Source of the DNA: Gemmatimonadota bacterium
GTDB lineage: Bacteria > Gemmatimonadota > Gemmatimonadetes > Gemmatimonadales > Gemmatimonadaceae
DNA length: 64,000 nt
Reading direction: 5' to 3'
NCBI GenBank assembly: GCA_016194585.1
Contig: JACQBG010000028.1
Coordinates: 62,001-126,000, forward strand
Shown here: piece after piece, positions 1-64,000 of the stretch
Layout: each line of letters starts with the position of its first letter
Position numbering within the stretch: position 1 is the first letter of the stretch
Made by a program: the position numbers and the translations under genes
The notes under the pieces: generated by a model
What the model saw: the letters and a program-made list of their open reading frames with translations, nothing else
What the model was told of the DNA's origin: nothing
Databases searched by the model: none

Positions 1-1683
1 CGCCACCACGTCGAGCGGATCGATGCCGTTGCCGAGCGACTTGCTCATCTTGCGATGCTGCATGTCGCGCACCGTGCCCGTGAGGTACACGGTGTGGAAG
101 GGCGCACGCCCCACGCAGTAGTAGCCCGCCATGATCATGCGGGCCACCCAGAAGAACAGGATCTCCGGCGCCGTGACGAGCGCGTCGGTGGGGTAGAAGG
201 CTCGCAGGTCGGCGGGGTCCTTGGCGAGCCAGCCGAGCGTCGAGAACGGCCAGAGCCACGACGAGAACCAGGTGTCGAGCACGTCCGTCTCCTGCGCGAC
301 CGCCCCGCCGCACTTCTCGCAGGCGGTGGGATCGTCACGGTACGCCTTCTCGAAGCCGCACGCCTCGCAGTGCCACACCGGCACGCGATGCCCCCACCAG
401 ATCTGGCGGGAGATGTTCCAGTCGCGGATCCCCTCCATCCAGTTCACGTACACCGCTTCCCACCGCTCGGGGAGCACGCGGATGGTGCCGTCGCGCACCG
501 CCTGCAGGGCGGGGGCGGCGAGCGGCGCCATCTTCACGAACCACTGGTCGGAGAGGCGCGGCTCGACGACGGTGTCGCACCGGTAGCAGTGACGCACGGC
601 GTGCTGGTGCTGCTCGCGCTTCACGAGGTGGCCGCGCGCGTCGAGCAGCTTCACGATGGCCTTGCGCCCCTTCTCGCGGTCCATCCCCACGAACTCGGCC
701 GGCGTGCGCGGCCCGTCGGGCGAGGGATCGTCCTTGAGGAACGCGTCGGGGGTGAGGATCACCGGCATCGGCAGCGCATGGCGCTTGCCGACGTCGAAGT
801 CGTTGGCGTCGTGCGCCGGGGTGATCTTGAGCGCGCCGGTGCCGAACGCGCGATCGACGTACGTGTCGGCGATCACGGGGATCGGCAGGCCGTTGAGTGG
901 GTGCACGAGGAACTTGCCCACGAGGTCGGCGTAGCGTTCGTCGTCGGGGTGCACGGCGACGGCGACGTCCCCCGGGAGCGTCTCGGGGCGCGTGGTGGCG
1001 ACGGTCACGGACCTCGCCGGGTCGCCGGCCACGGGGTACGCGACGTGATAGAGTGCGCCGGTCTCGTCGTGGAACTCCGCTTCCTCGTCGGAGAGCGACG
1101 TGAGGCAGCGCGGGCACCAGTGGATCACGCGGTGGCCGCGGTAGATGAGCCCGTCGTCGTAGAGCCGCACGAACACCTCGCGCACGGCGCGCGAGAGTTC
1201 GGGGCTGAACGTGTATGCGGTGCGTTCCCAGTCGCAGCTCGCGCCGATGGCGCGCAGCTGCTGCAGGATGACCCCGCCGGTCTTCTCGACGTGTTCCTTC
1301 ACGCGCTCGACGAACGCCTCGCGGCCGAGGGCCTCGCGCGAGGTGCCTTCCCTGGCGAGCTGCTTCTCGACGACGTTCTGGGTGGCGATGCCGGCGTGGT
1401 CGGTGCCGGGCACCCAGAGGGCCTCGTCGCCGGCCATGCGCCGCCAGCGGATGAGGACGTCCTGCGCGGTGTTGTTGAGGCCATGCCCCATATGCAGCAC
1501 CCCCGTCACGTTCGGCGGGGGGATCACGATCGTGTAGGGCTCGCGGTCGCCGCCCGTGCGGCGCGAGCGGGCCGGGTCGGCGCGGAACACCCCCGCCGCC
1601 TCCCACTCGGCGTACAGGGCGCCCTCGGTCGCCCCCGCGTCGTACAGCGGGGGGATCTCGGCCGGGTTCTCGGGATTGGTCAT
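1..1683 (-). CDS. valS: Valyl-tRNA synthetase, N-terminal part (runs off the window)
   Basis: Charges tRNA-Val with valine in the cytoplasm and hydrolyses mischarged threonine. The minus-strand frame begins at the ATG at 1683 and stays open to base 1, giving about 561 residues of an enzyme that normally has roughly 900. The class I signature appears as HMGH near residue 64. The long CP1 editing insertion follows, and RKMSKSLG (KMSKS motif, bases 31-54, near residue 544) closes the catalytic core. The anticodon-binding domain and the C-terminal coiled coil must lie outside the window. The gene is divergent from the small membrane protein/thrS cluster across about 110 bp. Identification is secure; only the missing 3' end is unseen. 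Confidence 0.96.
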   Translation of the reverse strand, partial: MTNPENPAEIPPLYDAGATEGALYAEWEAAGVFRADPARSRRTGGDREPYTIVIPPPNVTGVLHMGHGLNNTAQDVLIRWRRMAGDEALWVPGTDHAGIATQNVVEKQLAREGTSREALGREAFVERVKEHVEKTGGVILQQLRAIGASCDWERTAYTFSPELSRAVREVFVRLYDDGLIYRGHRVIHWCPRCLTSLSDEEAEFHDETGALYHVAYPVAGDPARSVTVATTRPETLPGDVAVAVHPDDERYADLVGKFLVHPLNGLPIPVIADTYVDRAFGTGALKITPAHDANDFDVGKRHALPMPVILTPDAFLKDDPSPDGPRTPAEFVGMDREKGRKAIVKLLDARGHLVKREQHQHAVRHCYRCDTVVEPRLSDQWFVKMAPLAAPALQAVRDGTIRVLPERWEAVYVNWMEGIRDWNISRQIWWGHRVPVWHCEACGFEKAYRDDPTACEKCGGAVAQETDVLDTWFSSWLWPFSTLGWLAKDPADLRAFYPTDALVTAPEILFFWVARMIMAGYYCVGRAPFHTVYLTGTVRDMQHRKMSKSLGNGIDPLDVVA

Positions 1684-1795
1684 TTGGGTGAAAACTAGTC
1701 GTCGGCGAGGGCCCCAGTCTATGGTATGCGGCGGCGTGGCGTACAATGAGACGCGCTGGTTAAGTTGCAGCATCCCCGCACGCCGGAGCGCAGCC

Positions 1796-1942
1796 GTGGC
1801 CGAACCGACCCGCCCGATCAACGACGCCCAGGAACTGGCGCTGTGGATGGCGCTGACGGCCCTCCTCGCCGCCGGCCTCGTGCTGTACTTCCGCTTCGCG
1901 GACCGCATCGCTCCACTGCTCGACGTGGTGACCGACAAATGA
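1796..1942 (+). CDS. Small single-span membrane protein, 48 aa
   Basis: A 48-residue frame starting at GTG 1796 and ending in an ATGA overlap with thrS. One hydrophobic segment (about residues 14-33, LALWMALTALLAAGLVLYF) is followed by a short charged tail, so it should be a single-pass inner-membrane peptide. I do not recognise a family. The 4-bp stop/start overlap with thrS suggests translational coupling and argues that the frame is real. It could alternatively be a leader whose translation affects thrS expression, but I see no run of Thr codons that would indicate attenuation. No obvious Shine-Dalgarno precedes the GTG, so the exact start is uncertain. Confidence 0.55.
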   Translation: MAEPTRPINDAQELALWMALTALLAAGLVLYFRFADRIAPLLDVVTDK

Positions 1943-3906
1943 CCGTTTCGACCGCCGATGGCGCCCAGATGCTGACCCTGGTCCTTCCCGACGGGGCCAC
2001 CCGCGAGGTGCCGTACGGGACCCTGCCGAGGGAGGTCGTCGGCTCGATCGGCCCGCGCCTGCTGCTCGCCGCGATCGCCGTCGCCGTCGATGGCGAGGTG
2101 CAGGACCTGCAGACCCCGCTCCGCAAAGGCGGCAAGTTCGTCGTCATCACCGAGAAGGACCCGCGCGCCCTCGACGTGCTGCGCCACTCCGGCGCGCACA
2201 TCCTCGCCACGGCCGTCCGCCGGCTGCGCCCCGACGCGAAGATCGGGTTCGGTCCGGCGATCGAGGGCGGGTTCTACTACGACTTCGAGGTCGCCAAGCC
2301 CTTCACCCCCGACGACCTCGAGGCGTTCGAGAAGGAGATGGCGAAGGTCGCCGCCGAGAAGCTGCCGTTCGTGCGCGAGGAAGTGTCGCAGGCGGTGGCG
2401 AAGCAGCGGTTCGTCGACGACCCGCTTAAGCTCGAGCGGCTCGAGGATTTCGAAGGCACCGACGAGATCATCTCGACGTACACCGACGGGCCCTTCGTCG
2501 ACCTCTGCCGCGGCCCGCACGTGCCCGACACGTCGTACCTCAAGCACTTCAAGCTGCTCTCGGCGGCCGGCGCGTACTGGCGCGGCGACGAGAAGCGGCA
2601 GATGCTGCAGCGCATCTACGCCACGGCCTTCTTCAAGAAGGACGAGCTCGACGCGCACCTGCACCAGATGGAGGAGGCGAAGCGGCGCGACCACCGCGTC
2701 GTCGGCAAGCAGCTCGACCTCTTCCACTTCTTCCCCGTCGCGCCCGGCGCCGCGTTCTGGACGCCGCGCGGCACGACGCTGTACAACACCATCCAGGACT
2801 TCGTACAGGAGCGGCAGCGCGACGCCTTCATCGAGGTGAAGACGCCGCTGCTCTACACCAAGAAGCTGTGGGAGCAGAGCGGCCACTGGGGGAAGTACAA
2901 GGAGAACATGTTCCTCGTGCTCAACAACGAGACCGACGAGCACGACATGTCCCTCAAGCCGATGAACTGCCCGTCGCACCACCTGTTCTTCGCGTCGCAC
3001 AAGCATTCGTACCGCGAACTGCCTATGCGCTACGTCACGTTCGACGTGCTGCACCGCAACGAGCTCTCGGGCGCGCTGTCGGGGCTCACGCGCGTGCGGC
3101 AGTTCGCGCAGGACGACTGCCACGTGTACCTGCGCGAGGACCAGATCGCCGACGAGGTGAAGTTCCTCATGGACTTCATCCTCGGCTACTACGACGCGTT
3201 CGGCCTCACGGCGACGCTCAAGTTCGCGACGCGGCCGCCGGAACGGATCGGCAGCGACGAGCTGTGGGACCGCGCCGAGGCGGCGCTGCGCGCCGCCCTC
3301 GAGGCGACTGGGCGTCCGTACGAGATGAAGGAAGGGGACGGCGCCTTCTACGGGCCGAAGATCGACTTCGACGTCACCGACTCGATCGGCCGGCAGTGGC
3401 AGCTCGGCACCATCCAGCTCGACTACAACGCGCCGGAACGGTTCGACCTCGAGTACGTGGGCGAGGACAACGCCGCGCACCGGCCGGTGGTGATCCACCG
3501 CGCGGTGAGCGGGTCGTTCGAGCGGTTCATCGCGATCCTCATCGAGCACTTCGCGGGCGCGTTCCCGGTGTGGCTCTCGCCCGAACAGGTGCGCGTGCTG
3601 CCGATCGCCGACGACCTCGCGCCGCAGGCGGAGGAGATCGCGAAGCGCATGCGCGCCGCCGGCATCCGCGCCACGTACGACCAGCGGAACGAGACGCTCA
3701 ACTACCGCATCCGGGAGGCCGAGACGATGAAGGTGCCGTACATGGCCGTCGTCGGACGGCGCGAAGCCGAGGCGGGCACGCTCGCCGTGCGGGCGCGCGG
3801 CGCCGCCGGCAAGAAGCAGGACATCGTCTCGATCGACGCGTTCATCGCGCGCGTGACCGAGGAGATCCGCACGCGCGCGCTCACCGCCACGGGAGCGGAG
3901 GGATGA
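1939..3906 (+). CDS. thrS: Threonyl-tRNA synthetase
   Basis: Class II synthetase that charges tRNA-Thr. The 655-residue length is normal. Domain order is TGS (about 10-75), the editing/SAD domain with the HSGAHI zinc-site sequence (about residue 85), the catalytic core and the C-terminal anticodon-binding domain. The three catalytic zinc ligands can be placed at Cys344 (in MNCPSHH), His395 (in DDCHVY) and His520 (in VVIHRAVSG), spaced as in the E. coli enzyme. The ATG at 1939 is preferred because it gives the normal TGS N-terminus and overlaps the upstream stop by ATGA. It is followed by a 4-bp overlap with the next gene, so 1796-5779 looks like one transcription unit. No T-box is visible upstream. 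Confidence 0.97.
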   Translation: MTVSTADGAQMLTLVLPDGATREVPYGTLPREVVGSIGPRLLLAAIAVAVDGEVQDLQTPLRKGGKFVVITEKDPRALDVLRHSGAHILATAVRRLRPDAKIGFGPAIEGGFYYDFEVAKPFTPDDLEAFEKEMAKVAAEKLPFVREEVSQAVAKQRFVDDPLKLERLEDFEGTDEIISTYTDGPFVDLCRGPHVPDTSYLKHFKLLSAAGAYWRGDEKRQMLQRIYATAFFKKDELDAHLHQMEEAKRRDHRVVGKQLDLFHFFPVAPGAAFWTPRGTTLYNTIQDFVQERQRDAFIEVKTPLLYTKKLWEQSGHWGKYKENMFLVLNNETDEHDMSLKPMNCPSHHLFFASHKHSYRELPMRYVTFDVLHRNELSGALSGLTRVRQFAQDDCHVYLREDQIADEVKFLMDFILGYYDAFGLTATLKFATRPPERIGSDELWDRAEAALRAALEATGRPYEMKEGDGAFYGPKIDFDVTDSIGRQWQLGTIQLDYNAPERFDLEYVGEDNAAHRPVVIHRAVSGSFERFIAILIEHFAGAFPVWLSPEQVRVLPIADDLAPQAEEIAKRMRAAGIRATYDQRNETLNYRIREAETMKVPYMAVVGRREAEAGTLAVRARGAAGKKQDIVSIDAFIARVTEEIRTRALTATGAEG

Positions 3907-4565
3907 CCCCCCGCGGCGCGCGCTCGCTCGCGTTGGCGGCGCTCCTCCTGCCGCCCTGCGCGGCCGCGCGCGCGCAGCGCGCCGACGCCGTGGTGCTGCG
4001 GCTCCCGGCGCGTGCGTGGCGGCTCGCCGCACCGATGAATGCCGCGCCGTTCTCGGCTGCCGCACGCGCCCGTGAGACCGTGGCCCCGCTCCCGCTCACG
4101 GCGGCGAACGCGACGACCACCGACTCCCCCGTGGCGCGTCCCGACCTCGAACCGGCGCGCGTCGCCGGCGAACTGCTCGTCGGGTCGTACGGCGGCATCA
4201 CCGGCTTCTTCCTCGGCCACTACGCCGGTCGCGCGATCCTCGACAAGGTCTCGAACCCGAGCGAGTCGGCGAGCGACCAGGTCGCGTTCGCCACCGGCGT
4301 CGTCGGCGCGTGGATCGGCACGACGGTCGGCGTGTACGCGATCGGCAACATCGGCAACCAGACGGGTTCGCTGGGCACCACCGCCTTCGGCGCCGGACTC
4401 GGCACCGTGGCGGGGGCGTTCCTCGACCGGCTGGTGTTCGCCCCCCGCAACGGCGACCCCAGCGCCGGCGCGTCCGCCATCCGCTGGGGAGAGACCATCG
4501 TCGAATCGTTCCTCCCGTCCATCGGCGCCACCATCGCCTTCAACTCGAGCCGGAAGTACAAGTGA
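3903..4565 (+). CDS. Exported protein of unknown function, 220 aa
   Basis: Starts at ATG 3903 (ATGA overlap with thrS) and ends in a GTGA overlap with the thiolase gene, so it is embedded in a coupled cluster. An N-terminal signal peptide (R-rich, then LALAALLLPPCAAARAQ) predicts export. The central part (about residues 85-190) is rich in Gly/Ala with segments such as GSYGGITGFFLGHYAG and GAGLGTVAGAFLDR, a glycine-zipper-like pattern that could insert in or line a membrane. The end, PSIGATIAFNSSRKYK, resembles a beta-strand terminus of an outer-membrane protein, but that is conjecture. I do not recognise a named family. Confidence 0.8.
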   Translation: MTPRGARSLALAALLLPPCAAARAQRADAVVLRLPARAWRLAAPMNAAPFSAAARARETVAPLPLTAANATTTDSPVARPDLEPARVAGELLVGSYGGITGFFLGHYAGRAILDKVSNPSESASDQVAFATGVVGAWIGTTVGVYAIGNIGNQTGSLGTTAFGAGLGTVAGAFLDRLVFAPRNGDPSAGASAIRWGETIVESFLPSIGATIAFNSSRKYK

Positions 4566-5779
4566 CCGATACGTCCCGCATCCCCGTCATCGTCTCGGCC
4601 GCCCGCACGCCCATCGGGCGTTTCCTTGGCGGCCTCGCTTCACTCACCGCGCCGGAGCTCGGCGCCATCGCCATCCGCGCCGCCGTCGAGCGCGCCCGGA
4701 TCGACCCCGCCGAGATCGGCGAGGTCTTCATGGGGAACGTGCTGCAGGGCGGCGTCGGACAGGCCCCGGCGCGTCAGGCCGCGATCAAGGCCGGCATCCC
4801 CGGTCTCGTGCCCGCCGTCACGATCAACAAGGTGTGCGGGTCGGGGCTGCAGGCGGTGATGTTCGCCGCGCAGGCCATCCGTGCCGGCGACGAACAGTTG
4901 CTCGTGGCGGGCGGGCAGGAGTCGATGTCGAACTCGCCCCACTACGTGAACGGCATGCGCAGTGGCATCAAGTTCGGCAACCAGACGATGGTCGACGGGC
5001 TCATCCGCGACGGGCTCTGGTGTTCGTTCTACGACCGCCACATGGGCGGCCACGCCGAGTACACGGCGAAGAAGGCCGGCATCACGCGGGCGCGGCAGGA
5101 CGAGTTCGCGTTCGAGTCGCACCAGAAGGCGGTGGCGGCGATCGAGGCGGGGAAGTTCGCGAAGGAGATCGTGAAGGTCGAGATCCCCGGCAAGAAGGGG
5201 CCGACCGTGGTCGACACCGACGAGAGCCCGCGCAAGGACACCTCCCTCGAGGCGCTGGCGAAGCTGAAGCCGGCGTTCCCGAAGGACGCGCCGAAGGACA
5301 TGAAGCCCGAGGAGCTGACGGTGACGGCGGGGAACGCGCCGGGACTCAACGACGGCGGCGCGGCGGTGGTCGTGACGAGCGAAGCGTACGCGAAGGCGCA
5401 CGGCCTCACGATCCTCGCCCGCATCACCGGCTATGCGTCGGGGGGCGGTGACCCGCAGGAGCTGTTCTTCGCGCCGATCGTCGCCGTGCAGAACCTGATG
5501 AAGAAGACTGGCGCCAAGATCGGCGACTACGACCTCATCGAGGCCAACGAGGCGTTCGCGAGCCAGGCGCTCGCCGACGGCGACGCGCTCGGGTGGGATC
5601 CGTCGCGCGTGAACGTGAACGGCGGGGCGATCGCACTCGGCGATCCGATCGGCGCGGGCGGCACGCGCATCCTCGTGACGCTGCTGCACGCGCTGCACGA
5701 CCGGGGCGCGCGCACGGGACTCGCGACGCTCTGCCTCGGCGGCGGCAACGCCGTCGCGCTCAGCGTCGAGCGCGTCTAG
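4562..5779 (+). CDS. Thiolase (acetyl-CoA acetyltransferase family) with His-to-Asp change
   Basis: A 405-residue thiolase-fold enzyme. The family condenses two acetyl-CoA molecules or cleaves 3-ketoacyl-CoA, and the hbd and acyl-CoA dehydrogenase genes downstream of the island fit the same C4/fatty-acid pathway. The nucleophilic Cys92 lies in NKVCGSG, Asn329 in the NEAF motif, and Cys391 in the CLGGG motif. The third signature normally reads GHPxGxSG, but here it is GDPIGAGG: Asp361 replaces the catalytic histidine, and Gly replaces the following Ser/Thr. Start is GTG 4562, in GTGA overlap with the preceding gene. The protein may be a thiolase with changed activity, or an inactive or degrading copy; the otherwise normal sequence argues against simple decay. 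Confidence 0.9.
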   Translation: MTDTSRIPVIVSAARTPIGRFLGGLASLTAPELGAIAIRAAVERARIDPAEIGEVFMGNVLQGGVGQAPARQAAIKAGIPGLVPAVTINKVCGSGLQAVMFAAQAIRAGDEQLLVAGGQESMSNSPHYVNGMRSGIKFGNQTMVDGLIRDGLWCSFYDRHMGGHAEYTAKKAGITRARQDEFAFESHQKAVAAIEAGKFAKEIVKVEIPGKKGPTVVDTDESPRKDTSLEALAKLKPAFPKDAPKDMKPEELTVTAGNAPGLNDGGAAVVVTSEAYAKAHGLTILARITGYASGGGDPQELFFAPIVAVQNLMKKTGAKIGDYDLIEANEAFASQALADGDALGWDPSRVNVNGGAIALGDPIGAGGTRILVTLLHALHDRGARTGLATLCLGGGNAVALSVERV

Positions 5780-5800
5780 GCTCGCGCTGACGGCGGCGCG

Positions 5801-6709
5801 GTGCGCGCGCTGTTCGTGACGGCCGACGGCGCGCTCCGCGCGCCGTGGCGCATCGCGTTGTTCTTCGGCGCGACGTTCGTCGCGGGCGCGCTCGTCTCGA
5901 GCATCGCGTACGGGCTGCTCTCGCTCACGCCGCTCGTCGGGCTCGCGCGCAGCTGGCGCGTGCCGCTCGATCAACTGGGCGCGCTGAGCGCGCTGCTCAT
6001 CGGCACCTGGCTGGCGCTGTGCGTGGATGGCGGCGGCGTGGCCGATTGGGCGCAGGTGGGGCTGGCCCGCGCCGCCTGGCGCGCCCGCACGGCGCTGGTC
6101 GGCCTCGCCGCGGGGGCGCTCGGCATCCTCGTGCCGTCGGCGCTGCTGCTCGCCGCGCACCGCTACGCCTTCGAGGCCCAACCGCACACCACGACCTGGC
6201 TCGGCTGTGCCGGCACCGCGCTCCTGCTGTTGGCGCCCGCGGCGCTTGTCGAGGAACTCGCCATGCGCGGGTACCTGCTCGCGGCACTCCGCGCGTCGTA
6301 CGGCGCCACGGCGGCCGTCGCAGTCACCAGCCTCTGCTTCGCGCTGCTCCATCTCTTCAATCCCAACCCGACCGTCCTCTCGACCACGACGGTGGCCATC
6401 GCCGGGGTGTTCCTCGCCGCGGTGCGGCTGGCCACGGGGAGTCTCGTGGCCGCGTGGATGGCGCACCTCGCGTGGAATTTCGCGCAGGCCGCGATCCTGC
6501 ACGCGCCGGTGAGCGGGTTGCCATTGGGCGCATCGGACTACCGTCTGCTCGACCTCGGCCCAGCGTGGCTCACCGGCGGGTCGTGGGGTCCGGAGGGCGG
6601 GGTCGCCGCGGCCGTGGGGATGGTGGTCGCGACTCTTCTGGTGGTTCGGGGCTCGCGCGCGGGCGGAGGGTACGCGCTGTCCGTCCTGCCTGTAGAGAAC
6701 GACGCATGA
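5801..6709 (+). CDS. CPBP-family intramembrane metalloprotease-like protein
   Basis: A 302-residue integral membrane protein of the CPBP (Abi/Rce1-like) family, with about eight hydrophobic segments. The three conserved motifs are present: EELAMRG (EExxxR, about residue 150), FALLHLFN (the conserved His of motif 2) and AWMAHLAWNF (HxxxN, motif 3). Such proteins act as intramembrane proteases or in peptide maturation; the substrate here is unknown. GTG 5801 is chosen as start, 21 bp after the thiolase stop. Its last codons overlap the ATG of a broken hbd copy. A diverged duplicate of its C-terminal 30 residues occurs at 17046, on the far side of the defence island. Confidence 0.88.
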   Translation: MRALFVTADGALRAPWRIALFFGATFVAGALVSSIAYGLLSLTPLVGLARSWRVPLDQLGALSALLIGTWLALCVDGGGVADWAQVGLARAAWRARTALVGLAAGALGILVPSALLLAAHRYAFEAQPHTTTWLGCAGTALLLLAPAALVEELAMRGYLLAALRASYGATAAVAVTSLCFALLHLFNPNPTVLSTTTVAIAGVFLAAVRLATGSLVAAWMAHLAWNFAQAAILHAPVSGLPLGASDYRLLDLGPAWLTGGSWGPEGGVAAAVGMVVATLLVVRGSRAGGGYALSVLPVENDA

Positions 6710-6783
6710 GTGACATCGTCGCGGTGGTCGGGGCGGGGTAGACCGGGGTTCGGGATCTCGCATGTCTGCGCGGCAGCAGTGCC
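6617..6783 (+). repeat. Left copy of the diverged direct repeat flanking the island
   Basis: About 167 bp covering the last 30 codons of the CPBP gene and the first 26 or so codons of an hbd copy. It aligns by eye with 17046-17216, which carries the same CPBP-tail/hbd-head junction in the same orientation. The protein-level match of the tails (GMVVATLLVVRGS versus GMLVATFLVVRRS, both ending PVEN plus a short tail) shows homology rather than chance. The copies differ by many substitutions and small indels. The arrangement marks the left edge of the inserted or rearranged segment. Confidence 0.75.
6706..6783 (+). pseudogene. Broken 5' end of a 3-hydroxybutyryl-CoA dehydrogenase gene
   Basis: ATG 6706 starts MSDIVAVVGAG, then a TAG stop at 6739. 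The DNA continues to resemble the intact hbd gene at 17143 (MSDIIAVVGAGQMGNGIAHVCAAAG), for example in the stretch encoding HVCAA, before similarity ends near 6783. A small deletion and frameshift replace the codons for QMGNG. This is a remnant: the NAD-binding GxGxxG motif is cut and the rest of the gene is absent. It overlaps the CPBP stop by ATGA, probably the ancestral CPBP/hbd junction. Confidence 0.85.
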
Positions 6784-6786
6784 GGC

Positions 6787-7095
6787 ATGCAGGCGGGGAG
6801 CGCGCTCGGTGCCACCGACCTCGGCACCGTCTACATCCGGATGATCCACAAGGCCGACCGCAACGTGAGCCAGAGCGATTTCGGCGAGATGCTCAGAAAG
6901 GACGTGCAGCAGATCGGCGGCGCGAAGGTGTACGTATTCACGACGGGCTTCGGCGGCGCGCGCAAGCAGATCCAGGTGGAGCTGCGCGGCAAGGACGCTC
7001 GCATGCTCGGCACGTTGGCCGACAGCGTGCTGCACCTCGTGCAGAAGATCCCCGGCGCGGTGGACGTGAGTCTCTCGACGAAGGGGCAGAAGCCA
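6787..7095 (+). pseudogene. Internal fragment of an RND efflux transporter gene
   Basis: The frame from 6787 encodes about 100 residues resembling part of the periplasmic porter region of HAE1/AcrB-type permeases: GTVYIRMIHKADRNVSQSDF, then an IQVELRGKD stretch and KIPGAVDVSLSTKGQKP, where the family typically has a vyVrL..k..R..s..e, iqv.v.G.d and ipGvvdv..s...g.P pattern. There is no start region, no transmembrane segment and no downstream part; after about 7095 the similarity stops. It is not a copy of the intact RND permease at 33733-36906 in any obvious way. It is most likely rearrangement debris at the left edge of the island. Confidence 0.7.
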
Positions 7096-7354
7096 CCTCG
7101 TACATGGTGCAGGATCCTCGGGACAGTGGGGATGAGTTGCCGAGTTCCATTGAGCAAGAGAAGGCCCGGCTATAACGTCGCTTGTTCTGAGCGATCCGCA
7201 AGTCTCAGTCTGCACGGTGAGGCATAATTGAGACAGGCAGCACGCAATCCTATGTCACGGTTGGGGAGTGGTTTCCCCACAGCCTCGCACAAAATGTCGT
7301 TGAGTCGGGTCGGGCACGCGCTTAGATGGTTCACGCCGGCGGCGTCGACGATGC
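7096..7354. other. Gene-free junction, island left side
   Basis: No convincing coding frame, RNA gene or strong hairpin terminator was found between the RND fragment and the end of the minus operon. Base composition falls towards that of the island here. A short frame reads on from the RND fragment to 7227, but its sequence is unlike the transporter and looks random. Confidence 0.5.
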
Positions 7355-8071
7355 TCACGTCTTGAAGCGGGTGAACTCCTCTGGCATCATCATGAAGAGT
7401 CTGTCGGTCGGAGTGGTTCCGAGATCGTATGTCACGTCAAGTTGCTCTAGGAGCTTGCCGAATCGGTTGGCACTCCCCGGGCCACGACCGGCTGCGCCGC
7501 GCTTGATTGAGTTGCGAGTTGGATTCCAATAGAGGCGAGAGAAGACGTCCACAACAGCTGGACTAGTAACAATCTCCTTTCGTCCAGCAAGCTGTTCGTA
7601 CAGCTCCCCCGGTGTATCCGGGGTTCCTGCGAGCATCGCGCGAAGTCTTGCCGGATTGTCGTGGTGCGCCCGCATCAGCAGATACGGACCTGCGAGCAAG
7701 TGGCGGTACCATCTCCTGCGGTTTGATCGGTCGAGAATTACCCGGGCGTCCTCTCCGATCTTGCGGACGCCTTCGCGGGCAGGCGCGATCACGTCGAAGA
7801 GCCAGAAAGCCATCCAAGTCCAAAAACCGTCAGAGCTGAGCAGGACGCCCTCCGGGATGTTGTCGTCGAGACTCCTCCAAAGCCAGATCGCAAGTTCCCA
7901 TCTGTTCGCGATCGTTGGTGGAGCGGCGAGTGCTTTCGATGACACTGGGTGAGAGAGACGGTCATCTTCAGTAAACGCTCGCGGAACACGGGCGATCTCA
8001 CCGTGGCGGATTGACGCGAGCACGGATCGACACTGCTCAAGGCCGTCGGCGTTGAATTGGCGGAGAATCAT
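7355..8071 (-). CDS. Poorly characterised protein of the GHKL operon (DUF6339-like), 238 aa
   Basis: Last gene of the four-gene minus operon. The longest frame begins at 8242, but the region above 8071 is the shadow of the preceding gene; ATG 8071 overlaps that gene's stop by ATGA and gives MILRQFNADGLEQ. Visible features are Trp-rich helical stretches (ANRWELAIWLW and GFWTWMAFWLFD), a YRHLLAGPYLLMRAH segment and a C-terminal LEQLDVTYDLGTT stretch. From memory the pattern resembles proteins annotated DUF6339, which occur near DNA-modification genes; I cannot verify this. No nuclease or ATPase motif is evident and no membrane segment is predicted. Coupling to the ATPase operon suggests a shared task in the defence system. 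Confidence 0.72.
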   Translation of the reverse strand: MILRQFNADGLEQCRSVLASIRHGEIARVPRAFTEDDRLSHPVSSKALAAPPTIANRWELAIWLWRSLDDNIPEGVLLSSDGFWTWMAFWLFDVIAPAREGVRKIGEDARVILDRSNRRRWYRHLLAGPYLLMRAHHDNPARLRAMLAGTPDTPGELYEQLAGRKEIVTSPAVVDVFSRLYWNPTRNSIKRGAAGRGPGSANRFGKLLEQLDVTYDLGTTPTDRLFMMMPEEFTRFKT

Positions 8072-8832
8072 GACTCGATGTCCTGGTCGAGAATGCTTCG
8101 AAGTGTCGACCCGAATCTGTGGTGCTGTGCGAATGCGGTGACGGCTGCGTCGATCCAATCCTCGCGTGGATTCACATCGGGGGGTATCGGGAGCGTCTGG
8201 TTCGACAATCGTGCGGCCATCACCAGGCACTGTGACTCCCACGCCGGGCCCGCCGCGTCTCCATCGAAATCAGAGTCTCCGTCTGCTGCCTTGAGGATGA
8301 GCTGCCGAAATATTTCTGGTGCCACCAGAGCCCGAAACGAGGCAGAACGCGCGAACGCTTTCCAGTCGCCCACCGACTCGTTCACGAGCAGGATGGGGTG
8401 CGACTCGTCGATGATCAGTTTCCACGCGCGATGTCCGAGCCTCTCAGGCCGAACGTCAATGAAGGACTGGGCAGACTTCTCTATTTCTGGATCGCTGGGT
8501 ACGATCGAGTCGGCCTCGCCAAGAATGAGTCCTGCTGCGCTACCCGTGCCGAGGACCTTCAGCGCGAAGCGAATGCCTTCGGGAGTATCGAATTGCCGCA
8601 AACTTCCCCTCGGATTGGAGGGCGGCGTCGAAATCGTTCCCCATGGGAACCGCTCGACGGTCCAGTCGACACTCGCTTCAATGACGATCTCCGCGTCACT
8701 CGGGAAGCCGTACCGGGCGAGATCGAGAGCGACCTCGAAGCCAATTGGTGATGTGAAACGGTCAAGCGCGATAACGACGGAGTCGCGGGTAATGCGCTTT
8801 CGACCGGTGTAGTTGACTCTCCGAATGGCCAT
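8068..8832 (-). CDS. Unknown protein of the GHKL operon, 254 aa
   Basis: Third gene of the minus operon, starting at ATG 8832, 6 bp after the ATPase stop, and overlapping the following gene by 4 bp. I do not recognise a family. The sequence opens with MAIRRVNYTGRKRI, contains VVIALDRF and IVIEASVDW strands, and later HRAWKLIIDESHPILLVNES and an acidic GDSDFDGDAAG loop. The first half alternates short hydrophobic strands; the second half looks helical. It has no signal peptide or membrane segment. Tight spacing on both sides implies co-translation with the GHKL ATPase and its neighbour, so a role as partner or effector of the ATPase is the simplest inference. Confidence 0.75.
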   Translation of the reverse strand: MAIRRVNYTGRKRITRDSVVIALDRFTSPIGFEVALDLARYGFPSDAEIVIEASVDWTVERFPWGTISTPPSNPRGSLRQFDTPEGIRFALKVLGTGSAAGLILGEADSIVPSDPEIEKSAQSFIDVRPERLGHRAWKLIIDESHPILLVNESVGDWKAFARSASFRALVAPEIFRQLILKAADGDSDFDGDAAGPAWESQCLVMAARLSNQTLPIPPDVNPREDWIDAAVTAFAQHHRFGSTLRSILDQDIES

Positions 8833-8838
8833 AGTACG

Positions 8839-10692
8839 CTAGTTCTCCTCGTCGACGCGGACGTATACGTCTCGATTGGTGTCGAACCCGCCTACTGTGA
8901 CTCGGAAGTCTGCGGACTCCGGCTCAAAGCGAAGTCGATTGTTCTCTGCCGATACGACTTTCGCTGAGACGGCCTCGATTCGGATGGGCGCGGCGGCCAA
9001 GTTGAAATCGAGCGGGTCGTAGTCGGACAGCGGGCGTCCGCGCCGAACCTCATACGCGCAAGAGACGCGCAACGTCGCCGGCAGCTCGGATTCGCCTGGC
9101 TGCCCTATGATGCGGAAGCCATCGGCCGTTGCATCGATGCGGAAGCGGCGAGGACGCGGCGGGGGCGGTGGTGGCGGTGGCGGCGTCGTGTCGCCGCTCT
9201 TCGGGGTCGTTCGCTGCTTCCGGCCCGATCCGGCCTCGGGTGACGGGAACAGGTCGGCCATGAGAAAGGGGTCGGCCTCTGTGTCTCCTTCGCGAAGTGC
9301 GCGCACCAGGCCGGCAGGTGCTTCCCGAAGAAAATCGAGCGTTGCCTTCGCGTATGTGTATTTCTCCTTGATCAGCTTGTGTAGAAGTTCCGTGTGCGCC
9401 GGATTCTCGGAGTCGCCAACGAGACTTACAAGCGGCTTGTGGTCTACGAGAGCGAGGGCAACGCAGTTGACGATACCTGTAGTTCGAGCTTTGGGTACGG
9501 TGATGCCTTCGCGGACGATCAGAGGATATGTTCTGCCGTCCGTTTCCGTTCCGCGCACGTAGATGTCCACGTAGGAGTTCTGGTCCGGCTTGTCCTTCGG
9601 ACGTACGCGAATGGGAATGCGCACCGCGACCATCTCGCCAGCGTCGAGTTTGCTCGCGAGTGTCGGGCGAAGTTCCGCCGGCACGAGAGCCGCGCCCCAC
9701 TGTGGCGAGTTTCCTTGGTGATCCGCGGCAATCAGGACCGGAATCTCCGACGACGGAAGCGCTGCGGCCTCAACTGCCAAGGCAACTGTGGCGGCGATTT
9801 GAGGCCGGTCTAAAGAGACGGCGGCGGCCAGAACGGAACTCGCGTCAATTCGAGTAGATACTCCGTCCTCCTCAATCGTAACCACGAGCTGTCCTCGCAA
9901 GAGCGGCAAGAAGTACTCGCAAACGACTGCTGAGTGAATCGCTTTGACGGTGACTTCCGGTCGAATCCAGGGAATCACGACAGAGAGACCTAGCGTGTCG
10001 TTCCTGTTGATTCCACAAGCGCGCTTGAACTTCTCGACAAGCGGAGCCGGACTCGTCATCGGTTTGACGAAGTCCTCATCCAAGAAGCCCCAGCGACCAT
10101 CGGGATGGAAGGTGGTTCCACTGACGCGATGGGTCTTGAGCACGCACCGTCCCATCAGCATCGGGCTTGGATGGCTCTCGGAAGCAGTCAAGCCAAACCA
10201 GACGTTCGCCTGACTTCCCATTGGAAACACGAACTTCCCGACACCCCACCGACCTCGAGACTCACCGCTCTTGCCGCTCGTGCCAGTCGCGTGAAAGAAG
10301 AGGAAGAAGCCGTTCTTGTCCCCATCGAGGGGATCCCATTGCGCTGGATCTCCGACGAGCCCCGTAGTGCCTTCGTCCTCGATTACGAGGAGCGGAACGC
10401 TGCCACGAGGAGACGGCGCAGCGTCGAGGCCTGTACCGTCTGCGGCGAGGTGATCCCACAGTCCGGCCAAGAATGGAGCGAGCTGCTCCGCGGACGGGGC
10501 GGTTGACCGTCGAAGCGAGAACCGCACGTTGACCACAGGCAGTCGTTGTGCGTCAAGCGAATTCTGAATCGCTTCTCGAACGATCGAGCCGGCGAGGTCT
10601 TGGACCTCATCCTGCGAGAACAGGGCGGTAGAGATCGGATCGTTCCGCTGATCTCCGCGTCGAAACTGGTTGAAGTGCCAGATCGGTTGCAT
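8839..10692 (-). CDS. GHKL (MutL/Hsp90-type) ATPase, 617 aa
   Basis: Second gene of the minus operon. The Bergerat ATP-binding fold is clear near the N-terminus: N-box REAIQNSLDAQ (Glu40, Asn44, Asp47), G1 box VIEDEGTTGL (about residue 106) and G2 box GRWGVGKF (about 148-153). These motifs define Hsp90/MutL/MORC-type ATPases, whose ATP-driven dimerisation clamps DNA or clients. A long middle region is followed by a run of prolines (about 515-530) acting as a linker, then a beta-rich C-terminal domain of about 100 residues. ATG 10692 (MQPIWHFNQF) is preferred; a GTG at 10758 would add 22 residues, and neither start has a strong Shine-Dalgarno. GHKL ATPases next to C5 methylase and Vsr genes are known from restriction-linked conflict loci. 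Confidence 0.88.
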   Translation of the reverse strand: MQPIWHFNQFRRGDQRNDPISTALFSQDEVQDLAGSIVREAIQNSLDAQRLPVVNVRFSLRRSTAPSAEQLAPFLAGLWDHLAADGTGLDAAPSPRGSVPLLVIEDEGTTGLVGDPAQWDPLDGDKNGFFLFFHATGTSGKSGESRGRWGVGKFVFPMGSQANVWFGLTASESHPSPMLMGRCVLKTHRVSGTTFHPDGRWGFLDEDFVKPMTSPAPLVEKFKRACGINRNDTLGLSVVIPWIRPEVTVKAIHSAVVCEYFLPLLRGQLVVTIEEDGVSTRIDASSVLAAAVSLDRPQIAATVALAVEAAALPSSEIPVLIAADHQGNSPQWGAALVPAELRPTLASKLDAGEMVAVRIPIRVRPKDKPDQNSYVDIYVRGTETDGRTYPLIVREGITVPKARTTGIVNCVALALVDHKPLVSLVGDSENPAHTELLHKLIKEKYTYAKATLDFLREAPAGLVRALREGDTEADPFLMADLFPSPEAGSGRKQRTTPKSGDTTPPPPPPPPPRPRRFRIDATADGFRIIGQPGESELPATLRVSCAYEVRRGRPLSDYDPLDFNLAAAPIRIEAVSAKVVSAENNRLRFEPESADFRVTVGGFDTNRDVYVRVDEEN

Positions 10693-10776
10693 AGCCGTGA
10701 AGGACTGAGGTTCAAGATGCGATGGATCGGGACTCCGAACGGTTCTTCTGTCAGGCACGCATTCGACGCCGCTTGC

Positions 10777-11025
10777 TCAAGCCTCGAGGTTGAAGTCGGC
10801 ATCCTTGCTGCCGCCAGATCCCGTGAACCTGACGCGAACTGCGTCTATCTCCCGTTGCAGCACTTTGAGGATCTTTCTGACATCGTCCTCGGTGTGAGCG
10901 TAGGTCGCGCGATTCGAGAGATTCCCGATCAGCCTGATATCTCTGATGGCCCTGTTGACTCTGTTGTTGGCCAGTCGAACAAAGTTGTCCCTGCGTAGGT
11001 CACCCGCACTTTTCTTATTCGTCAT
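10777..11025 (-). CDS. Small basic helical protein leading the GHKL operon, 82 aa
   Basis: First gene of the minus operon. ATG 11025 is preceded by a GGGA box 6 bp upstream. The protein is short, basic and predicted helical: DLRRDNFVRLANNRVNRAI, then DIRLIGNLSNRATYAHTEDD, then a heptad-like VRKILKVLQREIDAVRVRF. It has no metal site or catalytic motif that I can see. It could be a small regulator, an assembly subunit or an antitoxin-like partner of the ATPase. It is separated from the ATPase start by about 84 bp. I recall similar small proteins near bacterial DNA methyltransferases but cannot confirm a named family. Confidence 0.72.
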   Translation of the reverse strand: MTNKKSAGDLRRDNFVRLANNRVNRAIRDIRLIGNLSNRATYAHTEDDVRKILKVLQREIDAVRVRFTGSGGSKDADFNLEA

Positions 11026-11058
11026 ATGTTATCCCAGTGAGTTCTTCAGCACACATAT

Positions 11059-11087
11059 ATCATATATATATCGCATATATAGCGCAA
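11059..11087 (-). promoter_or_regulatory. Sigma-70-like promoter of the GHKL operon
   Basis: Reading the minus strand, TTGCGC (11087-11082) and TATGAT (11064-11059) are separated by 17 bp, within a very AT-rich stretch unusual for this genome. Transcription would begin near 11052, leaving a leader of about 27 nt with a GGGA ribosome site before ATG 11025. Confidence 0.6.
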
Positions 11088-11108
11088 ATACACGCTTGTG
11101 CGGCGACA

Positions 11109-11137
11109 TTGACGAGGTCTAGGTGATGACGTAATGT
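11109..11137 (+). promoter_or_regulatory. Sigma-70-like promoter of the methyltransferase gene
   Basis: TTGACG (11109-11114) and TAATGT (11132-11137) are separated by exactly 17 bp. The expected transcription start (about 11144-11145) coincides with the ATG at 11145. There is no Shine-Dalgarno sequence, so the mRNA is probably leaderless. Confidence 0.65.
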
Positions 11138-11142
11138 CATCA
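11124..11142. promoter_or_regulatory. Perfect dyad covering the -10 box (likely autoregulatory operator)
   Basis: TGATGAC-GTAAT-GTCATCA: two perfect 7-bp arms around a 5-bp centre. It covers the -10 element and lies just ahead of the methyltransferase ATG. The methyltransferase has an N-terminal helix-turn-helix domain, and SsoII/EcoRII-type methyltransferases are known to repress their own genes, so this is the best candidate for its operator. Confidence 0.6.
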
Positions 11143-11144
11143 GA

Positions 11145-12413
11145 ATGTCCGTCCGAACAAACACCAAAATCGCCAAACCATATGCGTTGCGCGCGCTGAG
11201 GGAATCACTCGGCCTGACGCAGGAAGAGTTAGCCGTTCGCGCGGGGTACTCGGCTCGACAGATCGCCAGATGGGAGAGTCCGACAGGCCGCGTTCGTGAG
11301 GCAGTGTTTCAGTACCTTCTTTCACTTCGCCCCGCGACGCCTTCGACTGAGAACTGTTCTTTCTCCTTCATCGATCTCTTCGCGGGGATCGGTGGTTTCC
11401 GGAGGGGCTTTGAGGCAGCCGGCGGTCGCTGCGTCTTCACTTCCGAGTGGGACAAGTACGCCCAGAAGACCTACACAGCCAACTTCGGAGATGAAGGCGT
11501 CTTCGGCGACATAACAAAGGTGAAGGAATCCGAGATTCCGGACCACGACATCTTGCTCGCCGGCTTTCCCTGCCAGCCGTTCAGTATCGCCGGCGTGTCG
11601 AAGAAGAATTCTCTCGGCCGAAAGCACGGTTTCGAATGCGAGACCCAAGGTACGCTGTTCTTCGACATCGAGCGTATCATCGCCGCCAAACGCCCGAAGG
11701 CGTTCGTTCTCGAGAACGTCAAGAACCTCGCGTCCCACGACAAAGGAAAAACCTTCGAGGTCATTCGGCGGACGTTGGCCGAAAAACTAGGCTACCGAAT
11801 CAGCGTTCGTATCGTCGATGCCGCTTCATTCGTTCCGCAGCATCGGGAACGTGTATTCATCGTTGGCATTCGACCAGACATTGGAGAGGCGTTTGACTGG
11901 GAAACGGTGGACATTCCCGCACCAAAGTTTGGACCTCGACTGAAGACCATCCTCCATCCCGAAGACGGCTCTGAAGATCCGGAAGAGCGTTTTCTCGATC
12001 CGAAGGGCAGAGTTCTCTCGAAGTACGTGTTGACTGATCACCTCTGGGCCTACCTGCAGGGGTATGCGGCCAAGCACCAGGCAGCTGGCAATGGTTTCGG
12101 TTTCGGGCTGGTCGGACCGGAGGATGTCGCTCGAACGCTGTCAGCCCGCTACTACAAAGATGGATCGGAGATCCTCGTCCGTCGCAAGAAGGGAAACCCG
12201 CGTCGGCTAACGCCACGTGAGTGCGCGCGGCTCATGGGTTTTGACCGACCGGGTTCCAAACCGTTCAGAATCGTCGTCTCTGATACGCAAGCATACAAGC
12301 AGTTCGGAAACTCCGTCTCCGTACCTGTCGTCGAGGCAATTGCGAAGGCTCTGGCTCCGCGTGTGATCGAGGTCAAGAATCCGGTAAAGAAGCGCGCGAG
12401 TAGCGCCGCCTGA
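11145..12413 (+). CDS. C5-cytosine DNA methyltransferase with N-terminal HTH (EcoRII/Dcm type)
   Basis: Transfers a methyl group from S-adenosylmethionine to C5 of cytosine in DNA, protecting it from the partner endonuclease. Residues 10-60 form an XRE-like helix-turn-helix ([20 protein letters not shown]). The catalytic domain follows with motif [11 protein letters not shown], motif [10 protein letters not shown] (nucleophile Cys143), motif VI LENVKN (Glu190), motif [14 protein letters not shown], and motifs IX/X ending in [11 protein letters not shown]. At 422 residues it is complete. The gene order with Vsr and an EcoRII-type endonuclease predicts CCWGG or a related target; that is inference. 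The HTH probably gives autoregulation through the dyad over its -10 box. Codon use is less GC-rich than in neighbouring housekeeping genes. Confidence 0.93.
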
Positions 12414-12418
12414 ATCGA

Positions 12419-12832
12419 ATGACCGACACCGTCGATCGCGACACGCGCAGTCGGATGATGTCGGGAATCCGTGGGAAGGACACAGCACCGGAGCGCGCTG
12501 TTCGCTCGGGCCTTCATCGTAGAGGGCTACGGTTCCGACTGAACGTCAGCGGACTTCCGGGGCGGCCCGACATCGTTCTTTCGCGCTGGAACGCGGTGGT
12601 CTTCGTGCATGGATGTTTCTGGCACAGACACGCGGGATGTCGTTTCAGCTACACACCGAAATCCCGAGTCGCCTTCTGGCGTCAGAAGTTCCGTGAGAAT
12701 GTTGTGCGGGACCGTCGCGTGGTGAAAGAACTGACGGCGGACGGGTGGAACGTGCACATGCTATGGACGTGTGAGATCACGCCGGCGCGAATCGCCAGGC
12801 TCGCGAAGGCCATCCGAGGTAAACGCAGTTGA
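12419..12832 (+). CDS. vsr: Very short patch repair endonuclease Vsr
   Basis: Nicks 5' of the T in T:G mismatches that arise when 5-methylcytosine deaminates at the methylase target, starting short-patch repair. The protein has 137 residues, the usual length. Visible features are RSRMMSGIRGKDTAPE near the N-terminus, the catalytic Asp51 in GRPDIVL (the same number as in E. coli Vsr) and the zinc/active-site segment VFVHGCFWHRHAGC. It starts at ATG 12419, 5 bp after the methyltransferase stop, and overlaps the endonuclease start by TTGA. The company of a C5 methyltransferase explains its role: it limits C-to-T mutation at modified sites. Confidence 0.95.
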   Translation: MTDTVDRDTRSRMMSGIRGKDTAPERAVRSGLHRRGLRFRLNVSGLPGRPDIVLSRWNAVVFVHGCFWHRHAGCRFSYTPKSRVAFWRQKFRENVVRDRRVVKELTADGWNVHMLWTCEITPARIARLAKAIRGKRS

Positions 12833-14058
12833 GTCGACGACTGGACGAACTCGAAGCGTGGATGGAGCGGGTCGCGACGCCGGGATGGCACTGGTACGTG
12901 AAGTACATCCCCGCGAACGACACGTACGCCAAGCCCAACGTGCACCAAGGCGGGCCGTACGTCGGCAAGGAGTTGCTTCGCATCGCGTTTCCGGAGCTGA
13001 CCGCGCGCGCCGAAGCGGAAAAGAACCCGGATCTGCATCTCAGCGCGCTGGTCGCCTCGCACGGTCTCGCGCAGGACGTGCGCTTGATCTGGTACAACTC
13101 GCGCCGAGTTGAGCACAAGTCGAATGGTCGCGACGAAGCTCGGCTCACGAATTGGGGTGGGATGGACCACCCCTTGGTGGCGGAAGAGGCGACAGGGAGC
13201 CTCGTGGTGTTCGCTTTCCAGCAGCCGTCGCCGTCGAAGGATGCCGCGGGGCTCGAGCTGTGGATCACGGACAGCGCTGAGGAAGATGACCTGATCCTCG
13301 AGACCGTCGGGCCGGTCGAACCTGGCAGCGGAGTGCTTTTCTCGCCGTCGGCGGGAATGATGGTGCAGGCTGTTCGGCGCAGCCCCTGCAGCCTGCGCGA
13401 CGATGAGTTGCTTCCCGAGTGGCGCGTAGAACTGCCGTCCGGGGAGGCCATCGTGAACATGGTGCTCGATCGGATGCGAGGTCGGCGGCTGGGAGATGTT
13501 GACGATAGAATCATCAAGCGACGGGCATGTGAGTACGAGCTGTTTCTCTCGATCGAGAGTCACGTCGTTCTCCCTCGCGTGAAGGAAGGGTTCGTCAATG
13601 TCGAGGAGTTCGTCCGCTTTGCCAACTCGGTGACGAACCGCCGCAAGTCACGGGCGGGGAAGTCACTGGAGTTGCACGCTCGTGCCATCTTCAACGAAGA
13701 GGGCGTGCGGCACAGCTGGACGGAATCGACCGAAGACAAGCGAACGCCGGACTTCATCTTTCCTTCGATCGAGCACTATCGTGACGACGCTTGGCCGGCA
13801 ACCAAACTGCGGATGCTGGCGGCAAAGACCACATGCAAGGATCGCTGGCGACAGATATTGAACGAAGCCAAGCGGATACCGGAGAAACATCTTCTGACCG
13901 TACAGGAAGGAGTTTCTACGCCGCAGTTCCGTGAGATGCGCGACGAAGGCGTTCAGCTCGTGGTACCGCGTGAGCTCCACGGAAAATACCCGGATGATAT
14001 CCGCGATGAATTGACCACGCTGGAAGAGTTCGTCGCCGTGGCGAAGTCTCTCGAGTAG
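12829..14058 (+). CDS. EcoRII-like type IIE restriction endonuclease
   Basis: Cleaves unmethylated target DNA. The C-terminal half matches the EcoRII catalytic domain: RRKSRAGKSLELHA, PDFIFPSIEHY (Asp308), then AAKTTCKDRWRQIL (Lys333) and KHLLTVQEGVS. Asp308 and Lys333 are 25 residues apart, as are the catalytic Asp299 and Lys324 of EcoRII. The N-terminal ~190 residues (WHWYVKYIPANDTYAKPN) would be the effector-DNA binding domain that makes type IIE enzymes need a second site. Length is 409 residues against about 404 for EcoRII. TTG 12829 is chosen as start because it overlaps the vsr stop by TTGA and no nearer ATG preserves the domain. The specificity CCWGG is inferred, not shown. Confidence 0.9.
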   Translation: MSRRLDELEAWMERVATPGWHWYVKYIPANDTYAKPNVHQGGPYVGKELLRIAFPELTARAEAEKNPDLHLSALVASHGLAQDVRLIWYNSRRVEHKSNGRDEARLTNWGGMDHPLVAEEATGSLVVFAFQQPSPSKDAAGLELWITDSAEEDDLILETVGPVEPGSGVLFSPSAGMMVQAVRRSPCSLRDDELLPEWRVELPSGEAIVNMVLDRMRGRRLGDVDDRIIKRRACEYELFLSIESHVVLPRVKEGFVNVEEFVRFANSVTNRRKSRAGKSLELHARAIFNEEGVRHSWTESTEDKRTPDFIFPSIEHYRDDAWPATKLRMLAAKTTCKDRWRQILNEAKRIPEKHLLTVQEGVSTPQFREMRDEGVQLVVPRELHGKYPDDIRDELTTLEEFVAVAKSLE

Positions 14059-14195
14059 TCGAGTGCCGGGTGGTGAGTGTCTGATAGCTTCATCGTTCCG
14101 AGAATGACTCTGGGTTATGCGGCGTTCGTGTGTAGCGACCTGCGATACGCTCTTCGCGACTTCGAGAGCGCTCGAGTTAATCCCATCCGGATGTG

Positions 14196-14975
14196 ATGCC
14201 AGCGATGCCTTCAGTCTCCCGCCGCAAGTTCATAGAATCGTTGGGCGCGACATGCGAGAATTGGACCTGGAGCTGGTCCTTCATCAACCACGAAGAACGA
14301 ACGGTGATATTCGGTGCGTGGACTCATCGTACGAATGGCGACACTTGTTTGATTCTTGATGACGATTGGCGAGTTCGGCGTGGACGCCGCCAACCGGGCT
14401 ATACTCAAGCGCGGGAACACCTACGGCTCGTCGAAGAAGAACGGTATCAGCTGATGACGTTTCCGATGACTAGAGCTGACCGGTCGGAAGGCAGCGATGC
14501 GGGGCCTGCATCCATTAGTTCATTTGTTCCGAAATTGACCGCAAAGCGCCTCGTTCGCGCCGGAACGCAATGGTATGGCGCTGGCGACGAAATACCGCCG
14601 CAGGTCCCTGAGGAACTCCCAGGTCAACCCGAAGAATTTGTCGAGGGCGCGGCAGTATCGGTTAGCGTCAATGCGTACGAGCGTAGTGGACGCGCCCGGG
14701 CCGAGTGCCTGAGACACCACGGCTATTCCTGTGCGGTATGTGGCTTCGATTTCGAGCGTGCCTACGGTGCACTCGGCAGAGGGTTCATTCATGTGCATCA
14801 CGTTGTCTCGTTGTCCGCGATTCGCCGCGCGTACGTAGTTGACCCGATAACGGACCTGATTCCGGTCTGCCCGAACTGCCACGCACTGATCCATCGTACG
14901 CAGCCGGCGCAGACAATCGAGGCACTCCGATCGCAGCTTGCGAGCCAAGCGTCGTTCGCATGGCCTCTCTTGTGA
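14196..14975 (+). CDS. HNH endonuclease, McrA-like
   Basis: A 259-residue protein with a C-terminal HNH nuclease domain: paired cysteines CAVCGF, HVHHVVSLS, and VCPNCHALIH (zinc knuckle Cys pairs and the catalytic His) at about residues 175-240. This arrangement is typical of McrA-type modification-dependent enzymes. The N-terminal ~100 residues (WTWSWSFINHEERTVIFGAW, then QPGYTQAREHLRLVEEERYQL) form a separate domain probably reading modified DNA, but I cannot name it with certainty. ATGs at 14196 and 14205 and a GTG at 14193 are all possible starts. A 137-bp gap separates it from the EcoRII-like gene, so it may have its own promoter. Composition matches the island. Confidence 0.85.
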   Translation: MPAMPSVSRRKFIESLGATCENWTWSWSFINHEERTVIFGAWTHRTNGDTCLILDDDWRVRRGRRQPGYTQAREHLRLVEEERYQLMTFPMTRADRSEGSDAGPASISSFVPKLTAKRLVRAGTQWYGAGDEIPPQVPEELPGQPEEFVEGAAVSVSVNAYERSGRARAECLRHHGYSCAVCGFDFERAYGALGRGFIHVHHVVSLSAIRRAYVVDPITDLIPVCPNCHALIHRTQPAQTIEALRSQLASQASFAWPLL

Positions 14976-15372
14976 TGCATCGCTCGGGCTCGCCGGCGAG
15001 CTCGCGGTCCTGGAGTTTGAGGAGCGGCGGCTGAGAGACACGGGAAAGAAGCGCCTCGCCGCGCGAATCGACCACGTGGCTCGCACGAAAGGAGATGGAC
15101 TCGGCTACGACGTCCTCTCGTTCGACGAAAACGGCGCCGAGCGGCTCATCGAGGTGAAGACCACCCGGGGCGGCGTGTCGAGTCCGTTCTTCGCGACGCG
15201 CAACGAAGTCGAGGTGTCGGACCAGGAGCGCACGCGCTACCACCTCTACCGCGTCTTCGCCTTCGGTCGCGCGCCGCAGCTCTTCAAAGTGCGGGGTTCC
15301 TTGCGCGCGACGTGCCTGTTGGAACCCGATGCAGTATCGGGCGGAAGTGGCGTAGTCCGCGGGATCGTGTGA
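14938..15372 (+). CDS. DUF3883-domain protein, apparently 5'-truncated
   Basis: The frame from TTG 14938 encodes about 144 residues; from LGLAGELAVLEFEERRL onward it matches the DUF3883 domain pattern, including GDGLGYDVLSF, LIEVKTTRGG and YHLYRVFAFGRAPQLFKV. The EVKTT motif with the upstream YDVLSFD gives the PD-(D/E)xK-like look that led others to suspect nuclease function; that remains unproven. DUF3883 usually sits at the C-terminus of larger helicase or ATPase proteins. Here only a few unrelated residues precede it, there is no ribosome site, and the 5' end overlaps the HNH gene by 38 bp. It is probably a surviving C-terminal domain, possibly still expressed by coupling to the HNH gene. 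Confidence 0.65.
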   Translation: MRAKRRSHGLSCDASLGLAGELAVLEFEERRLRDTGKKRLAARIDHVARTKGDGLGYDVLSFDENGAERLIEVKTTRGGVSSPFFATRNEVEVSDQERTRYHLYRVFAFGRAPQLFKVRGSLRATCLLEPDAVSGGSGVVRGIV

Positions 15373-16208
15373 ATCCGTGCGATCTCACCCGGCGAAGCGC
15401 CGCGAAGCACCAAGATTACAATTCGATTAAGTCACGCCTCCAATTGGCCGAAATCGGTCGAATTTGGCCCAAATCCAGCCACAGTGTAACGACGATACAT
15501 CGCTGCTTGCGAAAAAGTGTGCCGTCGCGCTTTCGACCGTGTTTTGTAAAGCTTCACGCATGTCGATAGTCAGCAACCACTTAGAGCTGAATATCAGTTC
15601 TCAAGAAATCGACTATTGACTTAATTCGTAAAGGCGGAGTTAGGTATGTAGAGGCGACACTCCGATGGATCGCCTTCCCGACCCCGACGCCGTGCCCACC
15701 AGAGCGGTCGCCTGAGCGACCGCACCGCGCACCTGCGGCGCCCTGACGTACAGTCGCGACTCCCTGACGCACAGTCGCGACTCCCACCGCTCCAATCGTC
15801 GGTCCGTCGTGTTTAGCTGACCCCCCGGCGTCTTCAGCTGACCCCCCCCGGCGCGGGCAGCTGACCCTCCCTCGTCGGCAGCTGACCCTCCCTCGTCGGC
15901 AGCTGACCCTCCCTCGCCGGCAGCTGACCCTCCCTCGCCGGCAGCTTACCCTCCCTCGCCGGCAGCTGCCCCCCCATCGTCGGCAGCTGACCCGCCATCG
16001 TCGGCAGCCGACCCTCCCTCGTCGGCAGCCGACCCTCTCTCGCCGGCAGCTGACCCTCCCTCGCGCACAGCTGACCCTCCGGTGCGCACAGCGACCACGC
16101 CGTGTGCATCAACTCCGACTCCTCGATACAAATCCCGGCCGACGTGGCGGACGCCAGCGTCGGCCGTTTCCGTAGGGCGTCCACCCTTTCCCAATTGAAG
16201 GAGGAAGT
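15373..16208. other. Gene-free region with lower GC and tandem repeats
   Basis: About 840 bp without a convincing gene. The first ~280 bp are markedly AT-rich for this genome and contain a TTGACT hexamer near 15620, but no clear RNA gene. Two 21-bp repeats (containing ACAGTCGCGACTCC) lie at about 15745-15785, followed by the larger minisatellite at 15826-16085. An AAGGAGGA ribosome site at the right end belongs to the gene at 16209. Long frames on the minus strand here are products of the repeats. Confidence 0.6.
15826..16085. repeat. 21-bp minisatellite, about 12 units
   Basis: Tandem 21-bp units of the type CGGCAGCTGACCCTCCCTCG, with variants at a few positions (GTC/GCC, CTGACC/CCGACC, CCTC/CATC). 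Units at both ends are more diverged. Because 21 is a multiple of three, the minus strand reads as a heptapeptide repeat (REGQLPA/T) without stops. No start site, ribosome site or homologous flanking protein supports real translation. Confidence 0.85.
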
Positions 16209-16952
16209 ATGAACCGCCAGCAGCAGTCTTCCGCGCAGACCCTCTCCCGGGCGCAGCAGTTCCTCGACCGTCACGCCGACGTCGTCGGCGCGATCAACCA
16301 GACGGACGCCCGTCGAACGCTCGACGCCGCGGTCGCCGCGACGGACACCACCGTCACCGAACAGGGGACGCGGGTCCGCGACATCAGGGGCGAGACGCAC
16401 CGCCAGAGCGACCTCGAGGCCGAGCTCGTGGGGCGCCACATGGTGCCTATCGCGAAGTTCGCCCGCGCACAGCTCACCGGCGTGCCGAACTTCGCGGCGC
16501 TCATCCCCAACGTGAACAAGACGACCGGGACGCGCCTCTATCAGGCCGCGATGGCGATGGCGGCCGCCGCCCAGCCGTACGCGGCGCAGTTCCCGGCCCC
16601 CACGTTCGCCGGCGATTTCATCACCCGGCTGCGCGACGCCGCGGTCGCGGTGAAGCACTCGGTCGCGGTGCGTGCCGACAAGCGCGTGCAGCGCATCGGC
16701 GCGACGACGCAGCTCGCGCGATCGCTGGCGAAGGGACGCACGGCCGTCCTGACGCTCGACGCACTGCTCGTGCACGTGCTGCACGATGATCCGCGCCTGG
16801 CCGAAGAGTGGCGCGTGGCCAAGCGCATCGGCGGGCTGCCGGGGCGCACCAAGGCGGGCAACACGGCCAACGCGGCCGGCACCGCTGCGACCACCCCCAC
16901 CTCCACCTCCACCTCCACCTCCACCACCGGAGGGCTCCAGAAAGTCGCCTAG
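16209..16952 (+). CDS. Protein of unknown function, 247 aa, with Thr/Ser tail
   Basis: ATG 16209 has a strong ribosome site (AAGGAGGA, 16198-16205), so expression is likely. The protein is soluble and mostly helical: RAQQFLDRHADVVGAIN, then ELVGRHMVPIAKFARAQL, AAMAMAAAAQPYAAQF, and RVQRIGATTQLARSLAKGR. The pattern recalls uncharacterised proteins I associate with Gemmatimonadota and Acidobacteria, but I cannot name a family. The end is low complexity (TTPTSTSTSTSTT, from repeated ACC TCC codons) and probably disordered. It lies alone between the minisatellite and a strong terminator. GC content is higher than in the restriction genes and close to the host average. Confidence 0.8.
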   Translation: MNRQQQSSAQTLSRAQQFLDRHADVVGAINQTDARRTLDAAVAATDTTVTEQGTRVRDIRGETHRQSDLEAELVGRHMVPIAKFARAQLTGVPNFAALIPNVNKTTGTRLYQAAMAMAAAAQPYAAQFPAPTFAGDFITRLRDAAVAVKHSVAVRADKRVQRIGATTQLARSLAKGRTAVLTLDALLVHVLHDDPRLAEEWRVAKRIGGLPGRTKAGNTANAAGTAATTPTSTSTSTSTTGGLQKVA

Positions 16953-16975
16953 CTGAACGACACCCCGTGCCACGA

Positions 16976-17014
16976 CGCGAGCGGCCACCGATGTCTGGTG
17001 GCCGCTCGCGTTTT
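16976..17014 (+). terminator. Intrinsic terminator after the 247-aa gene
   Basis: A perfect 14-bp stem (16976-16989 with 16997-17010), 7-nt loop, followed by TTTT. It closes the single-gene unit 16209-16952 just before the right flank of the island. Confidence 0.85.
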
Positions 17015-17045
17015 CCGTTTCGGCGCTCCGCACTGCCGCCGCCGC

Positions 17046-17150
17046 GGGATGCTCGTCGCTACTTTTCTTGTGGTGCGGCGGTCGCATGCGCGCGCACCCG
17101 GCGGGCTGGCGCCCGCCGTCCATCCTGTGGAGAACGCAATCAATGAGTGA
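17046..17150 (+). pseudogene. 3' remnant of a CPBP-family gene
   Basis: In the frame of 17049, the codons read GMLVATFLVVRRSHARA, then PGGLAPAVHPVENAINE and a stop. This parallels the true CPBP C-terminus at 6617-6709 (GMVVATLLVVRGSRAG, then YALSVLPVENDA). Nothing upstream of 17046 continues the match; a terminator lies there instead. It therefore looks like a leftover of a second, diverged copy of the CPBP gene. Confidence 0.75.
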
Positions 17151-17216
17151 CATCATCGCGGTGGTCGGCGCGGGCCAGATGGGGAACGGGATCGCGCACG
17201 TCTGCGCGGCCGCTGG
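17046..17216 (+). repeat. Right copy of the diverged direct repeat flanking the island
   Basis: Contains a CPBP tail remnant (GMLVATFLVV onward, ending TGA at 17148-17150) joined to the 5' end of the intact hbd gene, in the same order as at 6617-6783. This copy keeps the complete hbd gene but lacks the CPBP gene head; the left copy is the reverse. It is the right edge of the island. Confidence 0.75.
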
Positions 17217-17991
17217 CCTGAGCGTGACGTTGATCGACGTGTCGGCCGAGGCGCTCGCGCGCGGCAAGGGCACGATCGAGAAGAACCTCGACCGGCAGGT
17301 GAAGAAGGGGACGCTCGACGCGGCGGCCAAGGACGCGACGCTCTCGCGCATCGCCACGAGCACGGACCTCGGCGCGGTCGCGAAAGCGACGTTCGCCATC
17401 GAGGCGGCGACCGAGAACCCGGCGCTCAAGTTCAAGATCTTCGGTGATATGGACAGGCTCGCCCCGGAAGGCGCCATCCTCGCCACCAACACGAGCTCCA
17501 TCTCGATCACCGAGATCGCCGCCAAGACCAAGCGCCCAGGCCACGTGATCGGCATGCACTTCATGAATCCCGTGCCGGTGATGCAGCTCGTCGAGATCAT
17601 CCGCGGGCTCGCGACGAGCCACGAGACGCTCGAACGCACCGTCGCGCTCGCGAAGACGGTGGGGAAGACCCCGGTCGAGGCGAACGATTTCCCGGGCTTC
17701 ATCGCCAATCGCATCCTGATGCCGATGATCAACGAGGCGGTCTACTGCGTGATGGAGGGGGTCGGCACCCCCGAGGCCGTCGACACGGTGATGAAGCTCG
17801 GGATGAACCACCCGATGGGGCCGCTCGCGCTGGCCGACCTGATCGGGCTCGACACCTGTCTCGCGATCCTCGACGTGCTGCACGACGGGCTCGGCGACCC
17901 GAAGTACCGCGCCTGCCCGCTGCTCCGGAAGTACGTCGCGGCCGGCTGGCTCGGACGCAAGTCGGGACGCGGATTCTACGAATACAAGTGA
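17143..17991 (+). CDS. hbd: 3-hydroxybutyryl-CoA dehydrogenase
   Basis: NAD(P)-dependent interconversion of acetoacetyl-CoA and 3-hydroxybutyryl-CoA in C4/fatty-acid metabolism. The 282 residues contain the dinucleotide-binding GAGQMGNGIAHV at the N-terminus, catalytic residues in the family segments NTSSISITEIA and HFMNPVPVMQLVEII, and the C-terminal helical domain with NHPMGPLALADLIGLD and GRKSGRGFYEYK. ATG 17143 gives the standard start and overlaps the CPBP remnant. Together with the thiolase (4562) and the acyl-CoA dehydrogenase just downstream it would form a short-chain acyl-CoA pathway, now interrupted by the island. A broken copy of its 5' end is at 6706. Confidence 0.95.
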   Translation: MSDIIAVVGAGQMGNGIAHVCAAAGLSVTLIDVSAEALARGKGTIEKNLDRQVKKGTLDAAAKDATLSRIATSTDLGAVAKATFAIEAATENPALKFKIFGDMDRLAPEGAILATNTSSISITEIAAKTKRPGHVIGMHFMNPVPVMQLVEIIRGLATSHETLERTVALAKTVGKTPVEANDFPGFIANRILMPMINEAVYCVMEGVGTPEAVDTVMKLGMNHPMGPLALADLIGLDTCLAILDVLHDGLGDPKYRACPLLRKYVAAGWLGRKSGRGFYEYK

Positions 17992-18039
17992 CCGGACGCG
18001 TGTGAACGCGACGCGCCCGATGACCGTAACTGAGAGCAG

Positions 18040-19203
18040 ATGACCGACGCAGCGCTGACGCCCCTGACCCCCGAGCAGTCCGAGATCCAGCGGATGGCCC
18101 GGGACTTCGCGCGCAACGAACTCGCGCCGCACGCCGCGGCGTGGGACCGCGACTCGTACTTCGAGCCCACGCTCACGCCCCGCCTCGGCGCGCTCGGCTT
18201 CCTCGGGATGCTCCTCCCGGAGGCGTACGACGGCCTCGGACTCGACGCCCTCACCTACCTCCTCGCCCTCGAGGAGATCGCGGCCGCCGACGCATCGGCG
18301 GCCGTTTTGATGTCGGTGCACAACTCGCTCCCCACGCAGATGATCCTGCGGTTCGGCAGCGAGGCGCAGCGCGAGCGCTGGCTCCCGCCGATGGCGCGCG
18401 GCGAGCTGCTCGGCGCGTTCGCGCTCTCGGAGCCCGACGCCGGCTCCGACGCGGCGGCCCTTCGCACGCAGGCCGTGCGCGACGGCGACCATTGGGTGCT
18501 CACGGGCACCAAGGCGTGGGTCACGAACGGCAACCACGCCGGCGTGATCGTCGCGATGGCCCGCACCGACACGCCGGAACTGCGGCGCGGCGGACGCGGC
18601 ATCTCGGCGTTCATCGTGACCCCCGACCTCCCCGGCTTCGCCGTGGGGAAGAAGGAGAACAAGCTCGGGCTCCGCGCGTCGCCGACCGTGCAACTGAACT
18701 TCGACCAGTTGCGCGTCCCCGCCGACCGGCTGCTCGGCGAGGAAGGGCAGGGTTTCGTGTACGCCATGCAGTCGCTCGAGCACGGGCGGCTCGGGATCGC
18801 CGCGCAGGCGGTGGGGATCGCGCGGCGCGCACTCGAGCTCGCGACGGCGTACGCGAGCGAGCGCAAGCAGTTCGGCACGCCGATCCACGACTTCCAGGCC
18901 ATCCAGTTCAAGCTCGCCGACATGGCGACGAAGGTCACCGCGGCGCGCGCCGTGCTGCACGCCGCCGCGGCGATGAAGGACCGGGGCGAGAGTCCCGGCG
19001 CGTACGCGTCGATGGCCAAGCTGCTGGCGAGCGAGGCCGCGATGTGGGTCACCACGCAGGCGATCCAGATCTACGGCGGGTACGGCTACACGACGGAGTT
19101 CGACGTGGAACGGCTGTTCCGCGACGCGAAGGTCACCGAGATCTACGAAGGGACGTCCGAGATCCAGCGCATCGTCATCGCGCGGTCGCTGACGCACCGG
19201 TGA
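18040..19203 (+). CDS. Acyl-CoA dehydrogenase (short-chain type)
   Basis: FAD enzyme that introduces the 2,3-double bond in acyl-CoA, passing electrons to ETF. It has 387 residues with the usual three-domain pattern: helical N-domain (EQSEIQRMARDFARNELAP), middle beta-domain with FALSEPDAGSDAAA and TGTKAWVTNGNHA, and C-terminal helical domain with ASERKQFGTPI, IQIYGGYGYTTEFDVERLFRD cut by FAD-contacting residues, and the catalytic Glu in EIYEGTSEIQ. It starts at ATG 18040, 48 bp after hbd. The neighbours suggest butyryl-CoA/crotonyl-CoA chemistry, but a branched-chain acyl substrate is equally possible given the leucine dehydrogenase next door. Confidence 0.93.
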   Translation: MTDAALTPLTPEQSEIQRMARDFARNELAPHAAAWDRDSYFEPTLTPRLGALGFLGMLLPEAYDGLGLDALTYLLALEEIAAADASAAVLMSVHNSLPTQMILRFGSEAQRERWLPPMARGELLGAFALSEPDAGSDAAALRTQAVRDGDHWVLTGTKAWVTNGNHAGVIVAMARTDTPELRRGGRGISAFIVTPDLPGFAVGKKENKLGLRASPTVQLNFDQLRVPADRLLGEEGQGFVYAMQSLEHGRLGIAAQAVGIARRALELATAYASERKQFGTPIHDFQAIQFKLADMATKVTAARAVLHAAAAMKDRGESPGAYASMAKLLASEAAMWVTTQAIQIYGGYGYTTEFDVERLFRDAKVTEIYEGTSEIQRIVIARSLTHR

Positions 19204-19297
19204 CCGGCGCGGCGCCGCGCGAGCGGCGTCGCAACCGGGCGCCGTTCCGATCGCTCCACCCCGGCAGCACAGATCATCACTCCATCCGGATGAATCC

Positions 19298-20374
19298 ATG
19301 AAGGTCTTCGACACCCTTTCCGAACTCGGCCACGAACAGGTCGTGCTCTGCCACGACAAGTCGACCGGCTACCGCGGCATCATCGCGATCCACGACACGA
19401 CGCTCGGTCCCGCCCTCGGCGGCACCCGCTTCTGGAATTACGAGAGCGACGACGCGGCGATCACCGACGCGCTGCGCCTCTCGCGCGGCATGACCTACAA
19501 GAACGCCGTCGCGGGGCTCAACCTCGGCGGCGGCAAGTCGGTCATCATCGGCGACAACCGCACGGCGAACCGCGAGATGATCTTCCGCGCGCACGGCCGC
19601 TTCGTCGAATCGCTCGGCGGCCGGTACGTGACGGCCGAGGACGTCGGCACGGGCACGGCCGACATGGACTACGTGCACATGGAGACGGAGTACGTCGCCG
19701 GGCTCGCCAACAAGTCGGGCGACCCGTCGCCGGTCACGGCGCGCGGCGTCTTCCGCAGTATCCAGGCGTCGGCGCAGCACCGCTGGGGCTCGTCCGACCT
19801 CAAGGGGAAGACGGTCTCCATCATGGGGTGCGGCAACGTCGGCCGGTATCTCGCGAAGGAACTCACCGCCGTCGGCGCGAAGCTCGTCGTGAGCGACATC
19901 CGCCCCGACAAGGTGCAGGCGGTGGTCAAGGAGTGCGGCGCCACGGCGGTCGACGGCGACGCCATCTACGCGCAGAAGGCCGACATCTTCGCCCCCTGCG
20001 CGCTCGGCGGCATCCTCAACGACGACACGATCCCGAAGCTCCAGGTCGAGATCGTCTGCGGCGGCGCCAACAACCAGCTGCTCGAGCCGAAGAAGCACGG
20101 CGAGGCGCTCGAGAAGCGCAACATCCTCTACGGCCCCGACTTCGTCGCCAACGCCGGCGGCGTGATCAACGTGTACTCCGAGCTCGCCGGCTGGACGCAC
20201 GAGCGGTCGCTCCGCAAGGCCGACGAGATCTTCGACACGCTCCTCGGCGTCTACGCGATCGCGAAGGAAGACGGCATCCCGACTTACGTCGCCGCCGACA
20301 AGCTCGCCGAGAAGCGGCTCGCGGCGGTGCGCGGGCTCACCAAGACGTGGCCGCAGTGGCCGCGAAAGAGCTGA
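19298..20374 (+). CDS. Leucine dehydrogenase (Glu/Leu/Phe/Val dehydrogenase family)
   Basis: Reversible oxidative deamination of branched-chain amino acids with NAD+. At 358 residues the length fits leucine/valine dehydrogenases rather than the longer glutamate enzymes. The substrate-domain motif [12 protein letters not shown] holds the catalytic Lys; an ALGGTRFW segment precedes it. The Rossmann domain has [14 protein letters not shown]. Later motifs include [11 protein letters not shown] and [11 protein letters not shown] 19298 is the family-normal start. Next to an acyl-CoA dehydrogenase it suggests branched-chain amino acid breakdown or branched fatty-acid precursor supply. Confidence 0.93.
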
Positions 20375-20376
20375 CC

Positions 20377-20826
20377 ATGGCCGAGCGCATCCCGATCGCC
20401 TCCGACCACGCCGGCTTCGAGATGAAGGAGAAGCTCAAGGCGCGGCTCACCGCGCTGGGCTACGACGTGCAGGACATGGGCACGTCGTCGGAGGCGTCCA
20501 CCGATTATCCCGACTACGCGCACCCGCTCGCCGAGGAGGTCTCGACGGGCGAGGTGAAGCGTGGCGTGCTGCTCTGCGGCACCGGGCTCGGCATGAGCTA
20601 CGCCGCCAACCGGCACGCGCACGTGCGCGCCGCCGTGGCGTGGAACGCCGACGTCGCGCGGCTCGCCCGGCAGCACAACGACGCGAACATCCTCGTGCTC
20701 CCCGCCCGCTGCATCAGCGAGGCGGAGGCCGAGACGATCCTGCAGGTCTGGCTCGACACTCCGTTCGAAGGCGGACGCCACGAACGCCGCGTCGAGAAAA
20801 TCGAACTCGAGGAACCTCCGAAATGA
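20377..20826 (+). CDS. rpiB: Ribose-5-phosphate isomerase B
   Basis: Interconverts ribose 5-phosphate and ribulose 5-phosphate in the pentose phosphate pathway. A 149-residue RpiB/LacAB-fold protein starting [14 protein letters not shown], with the substrate-binding ASDHAG motif, [12 protein letters not shown], and the anion-hole/active-site sequence [16 protein letters not shown] containing the catalytic Cys. ATG 20377 lies 2 bp after the leucine dehydrogenase stop, and the end overlaps glyA by ATGA, so the three are likely co-translated. Coupling of rpiB to glyA is a common bacterial arrangement. Confidence 0.95.
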
Positions 20827-22103
20827 GTGGCTGGCCCCAGTGGGACCGCGCCGAACCCGGCGCCGCACTCCGCGCGACCGACCCCGACATCGCCCGGCTC
20901 ATCGTCGAAGAGACGGCGCGCCAGGAGCACGGTCTCGAGCTCATCGCCAGCGAGAACTTCGTCTCGCCGGCGGTGCTCGAGGCGATGGGTTCGCCGCTCA
21001 CCAACAAGTACGCCGAAGGACTTCCCGGCAAGCGCTACTACGGCGGCTGCGAGGTGGTCGACCAGGTGGAACAGCTGGCGATCGACCGCGCCAAGCGGCT
21101 CTTCGGCGCCGACCACGCGAACGTGCAGCCGCATTCGGGCGCCTCGGCGAACTGGGCCGTGTACATGGCGTTCCTCAAGCCCGGCGACACGGTGATGGGG
21201 CTCGACCTCTCGCAGGGCGGGCACCTCACGCACGGCTCGCCGGTGAATTTCAGCGGGCTGCTCTACAAGATCGTGTCGTACGGCGTGAACGACGAAGGGC
21301 TCATCGACTACGACCGCATGCGCGCGCTCGTGCGCGAGCACAAGCCGAAGATGCTCATCGCCGGCTACAGCGCGTACTCGCGCGTCGTCGACTTCGCGGC
21401 GTTCGCCGAGGCGGCCAAGGAAGTGGGCGCCATCCTGCTCGTCGACATGGCGCATTTCGCCGGCCTCGTCGCCACGGGACACTATCCCTCGCCCGTGCCG
21501 CACGCCGACGTCGTCACGACGACCACGCACAAGACGCTGCGCGGCCCGCGCGGCGGTCTCATCCTCTGCAAGGCCGAGCACGCCAAGGCCATCGACAAGG
21601 CCGTCTTCCCCGGCACGCAGGGCGGCCCGCTCGAACACGTGATCGCCGCCAAGGCCGTCTCGTTCAAGGAAGCGCTCGAACCGTCGTTCACCGACTACTG
21701 CGGCCGCATCGTCGCCAATGCGCGCACGCTCGCCGCGGCGCTCGCCACGCGCGGCTACCACATCGTGAGCGGCGGCACCGACAACCACCTCATGCTGGTC
21801 GACCTGCGCTCGAAGAACCTCACCGGCAAGGTCGCCGAGCAGGCGCTCGACCGCGCCGGCATCACCGTGAACAAGAACACCGTGCCGCGCGAGACGCAGT
21901 CGCCGTTCGTGACGAGCGGCATCCGCATCGGCACGCCGGCCGTCACGACGCGCGGCATGGGCGCCGCGGAGATGGAGACGATCGCCACGCTCATCGACCG
22001 CGTGCTCGTCGCGCCCGACGACGCGGCGGTGGCGGCGGCGGTGAAGGCCGACGTGAAGCGGCTGACGGCGAAGTTCCCGCTCTACTCGGCGGCCACCGCC
22101 TGA
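20823..22103 (+). CDS. glyA: Serine hydroxymethyltransferase
   Basis: PLP enzyme converting serine and tetrahydrofolate to glycine and 5,10-methylene-THF, the main one-carbon source. The 426-residue frame begins at ATG 20823 in overlap with rpiB. Conserved features are [38 protein letters not shown], and the PLP-lysine motif [16 protein letters not shown] (Schiff-base Lys in THKT). The C-terminal domain includes [14 protein letters not shown]. It ends just before a perfect palindromic terminator shared with the convergent pilin gene. Confidence 0.97.
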
Positions 22104-22125
22104 GGCTCGCGGTCCCATCGCGTAC

Positions 22126-22155
22126 GGGGCCGGCCGGATGCATCCGGCCGGCCCC
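22126..22155. terminator. Bidirectional terminator between glyA and pilin gene
   Basis: A perfect 30-nt palindrome (two 15-nt arms centred on ATGCAT, arms GGGGCCGGCCGG and complement) lies between convergent genes. T-tracts are poor on both sides (TCTC on the plus strand), but the stem is very strong. Confidence 0.75.
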
Positions 22156-22182
22156 TCTCACATCGGCGAACGCCGCGCCGGC

Positions 22183-22557
22183 TCACTGACAGACGACGGC
22201 GCCGTCCGGACTGATCGTCGACCCGAACCGGATGCGACACGTGTGCGTGGTCGCCGCGTGCGATGCGAACGCCCGCCAGCCACTCGCGGTGACGCTGTAG
22301 ATGCGGATCGTGACGCCCGCGGAGGCCTTGTACGTCGTGCCGAGGCTCGTGGTCGAGGTGGCGTACACGTCGCCGTTGTCGTTGTAGTACGCCTCCTGCG
22401 CCGTCGCGACGGTGCGGAGGTCGCTGCGCATCGACGTGATGTAGGCCTGCTCCTTGGTGTTCGCGAACTTCGGGATCGCGATGGCGGCGAGGATGCCGAT
22501 GATGACGACGACGATCAGCAGTTCGATGAGGGTGAAGCCGGTGCGGTTCGGAGTCAT
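22183..22557 (-). CDS. Type IV pilin-like major subunit
   Basis: A 124-residue prepilin that would be cleaved by prepilin peptidase and assembled into type IV pili or a type II pseudopilus. The class III leader is MTPNRTG, followed by the mature N-terminus FTLIELLIVVVIIGILAAIA with Glu5 and a hydrophobic N-terminal helix. The globular part is short, with TSMRSDLRTVATAQEAYY and two C-terminal cysteines (in HTCRI and VVCQ) that could form the D-loop disulphide. Upstream on the same strand is a sigma-54-like promoter. No assembly genes are nearby, so it is a solitary pilin locus. An AGGA ribosome site precedes the ATG. Confidence 0.92.
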   Translation of the reverse strand: MTPNRTGFTLIELLIVVVIIGILAAIAIPKFANTKEQAYITSMRSDLRTVATAQEAYYNDNGDVYATSTTSLGTTYKASAGVTIRIYSVTASGWRAFASHAATTHTCRIRFGSTISPDGAVVCQ

Positions 22558-22634
22558 CTACGGTTCCTGTCACGTACCCGGCCGTGTGCGATCGGGGGTG
22601 TCGTGCACGGCGAGGGCTTGCTGACGGAGCGGCG

Positions 22635-22651
22635 TTGCAAGCGGCTTGCCA
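22635..22651 (-). promoter_or_regulatory. Sigma-54-type -24/-12 promoter for the pilin gene
   Basis: On the minus strand the sequence is TGGCAAGCCGCTTGCAA. GG and GC are 10 bp apart, and the match to TGGCAC-N5-TTGCA is nearly complete. The start site would be near 22625, giving a leader of roughly 68 nt. Type IV pilin genes in many bacteria are sigma-54/PilR-dependent. The same bases form a short dyad, so a repressor site is an alternative. Confidence 0.55.
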
Positions 22652-22700
22652 CGTCGGAAGCGCCATCGCAACCGGTGGCAGGACAACGAGTTGGCATGAT

Positions 22701-22712
22701 GGTTACGTAACC
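22701..22712. promoter_or_regulatory. 12-bp palindrome, possible operator
   Basis: GGTTACGTAACC is perfectly self-complementary and sits in the middle of a divergent intergenic region, upstream of the sigma-54-like element of the pilin gene. It could bind an activator or repressor dimer; which protein is unknown. Confidence 0.35.
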
Positions 22713-22907
22713 TCTATCCAGACGCGGAAAGGCGCGCTGCGCAACAGGTGGCACAGTGCGTCACGCGCCTGTCCGGAGATGGTGCGCTGGCGCGACGTCG
22801 CGGTGTGATGTAGCTCACCGGATCTCCGCCGCTCCGTTGTGCGCTACGCCCCCGCCTTTCATCATTCACCGTGAACGCGCCGGCTGCCGGCGCCCGCACC
22901 CCGCGAC

Positions 22908-23294
22908 ATGTCCGAACTGGCGTTCCGTGATGGCGTGATGGACAGGATCCTGCTGCGCGAGCCCCGGTTCACGGAGCCCGCGTACCTGTTCGTGCTCGCC
23001 GCGCTCGAGTACTGCCAGGCGCGGCTCCCGCAGCGCCGCCACCTGTCGGGCCGGGAGCTCGCCGAGGGGTGCCGCGACCTCGCGCTCGAGCGCTACGGCG
23101 TGCTCGCGCGCATGGTGCTGGAGCACTGGGGGGTGACGTCGACGGCTGACATCGGCGACATCGTCTTCACGCTCGTCGACCTCGGGCTGCTGCTCACCGA
23201 GTCGAACGACACGCGCGCCGATTTCGTCGGCGTCTACGAGTTCGCGCACGCCTTCGAGCGCGACTACCCGTGGAACCGGACCTCGGCCGCATGA
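22908..23294 (+). CDS. Minf_1886-family protein, 128 aa
   Basis: A short cytosolic protein matching the uncharacterised Minf_1886 (TIGR04138-like) pattern: DRILLREPRFTEPAYLFVL, then LEYCQARL with an RHLSGRELAEGCRDLALERYG segment, VLEHWGVTSTADIGDIVF and LLTESNDTRADFVGVYEF. The function of the family is unknown; it occurs widely in Planctomycetes-Verrucomicrobia, Gemmatimonadota and Deltaproteobacteria-type genomes. ATG 22908 is the natural start. It ends 13 bp before the NAD(P)HX repair gene, so it begins the 22908-26609 transcription unit. Confidence 0.8.
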   Translation: MSELAFRDGVMDRILLREPRFTEPAYLFVLAALEYCQARLPQRRHLSGRELAEGCRDLALERYGVLARMVLEHWGVTSTADIGDIVFTLVDLGLLLTESNDTRADFVGVYEFAHAFERDYPWNRTSAA

Positions 23295-23307
23295 CGCGGC
23301 GCGACTG

Positions 23308-24855
23308 ATGACCGTGAGGGTCGTGACCGCCGCGGAGGCCGCCGAACTCGACCGGCGCGCCATCGCGAGCGGCACCCCGTCGCGCACCCTCATGCAGGCG
23401 GCCGGGCGGGCCACCGCGCACGCCATCATCTCGCGCTACGGCGACGACGCGCGCCGCGGCGTGGCCGTGTACGCCGGCACCGGCAACAACGGCGGCGACG
23501 CGTGGGTCATCGCCGGCGAACTCGCGCGGGCCAAGCTGCGCGTGCGGGTGCACGAGACGGGCGAGCCCCGCACCCCCGACGCGCTCGCCGAACGCGCCGC
23601 GGCGCTCCCGCTCGTCGAGCCGGGAAGCCCGGACGACACCGCCGGCGTGGTCGTCGACGGACTCCTCGGCACGGGCGCCTCCGGCGCGCCGCGGGAAGGA
23701 GTGGCCGACGCGATCGCGCGCATCGCCACGCTGCATGCGGGGGCGCGCATCGTCTCCGTCGACGTGCCGAGCGGCGTCGACGCGACGACGGGCGCGACCC
23801 CCGGCGCGTTCGTGCGCGCCGATTGCACGGTGACGTACGGCACGCTCAAACGCGGCCTGCTCCTCAACCGCGACGCGGCCGGGTGCGTGCTCGTCGCCGA
23901 CATCGGGCTCGGCGCGGCGGCGGCGGCCTGGAACGAGCTGCCCTCGCTCGTCGACGACACGCTCGTGCGCGCCATCGTGCCGCCCATCACGGCCAACGCC
24001 CACAAGGGGACGCGCAAACGGCTCGTCATCGTCGGGGGCGCGGCGGGGATGGCGGGCGCCTCGATCCTCGCCGCGCGCGCCGCGATGCGGAGCGGCATCG
24101 GCATGACCAAGCTTTGCGTCGCCAGGGAGAGCCTCGAGGCCGTGCAGGCGGGCGAGCCGGCGGCGATGGCCGCCGTGTGGCCGGAGAGCGCCGATGAGGC
24201 GCGCGCCCTCGGCGAGTGGGCGCACGCCATCCTCATCGGCCCGGGGCTCGGGCGCACGAGCGCGTCGTTCGCCGTGCTCGAGCATGTGCTGCGCTGTTTC
24301 GCCGGCCCGGTCGTGCTCGACGCCGACGCGCTCTCGCTGTTCGAGGGGCAGACGCGGCAACTCGCGACGCTGCTCGATGGACGTGCCGCGGTGATCACGC
24401 CGCACGAGGTCGAGTTCTCGCGCCTCACCGGGATGTCGCTCGACGCCGTCGAGGCCGGCCGGTTCGAGGTCGCGGCCGATCTCGCGCGGGCGCTCTCGTG
24501 TACGGTGCTGTTGAAAGGCGTGCCGACCGTCATCGCCGACGGCACCCTCACCAACGTGAGCGCGGCGGGCTCGCCGGTACTCGCCACCGCAGGGAGCGGC
24601 GACGTGCTCGGTGGCATCGTCGCCACGCTGCTCGCGCAGACGGGGCAGGCGAGGGAGAGCGCGGCGGCGGGCGCGTGGGTGCATGGCCGTGCCGCCGAGC
24701 GCGCGGGGGGCGGGCGCGTGCGGGGTGCGACGCTCGACGACGTGCTCGGCGAGCTCCGCGCCGTGTGGAGCGAGGTGCGCCCGCTCGACGGGCCCTCGGC
24801 GCCGGACGCACGGCCGTGGCTCGCCGAACTCCCCGCCGTCGGGGAACGCGGCTGA
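23308..24855 (+). CDS. nnr: Bifunctional NAD(P)H-hydrate epimerase / dehydratase
   Basis: Repairs hydrated NAD(P)H: the N-terminal YjeF_N domain epimerises NAD(P)HX and the C-terminal YjeF_C domain dehydrates the S-epimer with ADP. The 515 residues fit the fused form. N-domain motifs are AGTGNNGGDAWVIA (about residue 56) and DVPSGVDATTG. The C-domain shows VGGAAGMAGASILAARAA, ALLIGPGLG-like LIGPGLGRTS, TPHEVEFSRL and the ribokinase-like TAGSGDVLGGIVA with the catalytic Asp. ATG 23308 follows Minf_1886 closely, and thiL lies just downstream. Confidence 0.95.
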   Translation: MTVRVVTAAEAAELDRRAIASGTPSRTLMQAAGRATAHAIISRYGDDARRGVAVYAGTGNNGGDAWVIAGELARAKLRVRVHETGEPRTPDALAERAAALPLVEPGSPDDTAGVVVDGLLGTGASGAPREGVADAIARIATLHAGARIVSVDVPSGVDATTGATPGAFVRADCTVTYGTLKRGLLLNRDAAGCVLVADIGLGAAAAAWNELPSLVDDTLVRAIVPPITANAHKGTRKRLVIVGGAAGMAGASILAARAAMRSGIGMTKLCVARESLEAVQAGEPAAMAAVWPESADEARALGEWAHAILIGPGLGRTSASFAVLEHVLRCFAGPVVLDADALSLFEGQTRQLATLLDGRAAVITPHEVEFSRLTGMSLDAVEAGRFEVAADLARALSCTVLLKGVPTVIADGTLTNVSAAGSPVLATAGSGDVLGGIVATLLAQTGQARESAAAGAWVHGRAAERAGGGRVRGATLDDVLGELRAVWSEVRPLDGPSAPDARPWLAELPAVGERG

Positions 24856-24900
24856 AACAGCCTGCGGCGGTGTGTAGATTGGGTGAGCCTGCACGCCTCC

Positions 24901-25857
24901 ATGACCCAGCCCCATCTCTCCTTCGGCCCCGGAACGGAATTCGACACCGTCCGCGCGATGCTCGCGCGGTGGGGGTCGACCGCGCAGGGTGCCGGCGATG
25001 ACGGCGCCCTGCTCGACGTGCCCGCTGGACGCCAGCTGGTCGTCAGTACCGACACGGTCGTGGAGGACGTGCATTTCCGTCGCGGCTGGATCACGAGCGA
25101 GGAGATCGCGTATCGCGCCGGTGCCGCGGCGATCTCCGATCTCGCGGCGATGGGCGCCGAGCCGCTCGCGATGACGATCGCGCTCACGCTCCCCGACGCC
25201 TGGCGCGACCAGAGCATGGCACTCGCCGACGGCATCGGCGCGATCGCGCGGACGTGCGGCATGCCGATCGTCGGCGGCGACCTCTCGTCAGGGCGCGAGC
25301 TGTCGATCGGCGTGACGGTGCTTGGCACGGTGGAGCCAGGGGGCGCGCTCACGCGCGCCGGCGCGGTGGCGGGGCAGGCGTTGTGGGTCACGGGGTCGCT
25401 CGGCTCGTCGCGGCTCGCCGTGCAGGCGTTCGAGCGCGGACTCCAACCTTCGGCCACGCACCGCGAGCGGTTCGTGCATCCGGAGCCGCGACTGCGCGAG
25501 GCGCGATGGCTGGCCGCGCACGGCGCGACCGCGGCGATCGACATCTCGGATGGCGTCGCCAGCGATGCCGCCCACGTGGCCGCGGCGAGCCGCGTCTCGC
25601 TCACGCTGCATCTCGACCTGCTGCCGCTCGCCCCCGGCGCCTCGCCCGTGGAAGCCGCACGGAGCGGCGAGGAGTATGAGCTGCTCGTCGCCGCGCCGGC
25701 CTCGCTCGACGCCGCCGCGTTCGAGCGCGCGTTCGGCGTGCCGCTCACGCGGGTCGGCGAGGTCGAGGCGGCGGGGAGCGCCGGGGCGGGGGTCGACACG
25801 CGACTCGGTGACGAACACGTCCCGCTCCCGCGCGGACACGACCACTTCGCCCGATGA
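24901..25857 (+). CDS. thiL: Thiamine-monophosphate kinase
   Basis: Phosphorylates thiamine monophosphate to the active cofactor TPP. The 318-residue protein contains GAGDDGALLDVP (ATP/Mg site), VVSTDTVVEDVHF, AISDLAAMGAEPLA, and later DISDGVASDAAHVAAAS and SGEEYELLV, all typical of the ThiL/PurM fold. ATG 24901 is preferred over the in-frame GTG at 24883, which would add six residues. The stop overlaps plsC by ATGA. No thiamine biosynthesis genes are adjacent, but the window also has a TPP-riboswitch-controlled TonB receptor (51034-53293), which would fit uptake followed by phosphorylation. Confidence 0.94.
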   Translation: MTQPHLSFGPGTEFDTVRAMLARWGSTAQGAGDDGALLDVPAGRQLVVSTDTVVEDVHFRRGWITSEEIAYRAGAAAISDLAAMGAEPLAMTIALTLPDAWRDQSMALADGIGAIARTCGMPIVGGDLSSGRELSIGVTVLGTVEPGGALTRAGAVAGQALWVTGSLGSSRLAVQAFERGLQPSATHRERFVHPEPRLREARWLAAHGATAAIDISDGVASDAAHVAAASRVSLTLHLDLLPLAPGASPVEAARSGEEYELLVAAPASLDAAAFERAFGVPLTRVGEVEAAGSAGAGVDTRLGDEHVPLPRGHDHFAR

Positions 25858-26609
25858 TCCGCACGGCCTTCGCGGTGCTCGTGCTCATCGTCATGACCGT
25901 GCTCATGGGGTCGTGGGTGATCGTCGCCGCCCTGCTGGGCGTGAAGGACCGCGTCGGCTCGCCGTACGACCGGGCGCCGCGCTGGTGGGCGAAGGCGGTC
26001 GTCTGGGCGTCGGGGGTGAAGGTCGTCGTGCATGGCGCCGAGCACGCGAACGCCGAGGGCGGCGTGTTCGTCGTGAATCACGTGTCGTTGTTCGACGTGC
26101 TCGCCGTGGCGTCGGTGCTGAGCCGCGCGAAGTTCGTGGCGAAGGCCGAACTCGCGAACGTGCCGCTCTTCTCGCGCGCCATGCGCAGCGCGGGGATGGT
26201 GTTCATCGAACGCGAGAACCGGAAGGCGGCGTTCGACTCGTACAAGCACGTCGCCGGGCGGGTGGGGGAAGGGTCCTCGGTCGTGGTGTACGCGGAAGGG
26301 ACGCGCGGCCGGAGCTACGCCTTGCGCCCCTTCAAGAAGGGCCCGTTCGTGCTGGCCATCGGGGCGCAGGCGCCGGTGATCCCGCTCCTGGTGTACGGCA
26401 CGATCACCGTCCTCCCGCCGGGGCCGCTGCACGTGCGTCCGGGGGTGGTGCACCTGCATTTCCACGCGCCCATCCCGACAGCGGGGCTCGACTACGATGC
26501 GCGCGACACGATCGCGGCGACGGCGCATGCGCGCATGGCGGCGACGCTCAGGACAGAGTATGGAGTGGAGTCGGAGGCTTGGGAGCCGCGGCGGGCGGTT
26601 TTGGGATAA
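25854..26609 (+). CDS. plsC: 1-acyl-sn-glycerol-3-phosphate acyltransferase
   Basis: Adds the second acyl chain to make phosphatidic acid at the inner membrane. The 251-residue protein has an N-terminal membrane segment (AVLVLIVMTVLMGSWVIVA), acyltransferase block I NHVSLFDVLA (HxxxxD variant, His and Asp visible), block II around MVFIERENR, block III YAEGTRGRS (EGT-R) and block IV VPVIPL-like APVIPLLVYG. It starts at ATG 25854 within the thiL stop. Immediately downstream is the purine/pyrimidine inverted repeat region that separates it from eno. Confidence 0.93.
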   Translation: MIRTAFAVLVLIVMTVLMGSWVIVAALLGVKDRVGSPYDRAPRWWAKAVVWASGVKVVVHGAEHANAEGGVFVVNHVSLFDVLAVASVLSRAKFVAKAELANVPLFSRAMRSAGMVFIERENRKAAFDSYKHVAGRVGEGSSVVVYAEGTRGRSYALRPFKKGPFVLAIGAQAPVIPLLVYGTITVLPPGPLHVRPGVVHLHFHAPIPTAGLDYDARDTIAATAHARMAATLRTEYGVESEAWEPRRAVLG

Positions 26610-26613
26610 CTTT

Positions 26614-28445
<1,832 letters not shown>

Positions 28446-28487
28446 ACCTTGACTGAGGGGCGCCGCGTCGTAGTTTTAGGATACTGA

Positions 28488-28561
<74 letters not shown>

Positions 28562-28568
28562 TTGGTGA

Positions 28569-28606
28569 GACGGCCGGTTCCGAAAGGGGCCGGCCGTCGT
28601 TATTTT
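28569..28606 (+). terminator. Intrinsic terminator after tRNA-fMet
   Basis: A 13-bp stem (28569-28581 with 28586-28598, two G-T wobbles) with a GAAA tetraloop, followed by GTTATTTT. It separates the two tRNA genes into different transcription units. Confidence 0.9.
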
Positions 28607-28625
28607 CAGGGGCTTGGTGGCATCT

Positions 28626-28699
28626 GGCAGGGTAGCTCAGCTGGTTAGAGCACGTCACTCATAATGACGGGGTCGCGGGTTCGAGTCCCGCCCCTGCTA
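28626..28699 (+). tRNA. Elongator tRNA-Met (CAT)
   Basis: A 74-nt cloverleaf: acceptor GGCAGGG with CCCTGCT (G1-U72 wobble), D-arm GCTC/GAGC, anticodon loop CTCATAA within a CGTCA/TGACG stem, and T-arm GCGGG-TTCGAGT-CCCGC. It lacks the three G-C anticodon pairs of initiators. A lysidine-modified Ile2 tRNA also has CAT, but the overall sequence is closer to elongator tRNA-Met. Confidence 0.93.
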
Positions 28700-28703
28700 C
28701 TTT

Positions 28704-28739
28704 CGAAGTCGGCTGGCCCCTTGGGGTCGGCCGACTTCG
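28704..28739 (+). terminator. Hairpin after elongator tRNA-Met
   Basis: A 16-17-bp stem with two wobbles (28704-28720 with 28723-28739; arms CGAAGTCGGC and GCCGACTTCG at the base). There is no T-tract after it, so it may work as a processing or bidirectional barrier element ahead of the convergent OYE gene. Confidence 0.65.
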
Positions 28740-28886
28740 CAATTGAGGCGTCGAGATCCTGCTTCATTGCAGGTGCCGTGTTGGCACACGACCGGCGCGG
28801 AGGCCCGTCGTTCGTCCGCCTCCGCGTCGATGCCATCGAGCTCAGCGGTACCCGACGCCATCGGCCGATATCGGCCCCGTCCTCGT

Positions 28887-29984
28887 TCAGCCGCCGAGCG
28901 TCGCCACCGGCATGTCGGCGCACGGGTAGTCCGTGTACCCCTGCTCGCCCGGCGTATAGAAGGTCGCGGCGTCGGGCGCGTTCAGCGGCAGGTCATGCTC
29001 GAAGCGCGCCGGCAAGTCGGGGTTGGCCAGCGCCGCGCGCCCGAAGGCGACCAGATCGGCGGCGCGGCTCGTCAGCATCGCCTCGCCCGTCGTATGGTCG
29101 AGTCCGCCTGAACCGATGAAGACGCCGCGGAAGGCGCGGCGCAGCGCGAGCTTGAACGACGCGGGGATCGTCGGCGCACCCATCGACGAGTGATCGACCA
29201 GATGGAGGTAGACGATCCCGAGCGCGCCAAGCGAAGTGACGAGCGCGAGGAACTGCGCTTCGACCTCGGGGAACGCCCCCGTCGCATTGAAGGTGCCGTA
29301 CGGCGAGATGCGGATGCCGGTGCGCGTGGCGCCGATGGCCGTGCGGACCGCGCGCACCACCTCGAGTGCGAAGCGGTTCCGCCCGTCGATCGAGCCGCCG
29401 TAACGGTCGGAGCGCGTGTTCACGTTCGCGTTCAGGAACTGCTCGATGAGATAGCCGTTGGCCGCGTGCAGTTCCACGCCGTCGAAGCCGGCATCCATCG
29501 CGCACCGCGCGGCGTGCGCGTACTCGGCGACGACGAGGGCGATCTCCGTCTCGGTGAGCGCGTGCGGCGGGCTTGCCAGTTGCGGCCCGCTCTCGTCCGT
29601 GAAGATGGTCTCGGCGAGTGGCGTGCTCGTCGGCCCGACGACGCGGGCGCCGGCGGGGAGATTGAGGACGTGCGACGCGCGGCCGCAGTGCATGAGTTGC
29701 GCGAAGATCCTGCCGCCCTCCGCGTGTACCGCATCGGTGACCAGCCGCCAGGCCGCGACCTGCTCGGCGCTGAAGAGGCCGGGGATGCGCGCGTAGCCGA
29801 GTCCGTCGGCCGAGGGCGAGGTGCCTTCGGTGACGATGAGACCGAACGACGCGCGCTGCTCGTAATACACGCGCATGAGCGGCGTCGGAACGTGGGCGGC
29901 GGTGGCGCGGTTGCGCGTCATCGGCGCCATCACCATGCGGTTCTTCAGGGGAAGCCCGCGCAGATCGAAGTGCTCGAACAGCAT
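28887..29984 (-). CDS. Old yellow enzyme-type alkene reductase (NADH:flavin oxidoreductase)
   Basis: FMN-dependent TIM-barrel enzyme that reduces activated C=C bonds or nitro compounds with NAD(P)H. The 365 residues show MVMAPMTRNRA at the start, FAQLMHCGRASH, FDGVELHAANGYLIEQFLN with the His/Asn pair that binds the substrate carbonyl, RSDRYGGSIDGRNRF, and the FMN-phosphate segment IGSGGLD...AFGRAALANPDLP. It resembles NemA/OYE1-like class enzymes. ATG 29984 is the start. Its stop lies 188 bp from the tRNA-Met gene, convergent with it. Confidence 0.94.
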   Translation of the reverse strand: MLFEHFDLRGLPLKNRMVMAPMTRNRATAAHVPTPLMRVYYEQRASFGLIVTEGTSPSADGLGYARIPGLFSAEQVAAWRLVTDAVHAEGGRIFAQLMHCGRASHVLNLPAGARVVGPTSTPLAETIFTDESGPQLASPPHALTETEIALVVAEYAHAARCAMDAGFDGVELHAANGYLIEQFLNANVNTRSDRYGGSIDGRNRFALEVVRAVRTAIGATRTGIRISPYGTFNATGAFPEVEAQFLALVTSLGALGIVYLHLVDHSSMGAPTIPASFKLALRRAFRGVFIGSGGLDHTTGEAMLTSRAADLVAFGRAALANPDLPARFEHDLPLNAPDAATFYTPGEQGYTDYPCADMPVATLGG

Positions 29985-29999
29985 GAGGTCGTGGCCGGA

Positions 30000-30428
30000 C
30001 TAAGGATGTGTGGCGGTCGCGGCGATGCGCGGAGCGAATCCTTCGCCCTGCGGGTCGACGCGCTTGAAATACTTCCGGGCGAAGGCCACGAGTTGGCCGT
30101 CCGTCGGATGGTCCACCGTCTCGATGCCGACGATCGCGGCTTCGAGCGGGCGATCGTGCGTATGTACGTATCGCAGGAACTCGAGCTTCGCCGATCCGGG
30201 GCCGACGATGAGGAGCGACTCGACACCGTGCAGCGCGCGCACGAGGTCATGGAAGAAGCGATGGAGATCTTCCGGATGCTCCTTGATGCCCTCCTGTCCC
30301 CGCGTCCACTTGTGGTGGTCGTTGTGCGGAGGGCCGAGCACCGTCAATTCGTCGGTGGAGTCGGACTGGAAGGCGAAGGTCCTCGCTTCCTTGTGATCGA
30401 GCCAGACGGCGGCGTGTCGAGTGTTCAT
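30000..30428 (-). CDS. eRF1-domain-3-like protein (annotated elsewhere as translational machinery protein)
   Basis: A 142-residue protein beginning MNTRHAAVWLDHKEARTFAF, with HKWTRGQEGIKEHPEDLHRFFHDL cut here into HKWTRGQEG and EDLHRFFHDLVRAL, then LLIVGPGSAKLEFLRYV and GIETVDHPTDGQLVAFARKYFKR. The VGPG-K-F..Y pattern and the D-H-PTDGQLVA ending are those of small bacterial proteins related to the third domain of eRF1/Pelota and often named translational machinery protein. Their actual job is unknown. It lies 15 bp upstream of the OYE gene and probably forms one operon with it. Confidence 0.75.
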   Translation of the reverse strand: MNTRHAAVWLDHKEARTFAFQSDSTDELTVLGPPHNDHHKWTRGQEGIKEHPEDLHRFFHDLVRALHGVESLLIVGPGSAKLEFLRYVHTHDRPLEAAIVGIETVDHPTDGQLVAFARKYFKRVDPQGEGFAPRIAATATHP

Positions 30429-30649
30429 GCCTGCACGATAAGGGCGCCCGCACGGCGACGATATCGCGCGAACGTGCGAGGCCGCCGTCGTTCACACGTG
30501 GGACACTCGCGCGTCGCCGACTCTGAGGCAGACCGATGCGGCGCGTTCGATGCCGCATTCGGCGTGCAGTAGATTATCCGGATCGACGCGCCGGGGGTGC
30601 GCCACACGCAACGACCACGTTGCGATCACCCTCGCCGGGGAACATCGAC

Positions 30650-31759
30650 GTGCCGACTCGACGCACCTTCCTCATCTCCTCCGCCGTCACCGGCGGCGCC
30701 GTGCTCTCCGGCTTCCGGCCATTCGTCGGCCCTGCGGGTGTAGCGCAGGAGCGGGCGATCGCACCGCTCGACCTTCTCGTGCTGGGGGGCACCGGCTTCA
30801 TCGGGCCGTATCTCGTGCGATACGCCGTGGCGCGCGGCCATCGCGTGACGATCTTCACGCGCGGGCGCCATCAGGCCGACCTGCCGGAGTCGGTGATGCG
30901 ACTCGAGGGCGACCGCAATGGCAAGCTGCAGGCGCTCGAGGGCAAGCGATGGGATGCGGTCGTCGACGATTCGGCGAACGTCGCCGACTGGGTGCGACAG
31001 TCGACCGAGCTGCTGAAGGACTCGGCGGGACGCTACCTGTTCACGTCGTCGACGGGCGCGCACTACCCGTACATGAAGCGCGGGCTCAGTGAAGCCGATC
31101 CCGTGCACTACGACCTGCGCGACCCGAAGGACGGCTCCGAAGCGTTCGGCGTGATGAAGGCGCAGGGCGAGCGCTACGTGATGGAGGCATTCGGCGAGCG
31201 GGGACTCGTGGTGCGCCCGACGTACATCGTCGGTCCGGGCGATACGACTGACCGGTTCCCCTACTGGCCGGTGCGCCTCGCCCGCGGCGGCGAGGTGCTC
31301 GCGCCGGGCAAGGTCGACGACCCGGCGCAGCTCATCGACGTGCGCGACCTGGCCGAGTTCATGGTGCGCCTGCTCGAGGACCGTCGCTCCGGCGTGTACG
31401 ACGCCGTCGGGCCGGCGCGGCCGATGACGGCCCGCCAGTTCTATGCGGCCGCCGCGGCGGCGCTCAAGGCCGACGTGCGGTTCACGTACGTCGACGACTA
31501 CGACTTCCTGCGCTCCTACAAGGTCGAGGCAGCGATCCCGTGGGCGATGCTGAGCGGGAACGACGACGGCATGATGAGCATCAGCAATGCGCGCGCCGTG
31601 GGCGCGGGGCTCACCTACCGGCCGCTGGCCGACACCGTGCGCGACACGCTCGCCTGGTGGCCGACCGTGCGCGAGGCGCGCCGCATGAAGCCCCGGTTCT
31701 CGATCACGCCGGAGATCGAGGCCGCCGCGCTGGCCGACTGGCACGCCCGCGGCGGCTGA
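30650..31759 (+). CDS. Tat-exported NAD-dependent epimerase/dehydratase family protein
   Basis: A 369-residue extended SDR. The start at GTG 30650 gives VPTRRTFLISSAVTGGAV, a twin-arginine signal with FLISS after RR, so the folded protein with cofactor would go to the periplasm. The Rossmann motif is LVLGGTGFIGPYLVRYA. The active-site area has TSSTGAHYPYMKRG rather than the standard YxxxK, and VVRPTYIVGPGD and DVRDLAEFMVRLLED follow. The pattern is that of isoflavone-reductase/epimerase-like proteins of unknown substrate. It has its own upstream region of 220 bp and is followed by a convergent gene only 9 bp away. Confidence 0.86.
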   Translation: MPTRRTFLISSAVTGGAVLSGFRPFVGPAGVAQERAIAPLDLLVLGGTGFIGPYLVRYAVARGHRVTIFTRGRHQADLPESVMRLEGDRNGKLQALEGKRWDAVVDDSANVADWVRQSTELLKDSAGRYLFTSSTGAHYPYMKRGLSEADPVHYDLRDPKDGSEAFGVMKAQGERYVMEAFGERGLVVRPTYIVGPGDTTDRFPYWPVRLARGGEVLAPGKVDDPAQLIDVRDLAEFMVRLLEDRRSGVYDAVGPARPMTARQFYAAAAAALKADVRFTYVDDYDFLRSYKVEAAIPWAMLSGNDDGMMSISNARAVGAGLTYRPLADTVRDTLAWWPTVREARRMKPRFSITPEIEAAALADWHARGG

Positions 31760-31768
31760 CCGCGCCGC

Positions 31769-32320
31769 TCAGCAGTGGGCGCTAGGCCGTCCTTGCTTGG
31801 CGCGCTCGCCCTCGAGCGCGTACCAGATGGACTCGGCCACGTACGATCCGAACTGCGCGAAGGTCATCGCCTGTTTGGGATCCGGGCACCGGTTCCTGAA
31901 GTTCTGCGTCGACGGCAGCTTCGTCGTGGCCTCGTTCGGCGTGAAGACGGCGGTGACCTCGCTCATCGAGGTGCAGCTCATGTCGGTGTTCACCCCGGGC
32001 ATCGCGTCGCACATGCTGCGCGTGTTCATCCGCGGGCGCAGCAGGATCTTGAGGTCGCCGGTGCCGGTGAACGCGACGCGGATGCCGTGCGCGAGGAGGC
32101 CGGTCCGCACCTTCTCCTCGAAATCGTTCGGATTGCCGTAGCGGCGGTCGAAGGGGAGGGACGACGTGGTGCTGCCGCCACCCCAGTCGAGCACGAGGCC
32201 GCACGTCGTCCGGTGACAGGGGAGCGAATCCGTCGCGGCCTGCGCAGCGACCGCGGGCGCGAAGCCGAGCGCCAGGACGAGAGAGGGCACGACACGATGG
32301 AGCGGCACGCAGCGGCGCAT
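31769..32320 (-). CDS. Exported protein of unknown function, 183 aa
   Basis: Starts MRRCVPLHRVVPSLVLALGF with an Ala-rich cleavage region (AVAAQAA), so a Sec signal peptide is likely. The mature part has several cysteines (PCHRTTCGLVL, RSMCDAMPG, DMSCTSM, NRCPDP), probably disulphide-paired in the periplasm, and ends RPSAHC. A FDRRYGNPNDFEEKV segment and a TGDLKILLRPR strand are visible. I do not recognise a family. It is convergent with the epimerase gene and divergent from the efflux operon. Confidence 0.75.
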   Translation of the reverse strand: MRRCVPLHRVVPSLVLALGFAPAVAAQAATDSLPCHRTTCGLVLDWGGGSTTSSLPFDRRYGNPNDFEEKVRTGLLAHGIRVAFTGTGDLKILLRPRMNTRSMCDAMPGVNTDMSCTSMSEVTAVFTPNEATTKLPSTQNFRNRCPDPKQAMTFAQFGSYVAESIWYALEGERAKQGRPSAHC

Positions 32321-32593
32321 GGCGGGTTCCTTGATGACAGGAGGGGCGGATCGGATGCACCAGTATCGGTGCGGAACGGCCGCGGGAGAAGGGGTACGTG
32401 CACCGCCGACGGGAACCGCCGATGGAGCGCTGCGCGTTACAAAGGGCCGGTGGGAGACGCCCTCGCGTCGGTCGCCCCCCTCTAATTAGAATTCAGATTC
32501 TCCCGGCCGAGGCGCGCGTCATCCGCGGCGCCGGCCGGGCCGCGCTCTTCGCTCGCTGCGACGGTGCAGCCTCCAGCAACCCATGGGGAATCG

Positions 32594-33736
32594 GTGACCT
32601 CGAAACGCCTCGTGCGCGCGCGGCGGATGTCCGCGTGCGTCGCTCTCGGATCGGTCTGCCTCGTCGGCGCCTGCGGGGGGAAGGGGGCGGCTCCGCGCGC
32701 GTTCCCGCCGGCCGACGTCGGTGTCGTGACGGTCGCGCCACAGACGCTCCCGCAATCCTACGATCTCGTGGGGCAGGTCGAGCCGTCGCGCCGCGTGGAA
32801 GTGCGATCGCGGGTCGAAGGGGTGATCCTCGAGCGCCCATACACCGAGGGCGCCACCGTCAAGGCGGGGGACGTGCTCTTCCGCCTCGACCGCGTGAAGA
32901 CCGACGCGGCGTATCGCAGCGCGCTGGCGCGCTTCGAGAACGCCAAGCGCGCCGTCGCGCGTCTCGAGCCGCTCGTTCCCAGGCATGCCGTCGCGCAGCA
33001 GGACGTCGACAACGCGCACACGGAGCTCGACGCCGCGAAGGCGGCGCTCGACCAGGCGAAGAAGGATCTCGACGATTCGGTCGTGCGGGCCGAGGCGGCG
33101 GGGCAGGTGGGGCGGGCGCGGTTCGAGGTGGGAGGGCGCGTCACGGGCCCGGCGGACCTGCTCACGACGATCGATCAGGCGGACCCCGCGTACGTCGTCT
33201 TCCGCCCTTCGTCGCAGCAGCTCTTCGACTGGCGCGCCGACCCGGCATCGGCGCCGCTGCTCAGGCCGGGTGGCCGCCTCGAGGTGCGCGTCGTGACGTC
33301 GTCGGGCGCGCCGCTGCCGCGCGTCGGGCATCTCACGTTCGTCGCGCCGGCCATCGACTCGGCGACCGGCACGCAGGAGTTCCGGGCCACCTTCGAAAAC
33401 CATGATCATCTGCTGGTGCCCGGCCAGTTCGTGAACGTCCGCCTCTCGGGCTTCAGCCGGGCGAGCGCGCTCGCTGTGCCGCAGCGCGCCGTGCAGCAGG
33501 GGCTCGGGCGCCAATTCGTGTTCGTGGTGGGGGCGGGCGACACGGTCGTCGTGCGCGACGTGAAGACCGGCCCGTGGAGCGGCACGCTCTGGATCGTCGA
33601 GGACGGGCTGAAGCCGGGCGATCGCGTGATCGTCGACGGCATCCAGAAGACGTCGGCGGGGCGCGTCGTGAAGCCCTCGCCCCTCGCGTTGGCCGACACG
33701 GGTGCCAAGCCGGCGGCCGCCGGGACGAAGCCGTGA
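32594..33736 (+). CDS. RND efflux periplasmic adaptor (MFP) lipoprotein
   Basis: Links the inner-membrane RND pump to the outer-membrane channel. GTG 32594 gives a lipoprotein signal ending CLVGAC (lipobox VGAC); ATG 32627 is a possible shorter start. The hairpin and lipoyl domains are clear: VGQVEPSRRVEVRSRVEG, VKAGDVLFRLD, coiled-coil AELDAAKAALDQAKKDLDD-like region and VRAEAAGQVGRARFEVGG. The beta-barrel and membrane-proximal domains include ATGTQEFRATFEN, LVPGQFVNVRL and LKPGDRVIVDGIQK. It overlaps the pump gene by GTGA, and the three genes 32594-38369 form one operon. Confidence 0.93.
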   Translation: MTSKRLVRARRMSACVALGSVCLVGACGGKGAAPRAFPPADVGVVTVAPQTLPQSYDLVGQVEPSRRVEVRSRVEGVILERPYTEGATVKAGDVLFRLDRVKTDAAYRSALARFENAKRAVARLEPLVPRHAVAQQDVDNAHTELDAAKAALDQAKKDLDDSVVRAEAAGQVGRARFEVGGRVTGPADLLTTIDQADPAYVVFRPSSQQLFDWRADPASAPLLRPGGRLEVRVVTSSGAPLPRVGHLTFVAPAIDSATGTQEFRATFENHDHLLVPGQFVNVRLSGFSRASALAVPQRAVQQGLGRQFVFVVGAGDTVVVRDVKTGPWSGTLWIVEDGLKPGDRVIVDGIQKTSAGRVVKPSPLALADTGAKPAAAGTKP

Positions 33737-36700
33737 CGGCAGGCGCGCCCGGCACGCCCACCGACGAAGCCCGCTACTTCTTCATCCGGCGCCCGGTGAT
33801 GGCGTCGGTGATCTCGATCGTCATCTTCCTGCTCGGCGCGTTCGCGATCACGCTGCTGCCGATCGCGCGGTATCCGCAGATCACGCCGCCCGCCGTGACC
33901 ATCTCGGCGAACTTCCCGGGCGCGTCGGCGGAGGACGCGGCGCAGGCGGTCGCCGCGCCGATCGAGCAGCAGCTCGCGAGCCTGCAGGGGATGCTGTACT
34001 ACGCGTCGACGAGTTCGAGCGACGGCACGACGACGATCACCGTCACCTTCGACGTGTCGCGCAACCAGGATCTCGCCGCGGTGGACGTACAGAACGCGGT
34101 GAAGCTCGCCGAGCCGCAGCTCCCGGCGGCGGTGCGGACGAACGGCGTCACGATCATCAAGGCGAACACCGACATCCTCGGCGCGGTCGCGCTCAAGTCG
34201 ACCGACCCGCGCTACGACGCGCTGTACCTCGCGAACTACATGAAGCTCTACGTGGTCGACGAGCTCAAGCGCGTGCCCGGGATGGGCGACGCGACGCCGT
34301 TCCCGCTCCGCGACTTCTCGATGCTGCTGCGGCTCGACCCGTCGAAGATGGCGCAGCTCGGCGTGACGGTGGGCGACGTGTCGGCGGCGGTGCAGGAGCA
34401 GAACGCGACGAACCCGGCGGGCCGTCTCGGGCGCGAGCCGTCGCCGCCCGGCACGCAGTTCACGCTCCCGATCACCACGCTGGGACGGCTGCAGACCGTC
34501 GACCAGTTCAAGGACATCATCGTGCGCGCCACGCCGGCCGGCGGGCTCGTGCGCGTGCGCGACATCGGCGACGTGGTGCTCGGCGCGCTGAGCTACGACC
34601 TCGAGGGGCGGCTCAACGGCGGGCAGGCGGCGATGGCGCTGATGTCGACGCGCCCCGGCGCGAACGCGCTCGCCGTGAAGCAAGGGGTCGTCGCGCGCAT
34701 GACCGAGCTCGCGAAGAGCTTCCCGAAGGGCGTCACGTGGGCGATCCCCTTCGACACGACCCCCTTCGTGACGGCGTCGATCAAGGAGGTGCTCCTCACG
34801 CTGTTCGAGGCGATGCTCCTCGTGACGGCGGTGGTGTTCCTCTTCCTGCAGAGCTGGCGGGCCACCCTCATCCCGATGCTCGCCGTGCCGGTGAGCGTGA
34901 CCGGCACCTTCCTCGGCCTGTACGTGCTCGGGATGTCGATCAACGTGCTGACGCTGTTCGGCCTGGTGCTGGCGATCGGCATCGTGGTGGACGACGCGAT
35001 CGTCGTGATCGAGAACGTCGAGCGCATCATGGCCACGGAGGGGCTCCCGGCGCGCCTCGCCGCCGACAAGGCGATCCGGCAGGTGGCGAGCGCCCTCGTG
35101 GCGATCGTCCTCGTGCTCTGCGCCGTGTTCGTGCCGGTGGCGTTCATCGGGGGGGTGAAGGGCGAACTGTTCAAGCAGTTCGCGGTGACGATCGTGATCT
35201 CCGTGGTGCTCTCGGGGATCGTCGCGCTCACGCTCACGCCGGCACTGTGCGGGCTGCTGCTCAAGGAGGCCGTCGAGGTGAACACGACGGGCTTCTTCGG
35301 CTGGTTCAACCGGCTCTTCGACCGCGGCCGCGGACGCTACGTGCGCGCCGTCGGCGGCGTGCTGCGGCGCCCCGTCACCTTCTCCGCGGCGTTCGTGGCG
35401 GTGGTCGTGCTGGCGGGGCTGTTCTGGCTGCGCACGCCGACGGCGTTCATCCCGATCGAGGACAAGGGGTACATGGCGCTCTCGGTGCAGCTCCCCGACG
35501 CGGCGAGCCTGCAGCGCACGCGTGCCGTGGTGGGGCGAGTCGAGGAGGTGCTCCACGGGGAGCCCGCCGTGCGCAACATGGTGGAGCTCATCGGGCTCGA
35601 CATCCTGAGCGGGCGCGCAAGCGCGAACAACACGGCGACGATCTTCGTGAACGTGAAGCCATGGGACGAGCGCGGGCCGCACGACGCGCTCGACTCGATC
35701 GCGGCGCGGGTGAACGCGAAGCTCGGGGCGATGCGCGAGGCGAACGCGTTCAGCTTCAACCTGCCGGAGGTGCCGGGGCTCGGGGCGACGGCGGGGGTCG
35801 AGATCAACCTGCAGAACCGGAGCGGGATGGACGTCCGCGAGTTCGCGCAGCGGGTGCAGGAGTTCCGGCAGGCGACGGCGCAGCTCCCCGCGTCGGCCGG
35901 GCTCAACTCGGCGTTCCGGGCGAGCGTGCCGCAGGTGTACGTGACGGTGAACCGCGAAAGCGCGAAGGCCCGCGGCGTGAGCCTTTCCGACCTGTTCGGC
36001 ACGATGCAGGCGTTCCTCTCCGACCTCTACATCAACGACTTCAACCTGTTCGGCAAGACCTATCGCGTGCAGGCGGAAGCACAGCAGCAGTTCCGCCAGC
36101 AGCCGTCGGACATCGGCCGGCTGTACGTGCGCGGCACGGGTGGGGCGATGATCCCGCTCTCGGCGCTCACCACGCTCTCGTACCGCAGCGCGCCGACCAT
36201 CCTGAGCCGGTTCAACGGGTTCACCTCGGCGCAGTTCACGGGGGCGCCCAAGGCCGGCCGCAGCACCGGCGAGCTGCTTGACGAGGTCGAGGGACTGGTG
36301 CAGACGCAGTTCGCGAACGCGGGGATCGGCGTGTCGTACTCGGGCCAGTCGTACCAGGAGAGGGTGTCGAGTGGCGACGCCGCGCTCGTCTTCGCGCTCG
36401 GCCTCATCCTCGTGTTCCTCGTGCTCGCGGCGCAGTACGAGAGCTGGTCGGTGCCGTTCGCGGTGCTGCTCGGCGTGCCGTTCGGGGTGCTCGGCGCGCT
36501 GCTCGGCATCTGGATCCGCGGCGAGCCCAACGACGTCTACTTCCAGGTCGGGATGATCGCCGTCGTGGGCCTCGCGGCGAAGAATGCCATCCTCATCGTC
36601 GAGTTCGCGAACGAGCTGCGCGGTCACGGCATGCCGCTGCGTGAGGCGGCGCTCGAGGCGGCGCGCGAGCGGTTGCGGCCGATCCTCATGACCTCGTTCG

Positions 36701-36906
36701 CCTTCATCCTCGGCGTGCTGCCGCTCATGCTGGCGAGTGGGGCTGGGGCGGCGAGCCGCCACTCCATCGGCACCGGCGTGTTCGCCGGGATGCTGTTCGC
36801 CACGAGCGTGGGGATCTTCTTCATCCCGCTCTTCTTCCAGATCATCCGGGGCGCCGTGGACCGCCGCCGAGCCGGGCACGTGGCACCGTCCACGGGGGAC
36901 GCATGA
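33733..36906 (+). CDS. RND multidrug efflux permease (HAE1/AcrB family)
   Basis: Proton-driven drug exporter of the inner membrane; 1057 residues, the usual size. It begins FFIRRPVMASVISIVIFLLG (TM1). The relay pair Asp420-Asp421 lies in IGIVVDDAIVVIENVERI of TM4 and Lys950 in GLAAKNAILIVEFANELR of TM10, matching Asp407/Asp408/Lys940 of AcrB. Porter and docking domains are complete (QNATNPAGRLG, TEL...; MIPLSALTTLSY, SYQERVSSGDAALVFALGLI in part). GTG 33733 overlaps the adaptor stop. Substrates cannot be told from sequence. Confidence 0.96.
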   Translation: MTAGAPGTPTDEARYFFIRRPVMASVISIVIFLLGAFAITLLPIARYPQITPPAVTISANFPGASAEDAAQAVAAPIEQQLASLQGMLYYASTSSSDGTTTITVTFDVSRNQDLAAVDVQNAVKLAEPQLPAAVRTNGVTIIKANTDILGAVALKSTDPRYDALYLANYMKLYVVDELKRVPGMGDATPFPLRDFSMLLRLDPSKMAQLGVTVGDVSAAVQEQNATNPAGRLGREPSPPGTQFTLPITTLGRLQTVDQFKDIIVRATPAGGLVRVRDIGDVVLGALSYDLEGRLNGGQAAMALMSTRPGANALAVKQGVVARMTELAKSFPKGVTWAIPFDTTPFVTASIKEVLLTLFEAMLLVTAVVFLFLQSWRATLIPMLAVPVSVTGTFLGLYVLGMSINVLTLFGLVLAIGIVVDDAIVVIENVERIMATEGLPARLAADKAIRQVASALVAIVLVLCAVFVPVAFIGGVKGELFKQFAVTIVISVVLSGIVALTLTPALCGLLLKEAVEVNTTGFFGWFNRLFDRGRGRYVRAVGGVLRRPVTFSAAFVAVVVLAGLFWLRTPTAFIPIEDKGYMALSVQLPDAASLQRTRAVVGRVEEVLHGEPAVRNMVELIGLDILSGRASANNTATIFVNVKPWDERGPHDALDSIAARVNAKLGAMREANAFSFNLPEVPGLGATAGVEINLQNRSGMDVREFAQRVQEFRQATAQLPASAGLNSAFRASVPQVYVTVNRESAKARGVSLSDLFGTMQAFLSDLYINDFNLFGKTYRVQAEAQQQFRQQPSDIGRLYVRGTGGAMIPLSALTTLSYRSAPTILSRFNGFTSAQFTGAPKAGRSTGELLDEVEGLVQTQFANAGIGVSYSGQSYQERVSSGDAALVFALGLILVFLVLAAQYESWSVPFAVLLGVPFGVLGALLGIWIRGEPNDVYFQVGMIAVVGLAAKNAILIVEFANELRGHGMPLREAALEAARERLRPILMTSFAFILGVLPLMLASGAGAASRHSIGTGVFAGMLFATSVGIFFIPLFFQIIRGAVDRRRAGHVAPSTGDA

Positions 36907-38369
36907 TGCGCGCGCGCTCGATCCTCTGGCTTCCGGTGGCGCTCGCCGCGTGCGCGGTGGGGCCGTCGTACCACGCGGCGCCGGCGGTGGCGCCCGACGT
37001 GGGCGTCACGACGCCGGCGCGGCACGACTCGTCGCACGCGTTCGTCGACTCGCTGGCCGCGGCTCGCGCCGCCGGCCGCGCGCCGGGCGCGCGCACGGCC
37101 ACGACGCTGACGCTGCGGTACGACGCGAACAGCGGCGTGGCGTGGCTCGACATCCTGCACGACACCACGCTCGAGCGGCTCGTGCGCACGGCCGTCGCGC
37201 AGAACCGCTCGGTGCAGTCGGCGGCGGCGCGCATCCGCGAGTACCGCGCGATGGCGAGCAGTGTGCGCACGCAGTTCTATCCGAACGTCACGCTCAACGG
37301 CACGGAGAGCACGAACCAGATCGCGTTCGGCTCCAACGTCTTCGGCTACCGCGCGGCGCGGCTCACGGGCGACATGTCGTGGGAACTCGACTTCTGGGGG
37401 AAGGTGCGCCGCGGCTACGAGGCGGCGACGGCCGACGCGGCGGCGCAGGACGCCGCCGAACGCGCCGTGCTGCTCTCGCTCGTGAGCGACGTCGCGCAAG
37501 GCTACCTGCAACTGCTCGAGCTCGACCAGGAACGCGTCATCGCCGAGCGCACGCTCGCGTCGCGCCGCGCGACCCTCGATCTCGCGCGGCAGCGGTTCGC
37601 GCAGGGGGTGATCTCGGAGCTCGACGTGCGGCAGTTCGAGGCGCAGCTCGCCGCGCCCGCCGTGACGCTCGCGCGCGTCGAGCGCCAGACGGCGGCCACG
37701 GAGCACACCCTCGACGTGTTGCTCGGTCAGGCTCCGGGGCCCGTCGATCGCCATGGCTCCCTCGAGAGCGCGGTGAGCGCGCTCCGCGTGCCCGACACGC
37801 TCAGCGCGTCGCTGCTCGCGCGGCGCCCCGACGTGCAGCAGGCCGAACGTGCCTTCGCCGCGGCGACGGCGCGCATCGGCGCGACGATGGCGTCGAACCT
37901 ACCGACGATCTCGATCATCGGATCGTACGGCAGTCAGGGGGCCGATCCGTCTCTGCTCTTCTCTCCCGGCACCAAGGTCTACCAGCTCGCCGCCGGCTTC
38001 TCGTTCCCGTTCAGCGCCCTCACGCGCGGCGCCGACGAGACCGCGGCTGCCCGCGCCCGCGCCGACCAGGCGAAGGCCGCGTACGAACAGGCGGCCCTCG
38101 GCGCATTGCGCGACGCGAGCGACGCGCTCGTCGGCGTTCGCACCTCGCGCGACGAGATGGCGGCCCAGGCGACACAGGCCGAAGCGCTGCGACAGGCGGC
38201 GGAGCTCGCCGAGCTGCGCTACCGCTCCGGCGTGTCGAGCTACCTCGACGTGCTCGACGCGCAGCGCAATCTCTTCGCCGCGGAACTGGCGCTGAGCCAG
38301 TCGCAGTTGCAGCAACTGACCGCGGCGGTGCAACTCTACAAGGCGCTCGGCGGCAGCTGGGCGCGCTGA
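36903..38369 (+). CDS. Outer-membrane efflux lipoprotein (TolC/NodT family)
   Basis: Outer-membrane channel of the efflux system. The signal ends LPVALAACAVGPSY, with lipobox LAAC, followed by the VGP-Y motif typical of NodT-family factors. Two repeats of the long helical hairpin are visible: LVRTAVAQNRSVQSAAARI, SWELDFWGKVRRGYEAA, LARQRFAQGVISELDVRQFEAQ and ELRYRSGVSSYLDVLDAQRN. Length is 488 residues. ATG 36903 overlaps the pump stop by ATGA, completing the adaptor-pump-channel operon. No regulator gene is adjacent. Confidence 0.94.
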   Translation: MMRARSILWLPVALAACAVGPSYHAAPAVAPDVGVTTPARHDSSHAFVDSLAAARAAGRAPGARTATTLTLRYDANSGVAWLDILHDTTLERLVRTAVAQNRSVQSAAARIREYRAMASSVRTQFYPNVTLNGTESTNQIAFGSNVFGYRAARLTGDMSWELDFWGKVRRGYEAATADAAAQDAAERAVLLSLVSDVAQGYLQLLELDQERVIAERTLASRRATLDLARQRFAQGVISELDVRQFEAQLAAPAVTLARVERQTAATEHTLDVLLGQAPGPVDRHGSLESAVSALRVPDTLSASLLARRPDVQQAERAFAAATARIGATMASNLPTISIIGSYGSQGADPSLLFSPGTKVYQLAAGFSFPFSALTRGADETAAARARADQAKAAYEQAALGALRDASDALVGVRTSRDEMAAQATQAEALRQAAELAELRYRSGVSSYLDVLDAQRNLFAAELALSQSQLQQLTAAVQLYKALGGSWAR

Positions 38370-38403
38370 GTCCGCGGGCACGCCCCGCACTCCGGAGACC
38401 GAC

Positions 38404-39426
38404 ATGACGACGCTCGTGAACCGCCAGTTCCTGCTCGTCTCGCGCCCCGCCGGCGAGCCGACCGACGCCAACTTCCGACTTGTCGAGACGAATGTGCCGG
38501 AGCTCGCCGACGGTCAGGTGCTCGTGCGGCATCACTATCTGAGCCTCGACCCGTACATGCGCGGGCGCATGAACGACGCGAAGAGCTACGCGCCGCCGCA
38601 GCCGTTGAACGAGGTGATGGTCGGCGGCACGGTGGGCGTCGTCGTCGCGTCGCGGCATCCGGCGTTCGCCGAAGGGGACCGCGTCGCGTCGATGGGCGGA
38701 TGGCAGGAGTATGCGGTGATGGACGCCGCGAAGCCCGGTCAGCTGCGCAAGATCGACACGACGCGCATCCCGCTCTCCGCCTATCTCGGCCCGCTCGGCA
38801 TCCCGGGGCTCACGGCGTGGTATGGCCTGCTGCGGATCATCAAGCCGGTGCAGGGGAACACCGTCGTCGTGAGTGCCGCCGCCGGGGCCGTGGGAAGCGC
38901 CGTGGGCCAGCTGGTGCGGCGTGCCGGGGCGCGGGCGGTGGGCATCGCGGGCGGCGCCGAGAAGTGCCGGCTCGCGGTCGAGGAATTCGGTTTCGAACGG
39001 TGCATCGACTACCGGGAGCATCGCGACCTGCCTTCGCTCTCCGCCGCGCTGGCGGCCGCTTGTCCGAACGGCATCGACGGCGACTTCGAGAACGTCGGCG
39101 GGATGATCCTCGACGCGGTGATGATCAACGCCAACGCCTTCTCGCGCGTGGCGGTGTGCGGCATGATCGCGGGCTACAACGGCGAACCGATCCCCATGGC
39201 GGCGCCGCAACTGATCCTCACGAACCGGATGACGTTCGAGGGGTTCATCATCCGCGAGCATCCCGAGGCGTGGGCCGAAGCGTCGGCCGACCTCGGCGCG
39301 CTCGTGGCGAGCGGCGCGCTGAAATATCGCGAGACGGTCGCGCACGGACTCGAGTCGGCGCCCGAGGCGTTCCGCGGGCTCCTCAAGGGGCGCAACATCG
39401 GCAAGCAGCTGGTGAAGCTGGTGTAA
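38404..39426 (+). CDS. NADP-dependent MDR oxidoreductase (prostaglandin/leukotriene reductase-like)
   Basis: A zinc-free medium-chain reductase that reduces 2-alkenals, enones or quinones with NADPH. The 340 residues include the family start VNRQFLLVSRPAGEPT, SLDPYMRGRMND, GGTVGVVVASRHPAF, the catalytic-domain PGLTAWYGLL, the dinucleotide site VSAAAGAVGSAVGQLV, and late VCGMIAGYN and YRETVAHGLESAPEAF. This is the CurA/YncB/PTGR group. It starts at ATG 38404, 34 bp after the efflux operon on the same strand, so it may be co-transcribed and protect against the same toxic compounds. A strong hairpin follows. Confidence 0.93.
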   Translation: MTTLVNRQFLLVSRPAGEPTDANFRLVETNVPELADGQVLVRHHYLSLDPYMRGRMNDAKSYAPPQPLNEVMVGGTVGVVVASRHPAFAEGDRVASMGGWQEYAVMDAAKPGQLRKIDTTRIPLSAYLGPLGIPGLTAWYGLLRIIKPVQGNTVVVSAAAGAVGSAVGQLVRRAGARAVGIAGGAEKCRLAVEEFGFERCIDYREHRDLPSLSAALAAACPNGIDGDFENVGGMILDAVMINANAFSRVAVCGMIAGYNGEPIPMAAPQLILTNRMTFEGFIIREHPEAWAEASADLGALVASGALKYRETVAHGLESAPEAFRGLLKGRNIGKQLVKLV

Positions 39427-39434
39427 GTCGACGA

Positions 39435-39466
39435 AGCGCCGCGCGCCCCGGTGGGCGCGCGGCGCT
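39435..39466. terminator. Bidirectional hairpin between convergent genes
   Basis: A 14-bp stem (39435-39448 with 39453-39466, arms AGCGCCGCGCGCCC and complement). It is placed between the MDR reductase and the convergent amidase. T-tracts are weak. Confidence 0.75.
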
Positions 39467-39489
39467 CGCGACGTGGAATTCGCCCATCG

Positions 39490-41289
39490 CTATTCGTATC
39501 CCGGCGGATTCTCGCTGACGACCCCGAACTCATGCTCCAGCGCGAGTCCCGCGCGCACCACCGTCCCCTCCTCGAACAGCCGGCCGAGCAGCGTGATGCC
39601 GTGCGGTACACGGCGCGGCGGCGCGAACTTGGGAAGTGGATGCGCCGCGTCGGGCGCCCAGTCGCTCCGCGCCTCGGCGACCTCCACGAAGCCGGCGCGC
39701 ATCGTCAGCGACGGATGGCCGGTGAAGTTCGAGAGCGTGAGCATCTCGTCGCGCAACGACGGTACGAGGAGCAGGTCGACCTGCGAGAAGATGCGCGCCA
39801 TCTCGACGGCCACGCGCCGGCGGAGCCGGTCGGCCTGCACGAAGTCGACCGCGGAGAGGAACCGCGCCTGCCGGAAGAGGTTCGGCCACGCGTCGTTCAC
39901 CTGCGCCTTGAGCTGGCTGTCGCGGCCACTGAGCGTGAGCTCCTCGAACGCGGCCGCCGCTTCGGCGAACAGTACCACGTTGAGCGCGCTGTAGGGCCAG
40001 TCGGGGAGGGAGACTTCGGTCGTCGTCATCCCGAGCTTGCGCACCGCCTTGAGCGCCGCGCGATCGACGTCGGTGGCCGGCGCCTCCTGCATCCACTTCG
40101 GGAAGTAGCCGACGCGAAGCCCGGCCACCGGCGCCGTGGCGTCGTAGTCGAGCTTGCTCGGCACGCTCGCCACGTCGTGCCCGTCGGGGCCGGTGATCGC
40201 GTGCAGCACGAGCATCGCGTCCTCGACGCTCCGCGTCATCGGCCCGAGCTTGTCGAGCGACCAGCAGAGGGTCATGGCCCCGGTGCGCGGCACGCGGCCG
40301 TAGGTCGGGCGGAGTCCGGTGACGCCGCAGCGCATCGACGGGCTCACGATGCTCCCTCCGGTCTCGCTGCCGACGGAGAAGCCGACGAGTCCCGCCGCGG
40401 TCGCCGCGCCGGGACCGGCGCTCGAGCCCGACGCGCCCTCCTCGAGCAGCCACGGGTTCATCGTCTGTCCGCCGAACCAGATGTCGTTGAGGGCCAGCGC
40501 GCCGAGACTCAACTTGGCCACGAGCACCGCCCCCGCCTCGTCGAGGCGATGCACGACGGTGGAGTCGGCCGATGGCACGCGATCGCGGAACGGCTCGGCG
40601 CCGTAGGTCGTCGGGATCCCCGCCGTGTCGAGCAGGTCCTTCACGCCGTACGGGATGCCGTGCAGCGGGCCGCGATAGTGGCCGGCGGCGATCTCGGCGT
40701 CGGCCTTGCGGGCGCGCGCGAGCGCGGACTCCTTCGTCACAGTGATGACGCAATGGAGCTTCGGATCGAACCGCTGGATGCGGGCGAGGTAGATGTTCGT
40801 GAGCCGCTCGGAGGTGAGCTTGCGCGTCTCGATCCAGCGGGAGAGACGCGTCACGGGGGAGAACGCGATCGCCGCGTCGGATGCCGGCAGCGGGCCGGGG
40901 TCCACCGGCCGACGCACGAACCGGTCGCGCGCCGGCCCGACGACCACGCCGGGGATGACGGGATCCCATCGGGTCGCCGGTGCGACCGATTCGTCGAGCA
41001 TGACCTTCCGCGGCCCCGTACGCCGCTCGAGCATGGCCGCCATCGAGGTGCGCCAGCTCTGGGCGGCCTGCGTGCGCTGCGCGGGCGTCATCGTCACCTG
41101 GGCGAGCTTCTCCGCTTCGGCGAACGTCGTGGGCGAGACCTCCGGGCCGGCGACGGGGAGCGTGCCGAACGTCGGCGGCGCGCCGGGAGGCGGGGCAGCG
41201 GTCGCCGCCTGCTCGTTGCCGCGGCAGCTGACGACGGCGCCGATGAGGCCGAGGGGCGCGGTGATGAGGAACTGGCGGCGGGTGTTCAC
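39490..41289 (-). CDS. Exported amidase (amidase-signature family)
   Basis: Hydrolyses amide bonds with the Ser-cisSer-Lys triad. GTG 41289 gives VNTRRQFLITAPLGLIGAVVSC: a twin-arginine motif (RRQFL) followed by a lipobox (VVSC), so it is likely a Tat-exported lipoprotein. The upstream part of the longer open frame is antisense to susD and is not coding. The catalytic region has GIPYGVKDLLDTAG (Lys), then GASGSSAGPGAATAAG (cis-Ser) and SVGSETGGSIVSPS (nucleophilic Ser). Length is 599 residues, long for the family because of an extra N-terminal ~130 residues. It lies downstream of susC/susD but beyond their terminator. Confidence 0.92.
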   Translation of the reverse strand: MNTRRQFLITAPLGLIGAVVSCRGNEQAATAAPPPGAPPTFGTLPVAGPEVSPTTFAEAEKLAQVTMTPAQRTQAAQSWRTSMAAMLERRTGPRKVMLDESVAPATRWDPVIPGVVVGPARDRFVRRPVDPGPLPASDAAIAFSPVTRLSRWIETRKLTSERLTNIYLARIQRFDPKLHCVITVTKESALARARKADAEIAAGHYRGPLHGIPYGVKDLLDTAGIPTTYGAEPFRDRVPSADSTVVHRLDEAGAVLVAKLSLGALALNDIWFGGQTMNPWLLEEGASGSSAGPGAATAAGLVGFSVGSETGGSIVSPSMRCGVTGLRPTYGRVPRTGAMTLCWSLDKLGPMTRSVEDAMLVLHAITGPDGHDVASVPSKLDYDATAPVAGLRVGYFPKWMQEAPATDVDRAALKAVRKLGMTTTEVSLPDWPYSALNVVLFAEAAAAFEELTLSGRDSQLKAQVNDAWPNLFRQARFLSAVDFVQADRLRRRVAVEMARIFSQVDLLLVPSLRDEMLTLSNFTGHPSLTMRAGFVEVAEARSDWAPDAAHPLPKFAPPRRVPHGITLLGRLFEEGTVVRAGLALEHEFGVVSENPPGYE

Positions 41290-41371
41290 GTGATCCGTCC
41301 TCGTGAAGGGGGCGCGAGTGCTTCCCGATATTAGCGGCGCGTGCGTCACACCGCGACGGTAGCCGGAAACA

Positions 41372-41404
41372 CGAAGGGCGCAGGGGAGACCCCTGCGCCC
41401 TTCG
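41372..41404 (-). terminator. Intrinsic terminator after susD
   Basis: A perfect 15-bp stem (41372-41386 with 41390-41404) with a 3-nt loop, followed on the minus strand by TGTTTCC. It ends the susC-susD operon before the amidase gene. Confidence 0.8.
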
Positions 41405-41425
41405 TCACTGCATCGAACGTGCGGC

Positions 41426-42688
41426 TTACGGCGTGCCGTAGTTCGGGTTCGTGCTGTACTCGGCGTACGGCACCGGGTAGCAGGTCTGCGTGCCGGTGTT
41501 CGAGTAGCCCGGCTTGAAGTACGGCTGCCCCGACGGCGTGATGTTCGGCGTCGCCGAGGGGTTGCGGCGGAAGTCGGCGAGCTTGCGGTCTTCGAGGAAG
41601 AACTCGAAGCTGCGCTGGTAGTACAGCTCGGCGAGCACGCTCGCGTTGTCGGTCGCGCCGGCGTATGCCGGCTGACCGTTCGCGGCGCGGCGGGCGTTGA
41701 TGAGCGTGAGCATCGTGTTGGGGTTGGCCGACGCCTCGGCGGCGATGTAATCCGCCTCGAGACGCGAGGCCAGCCGCATCGGCGCCGCGTAGCCCGGGAA
41801 CTTGTTCTGCGGGTAGAACCCGCCCGGCACCACGTCCTGCGGCTGGAGCTTCGTCTGCCCCGGCGCGTAGAACGGCACGCGCGGGTCACCGGTGCGGTAG
41901 CCCGGCGCGACGCTGATCGAGCCGCGGTCGAACGTGAACTGGTACAGGCGGTTCGACAACCGGGTGCGGTTGGAGAGGTCGTCCGTGTAGTTCACGTTGA
42001 AGGTGAAGCCGGCCGGCACCGTCGCGGCGGCCGCGAGGGCCCCGGCGTTGTCGCCCTTCTGCAGGCGGGCGCGAGCCAGACCGACGGCCGAGATGTTGGC
42101 CATGTTCAACCCGTCGGCCGTGCCGTTCGCCGTGCCGACAGCGATCGCCTTCTGGAACCAGTACGTCGCCGAATCGAGCATCTGCGCCGTGCTGAGCTTC
42201 GGTCCGCCCGAGAGCGTGCCGTTGCAGAAGTCGTTGGCGATGGTGAGGATCGCGTACCCACGGAACGCCGCCGCGCGGGCGATGTTGATGTTCGTCGTGG
42301 GGTTCGGCAGGGTCAGGTCGAGGACCAGCTTCGCCGAGGCGGCCGCGAGCGAGATCGGCTGCCACACGTCCGCGAGGAGCGAGCCGTTGACGTCCGCGAT
42401 CTGCCGGAACCCGAACTCGTTGCGGGTCGGGAAGGTGTCGGAGACGTTCGCCTCGCCGGTGAACCAGCCGCTGTACATCGCCATCCACCCGTACGCCGTC
42501 ACGAAGTTCTGCTGGGCGGAGTTGGCGAGCGAGGTGGCCCCCGACGTCGGATCGACCGTGCCCGCGTCGATGATGTTCGGGTTGGTCACCTGCAGGAACT
42601 TGTCGGAGCACGCGGGCAACGCCACGAGCAGCGCGGCCCCCGCAATGGTGCGCGTCACCGCGCTTCGGATCTTAAGCATCTTGATCAT
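41426..42688 (-). CDS. SusD/RagB-family outer-membrane lipoprotein
   Basis: Surface lipoprotein that captures a nutrient (glycan or peptide) and hands it to the SusC-like channel. The signal ends LVALPACSDKFLQV with lipobox PAC. The helical TPR-like scaffold is visible in RAAAFRGYAILTIANDFC, and the typical C-terminal ELYYQRSFEFFLEDRKLADFRR motif is present. Length is 420 residues, somewhat short for the family. The gene follows susC by 8 bp. The substrate is unknown; the neighbouring exported amidase hints at amides or peptides, which is only inference. Confidence 0.93.
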   Translation of the reverse strand: MIKMLKIRSAVTRTIAGAALLVALPACSDKFLQVTNPNIIDAGTVDPTSGATSLANSAQQNFVTAYGWMAMYSGWFTGEANVSDTFPTRNEFGFRQIADVNGSLLADVWQPISLAAASAKLVLDLTLPNPTTNINIARAAAFRGYAILTIANDFCNGTLSGGPKLSTAQMLDSATYWFQKAIAVGTANGTADGLNMANISAVGLARARLQKGDNAGALAAAATVPAGFTFNVNYTDDLSNRTRLSNRLYQFTFDRGSISVAPGYRTGDPRVPFYAPGQTKLQPQDVVPGGFYPQNKFPGYAAPMRLASRLEADYIAAEASANPNTMLTLINARRAANGQPAYAGATDNASVLAELYYQRSFEFFLEDRKLADFRRNPSATPNITPSGQPYFKPGYSNTGTQTCYPVPYAEYSTNPNYGTP

Positions 42689-42696
42689 CTCGCGGC

Positions 42697-45600
42697 TTAG
42701 AAGGTGAAGTTGACGCGAAGGACCGTCTTCTTCGCGTTAGGGAGCGTCAGGAAGTCCTGCCGCGAGAACGCGTTCGACTGGGAGTTCACTTCCGGGTCGG
42801 GACCCGAGTAGTTCGTCCACAGCGCGACGTTCTGGAAGGCGAGCGTGAGCGACGCGCCCTGCACCGTCTGGCCGAGCTTGCGCACCCACGTGTCGGGCAG
42901 GTCGTACGTCGCCGACAGTTCGCGGAGGCGGACGAAGTCACCCGGCTCGAGGTAGGCGTCGATGACGTTGCTCACCGTCTCCGGCTTGCCCGTCACCGTC
43001 ACGAACGCCGGCTGGCCCGGTGTCAGGTTGCCGTAGCGGCGGAGGCGCTGGTACGCCGACAGGTACGTGGTGTCGACGCGCAGCTGCGAGCGCACGAGCT
43101 GCGTCTCGCGGAAGTACGCCGTGAAGTTCTGCACCATGAAGTTCTTCTTCGCGTCGACGAGCGCCGTGAGGCGCAGGTTCTTGAAGAGCGTCACCGTGTT
43201 GCTGACGTTCCACTCGAGCGTCGGGTACAGGTTGCCCATCGGCGTCAGGGTGTCGTTGACGACCACCTTCTTGTTCGCGACGTCGATCGACTGGATCTGC
43301 TTGGAGACGAACACGCCGAGCTGCTGGCCGACGAGGGCGCGACCGGCGCCGCCGAGCGGGAACGGCTGGAGGCCGCCGAGGCTCGTGAGTTCGTTGTGCA
43401 GCGTGTTCACGCCGGCGCGGATGTCCCACTCCACGTCGCGCTTGCGGAGCGCGCTCACGTTCAGCGCGAGCTCGATGCCGCTGTTGAGCACCGACCCGAT
43501 GTTGGCGAGCGGGTTCGAGTTGAACCCGAGCGACGGCGGGATCGGCTTCGCGAGGATCAGGTCGTTCGTGGTCTTGTTGAAATACGTGAGCTCGGCCGAG
43601 ACGCGGTTGTCGAAGAAGCCGGCGTCCAGCCCCATCTCGTACTCGATGCCGCGTTCCGGCTTCAGGTTCGGGTTGCCCGGGTTGCCGGGGACGGCACCGG
43701 CGATCGTCGTGCCCGTGAGGTTGTACGGGGTCGCGACGAGCGTCGTGAGCGCCGAGCCCGGGTCCGGAAAACGGCCCGTGGTGCCCCACGCCGCGCGCAA
43801 GCGGAGCGTGTTCACGTACTTCGTGTACTTCTCGAAGAACTTCTCATCCGAGATCGACCAGCTGCCGCCGATCTTCGGCAGCACGAACGCCGGCGCCGTG
43901 GTGCCGAACGACGAGTTCTTGTCGACGCGCACGCCCAGCTGGATGAACCGCTTGTTGTCGTAGCCCACCTGCAACTGTCCGAGGTAGCCGAACTGGCGCT
44001 GCTCGGTGAAGCCGCCGCCGCCCGAGAGCGTGGCGCCCGAGCCGACCGAGTTGTTGGCGTTCGTCACGAAGCCGATGCCGGTCGCGCTCAGGAAATCGTT
44101 GCGGGTCGAGATGACCTGCAGGCCGAACGAGAGGTTGGTCTCCCAGTCCGTGCCGAACGACTTCCGCATGTTGCCGAGGTAGTCGAACGTGTAGCGCTCG
44201 GCCGTCCGGAGGACCGACGCGTTGCTGCCGCCGTCCGTCAGGCCGCCGTACCACGTGCTGTCGTTCTTCGGGAAGAACGTGCGCTGCTCGTCCTGCAGGA
44301 AGTCCGCGCCCAGGGTGAAGCGGTTCGAGAACCACGGCGTCGGCAGATAGTTGGCCGTGATGTTCGTGATCGCGCGGTGCGTGAGCAGCGAGTGTTCGAT
44401 CGAATTGATGGCGTTGTAGTGGCGGTTGAAACCGTACCAGCCATCGTTCGACGGGACGCCGGCGTCGTTGCGCGTGAGCGGGTTGCCGAGGAGGGCGCCG
44501 CCCAGCCAGCCGTAGATGTTGTTGTCGTTGTCCGGCAGCGTCCCCTTGCTCTGCGTCAGGCCGAGGCCGACGTCGATCGTGAGCTTGGAGGTGGGGATGT
44601 AATTGAAGTTCGTGCGGACGTTGTAGCGGTCGAACGTGTTGTTCGGGAGCACGCCCAGAATCTTGTCGCTGCCGTACGAGAGGTTGTAGCCGTAATTCTG
44701 GCCACCGCCACGCGCGTTCCAGCTCACGAGCTGGTCGGTGCCGGTGCGGAAGGCGCCGACGCGGAGGAGCGGATTGTCGTGGATCAGCGTGCCGACGGCC
44801 TGGCCGCGGCAGAGCGGGTTCGTGCTCGTCGTCGCCACGAGGGCGGCGGTGCAGAAGCCATAGTTGTCGGGGGGCGTGAAGTTGTGGTCTTCGGTGCCCG
44901 CCTCGATGCGCACGGTCTGCCGGAAGGCGTTCTGGCCGGCGTGTCCCTTCTTGGTGATGATCTGGATCACGCCCGCGCTCGCGTCGGCGCCGTACAGCGT
45001 CGCGGCGGCCGGGCCCTTCACGACTTCGACGCTCTCGATGTCCTCAGGGTTGATGTCGTTGAGGCGGTCGAACTGCTGACCCGCCTGCCCCGAGGCGATC
45101 GACCCTTCGTTGATCCGGATGCCGTCGACGAAGATCAGCGGCTGGTTCGACAGATTGATCGACGACGCGCCGCGGATGCGGATCATCGTGGCCGAACCGG
45201 CCGAGCCCGACTGGCTGCTCAGCGAGACGCCGGGGACGCGCGACTGCAGCAGGTTCGCCATGTTGCTCACCGGCGCGTCCTTGATGACGTCGGCCGCGGA
45301 GACCGACGCGACGAGCGCCGCCTGCGCCTTGCGCTCCTGGTTGCCCGCGGTGCCCGTCACGACCACTTCCGACAGGTTCACCAGCGTAGCCGTCATCTGG
45401 AGCGCGACGTTGGTCGTCTGGCCGGCGACGATGCGGATCGTGTCGGAGACCGCCTTGTAGCCGAGACGGAAGGCACCGATCACCGTGGCGCCGGCGCGGA
45501 CCGTGGCGAAATGGAACTCGCCCGCGCGGTCCGACACCGTCTCGAACGACGTGCCGGGGATCACCACTCGCGCGTCGGCGAGGGGCTGCTTCGTGGCTGC

Positions 45601-45714
45601 ATCGGTCACCTTGCCTGCGATGGCTCCCGTCTGCGCGAACAGCGCCTTGACGGGGAGCATCAACAGGAGGCCGACCGCCAGCGCCCAACGGCGAATACTG
45701 GCTCGGTGGGACAT
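42697..45714 (-). CDS. SusC/RagA-family TonB-linked outer-membrane receptor
   Basis: TonB-dependent channel forming a complex with the SusD-like lipoprotein. Residues 1-28 are a signal peptide; then a carboxypeptidase-regulatory-like domain (GAIAGKVTDAATKQPLADA), a TonB-box region (LSEVVVTGTAGNQERKAQA), a plug with the SusC signature LQSRVPGVSLSSQSG and RIRGASSINLSNQPLIFVDG, and the large barrel ending TVLRVNFTF. Length is 1005 residues. ATG 45714 is preferred because GGAG lies 6 nt upstream; ATG 45726 is in frame and would add four residues. The much longer open frame runs into antisense promoter DNA. Confidence 0.94.
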   Translation of the reverse strand: MSHRASIRRWALAVGLLLMLPVKALFAQTGAIAGKVTDAATKQPLADARVVIPGTSFETVSDRAGEFHFATVRAGATVIGAFRLGYKAVSDTIRIVAGQTTNVALQMTATLVNLSEVVVTGTAGNQERKAQAALVASVSAADVIKDAPVSNMANLLQSRVPGVSLSSQSGSAGSATMIRIRGASSINLSNQPLIFVDGIRINEGSIASGQAGQQFDRLNDINPEDIESVEVVKGPAAATLYGADASAGVIQIITKKGHAGQNAFRQTVRIEAGTEDHNFTPPDNYGFCTAALVATTSTNPLCRGQAVGTLIHDNPLLRVGAFRTGTDQLVSWNARGGGQNYGYNLSYGSDKILGVLPNNTFDRYNVRTNFNYIPTSKLTIDVGLGLTQSKGTLPDNDNNIYGWLGGALLGNPLTRNDAGVPSNDGWYGFNRHYNAINSIEHSLLTHRAITNITANYLPTPWFSNRFTLGADFLQDEQRTFFPKNDSTWYGGLTDGGSNASVLRTAERYTFDYLGNMRKSFGTDWETNLSFGLQVISTRNDFLSATGIGFVTNANNSVGSGATLSGGGGFTEQRQFGYLGQLQVGYDNKRFIQLGVRVDKNSSFGTTAPAFVLPKIGGSWSISDEKFFEKYTKYVNTLRLRAAWGTTGRFPDPGSALTTLVATPYNLTGTTIAGAVPGNPGNPNLKPERGIEYEMGLDAGFFDNRVSAELTYFNKTTNDLILAKPIPPSLGFNSNPLANIGSVLNSGIELALNVSALRKRDVEWDIRAGVNTLHNELTSLGGLQPFPLGGAGRALVGQQLGVFVSKQIQSIDVANKKVVVNDTLTPMGNLYPTLEWNVSNTVTLFKNLRLTALVDAKKNFMVQNFTAYFRETQLVRSQLRVDTTYLSAYQRLRRYGNLTPGQPAFVTVTGKPETVSNVIDAYLEPGDFVRLRELSATYDLPDTWVRKLGQTVQGASLTLAFQNVALWTNYSGPDPEVNSQSNAFSRQDFLTLPNAKKTVLRVNFTF

Positions 45715-46074
45715 CAGCTTCTCCATCTGTGGGAAGTGGGGGTGCGCGTCGCGACCGGTGCGACGCGCGGGGGGAATGCAGGTCCGAACGACGAATGAAC
45801 TGGGACAGCTGGGGGGCAGTTCCTGCACGTTCAAGTCGCGATCTTCTTCCTACCGACCGCCATACCCGCTCCTATAAACGCGTGTCACAATAACCACGGC
45901 GGGCGGATAAATGGCAAGTCGGTAGTTCTACGGGGCGGGGCGCCCTGCGGTCGAGCTGTCGTACACCACGTAACTGGTTGCGCCGTATGGCGTAAGCCTG
46001 GCTCGTCCGCCGTGCCCCCGTGCGCGCGGATGCACTACTTGCAAATATCTGTTGAAACAAGTACTGTTCAAACA
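45715..46074. other. Divergent promoter region between susC and marR
   Basis: About 360 bp without a gene. The marR side has a TTGCAA/TACTGT promoter over a dyad (46039-46071). The susC side has an AT-richer stretch near 45870-45910, where its promoter must lie, but I could not choose boxes with confidence. No RNA element is recognised. Confidence 0.5.
46039..46071 (+). promoter_or_regulatory. marR promoter overlapped by a dyad
   Basis: TTGCAA (46039-46044), 17 bp, TACTGT (46062-46067). A dyad TTGAA-N10-TTCAA (46052-46071) covers spacer and -10, where a MarR dimer would block RNA polymerase. The predicted start is next to ATG 46075, and no Shine-Dalgarno is present, so the message may be leaderless. 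Confidence 0.5.
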
Positions 46075-46500
46075 ATGAAAGCCACGCACCTCGCTTTCCT
46101 CGCCATCCAGCGCGCCGCCGCCGCCCTGGCCGACCAGTCCGCCGACCTCCTCAAGGCCGAGGGGCTCTCGATCGCCCAGTACAACGTCCTCCGCATCCTC
46201 CGCGGGGCCGGGCAGCACCCGCTCTCTTGCGGCGAGATCGCCGGACGGCTCATCGCGCGCGGCCCCGACATGACCCGCCTCCTCGACCGCATGCAGCGCG
46301 ACGGCCTCGTCGCGCGCGAGCGGCGCCGCGACGACCGCCGCGTCGTCGGCACCCACCTCACCCCGCACGGGCGCTCTGTCCTCGAACGGCTCGACGCGCC
46401 CATGGCGGCGCTGCACGACCGCCAGCTCGAACACCTCGGCCACCGCCGCCTGCGGCAGCTGATCACCCTCGTCGACGTGGCCGTCCCGCCACGGCCGTAA
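46075..46500 (+). CDS. MarR-family transcriptional regulator
   Basis: A 141-residue winged-helix repressor typical of regulators that sense phenolics, quinones or oxidants. The pattern includes GLSIAQYNVLRILRGAG, the recognition-helix area CGEIAGRLIARGPDMTRLLDRM and the wing DGLVARERRRDDRRVVGTHL followed by TPHGRSVLERL. ATG 46075 is used; the frame's longer start would read through its own promoter. It lies 19 bp before a CatE-like dioxygenase gene, an arrangement seen for MarR regulators controlling catechol/quinone detoxification, so it probably represses that gene and itself. Confidence 0.92.
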   Translation: MKATHLAFLAIQRAAAALADQSADLLKAEGLSIAQYNVLRILRGAGQHPLSCGEIAGRLIARGPDMTRLLDRMQRDGLVARERRRDDRRVVGTHLTPHGRSVLERLDAPMAALHDRQLEHLGHRRLRQLITLVDVAVPPRP

Positions 46501-46519
46501 CCGGACCCAGGAGCCATCG

Positions 46520-47377
46520 ATGACCGCCTCCAGCAGGCGCTTGCCGGACGCCACCCATCTCGGCGTAGTCCATCTCCAGGTCGCCGACCTCGCGCGCTCG
46601 CTGCGCTGGTACGGCGACGTGCTGGGGTTCCGCGTCCTCGCGCGCGATGGCGCCGTCGCCACCCTCGCCGCGCACGGCGACGACCGCGCCCTCGTCCTGC
46701 TGCACGAGCGCGCCGGCGCCGCGCCGGTGCCGAGGAACGGTCGCCTCGGGCTCTTCCACTACGCGATCCTCCTCCCCGACCGGCCCTCGCTCGCGCGCTT
46801 CGTCGCGCACGTCGGTGACACCGGCGAGCAGGTCGGCGCGGGCGATCATCTCGTGAGCGAGGCGTTCTACCTCCACGACCCGGACGGTCTCGGCATCGAG
46901 GTCTACGCCGACCGTCCGCGTTCGCAGTGGAAGGTCACGTCGCAGGGCGTGGAGATGGCGACGCTCCCCGTGAACGTGCCCGACCTGCTGAAGGCCGCAG
47001 GGAGCGAGCCGTGGCGCGGGATGCCGGCGGGCACGGTCATCGGACACGTGCACCTGCACGTCGGCACGCTGCCGGCCGCGCTCGCGTTCTACGGAACCGC
47101 GCTGGGCTTCGACAAGATGGCGGAGCTCCCCGGCGCGGGGTTCCTCTCAGCCGGCGGCTACCACCACCATCTGGGCGTGAACACCTGGGCGCGCAACGCG
47201 CCGAGCGCGCGCGCCGACGAAGCGCGGCTGCTCGAGTGGACGATCGTCGTGCCCGCGGCGGGTGACGCGGCCGAGGCGGCCGAACGACTGCGCGGCGCCG
47301 GCGGCACGGTGCAGGCCGACGGCGCCGCGTGGGTGGCGCACGATCCGTGGGGGACGGCGGTGCGGATCACCGCGTAG
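46520..47377 (+). CDS. VOC-family dioxygenase (CatE-like)
   Basis: A 285-residue protein with two vicinal-oxygen-chelate repeats, as in catechol-2,3-dioxygenases of the CatE/YfiE group. Repeat 1: HLGVVHLQVADLARSLRWYGDVLGF, ending EVYADRPRSQW. Repeat 2: IGHVHLHVGTLPAALAFYGTALGF, with the metal-site His residues in YHHHLGVNTW. Start ATG 46520 follows the MarR gene. The likely role is ring cleavage of catechols released by quinone reduction; a glyoxalase-like role is less likely given the length. Its 3' end overlaps the convergent downstream gene by 11 bp. Confidence 0.9.
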   Translation: MTASSRRLPDATHLGVVHLQVADLARSLRWYGDVLGFRVLARDGAVATLAAHGDDRALVLLHERAGAAPVPRNGRLGLFHYAILLPDRPSLARFVAHVGDTGEQVGAGDHLVSEAFYLHDPDGLGIEVYADRPRSQWKVTSQGVEMATLPVNVPDLLKAAGSEPWRGMPAGTVIGHVHLHVGTLPAALAFYGTALGFDKMAELPGAGFLSAGGYHHHLGVNTWARNAPSARADEARLLEWTIVVPAAGDAAEAAERLRGAGGTVQADGAAWVAHDPWGTAVRITA

Positions 47378-48059
47378 GCGGGCGTCCCTCGCCGCCGTCG
47401 CGGCGGCCGCGGCTCGCCTGCGGGAACTGCGGCAGCGCGTCGTTGAAGGCCATGTCCTGGTCGTCGAGCAGCTCGGCCGCCTTCTTCTGCTGCTTCTCGT
47501 CGGTGAAGAACTCGAGCACCTCGCGCACGTCGGTGCGCCGCCGTTCCTGGAGCGAATCGAGCAGCGTGCGCAGGAAGCGCATCTGCTGGAACGCGGCCGT
47601 GCGCGTGCTGTCGGCGCCGCGGTTCTCCGAGGTATCGCGAGGCTGCACCGACATCCCGCCGCGCGGACTCCGTCCGAACGCGCTGCCGTCGCCGCGCATG
47701 TCGGGCGCCTTGTAGAGCTTCTGCGTCGAGTCGTAACGGGCGAGCATCGGCGCGTTACGTTCGTAGATGCGCTGCTGGATGGCGCGCAGCGGCGCGGTCT
47801 GCGAGTCGGCGAGCGAGATCTTCTTGTGCTTGTCGAGGAGGAGCGCGGCGGGATTGAACTTCTCGAGGTCCTTGGCCGGCGGGAACTTGATGGTCTGCTC
47901 GCGGCCGCCGCCGCGCTCCATCCCGCCGCGACGGCCACCCATGCCGCGCATGCCGCCGCCCATCCCGCCCATGCCACCCATGCCCCCCATCCCGCCCTGC
48001 GCTTGGGCGGCGCCCGCGGCCAGCGCGAGGACGGCTCCCACCACGATCGTTCGACGCAC
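47367..48059 (-). CDS. Exported Gly/Met-rich protein, Spy-like helical region
   Basis: A 230-residue secreted protein: signal peptide VVGAVLALAAGAAQAQ, then a run of GGM triplets (GGMGGMGGMGGM) and an Arg/Gly-rich stretch, then a charged helical domain (LRAIQQRIYERNAPML, RFLRTLLDSLQERR, VLEFFTDEKQQKKAAEL). The helical part recalls periplasmic Spy/CpxP-type chaperones or metal sensors, and the Met repeat could bind copper(I) or be a flexible linker; neither is proven. It is convergent with the dioxygenase gene and 21 bp downstream of the small transporter subunit. Confidence 0.8.
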   Translation of the reverse strand: MRRTIVVGAVLALAAGAAQAQGGMGGMGGMGGMGGGMRGMGGRRGGMERGGGREQTIKFPPAKDLEKFNPAALLLDKHKKISLADSQTAPLRAIQQRIYERNAPMLARYDSTQKLYKAPDMRGDGSAFGRSPRGGMSVQPRDTSENRGADSTRTAAFQQMRFLRTLLDSLQERRRTDVREVLEFFTDEKQQKKAAELLDDQDMAFNDALPQFPQASRGRRDGGEGRPPTR

Positions 48060-48080
48060 GTCGTACTCCCCGGAAAAGCG

Positions 48081-48203
48081 TCAGCGCGCGAACAGCGCGG
48101 CCGACTTGACGATGACTTGTGCCACGCCCCAGGCGGCGGGGATGAGCACGAACAACCAGGCGAGCGCGAGCTTCAGCGCCTCGGTGCTCCGCGACTCAGA
48201 CAT
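48081..48203 (-). CDS. MFS transporter small subunit, 40 aa
   Basis: A 40-residue frame, read directly from the minus strand: MSESRSTEALKLALAW, then LFVLIPAAWGVAQVIVKSAA and LFAR. It has a single hydrophobic helix (about residues 12-33). Its ATG at 48203 overlaps the end of the OFA-type transporter gene by 8 bp, so it should be translationally coupled to it. Very short proteins of this kind next to oxalate/formate-antiporter-like MFS genes are annotated in databases as a transporter small subunit. The low hydrophilicity, position and overlap make a real gene likely. Confidence 0.8.
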   Translation of the reverse strand: MSESRSTEALKLALAWLFVLIPAAWGVAQVIVKSAALFAR

Positions 48204-49545
48204 CGGTACCCCTCCAGTGATGGGCCGGGTCCACCGGACGCACGCGCGCGTTCGCCACAAACCCTATGACCAATAGCCCAGCCATTATGTACATCGTCAT
48301 CGCGTAGGCCCCCGTCTTGGGGACCCCGCGGCCGATCTGGTATTCTCGCAGGTAGTTCACGAGCACGGGTCCGGCCACGCCGGCCACCGACCAGGCGGTG
48401 AGGAGGCGGCCATGGATGGCGCCGACGTGCATCACGCCGAAGAGGTCGCGCAGGTAGGCGGGGATGGTGGCGAAGCCGCCGCCGTACATCGACATGATGA
48501 CGACGTAGAACGCGACGAAGAGGGCCACGCTCCCGAGGCGCCCCGCGGTCGGCACCGCGGCATAGAGTGCGGCGCCGAGCGCGAAGTAGACGGCGTACGT
48601 GCGCTTGCGGCCGAGGAAGTCGGAGAGCGACGACCAGAGGAAGCGCCCACCCATGTTCGCGAGGCTGAGCAGTCCGACGAAACCCGCCGCCGCGCCGGCG
48701 CCGATGCGGCCGGGAAACATCTCCTGGATCATCGGCGAGGCCTGGCCGAGCACGCCGATCCCCGCCGTGACGTTGAGGCAGAGCACCGCCCAGAGGAGCC
48801 AGAACTGCGGCGTGGAGAGGGCGCGGTCGACGTGGACGTCGCGCGCCGTCGGCTTCACGCTCGCCGCGGCCGGTCCGGGCGGCGTCCATCCCGGGGCGGG
48901 GAGGCGCACGGTGAAGACGCCGAACATCATGAACGCGAAGTACAGCGCGCCCATCGCGACGAACGTCTCCACCACGCCCATCGACGTGGCGCTCTTGAAG
49001 TGCGCCATCAGCGCCACGGCGAGCGGCGACCCGATCATGGCGCCGCCGCCGAAGCCCATGATGGCGAGCCCCGTCGCCATGCCGGGGCGGTCGGGGAACC
49101 ACTTGATGAGCGTCGAGACCGGCGCGATGTAGCCCAGGCCGAGCCCGATGCCGCCGAGCACGCCGTAGCCGAGGTAGACGAGGGCGATGGCGTGCAACTG
49201 CACGCCGACGGCGCCGACGAGGAATCCGCCGGCGAAGCAGCACGCCGACGCGAACATCGCCTTGCGCGGCCCCGCCGCCTCGAGCCAGCGTCCGAAGGTG
49301 AATGCCGAGAGGCCGAGGAAGACGATGGCGACGGAGAAGATCCAGCCGATCGTCGTGAGCTTCCAGTCGTCGGGGGCGGCGTGGTCGATGCCGATCAGCG
49401 TGGAGAGCGGCAGATTGAAGACGCTGAAGGCGTACGCCTGGCCGATCGAGAGGTGGATGGCGAGCGCCGCGGGGGGCACGCGCCAGCGGCTGTAACCGGC
49501 GGGCGCGACGGAATGGTCGCGGTCGAGGAACGACAGCAGGCTCAT
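48196..49545 (-). CDS. OFA-family MFS transporter (oxalate/formate antiporter-like)
   Basis: A 449-residue twelve-helix transporter for a small carboxylate. Features include WRVPPAALAIHLSIGQAYAF cut at its first helix, the MFS loop GRWLEAAGPRKAMF, GIGLGLGYIAPVSTLIKWF followed by PDRPGMATG (the OFA signature region), and the second-half loop GRFLWSSLSDFLGRKRTY. Start is ATG 49545 (MSLLSFLDRDHSVAP); the frame extends 13 codons farther without support. The 40-residue small subunit overlaps its end. Substrate could be oxalate, formate or lactate-like acids; context gives no further clue. Confidence 0.92.
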   Translation of the reverse strand: MSLLSFLDRDHSVAPAGYSRWRVPPAALAIHLSIGQAYAFSVFNLPLSTLIGIDHAAPDDWKLTTIGWIFSVAIVFLGLSAFTFGRWLEAAGPRKAMFASACCFAGGFLVGAVGVQLHAIALVYLGYGVLGGIGLGLGYIAPVSTLIKWFPDRPGMATGLAIMGFGGGAMIGSPLAVALMAHFKSATSMGVVETFVAMGALYFAFMMFGVFTVRLPAPGWTPPGPAAASVKPTARDVHVDRALSTPQFWLLWAVLCLNVTAGIGVLGQASPMIQEMFPGRIGAGAAAGFVGLLSLANMGGRFLWSSLSDFLGRKRTYAVYFALGAALYAAVPTAGRLGSVALFVAFYVVIMSMYGGGFATIPAYLRDLFGVMHVGAIHGRLLTAWSVAGVAGPVLVNYLREYQIGRGVPKTGAYAMTMYIMAGLLVIGFVANARVRPVDPAHHWRGTDV

Positions 49546-49617
49546 GGAGGTGGGGGGATGAAGGTGCCGACAACGATAGGACACTCGAGGGCGCGCCGCA
49601 CCCTCGTATCATTTCGG

Positions 49618-50550
49618 ATGGGGCGGGCGATCGGGCGAGTGGGAGTGGCGCTCGTGCTCGCGGCGGGCGCGGCAGCGATGACCGCCGCGATGGCGAGCGT
49701 CGCGGTGGCGCAGTCATCGCGCACGCGCATCGTGATGCTGGGTACCGGCACGCCGATACCAGATCCGGAGCGGAGCGGTCCGGCGGTGGCCGTGGTCGTC
49801 GACAGCGTGGCGTACCTCTTCGATGCCGGAGCGGGCGTGGTGCGGCGCGCCGCGGCGGCGTCGCGGAACGGCGTGCCGGGGCTGAACGCGCCGGCGCTCG
49901 GCCGGCTCTTCCTCACGCATCTGCACTCCGATCACACTCTCGGGCTCGCCGACGTGCTGTTCACGCCGTGGATCCAGGGGCGCGAGGCACCGCTCGAGCT
50001 GTACGGGCCGCCCGGCACGCGGCGGATGGTGCATGGCCTCCTCGACGCATGGGACGAGGACATCCACGAGCGCATCGCGTCGTCGGGCGGGCCGAGCGCC
50101 GAGGGATACCGGGCGAACGTCCACGAGATCGTTCCCGGTGTCGTGTACAAGGACGCGCGCGTCACGGTGAAGGCGTTCGCGATGCCGCACAGCGCGTGGA
50201 AGTACGCCTATGGGTATCGCATCGAGACGCCCGACCGGACGATCGTGATCAGCGGTGACGGCCGGCCGAACGACGACGTCGCGGCGCAGTGCCACGGCTG
50301 CGACGTGCTGATCCATGAGGTGTACTCGGACGCCGGCTTCGCGCGCGTGCCGGCCGCGCGGCAGGCATACCACGCGCAGGCGCATACGTCGGCGGCGCGG
50401 CTCGCGGCGATCGCGACGGCGGCGAGGCCTGGGCTGCTCGTGCTGTATCACCAGTTGTACTTCGGGGCGAGCGACGAGCAGTTGCTCGCGGAGGTGCGTG
50501 CGGGGTTTGCGGGGCGAGTGGTGAGTGCGAGGGACCTGCAGGAGTTCTGA
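49618..50550 (+). CDS. Exported metallo-beta-lactamase-fold hydrolase (RNase Z/AtsA-like)
   Basis: A 310-residue protein with a signal peptide (VGVALVLAAGAAAMTAAM, then VAVAQ). The MBL fold is intact: VMLGTGTPIPDPERSGPA at the start, the metal motif THLHSDHTLGLADV (HxHxDH), MPHSAWKYAYGYRIET, ISGDGRPND and LIHEVY. The GTGxP start and overall order match tRNase Z/arylsulfatase-like enzymes, but export rules out tRNA processing, so a secreted esterase or sulfatase-like role is likelier. ATG 49618 is divergent from the MFS gene. Large repeat arrays follow its stop. Confidence 0.9.
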   Translation: MGRAIGRVGVALVLAAGAAAMTAAMASVAVAQSSRTRIVMLGTGTPIPDPERSGPAVAVVVDSVAYLFDAGAGVVRRAAAASRNGVPGLNAPALGRLFLTHLHSDHTLGLADVLFTPWIQGREAPLELYGPPGTRRMVHGLLDAWDEDIHERIASSGGPSAEGYRANVHEIVPGVVYKDARVTVKAFAMPHSAWKYAYGYRIETPDRTIVISGDGRPNDDVAAQCHGCDVLIHEVYSDAGFARVPAARQAYHAQAHTSAARLAAIATAARPGLLVLYHQLYFGASDEQLLAEVRAGFAGRVVSARDLQEF

Positions 50551-50570
50551 GTCGCGAGGAACGGCGGCAT

Positions 50571-50730
50571 CTACCGCGGAGGACTGCCAACGGCACTTCT
50601 ACCGCGGAGGACGCAGAGGACGCGGAGGACTGCCAACGGCACTTCTACCGCGGAGGACGCAGAGGACGCAGAGGACTGCCAACAGCACTTCTACCACGGA
50701 GGACACAGAGGACACGAAGGACTGCCTCTC
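50571..50730. repeat. Direct repeat array, about 46-bp units
   Basis: Three to four units of CTACCGCGGAGGACGCAGAG type followed by GACTGCCAACGGCACTT; the first unit is shorter and the last is more diverged (CCACGGAGGACACAGAGG). It begins 20 bp after the MBL gene stop. No coding frame in the array is credible. Confidence 0.85.
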
Positions 50731-50765
50731 AATGGGCGCTTCCGCGTGAGTTCCTTAAGTGCTCT

Positions 50766-50990
50766 CGCAGTGCAGTCCTCCGTGACCTTCGTGTCCTCCG
50801 TTGTGGACCCGCAGCGCAGTCCTCCGTGACCTTCGTGTCCTCCGTGGTGGACCCGCAGTGCAGTCCTCCGTGACGTTCGTGTCCTCCGTGGTGGACCCGC
50901 AGTGCAGTCCTCCGTGGCCTTCGTGTCCTCCGTGGTAGACCCGCAGTGCAGTCCTCTGCGTCCTCCGCGTCCTCTGCGGTAGAACTTCCT
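50766..50990. repeat. Tandem array of 44-bp units in opposite orientation
   Basis: About five units of GTGGACCCGCAGTGCAGTCC followed by TCCGTGACCTTCGTGTCC; GTGGACCC or GTAGACCC recurs at 50803, 50847, 50891 and 50935, exactly 44 bp apart. The core (TCCTCYGYGKCCTCYGCGG) is the reverse complement of the core of the 50571-50730 array, so the two arrays can fold on each other. Confidence 0.88.
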
Positions 50991-51033
50991 CCCACTTCCG
51001 TTCGCGACTCGACGTCGTTAGCGTCAACACTGA

Positions 51034-51118
51034 AGCCGCCAGGGGTACCTCGGCGAACGCCGCGGTTGAGAATGTCCCTTGGAACCTGATCCGGTTAACA
51101 CCGGCGTAGGGAGCGCGG
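51034..51118 (+). promoter_or_regulatory. TPP riboswitch (THI element)
   Basis: The conserved core is readable: CAGGGGTACC, TTGAGAATGTCCCTTGGAAC, then CTGATCCGGTTAACACCGGC and GTAGGGAG, corresponding to P2, the TGAGA pyrimidine-sensor loop, and the P4/P5 GAACCTGATC...ACCGGCGTAGGGA helix. A Rho-independent hairpin follows at 51141. TPP binding would stop transcription of the TonB receptor gene. Confidence 0.95.
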
Positions 51119-51140
51119 CGTGACGCTCGGTGCTGTGGCC

Positions 51141-51177
51141 GCGCGCCACCCGCTCGTTCGGGTGGCGCGCATTTCTT
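51141..51177 (+). terminator. Riboswitch-controlled terminator
   Basis: A perfect 12-bp stem (51141-51152 with 51159-51170, arms GCGCGCCACCCG) with a 6-nt loop, followed by ATTTCTTT. It lies 22 bp after the TPP aptamer and 65 bp before the receptor ATG, the right place for ligand-dependent termination. Confidence 0.9.
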
Positions 51178-51241
51178 TGCGCGCCGCGCGGACGGGCACG
51201 CAGCTGGACCGCCACCACCCGCAGTCTGGAGCGACCCGGTC

Positions 51242-53293
51242 ATGACACACCGCCACACCATCACCTTCCTCGCCGCGTGCGCTGTGCCGGCGCTCCTCGC
51301 CGCGCAGAAGCCCGCCGCCGACAGTCTGAAGGCCCGCCGTGATTCGCTCGAGACCGTCGTCGTCACGGCGGTGCGTGCGACGGCCGTCGCGCCAGCGGTC
51401 GCGCAGAGCACCGTCACGCGCGACGACATCTCGCGCCGCTTCGCGGGGCAGGACGCGCCGCTCTTCCTGCAGAGCACCCCGTCGGTGACCGCCTACTCGG
51501 AAGCCGGCGGCTACTCGGGGTACAGCTACCTGCGGCTCCGGGGCATCGACCAGACCCGGCTCAACATCACGCTCGACGGCGTGCCGCTCAACGACCCCGA
51601 GGATCAGGTGCTCTACTTCTCGAACGTCCCCGACTTCCTGAACAGCATGCAGTCGGTGCAACTGCAGCGGGGGGTGGGGTCGAGCACGTTCGGCACGGCC
51701 TCGTACGCCGGCTCGCTCAACGCGCAGTCGCTGTCGCTCGCGACGACGCCGCGGGGCGGGGAGCTCGACCTCACCGGCGGCTCGTTCAACACGATGCGGG
51801 CGAGCGCGCAGTACGCCACCGGCGTGCTCCCGGGCGGATTCGCCGCGTACGCGCGGGTGAGCAAGCACCACACCGACGGCTACCGCTACCACTCGGGGAA
51901 CGACGCACAGTCGGGCTTCCTGAGCGCCGGATGGTTCGGCGACCGGCAGGCCGTCAAGTTCACCGGGATGGCCGGCGTGTCGGGCACGCGGATGGCGTAC
52001 CTGGCCGCGCCGGAATCGATCCTCGCGATCGACCCGCGGACGAACCCGCTCACCGACCACGAGGGGGACCGCTTCCATCAGGAGATGGCGAGCCTCCAGT
52101 ACACGCGCGCGCTCTCCGACGGCGTGACGTGGACGGTGACGGGCTACCGCAACTCCGCCGCCGGCGCCTACGACGTGGACTTCGGCGACGGCACGATCGG
52201 CAACTACTTCCTCGCCCACGTCTGGTACGGCGCGTTCACCGCGCTCACCGTGCGCGAGGGGGCGTGGTCGCTCGACGCGGGCGCGCACGCGAGCGACTAT
52301 CACCGCGAGCACGCCCTCGCGATGCGTCCCACGCTGAACGACCGCGCGTACACGAACGTCGGCCACAAGCAGGAGCAGAGCGCGTTCGCGAAACTCGCCT
52401 GGGACGATGGCGCGTGGCGCTGGTCGGCCGACCTGCAGGTGCGTCACGCCGCGTTCCGCTACGTGCCCGACAAGAACGCCGGGATCGGCGAGGCGAGCAC
52501 CGACTGGACGTTCGTGAATCCCAAGGTGGGGGTCACGTGGCGCGCCGCACCGGAGCTCTCGCTCTACGCCTCGTACGGCCGCACCGGCCGCGAGCCGGCC
52601 CGCGGCGACCTCTTCGCCGGCGCCGACGACCTCAACTCGACGAACGCGGCGTCGATCCTGCCGCTCACGCGCGTGCAGCCGGAGCAGGTCGGCGATCTCG
52701 AGGTGGGGGGCACCTGGACGTCGGGCGCGTTGACGGTGAGCGCCGACCTGTTCGACATGGAGTTCCACGACGAGATCGCGGCGATCGGCAAGCTGAGCCT
52801 CACGGGCAACCCGCTGCGCCAGAACGTCGACCGCAGCTATCGGCGCGGCGTCGAGGGCGAACTGTCGTGGAAGGTCTCCGACCGCGTCACGGCGACGGCG
52901 AACCTCGCCGTGATGCAGGCGCGCATCGCCGACTACACGGACGAGTCGGTGGGGGTGACGTACCACGACGTGGAGCCGCTCATGACGCCGCCGGTGGTGT
53001 CGAACCAGCGGGTCGACATCCAGCTGTCGCCGGAGTTCTCGCTCAGTCTGGGCGGGCGCTACGTCGACCGTGCGCGCCTCGCGAACGACGGCGATGCCCG
53101 GATGGTGACCCCCGCCTCCTGGCTCGCCGACGGCGGGCTCACCTGGCAGCGGGGGCTCGTCGACGTGCGCCTGCAGGTGAACAACGCGCTCGACGCGCGG
53201 GCCGAGGCGGGGGGTTATTCCTCCGGTGGCGACCGGTATTTCTATCCGGTGGCGGCGCGCAACCTGCTGCTCACGACGACCCTGCGTTTCTGA
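51242..53293 (+). CDS. TonB-dependent receptor, probable thiamine transporter
   Basis: A 683-residue outer-membrane receptor. Signal peptide ITFLAACAVPALLAAQK; TonB box region SLETVVVTAVRATA; plug with LFLQSTPSVTAYSEAGG, LRLRGIDQTRLNITLDGVPL and VQLQRGVGSSTFG; barrel ending NLLLTTTLRF with the terminal aromatic. Unlike the SusC-like protein it has no N-terminal CarboxypepD domain and no SusD partner. Substrate assignment to thiamine or a thiamine phosphate rests on the TPP riboswitch and terminator in its leader. No inner-membrane thiamine permease is adjacent. Confidence 0.92.
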   Translation: MTHRHTITFLAACAVPALLAAQKPAADSLKARRDSLETVVVTAVRATAVAPAVAQSTVTRDDISRRFAGQDAPLFLQSTPSVTAYSEAGGYSGYSYLRLRGIDQTRLNITLDGVPLNDPEDQVLYFSNVPDFLNSMQSVQLQRGVGSSTFGTASYAGSLNAQSLSLATTPRGGELDLTGGSFNTMRASAQYATGVLPGGFAAYARVSKHHTDGYRYHSGNDAQSGFLSAGWFGDRQAVKFTGMAGVSGTRMAYLAAPESILAIDPRTNPLTDHEGDRFHQEMASLQYTRALSDGVTWTVTGYRNSAAGAYDVDFGDGTIGNYFLAHVWYGAFTALTVREGAWSLDAGAHASDYHREHALAMRPTLNDRAYTNVGHKQEQSAFAKLAWDDGAWRWSADLQVRHAAFRYVPDKNAGIGEASTDWTFVNPKVGVTWRAAPELSLYASYGRTGREPARGDLFAGADDLNSTNAASILPLTRVQPEQVGDLEVGGTWTSGALTVSADLFDMEFHDEIAAIGKLSLTGNPLRQNVDRSYRRGVEGELSWKVSDRVTATANLAVMQARIADYTDESVGVTYHDVEPLMTPPVVSNQRVDIQLSPEFSLSLGGRYVDRARLANDGDARMVTPASWLADGGLTWQRGLVDVRLQVNNALDARAEAGGYSSGGDRYFYPVAARNLLLTTTLRF

Positions 53294-53335
53294 CCGCCCC
53301 TTGAGCCGCTGCGCGCCTGAGCGGAAGCTTAAGGC

Positions 53336-56347
<3,012 letters not shown>

Positions 56348-56378
56348 CCACGCACCCGTCCCCCACACCCCGACTCCC

Positions 56379-57758
56379 GTGACTTCCACGCTCCGCCGTG
56401 CGCTCCGCCTGGCGCTCCTCGTCCTCGCCGGCGCGCCCCTCCGCGCGCAGGGCGCCGGTCCCGTCGCCCGCGAGTACCGCGCGGCCGCCGACCGCATCAT
56501 CGACGCCGCGGTCGCCGACAGTGGCGCGGCGTGGAACACGCTCGCCGCGTTCACCGATGACGCCGGGCCGCGGTTGAGCGGATCGCCGGCGCTCGAACGG
56601 GGCATCGACTGGCTCCTCGCCGAGATGAAGAAGAGCGGTCTCGAGAACGTGCACGGCGAACCGGCGATGGTGCCGCACTGGGTGCGGGGGCGCGAGTCGG
56701 CATCGCTCGTCGCGCCGCGGGCGCACCCGTTGCCGATGCTGGGCCTCGGAGGGAGCGTCGCGACGCCGAAGGGGGGGATCACCGCCGAAGTGCTCGTCGT
56801 CTCGAGCTTCGACGACCTCAAGGCGAAGGGCGCGCAGGCGAAGGGGAAGATCGTCCTCTTCGACGTGCCGTTCACGAACTACGGCCAGACGGTGGCCTAC
56901 CGCGGGGGCGCGGCGAGCGCGGTGGCTCGCGTGGGCGCCGTCGCGGCGCTCGTCCGCTCGGTGACGCCCTACTCGATGCGCACGCCGCACACCGGCGCGA
57001 TGTACTACGACAGCACGGTGAAGAAGATCCCGGCGGCGGCGCTCACCGTCGAGGACGTGCTGATGATCCACCGGATGGTGGACCGGGGCACGAAGGTGGT
57101 GGTGAAGCTCGCGATGGAGGCACGCACGCTTCCCGACGCGCCGAGCCGCAACGTCGTCGGCGAGTTGCGCGGGCGCGAGCAGCCCGGCGAGGTGGTGGTG
57201 TTCGGCGGCCACGTCGATTCGTGGGACGTGGGACAGGGCGCGATGGACGACGGCGGCGGCGTGGTTGTGGCGTGGGAGGCGATCAAGCTGCTCAAGCGGC
57301 TCGGTCTCACGCCGCGGCGGACGATCCGCGTGGTGGGGTGGACGAACGAGGAGAACGGCGATCGCGGCGGGCTGGCGTACGCCGCCGCGCACAAGGCGGA
57401 GGCAGCATCGCACGTGCTCGCGATCGAGAGCGACGGCGGCGTCTTCTCGCCGCGCGGGTTCGGCTTCACCGGGTCGGACTCGGCGCGCGCGATCGTGCGG
57501 CAGGTCTCGAGCCTCCTCGCGCGCATCGGCGCCGACTCGCTCGGGGCGAACGGCGGCGGCGCCGACATCGGCCCGATCGGCGCGCTCGGCGTGCCGATGA
57601 TGGGGCTCGAGGTGGACGGTTCGCGCTATTTCTGGTTCCACCACACCGAGGCCGACACGATGGACAAGCTCAGCCCGGCGGAGATGCAGCGGTGCGTGGC
57701 GGCGATGGCGGTGATGGCGTACGTCATCGGGGATCTGCCGGGAGGGATTCCTCGCTAG
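56379..57758 (+). CDS. Secreted M28-family zinc peptidase
   Basis: A 459-residue exported peptidase of the M28 carboxypeptidase Q/glutamate-carboxypeptidase type. Signal peptide LRLALLVLAGAPLRAQ; a PA-like insert in the middle (VLVVSSFDDLKAKGAQAKGK); zinc ligands in GGHVDSWDVGQGAMDDGGG (His, then bridging Asp), NEENGDRGGLAYAAAH (catalytic and metal Glu), AIESDGG (Asp) and WFHHTEADT (His). GTG 56379 lies 31 bp after the kinase stop on the same strand. It likely trims peptides in the periplasm or medium. The intergenic palindromic region follows. Confidence 0.92.
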   Translation: MTSTLRRALRLALLVLAGAPLRAQGAGPVAREYRAAADRIIDAAVADSGAAWNTLAAFTDDAGPRLSGSPALERGIDWLLAEMKKSGLENVHGEPAMVPHWVRGRESASLVAPRAHPLPMLGLGGSVATPKGGITAEVLVVSSFDDLKAKGAQAKGKIVLFDVPFTNYGQTVAYRGGAASAVARVGAVAALVRSVTPYSMRTPHTGAMYYDSTVKKIPAAALTVEDVLMIHRMVDRGTKVVVKLAMEARTLPDAPSRNVVGELRGREQPGEVVVFGGHVDSWDVGQGAMDDGGGVVVAWEAIKLLKRLGLTPRRTIRVVGWTNEENGDRGGLAYAAAHKAEAASHVLAIESDGGVFSPRGFGFTGSDSARAIVRQVSSLLARIGADSLGANGGGADIGPIGALGVPMMGLEVDGSRYFWFHHTEADTMDKLSPAEMQRCVAAMAVMAYVIGDLPGGIPR

Positions 57759-57766
57759 GACGGCAG

Positions 57767-57944
57767 TGGGAGGGCAAGTACCGAGCGGGGGAGCTGAAGT
57801 GCGAGGGGGAGCCGAGTGGGAGTGGGACGGCCTCCCACTGCAGTGGGAGTGGGCGTGGGCGTGGGAGCCGAGTGCGAGTCCGTCGCACTCGCACTCGGCT
57901 CCCACTCGCACTCGACCTCGCCCCCTCAAGACTTGCCCTCCCAC
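57767..57944. repeat. Nested inverted repeats, GTGGGAG/GAGTGCGAG type
   Basis: Outer arms GTGGGAGGGCAAGT (57767-57780) and its exact complement ACTTGCCCTCCCAC (57931-57944) enclose shorter inverted units: GTGGGAGCCGAGTGCGAG with CTCGCACTCGGCTCCCAC, and GAGTGGGAG/CTCCCACTGCAGTGGGAG. The interior also has imperfect direct repeats (GTGGGCGTGGGC). The whole lies between the M28 gene and the marR promoter and contains no credible gene. Confidence 0.82.
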
Positions 57945-57951
57945 GGATTGC

Positions 57952-57989
57952 TTGACGATGTAACCATTGCATTGTGAATAGTTGCATCG
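57952..57989 (+). promoter_or_regulatory. Promoter and dyad of the second marR gene
   Basis: TTGACG (57952-57957), 17 bp, TGAATA (57975-57980). Arms CGATGTAAC (57956-57964) and GTTGCATCG (57981-57989) are complementary except for one base and bracket the promoter, a plausible operator for the MarR protein encoded just downstream. Confidence 0.45.
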
Positions 57990-58001
57990 TAACGTGCGCG
58001 C

Positions 58002-58502
58002 ATGGCCAGACGACTCTCCCTGCAGGACGACATCAAGCAGACCAAGGCGTTCCGGAACCTGTCGGAAGAGTCCACGCTGAGCATCGTCCGCACCTACACG
58101 CTCATCCGGCGGGGGGTGGCGGCGGTCGTCGAGAGCGAGGGACTCACGCCGGCGCAGTACAACGTGCTGCGCATCCTGCGCGGGGCCGGCGCGCCGGGGC
58201 TGCCGACGCTCACGGTGCGCGACCGCATGATCGACGAGGCCGCGGGCATCACGCGGCTCATCGACAAGCTCGAGCGCGGCGGGCTGGTGAAGCGCGACCG
58301 CTCCGCGCCCGACCGCCGGCAGGTGTACTGCCGCATCACCGCGAAGGGGCTCGCCATGCTCAAGCGGCTCGACGTCCGCATCGCCGAGGCGGATGAGACG
58401 GGCGGCGCCGGGCTCACGCCGCGCGAGCGGAAACAGCTGCTCGTGCTCCTCGAGAAGGTGCGTGGCGCGCTCACCGACGCCGCTCCGGACGCGCGCCGAT
58501 GA
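58002..58502 (+). CDS. MarR-family transcriptional regulator
   Basis: A 166-residue winged-helix protein: IVRTYTLIRRGVAAVVESEG, LTPAQYNVLRILRGAGAPG, recognition helix RDRMIDEAAGITRLIDKLE and wing GLVKRDRSAPDRRQVYCRIT. It is similar in pattern to, but distinct from, the MarR protein at 46075 (YNVLRILRGAG occurs in both). It starts at ATG 58002, about 15 nt after the predicted transcription start, and has no clear ribosome site. The stop overlaps the next gene by ATGA, so the regulator and the 390-residue protein are coupled. Confidence 0.92.
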   Translation: MARRLSLQDDIKQTKAFRNLSEESTLSIVRTYTLIRRGVAAVVESEGLTPAQYNVLRILRGAGAPGLPTLTVRDRMIDEAAGITRLIDKLERGGLVKRDRSAPDRRQVYCRITAKGLAMLKRLDVRIAEADETGGAGLTPRERKQLLVLLEKVRGALTDAAPDARR

Positions 58503-59671
58503 CCGCGCCCGGCGGACCGCAGAAGATCATCCAGAGCCGGCCGCGCCGCGTGCAGCTCGTGCTCCGCGACGCCGAGGTGGTGCGGGGCGGTGTGTTCTTG
58601 AATGAAGGGCAGTCCCTCGGCCCCTACCTCGGCAGCCGGAAGGGCGGGTGGGTGAACGTCGTCAACGCGGAGTGGGTGGGGCAGGAGGAGACGTCGAACC
58701 ACGCCGTCATCCAGGCCGACCACATCCTGCTCGCGACGTCGCTCGACGGCGACATCCCCGTCTACGGCGCGACCGCCGCGCCGACGCCGCGCGAGGTGAT
58801 CCTCGCGCTCGAGGACGGCAGCCGGCTCCGCGGCGTGCTCCATCTCGCCGAGAAGCAGCGGCTGAGCGACTACCTCTCGGCGTGCGGCCGGTTCATCCCG
58901 CTGCTCGAGGCTGCGCGTTCCCCCCGGGATGGCACGTCCGGCGACGTGGCGGTGAACGCGGCCGCCGTGCGCACGATCAAGGACGCGAAGGTGTTCGCGC
59001 CGGGAGCGATGGAGGCGGCCGCGGACGCCGGCGGTGAGCCGAAGCCCGCCGCGCCGGCTCCGGTGAACCGCGAGGTGGTGCAGCGCGAGAGCGGGACGCT
59101 CGAAGTGCTCACGGCGGGGCGCGTTCCCGACCGGCGCGCTCCGCGGGCCGAGCCGCTCATCGCGCACCACACGCCGCCGCTCGTCGTCACGCCATCACCC
59201 GGTCCGGAGCTCACGCCGGAACAGCGCGAGTTGAACGCGTGGCTGGCGCGACACTGGCTCGTGCAGCTGGGTGCGGGGGCGCAGCTGCTCCCACCCGATC
59301 CGCGCACGCTCCCCGCGTCGCCGTCGCTCGAGGAGGTGTGGCATGCGCTCGCCACGTGCAACGAGATGGCGGATGCCGAGCTCGGCGTGCACGTCGCGGC
59401 GGGCTTCAAGTTGCCGGTCGCCGACCTCGACGACGTGATGGCGCTCGCGCTGCACGAGGTGCCTGAGCGCATCGCGCGCAAGCTGAACGCGCTCCCGCTC
59501 CGCACCGACGGCAAGGTGCTCACGCTCGCCGTCGCCGACCCGAGCTCGATGGAGATCGAGCAACAGGTCGGTTTCGTCACGCGGCAGCGGTTGCAGTTCG
59601 AGATCGCGCCCCCCGCCGAGATCCGCGGGGCGATCGACTGGCACTACGCCCAGGCCGCGCCGGCGTCCTGA
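58499..59671 (+). CDS. Protein with duplicated N-terminal domain and GspE/MshE N-terminal-like domain, 390 aa
   Basis: Architecture read from sequence: two related ~70-residue beta-rich units at the N-terminus (RRVQLVLRDAEVVRGGVFLN, and REVILALEDGSRLRGVLHL, each ending in a hydrophobic strand), then a Pro/Ala-rich linker (about 175-250), then a C-terminal region like the N-terminal domain of type II secretion/MSHA ATPases (FKLPVADLDDVMALALHEVP, ARKLNALPLRTDGKVLTLAVADP). Some MshEN domains bind cyclic di-GMP, but the RLGxxL-type motif is not obvious here. There is no ATPase domain. It overlaps a MarR gene by 4 bp. The function is unknown; a link to surface behaviour or secretion is only a guess. 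Confidence 0.78.
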   Translation: MTAPGGPQKIIQSRPRRVQLVLRDAEVVRGGVFLNEGQSLGPYLGSRKGGWVNVVNAEWVGQEETSNHAVIQADHILLATSLDGDIPVYGATAAPTPREVILALEDGSRLRGVLHLAEKQRLSDYLSACGRFIPLLEAARSPRDGTSGDVAVNAAAVRTIKDAKVFAPGAMEAAADAGGEPKPAAPAPVNREVVQRESGTLEVLTAGRVPDRRAPRAEPLIAHHTPPLVVTPSPGPELTPEQRELNAWLARHWLVQLGAGAQLLPPDPRTLPASPSLEEVWHALATCNEMADAELGVHVAAGFKLPVADLDDVMALALHEVPERIARKLNALPLRTDGKVLTLAVADPSSMEIEQQVGFVTRQRLQFEIAPPAEIRGAIDWHYAQAAPAS

Positions 59672-59693
59672 GCGCATGCGGGCGGCGGCGCCG

Positions 59694-60044
59694 CTACGGC
59701 GCCGGCGTGCGCGCGAGTCCCGCGACGCCGCGGGCGACCAGCGCCGACGTGAGCGCGAGCAATCCCGCGAAGCAGAGCGTCACCGCGTAGACGCCCACCG
59801 GGCGGATGGTGAGAACGCCCGCGAGCACCGACGCGAGATGTCCGAGCGGGCCGCGGGCCGCGTCCCAGAGGAGGAGCGCCCCCCACGCGACCATGGCCGC
59901 GAGCGCGGCCACCGTCGCGCCGCCGCGTTCGCGCGACGTGATGACGCCCATCGCGGCGCCGACGAGCGGCACGCCCCACCAGCCGATGGCGAACGTCGCC
60001 GCGGCGAACGCCGCCGCGACCAGCACGAATCTGAGCAGTCGCAC
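59694..60044 (-). CDS. Small integral membrane protein, 116 aa
   Basis: GTG 60044 lies 2 bp after the stop of the acylase gene, so it is translationally coupled to it. It has about four hydrophobic segments: FVLVAAAFAAATFAIGWWG, VAALAAMVAWGALLL, GHLASVLAGVLTIR and VYAVTLCFAGLLALTSALVA. No family is recognised. The longer open frame seen through this region is the acylase gene in a wrong frame. It might be a helper or anchor for the acylase, though no motif shows this. Confidence 0.68.
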   Translation of the reverse strand: MRLLRFVLVAAAFAAATFAIGWWGVPLVGAAMGVITSRERGGATVAALAAMVAWGALLLWDAARGPLGHLASVLAGVLTIRPVGVYAVTLCFAGLLALTSALVARGVAGLARTPAP

Positions 60045-60046
60045 GG

Positions 60047-62554
60047 TCAGCGCTCCGGCGTGAGGGTGAGGATCGAGCGCAGTTGCGCGCCCTTCAGTTC
60101 GTCGGCCGTATGCGGGAAGCGGAGCGTGTCGAGCTGCCCCGCGGTCCACTTCGCGAGCCGGTCGTCGTAGCGCGAGCTCGCCGGATTCCCCGACTGCCCG
60201 CCCGGATAGATGCCCCACGCCTTCACCTCGGGGCCGAGGTCGACGACCATCCGCCAACTGGCCCCGTGCGTGCCGTCGCCGATCGACGGGCTGAGCGTCG
60301 CCGGCGCCGACGGCACCTCGAGGTCGAGCCGCGAGAGTGCCGGGATGCGCAGCAGGTGCCAGATGTTGGAGTGGCGGATGCGCGACCAGCGCCAGGCGGG
60401 GCCGGCGGGGCCGTACTGCTGGAGGAGCGAGCCGTATGCGGCGGCCAGACTCTGGCGGAGGATCATGTCGCGGTCCTCGACGACGTCCTTCGTCGCCCGC
60501 ACGTCCCACCATGGACTCTTCGGGTCCTGGAGAAGTTCGGCGAGGACCATCGTGTTGGGGGTCGCGATGCGGCGGGTGCGGTCGCCCGGCACCGCGCCGA
60601 CGACCTGGAACTCGTCCCACGTGCGGCGCGACAGCTCGTTCACCGCCGCGTCGTAGAGCGCCGCGCGCTCGTTCTCCTTGGTGAAGTTGCCGTCCCATTC
60701 GCGCAGCAGCCGCGCGGCGCGTGCGAGCACGGAGTCGCCCGCCGACGCGGGATCGTCGGCGGCGTGCAGGAACGCGGGGAGGAAGAGCCCGACCTGCTCG
60801 CTCCGCGGGTCGGTCTGGAAGCGGCGCATGTCGTCGGGCGTGACCGAGGAGTCGGCGCGAAGGAGCGCGTTGATGCGCATGGCGCGCCATGGCGTGGGCC
60901 AGTCCCAGCCGAAGTAGCGTGGGTCGACGCGCGGGTCCTTGGGTTGCTGGTTCGCCGACGCGAGGTAGCCCTGCGCGGGATCCACCGACTGCGGATAGTC
61001 GGCGAGCGGCAGGAATCCCTTCCAATCGTTGGCGCTGCTGCTGCCGTCGAAGAGGAGGTCGCCCGTCGGGTGCGACGCCGGACGCACGGGATAGTGGCCC
61101 GTCGAGCGGATGGCGATGTGCCCACCGCGGTCGGCCGTGAGCACGTTCTGCGCCGGCGTGGCGTACGGTTCCCACGCTTTGAGCACGTCGAACACCGACT
61201 TGGCGCCGTTCGCGTTGCGGAACGCCTCGAGCACCGGACCCACCGACGACTCGGTCACGAGCCAGCGGCGCGAGATCCAGCGCGCGCCGGCGTGCAGCAT
61301 CGGGCCGCGATGCGTGTGGTAGAGCGTGTCGACGCCGATCGTCTCGCCGCGCTTGCCGTGGTAGGTCTCGATGCGCGTGACGAGCGGCTTCCACTCGCCG
61401 TCGACCTGGTACTTCGTCGGGTGCGCGGGGTCGTCGACCGTCTCCACGTAGTAGTCGGCGACGTCGGCGCCGGTGTTGGTCTCGGTCCACGCCACGTCGC
61501 GATTGAATCCGATCGCGACGAGCTGCGAGCCAGCGAATGTGACGCCGTACGCATCGAGCGAATCGGGCACGACGAGGTGCGCCTCGTACCACACCGAGGG
61601 GAGCGAGAGCGCGAGGTGCGGGTCGCCGGCGAGCAGGGCGTGGCCGTTGGCCGAGCGCTTGGGCGACACCGCCCAGTTGTTGCTGCCGACGACGACCTCG
61701 CCGTTCGGGCGGTCGGCGTCAGCGAGCGTCGCCGCCTGCTCGAGCCCCATCGCGAGGGCGAGCTTGGCGCTGTCGGTGGGCGCCGGCGCGGCGAGCTTGG
61801 CGAAGTCGAGTCGCGGCGCGTGCTGGCCGTTCGGCTGGATCGGCTCCTGGATCGGGGCGTTCTCGGGGAAGAGCTGCGCGACCGCGGCCTTGCCGACGAG
61901 CGCCTCGGCCACCGAACGCTGTAGTTCCCCCTCGCTGTAGGCGAGCGTGAGCCCCATGCGCGCCTGGAGGTACGCGGTGTACACGGGGAGCCAGCGCATC
62001 GGCGTGCGGCCGAGGAGGTGGTACTCGAACGGCACGTCGGCCGGCGTCATCTGGTCGATGTACGCGTTCACGCCGTCGGCGTAGGCCGCCATCGCGCGCC
62101 CCGCCGTCGATTTCGGGTCGACCTGCGCGGCCAGCTTCTCGGCGTACCAGGCGAGCCCCTGCGCGCGCGCCTGCCGGTCGAGCGGCAGGGCGCGGGCGCC
62201 GGCGAGCTCGCTCAGCGTGCCGGCGACGGCGCGCGTCTGCATCTCCATCTCGAACAACCGGTCGCGCGCGTGCACGTAGCCGAGCGCGCGATAGAGGTCG
62301 TCGCCGTTCCGGGCGAAGACGTGCGGCACGCCGCGGTCGTCGTAGCGCACGTCCACGGGTGCGATGAGCCCTGGGATGCGCGCGCTCGCTTGCGCGGGGA
62401 GTTCCGCGCGCGCCGCGACGGCCCACACGCCGTGCACGGGATCGAGGAAGCGGCCGAGCGGCGGCAGCGAACCGAGCGGCCGCGCGCCGACGTACAGCGC
62501 GGCGGCGAGGACGGGGACGGCAAGGAGCGTCGAGAGGGAGGGACGGGTGGCCAT
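60047..62554 (-). CDS. Penicillin acylase family (Ntn-hydrolase) enzyme
   Basis: An 835-residue precursor of the penicillin G acylase/acyl-homoserine-lactone acylase family. The signal/anchor is LLAVPVLAAALYVGA. The alpha part shows VRYDDRGVPHVFARNGDDLY and RDRLFEMEMQTRAVAGTLSE. Self-cleavage would expose Ser291 in VVGSNNWAVSP as the N-terminal nucleophile of the beta subunit, close to Ser290 of the E. coli penicillin acylase precursor. Later LLAGDPHLALSLPSVWYEAHL and the beta-chain TNTGADVADYYVE motif follow. The natural substrate (acyl-amide, possibly quorum signals) cannot be told. The small membrane protein gene follows at 2 bp. Confidence 0.93.
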   Translation of the reverse strand: MATRPSLSTLLAVPVLAAALYVGARPLGSLPPLGRFLDPVHGVWAVAARAELPAQASARIPGLIAPVDVRYDDRGVPHVFARNGDDLYRALGYVHARDRLFEMEMQTRAVAGTLSELAGARALPLDRQARAQGLAWYAEKLAAQVDPKSTAGRAMAAYADGVNAYIDQMTPADVPFEYHLLGRTPMRWLPVYTAYLQARMGLTLAYSEGELQRSVAEALVGKAAVAQLFPENAPIQEPIQPNGQHAPRLDFAKLAAPAPTDSAKLALAMGLEQAATLADADRPNGEVVVGSNNWAVSPKRSANGHALLAGDPHLALSLPSVWYEAHLVVPDSLDAYGVTFAGSQLVAIGFNRDVAWTETNTGADVADYYVETVDDPAHPTKYQVDGEWKPLVTRIETYHGKRGETIGVDTLYHTHRGPMLHAGARWISRRWLVTESSVGPVLEAFRNANGAKSVFDVLKAWEPYATPAQNVLTADRGGHIAIRSTGHYPVRPASHPTGDLLFDGSSSANDWKGFLPLADYPQSVDPAQGYLASANQQPKDPRVDPRYFGWDWPTPWRAMRINALLRADSSVTPDDMRRFQTDPRSEQVGLFLPAFLHAADDPASAGDSVLARAARLLREWDGNFTKENERAALYDAAVNELSRRTWDEFQVVGAVPGDRTRRIATPNTMVLAELLQDPKSPWWDVRATKDVVEDRDMILRQSLAAAYGSLLQQYGPAGPAWRWSRIRHSNIWHLLRIPALSRLDLEVPSAPATLSPSIGDGTHGASWRMVVDLGPEVKAWGIYPGGQSGNPASSRYDDRLAKWTAGQLDTLRFPHTADELKGAQLRSILTLTPER

Positions 62555-62578
62555 GTCGGATGACGTGGTGGTGGGTGT

Positions 62579-63370
62579 CTACTGGTTGCCGTCGATGAGC
62601 GCGCCGAGTCCGCCGAGCACGCCGCCTTCCTCGCGCCGCCGGCCGTGCAGCTGCGGCGCCGACGCGATGACGCGTTCGGCCAGCCGCGAGAAGGGGAGGG
62701 TCTGGAGGATGACGCGCCCCGGGCCGGTGAGCTGCACGAAGAACAGCCCCTCGCCGCCGAAGAGCGCCGTCTTGATGCCCGGCACCATCTGGATGTCGTA
62801 GTCGACGGTGTTCTGCAGCGCGACGAGGCAGCCGGTGTCGACGCGCAGTCGTTCGCCGGGCTTCAGCTCCATCTGCACGAGCGCGCCGCAGGCGTGCAGG
62901 AACACGAGGCCGTCGCCGGTGAAGCGCTGGAGGATGAACCCTTCGCCGCCGAAGAACCCGGCGCCGAACTTCTTCGTGAACGCGATGTCGAGGTTGGTGC
63001 CGCGCGCCGCGCAGAGGAAGCCGTCCTTCTGCGCGATCAGTTCGCCGCCCCACTGCGTGAGGTCGGCGACGAAGATCTTGCCGGGCACGGGGGCGGCGAA
63101 CGCGACATCGCGCCGCTCGCTCGCGGCGTTGCCGAAGAGCGTCATGAAGAACGACTCGCCGGCCAGCATGCGCTTGCCGGCGCCGACGAGCTTGCCGAGC
63201 AGGCCGCCCCCCTGGGCGTTCGGGTCGAGCGTCGTCTCCATCGCGATCCCTTCCTGCATGTACATCATCGCGCCCGCCTCGGCCATCACGGCCTCGCCAG
63301 GATCGAGCGTGATGATCACTCCCTGCAGGTCATCTCCGATGATCCTGTAATCGATGACGTCGGCGGACAT
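62579..63370 (-). CDS. AIM24/TIGR00266-family protein
   Basis: A 263-residue cytosolic protein of the TIGR00266 family, a beta-rich trimer-forming fold whose function is unknown; relatives include yeast mitochondrial AIM24. Visible markers are GEAVMAEAGAMMYMQ, GAGKRMLAGESFFMTLF, GGELIAQKDGFLCAA, FGGEGFILQRFTGDG and GEGLFFVQLTGPGRV. ATG 63370 begins the gene; the end lies 24 bp before the acylase gene on the same strand, so 63370-59694 may be one transcript. Confidence 0.92.
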   Translation of the reverse strand: MSADVIDYRIIGDDLQGVIITLDPGEAVMAEAGAMMYMQEGIAMETTLDPNAQGGGLLGKLVGAGKRMLAGESFFMTLFGNAASERRDVAFAAPVPGKIFVADLTQWGGELIAQKDGFLCAARGTNLDIAFTKKFGAGFFGGEGFILQRFTGDGLVFLHACGALVQMELKPGERLRVDTGCLVALQNTVDYDIQMVPGIKTALFGGEGLFFVQLTGPGRVILQTLPFSRLAERVIASAPQLHGRRREEGGVLGGLGALIDGNQ

Positions 63371-63596
63371 GCGGCACCTTCGCGCGCGCGGCGCGGCTGA
63401 TGGTGGTGGAGTGCACCGGTCGGTGCGGCACGGACGCAGACTGCGACATCCCGAGGTCGAGTGTCGACGCGGGATGACACGCTGCCGGGCTACCGGGTCG
63501 CGAGGCGGCGGATGAAGTGACCGTACCGCAAGAAGTTAGGCGAGGGTGGGCGCGTGGTGCAAACCCTGCAGGACAGATCCCCAACCGGAGGGAACC

Positions 63597-64000
63597 ATGG
63601 TCCACGTGAGGCGGGGGAAGGGGCGTTCGTTCGCGCACGCGCTCATCGTGATCGCCATCGCAGGGCGCATCGCCGGGTGCGCACCACTCTCCGATCGCGC
63701 GCGGAACGGCACGAGCGGCGTGGCCCAGGCACGCGCGGGGATCGACGCGCTCGCCGCGAGCGCGACGATCGCCGCCGAGCGGTCGCGCTCGAGCGCGGTC
63801 ATGGACTCGTTGTACACCGCCGCATCGTCGAACTGCGAACCCGCCGTCTGCGCGGCCGTGGCCCGCGGCGAGCTGCTGCTGGGCATGGGCGAAGCGCAGG
63901 TGTACGCGGCGACGCGCTCGCTCCCCGCCGCGTGGTCGGTGCGCGCCTCACGCACGACCGAGAGTCTGGTCGCGTCGTCGGCGGCATCGCCTCCGCGGGA
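63597..64000 (+). CDS. Lipoprotein of unknown function, 3' end outside the window
   Basis: ATG 63597 has a good ribosome site (GGAGGG, about 7 bp upstream), and the frame stays open to the window end, 134 residues. The start MVHVRRGKGRSFAHALIVIA leads to IAGRIAGC, a lipobox (IAGC), so it should be a lipoprotein. The rest is Ala-rich and helical with cysteines in SSNCEPAVCAAVARGE. No family is recognised. It is divergent from the AIM24-like gene over about 225 bp of otherwise empty sequence. Confidence 0.65.
   Translation, partial: MVHVRRGKGRSFAHALIVIAIAGRIAGCAPLSDRARNGTSGVAQARAGIDALAASATIAAERSRSSAVMDSLYTAASSNCEPAVCAAVARGELLLGMGEAQVYAATRSLPAAWSVRASRTTESLVASSAASPPR

Follow-up and report, generated by a model that had tools for sequence, protein, structure and literature searches.

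The analysed window is a 64,000-nt stretch of contig JACQBG010000028.1 of a Gemmatimonadota bacterium, the genome of which is designated G000. Two ORFs with ATG start codons lie side by side on its forward strand: one (58002–58502; 166 aa) encodes a MarR-family regulator, and the other (58499–59671) encodes a 390-aa protein and begins inside the MarR stop codon. As initially annotated, the two ORFs overlap by ATGA. The MarR ORF matches PF01047 (E-value, 1.9 × 10−7; 31.3 bits versus a cut-off of 24.6) and PF12802 (27.7 versus 27 bits), and reached none of the NCBIfam equivalog cut-offs, the best model being HpaR (46.5 versus 121.2 bits). The 390-aa ORF is considered to be a real gene and not a chance ORF, because nine relatives sharing 41–61% amino acid identity with it were found (alignment A1). 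A scan of positions 57700–60100 for promoters and terminators returned none, and the comparison with PHROGs resulted in a single weak match (E-value, 0.024).

Profile searches with both halves of the 390-aa protein, as suggested in the initial annotation, revealed a DUF6812-like N-terminal half (repeat 2) and an MshEN-type C-terminal half. On the forward strand, the gene comprises repeat 1 (58538–58768; residues 14–90), repeat 2 (58778–59014; residues 94–172), a length-variable linker that is heavily gapped in A1 (59015–59245; about residues 173–249), a remnant of MshEN_N (59246–59404; about residues 250–302), which was delimited by alignment with the genome's own ATPases L004, L005 and L006 and lacks the c-di-GMP motif in the motif scan, and an MshEN_C part (59405–59659; residues 303–387).

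The alignments of repeat 1 (A3) and repeat 2 were compared by hhalign, which gave a probability of 95.6 and an E-value of 1.1 × 10−8 over 58 columns; judged by these profiles, one small domain is truly repeated in tandem in the N-terminal half. Repeat 2 of the 390-aa protein scored 23.1–25.4 bits against DUF6812 (PF20660), slightly under the curated cut-off of 27.1, which was exceeded by the relatives from G007 (30.9 bits), G015 (29.6 bits) and, with frame neighbours included, G002 (27.5 bits); those from G013 and G041 remained under it. All of the 11 repeat-2 rows matched DUF6812 at E ≤ 10 (best E-value, 4.9 × 10−8), and no LSM model was found among the Pfam matches of the repeat rows at the same threshold. 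Repeat 1 gave nothing convincing against Pfam (best E-value, 0.11) and no PDB match at E ≤ 10.

Structure prediction, also proposed in the initial annotation, was applied to repeat 2 and to the whole protein; the AlphaFold model of the latter (two sequences; pLDDT, 32.5) was set aside. The repeat-2 prediction from four rows (both repeats of the 390-aa protein and of its relative L001) resulted in one confident model out of five (pLDDT, 77.8; pTM, 0.62; 42.8–50.1 pLDDT for the other four) with the order strand-strand-helix-strand-strand-strand. Foldseek found no match to this model at E ≤ 0.001, and the best hit was 6am0_D (E-value, 0.011; TM, 0.58/0.69). According to their descriptions, the best 50 of the 508 matches (E ≤ 10) are Sm/LSm proteins or complexes of the spliceosomal, snRNP, decapping or a similar kind, in which we take the matched chains to be the Sm/LSm ones; the less plain rows, two designed nanoparticle entries and one NatC complex, presumably contain LSm parts as well. 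VIA-align over the Foldseek list gave a Z-score of 7.1 for 6am0_D (rmsd 2.9 over 63 residues), where a value below 8 may reflect no more than a common arrangement, and among the matches listed its rows are Sm/LSm, spliceosomal or Gemin entries.

At the sequence level, the repeat-2 profile matched three PDB sequences at E ≤ 10, including LSm2 (E-value, 0.8) and an archaeal SmAP (E-value, 1.2), so that significant similarity to Sm/LSm proteins was not reached. The four-row profile A6 gave seven PDB matches at the same threshold, in which LSm2 (0.5) and SmAP (0.85) are mixed with five unrelated proteins, adenosylhomocysteinase being the best overall (0.14); the Sm signal by sequence is therefore weak. 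Repeat 2 may resemble Sm/LSm proteins in its predicted barrel, but differs from them in its sequence, the similarity of which is below significance, and in the helix placed between strands 2 and 3 of the model. Overall, we lean slightly towards an Sm-like fold. If DUF6812 can indeed be read in this way, a fold would be assigned to a family on which no paper was found in the literature searched; in that literature, no paper combining MshEN and Gemmatimonas was found, and MshEN and Sm-like occurred together in a single paper, an Hfq review.

Such barrels might form a ring or bind RNA, with the MshEN-like part serving for oligomerisation or localisation, which would make the protein a nucleic-acid or multi-protein scaffold. 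This is in line with the rows listed by Foldseek and VIA-align, which for repeat 2 consist of Sm/LSm proteins or complexes, and with LSm2 and SmAP accounting for two of the three PDB matches of its profile; however, the structural scores (Foldseek E-value of 0.011 or worse, Z-score of 7.1 at best) and the profile E-values (0.8 and 1.2) are modest, LSm2 and SmAP make up only two of the seven matches of the four-row profile and are not the best of them, and repeat 1 has no PDB match at E ≤ 10. A scaffold of this kind is therefore regarded as unlikely.

The whole-length gene was found in 10 of the 149 genomes of one set and in 15 of the 395 phylum genomes of the other, the window's own genome being counted in both. 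The union comprises 16 carriers: G000, G002, G005, G007, G013, G015, G041, G067, G077, G087, G186, G206, G253, G255, G269 and G391. Locus L001 carries the gene in the position that it has in G087 and was counted once, as G087, while half-only matches, such as that of G241 (profile positions 2–181), were left out of the count. All of the carriers belong to the window's family and represent four genera (6, 4, 3 and 3 genomes); within the searches made, the combination of DUF6812-like domains with MshEN is found only in this family. Alignment A1 contains the ten carriers from the 149-genome set, the other six being outside it, and shows numerous invariant positions, both in the N-terminal half and around the remnant of MshEN_N. 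The genes of G013 and G186 were each recovered in the 395-genome search as two collinear pieces that share a frame. In the relative from G005 (L040, 7956–8891), the frame stops early within the MshEN part, which represents either a broken gene or an assembly error.

Of the 18 genomes that represent the window's genus in the 149-genome set, 17 are listed with a paralog limited to the two repeats. The copy in the window's genome (G000:C50:88594) has the same tandem repeat and shares 37% identity with the 390-aa protein, but has no MshEN match. It adjoins genes for an M61 peptidase and an amidohydrolase, and an M61-type ORF, identified from its translation, is located beside the paralog of G084 as well.

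The patchy occurrence (15 of 395 phylum genomes) and the early stop of the G005 frame would also suit a lineage-specific domain shuffle that has little function and is being lost. Against this, the relatives retain 41–61% identity, and since these relatives, which are spread over four genera, conserve many positions, the gene appears to be under selection; a product in decay is thus quite improbable.

The initial annotation regarded the coupling to MarR as an unusual property of the protein. The ATGA overlap is present in the window, but the coupling is not lasting: MarR is located directly upstream of the gene in 4 of the 16 carriers (G000, G007, G013 and G015), which corresponds to four of the six carriers in the window's genus and none of the ten outside. 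The junction is an ATGA overlap in G000, a GTGA overlap in G007 and G013, and a 23-base gap in G015. In G077, about 4.3 kb separate the gene from an upstream MarR, the interval being occupied by a hybrid kinase and one more ORF, and in G391 the coordinates place MarR about 4.7 kb upstream; for G186, G269 and G391, the neighbourhoods were assessed from coordinates only. No adjacent MarR was found in the remaining ten carriers by searches with the window MarR (E ≤ 0.001 or E ≤ 0.01), which would miss a very different MarR.

In the window, the pair is flanked by genes for an M28 peptidase and a penicillin amidase (by Pfam in the window, and by reading in the relatives). This slot holds both genes in G000, G007 and G015, MarR alone in G006, G008 and G012, for which no whole-length gene is listed, and the gene alone in G002, where it follows the M28-type gene by 57 bases and no such MarR was found in the genome. 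The pair of G013 is situated near a contig end. In L001, the gene is located between LepA and DUF58 genes, as it is, by reading, in G041 and G067, while in other carriers it is found near varied genes, peptidases among them. A fixed MarR-gene operon was thus rejected, given adjacency in 4 of 16 carriers and the occurrence of each gene alone in the shared slot; the neighbourhood survey called for in the initial annotation did not reveal a stable partnership.

An inverted repeat, ACGATGTAAC-N16-GTTGCATCGT, is located just upstream of MarR on the forward strand (57955–57990). The pattern, which was drawn from the site itself, has one match in the window and none in 100 shuffles, and the repeat is a possible MarR operator. 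It differs in sequence from the palindrome ATAGTTG-N6-CAACTAT found directly upstream of marR in G007 (L036, 6058–6077) and G013 (L039), which may likewise serve as an operator. As a half-site, ATAGTTGCA has one window match versus 0.02 expected, the motif having been chosen after the sites were seen, and no site of this type was found in G015 or G012 within the stretch read. A different palindromic element, an interspersed repeat of ~180 bp, occupies positions 57766–57944 between the M28 peptidase gene and marR. Its arms (57766–57839 and 57871–57944) are 82% complementary, and it gave at least 47 matches (40 of the 54 candidates were scored), which merge to at least 23 distinct places of the genome. 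Four copies, including that of the window, are near full length, while the rest are mostly single ends; the element looks like a REP/MITE-type one. The gaps preceding marR in G006 and G008 look different from it.

A sensor unit in which the protein modulates MarR or is controlled by it, with one common ligand, would be consistent with the overlaps in the window, G007 and G013, the short gap in G015, the adjacency in most genus carriers and the inverted repeat ahead of MarR. Such a unit is distinctly doubtful in view of the lack of an adjacent MarR in the ten carriers outside the genus, and of MarR alone in the slot of three genomes and the gene alone in that of G002. MarR seems to have no part in what the protein does, and in some members of the genus it would merely share a transcript with the gene; the architecture is real, and the link to the regulator is confined to some members of a single genus.

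The resemblance of the C-terminal part to MshEN, the absence of which would have refuted the initial annotation, is supported by sequence. Residues 303–387 form a genuine MshEN domain and match PF05157 with an E-value of 2.5 × 10−18 (66.3 bits versus a cut-off of 23.1), and nine of the ten members of A1 have this match, the tenth presumably being the G005 row with the early stop. Searched against PDB, the C-terminal half alone matched PilB (E-value, 2 × 10−5) and MshE (5htl; 0.0027), and the profile of the 390-aa protein with its nine relatives improved these values to 2.6 × 10−11 and 5.6 × 10−6, respectively. Profile A5 includes ATPase rows, which raise its score, and its PDB result was therefore not counted as evidence for the fusion. 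The 390-aa protein has no T2SSE (PF00437) match at E ≤ 1, and the NCBIfam PilB model is covered only in its N-terminal part (32.8 versus 675.65 bits). The initial description of two copies of a small domain joined to the N-terminal domain of an ATPase, with the ATPase itself missing, is thus borne out by the hhalign comparison, the PF05157 score and the lack of T2SSE. Four of the five PF05157 matches of this genome (E ≤ 0.01) are in T2SSE ATPases, the 390-aa protein being the sole exception. The nearest MshEN part is that of a receiver-fused T2SSE ATPase (C45:51985; E-value, 6.0 × 10−18), followed by that of a second receiver-fused ATPase (C41; 1.0 × 10−10) and of PilB (4.9 × 10−6).

According to the available parts of the literature, MshEN_N carries two 24-residue c-di-GMP motifs with a five-residue spacer (PMC5013675), the first position of which has since been widened (PMC11731258). 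The relaxed motif was absent from all ten members of A1, which represent 10 of the 16 carriers and include one truncated protein. The genome's own PilB served as a positive control and contains the motif twice, starting at residues 11 and 40, with the spacing of five. The strict motif was found neither in the ten members nor in this PilB; the strict pattern is thus uninformative here, and only the relaxed one is controlled. The relaxed motif is also missing from the MshEN parts of both receiver-fused ATPases (L004 and L005), and motif-free MshEN parts therefore already exist in motor-type proteins. Given seven GGDEF matches in the genome, the bacterium probably makes c-di-GMP. The initial suggestion of a ligand sensor did not hold for c-di-GMP: since the motif is missing in the protein and its nine relatives and present twice in PilB, a c-di-GMP sensor is unlikely, and so, as far as the motif scan can tell, is any reading of c-di-GMP by the protein in the known way. 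A receptor in which MshEN would bind c-di-GMP and switch the N-terminal half, as implied by the binding assay proposed in the initial annotation, is accordingly given very little weight: despite the MshEN domain, the GGDEF matches and the view, in the accessible text of PMC5013675, that perfect motif conservation may not be required, neither motif copy is recognisable in the protein and its nine relatives, the genome's own PilB has both, and, according to PMC11731258, c-di-GMP is not bound by the GSPII-A domain of PilF, in which one motif is near-perfect and the other degenerate.

The PF05157 match in the 390-aa protein covers MshEN_C. In the genome's PilB, the model spans residues 64–151, and both binding motifs start outside it; since they precede the span, PF05157 alone is unsafe for receptor prediction, and caution is needed in calling c-di-GMP receptors from it. 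MshEN is generally interpreted as a receptor for c-di-GMP, and a conserved motif-free MshEN outside ATPases would mean that the fold is a plain docking module too.

Compared with the MshE/PilB/PilF ATPases (PF05157; PDB 5htl, 5tsg, 6olj), the 390-aa protein is alike in its C-terminal part by sequence, but it has no ATPase, carries MshEN at the C-terminus and lacks the relaxed c-di-GMP motif. The receiver-fused ATPases L004 and L005 are likewise motif-free and hold the nearest MshEN parts in the genome, but differ in carrying T2SSE and receiver domains. Fusions of MshEN to REC, HD-GYP, CheA, CheX, cyclase and kinase domains are described in the portion of PMC5013675 available, which represents the same use of MshEN outside classic motors, with a DUF6812-like partner here; DUF6812 is not mentioned as a partner in that portion. 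The domain combination is new, yet a variant of the already known shuffling of MshEN.

As the best explanation, we tentatively propose that the protein may be a c-di-GMP-blind, non-enzymatic adaptor that docks at, or competes for, the partner of ATPase N-domains. The protein, which is probably cytoplasmic, would present two DUF6812-type domains, possibly Sm/LSm-like barrels, followed by a flexible linker and an MshEN-like domain that has lost the c-di-GMP motif and kept the fold by which pilus or secretion ATPases probably meet their partners. It could thereby dock on or compete for that partner, e.g., a stator of PilM/GspL type, independently of c-di-GMP. The adaptor idea, already raised in the initial annotation, fits the account of PilB N-domains in PMC11656802, according to which PilB probably contacts the stator through its N1 domain, PilZ binds this domain in X. 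citri, and the ATPases for extension and retraction compete for stator binding. Such competition could be joined by an N1-like domain that is free and lacks the messenger motif, or this domain could bridge to another partner via the barrels.

The genome also holds PilB and a T2SSE ATPase adjoining a secretin-like ORF (named by reading). PilM_2 has a match as well (E-value, 3.2 × 10−60), but this family is not specific to pili, because it also matches in 9 of 14 control genomes. The missing linkage to pilus genes and the varying neighbours (M28 peptidase, penicillin amidase, LepA and DUF58, among others) speak against the adaptor reading: within the few kb around the gene that were read in translation, excluding G186, G269 and G391, no cluster of pil or gsp genes was identified. 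Since only 15 of the 395 phylum genomes have the gene, pili do not need the protein, and the patchy distribution together with the missing linkage counts against a core role. A bolder version, in which DUF6812 is a so far unrecognised bacterial Sm/LSm-like domain and the protein a ring or scaffold competitor showing a c-di-GMP-blind motor N-domain to the pilus or secretion stator, is rather improbable; if true, it would uncouple motor docking from the second messenger.

Two loci with motor-type relatives of the MshEN part deserve mention. L004 (G000:C45:50740–52395), which encodes a T2SSE ATPase with an MshEN part and a C-terminal receiver, is located ~68 kb from the 390-aa gene on the same contig. 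The T2SSE match of the receiver-fused ATPase encoded in L005 (1468–3387; G000:C41) is split, with profile positions 170–246 missing, and this protein may represent a motor in which the catalytic domain has been partly lost.
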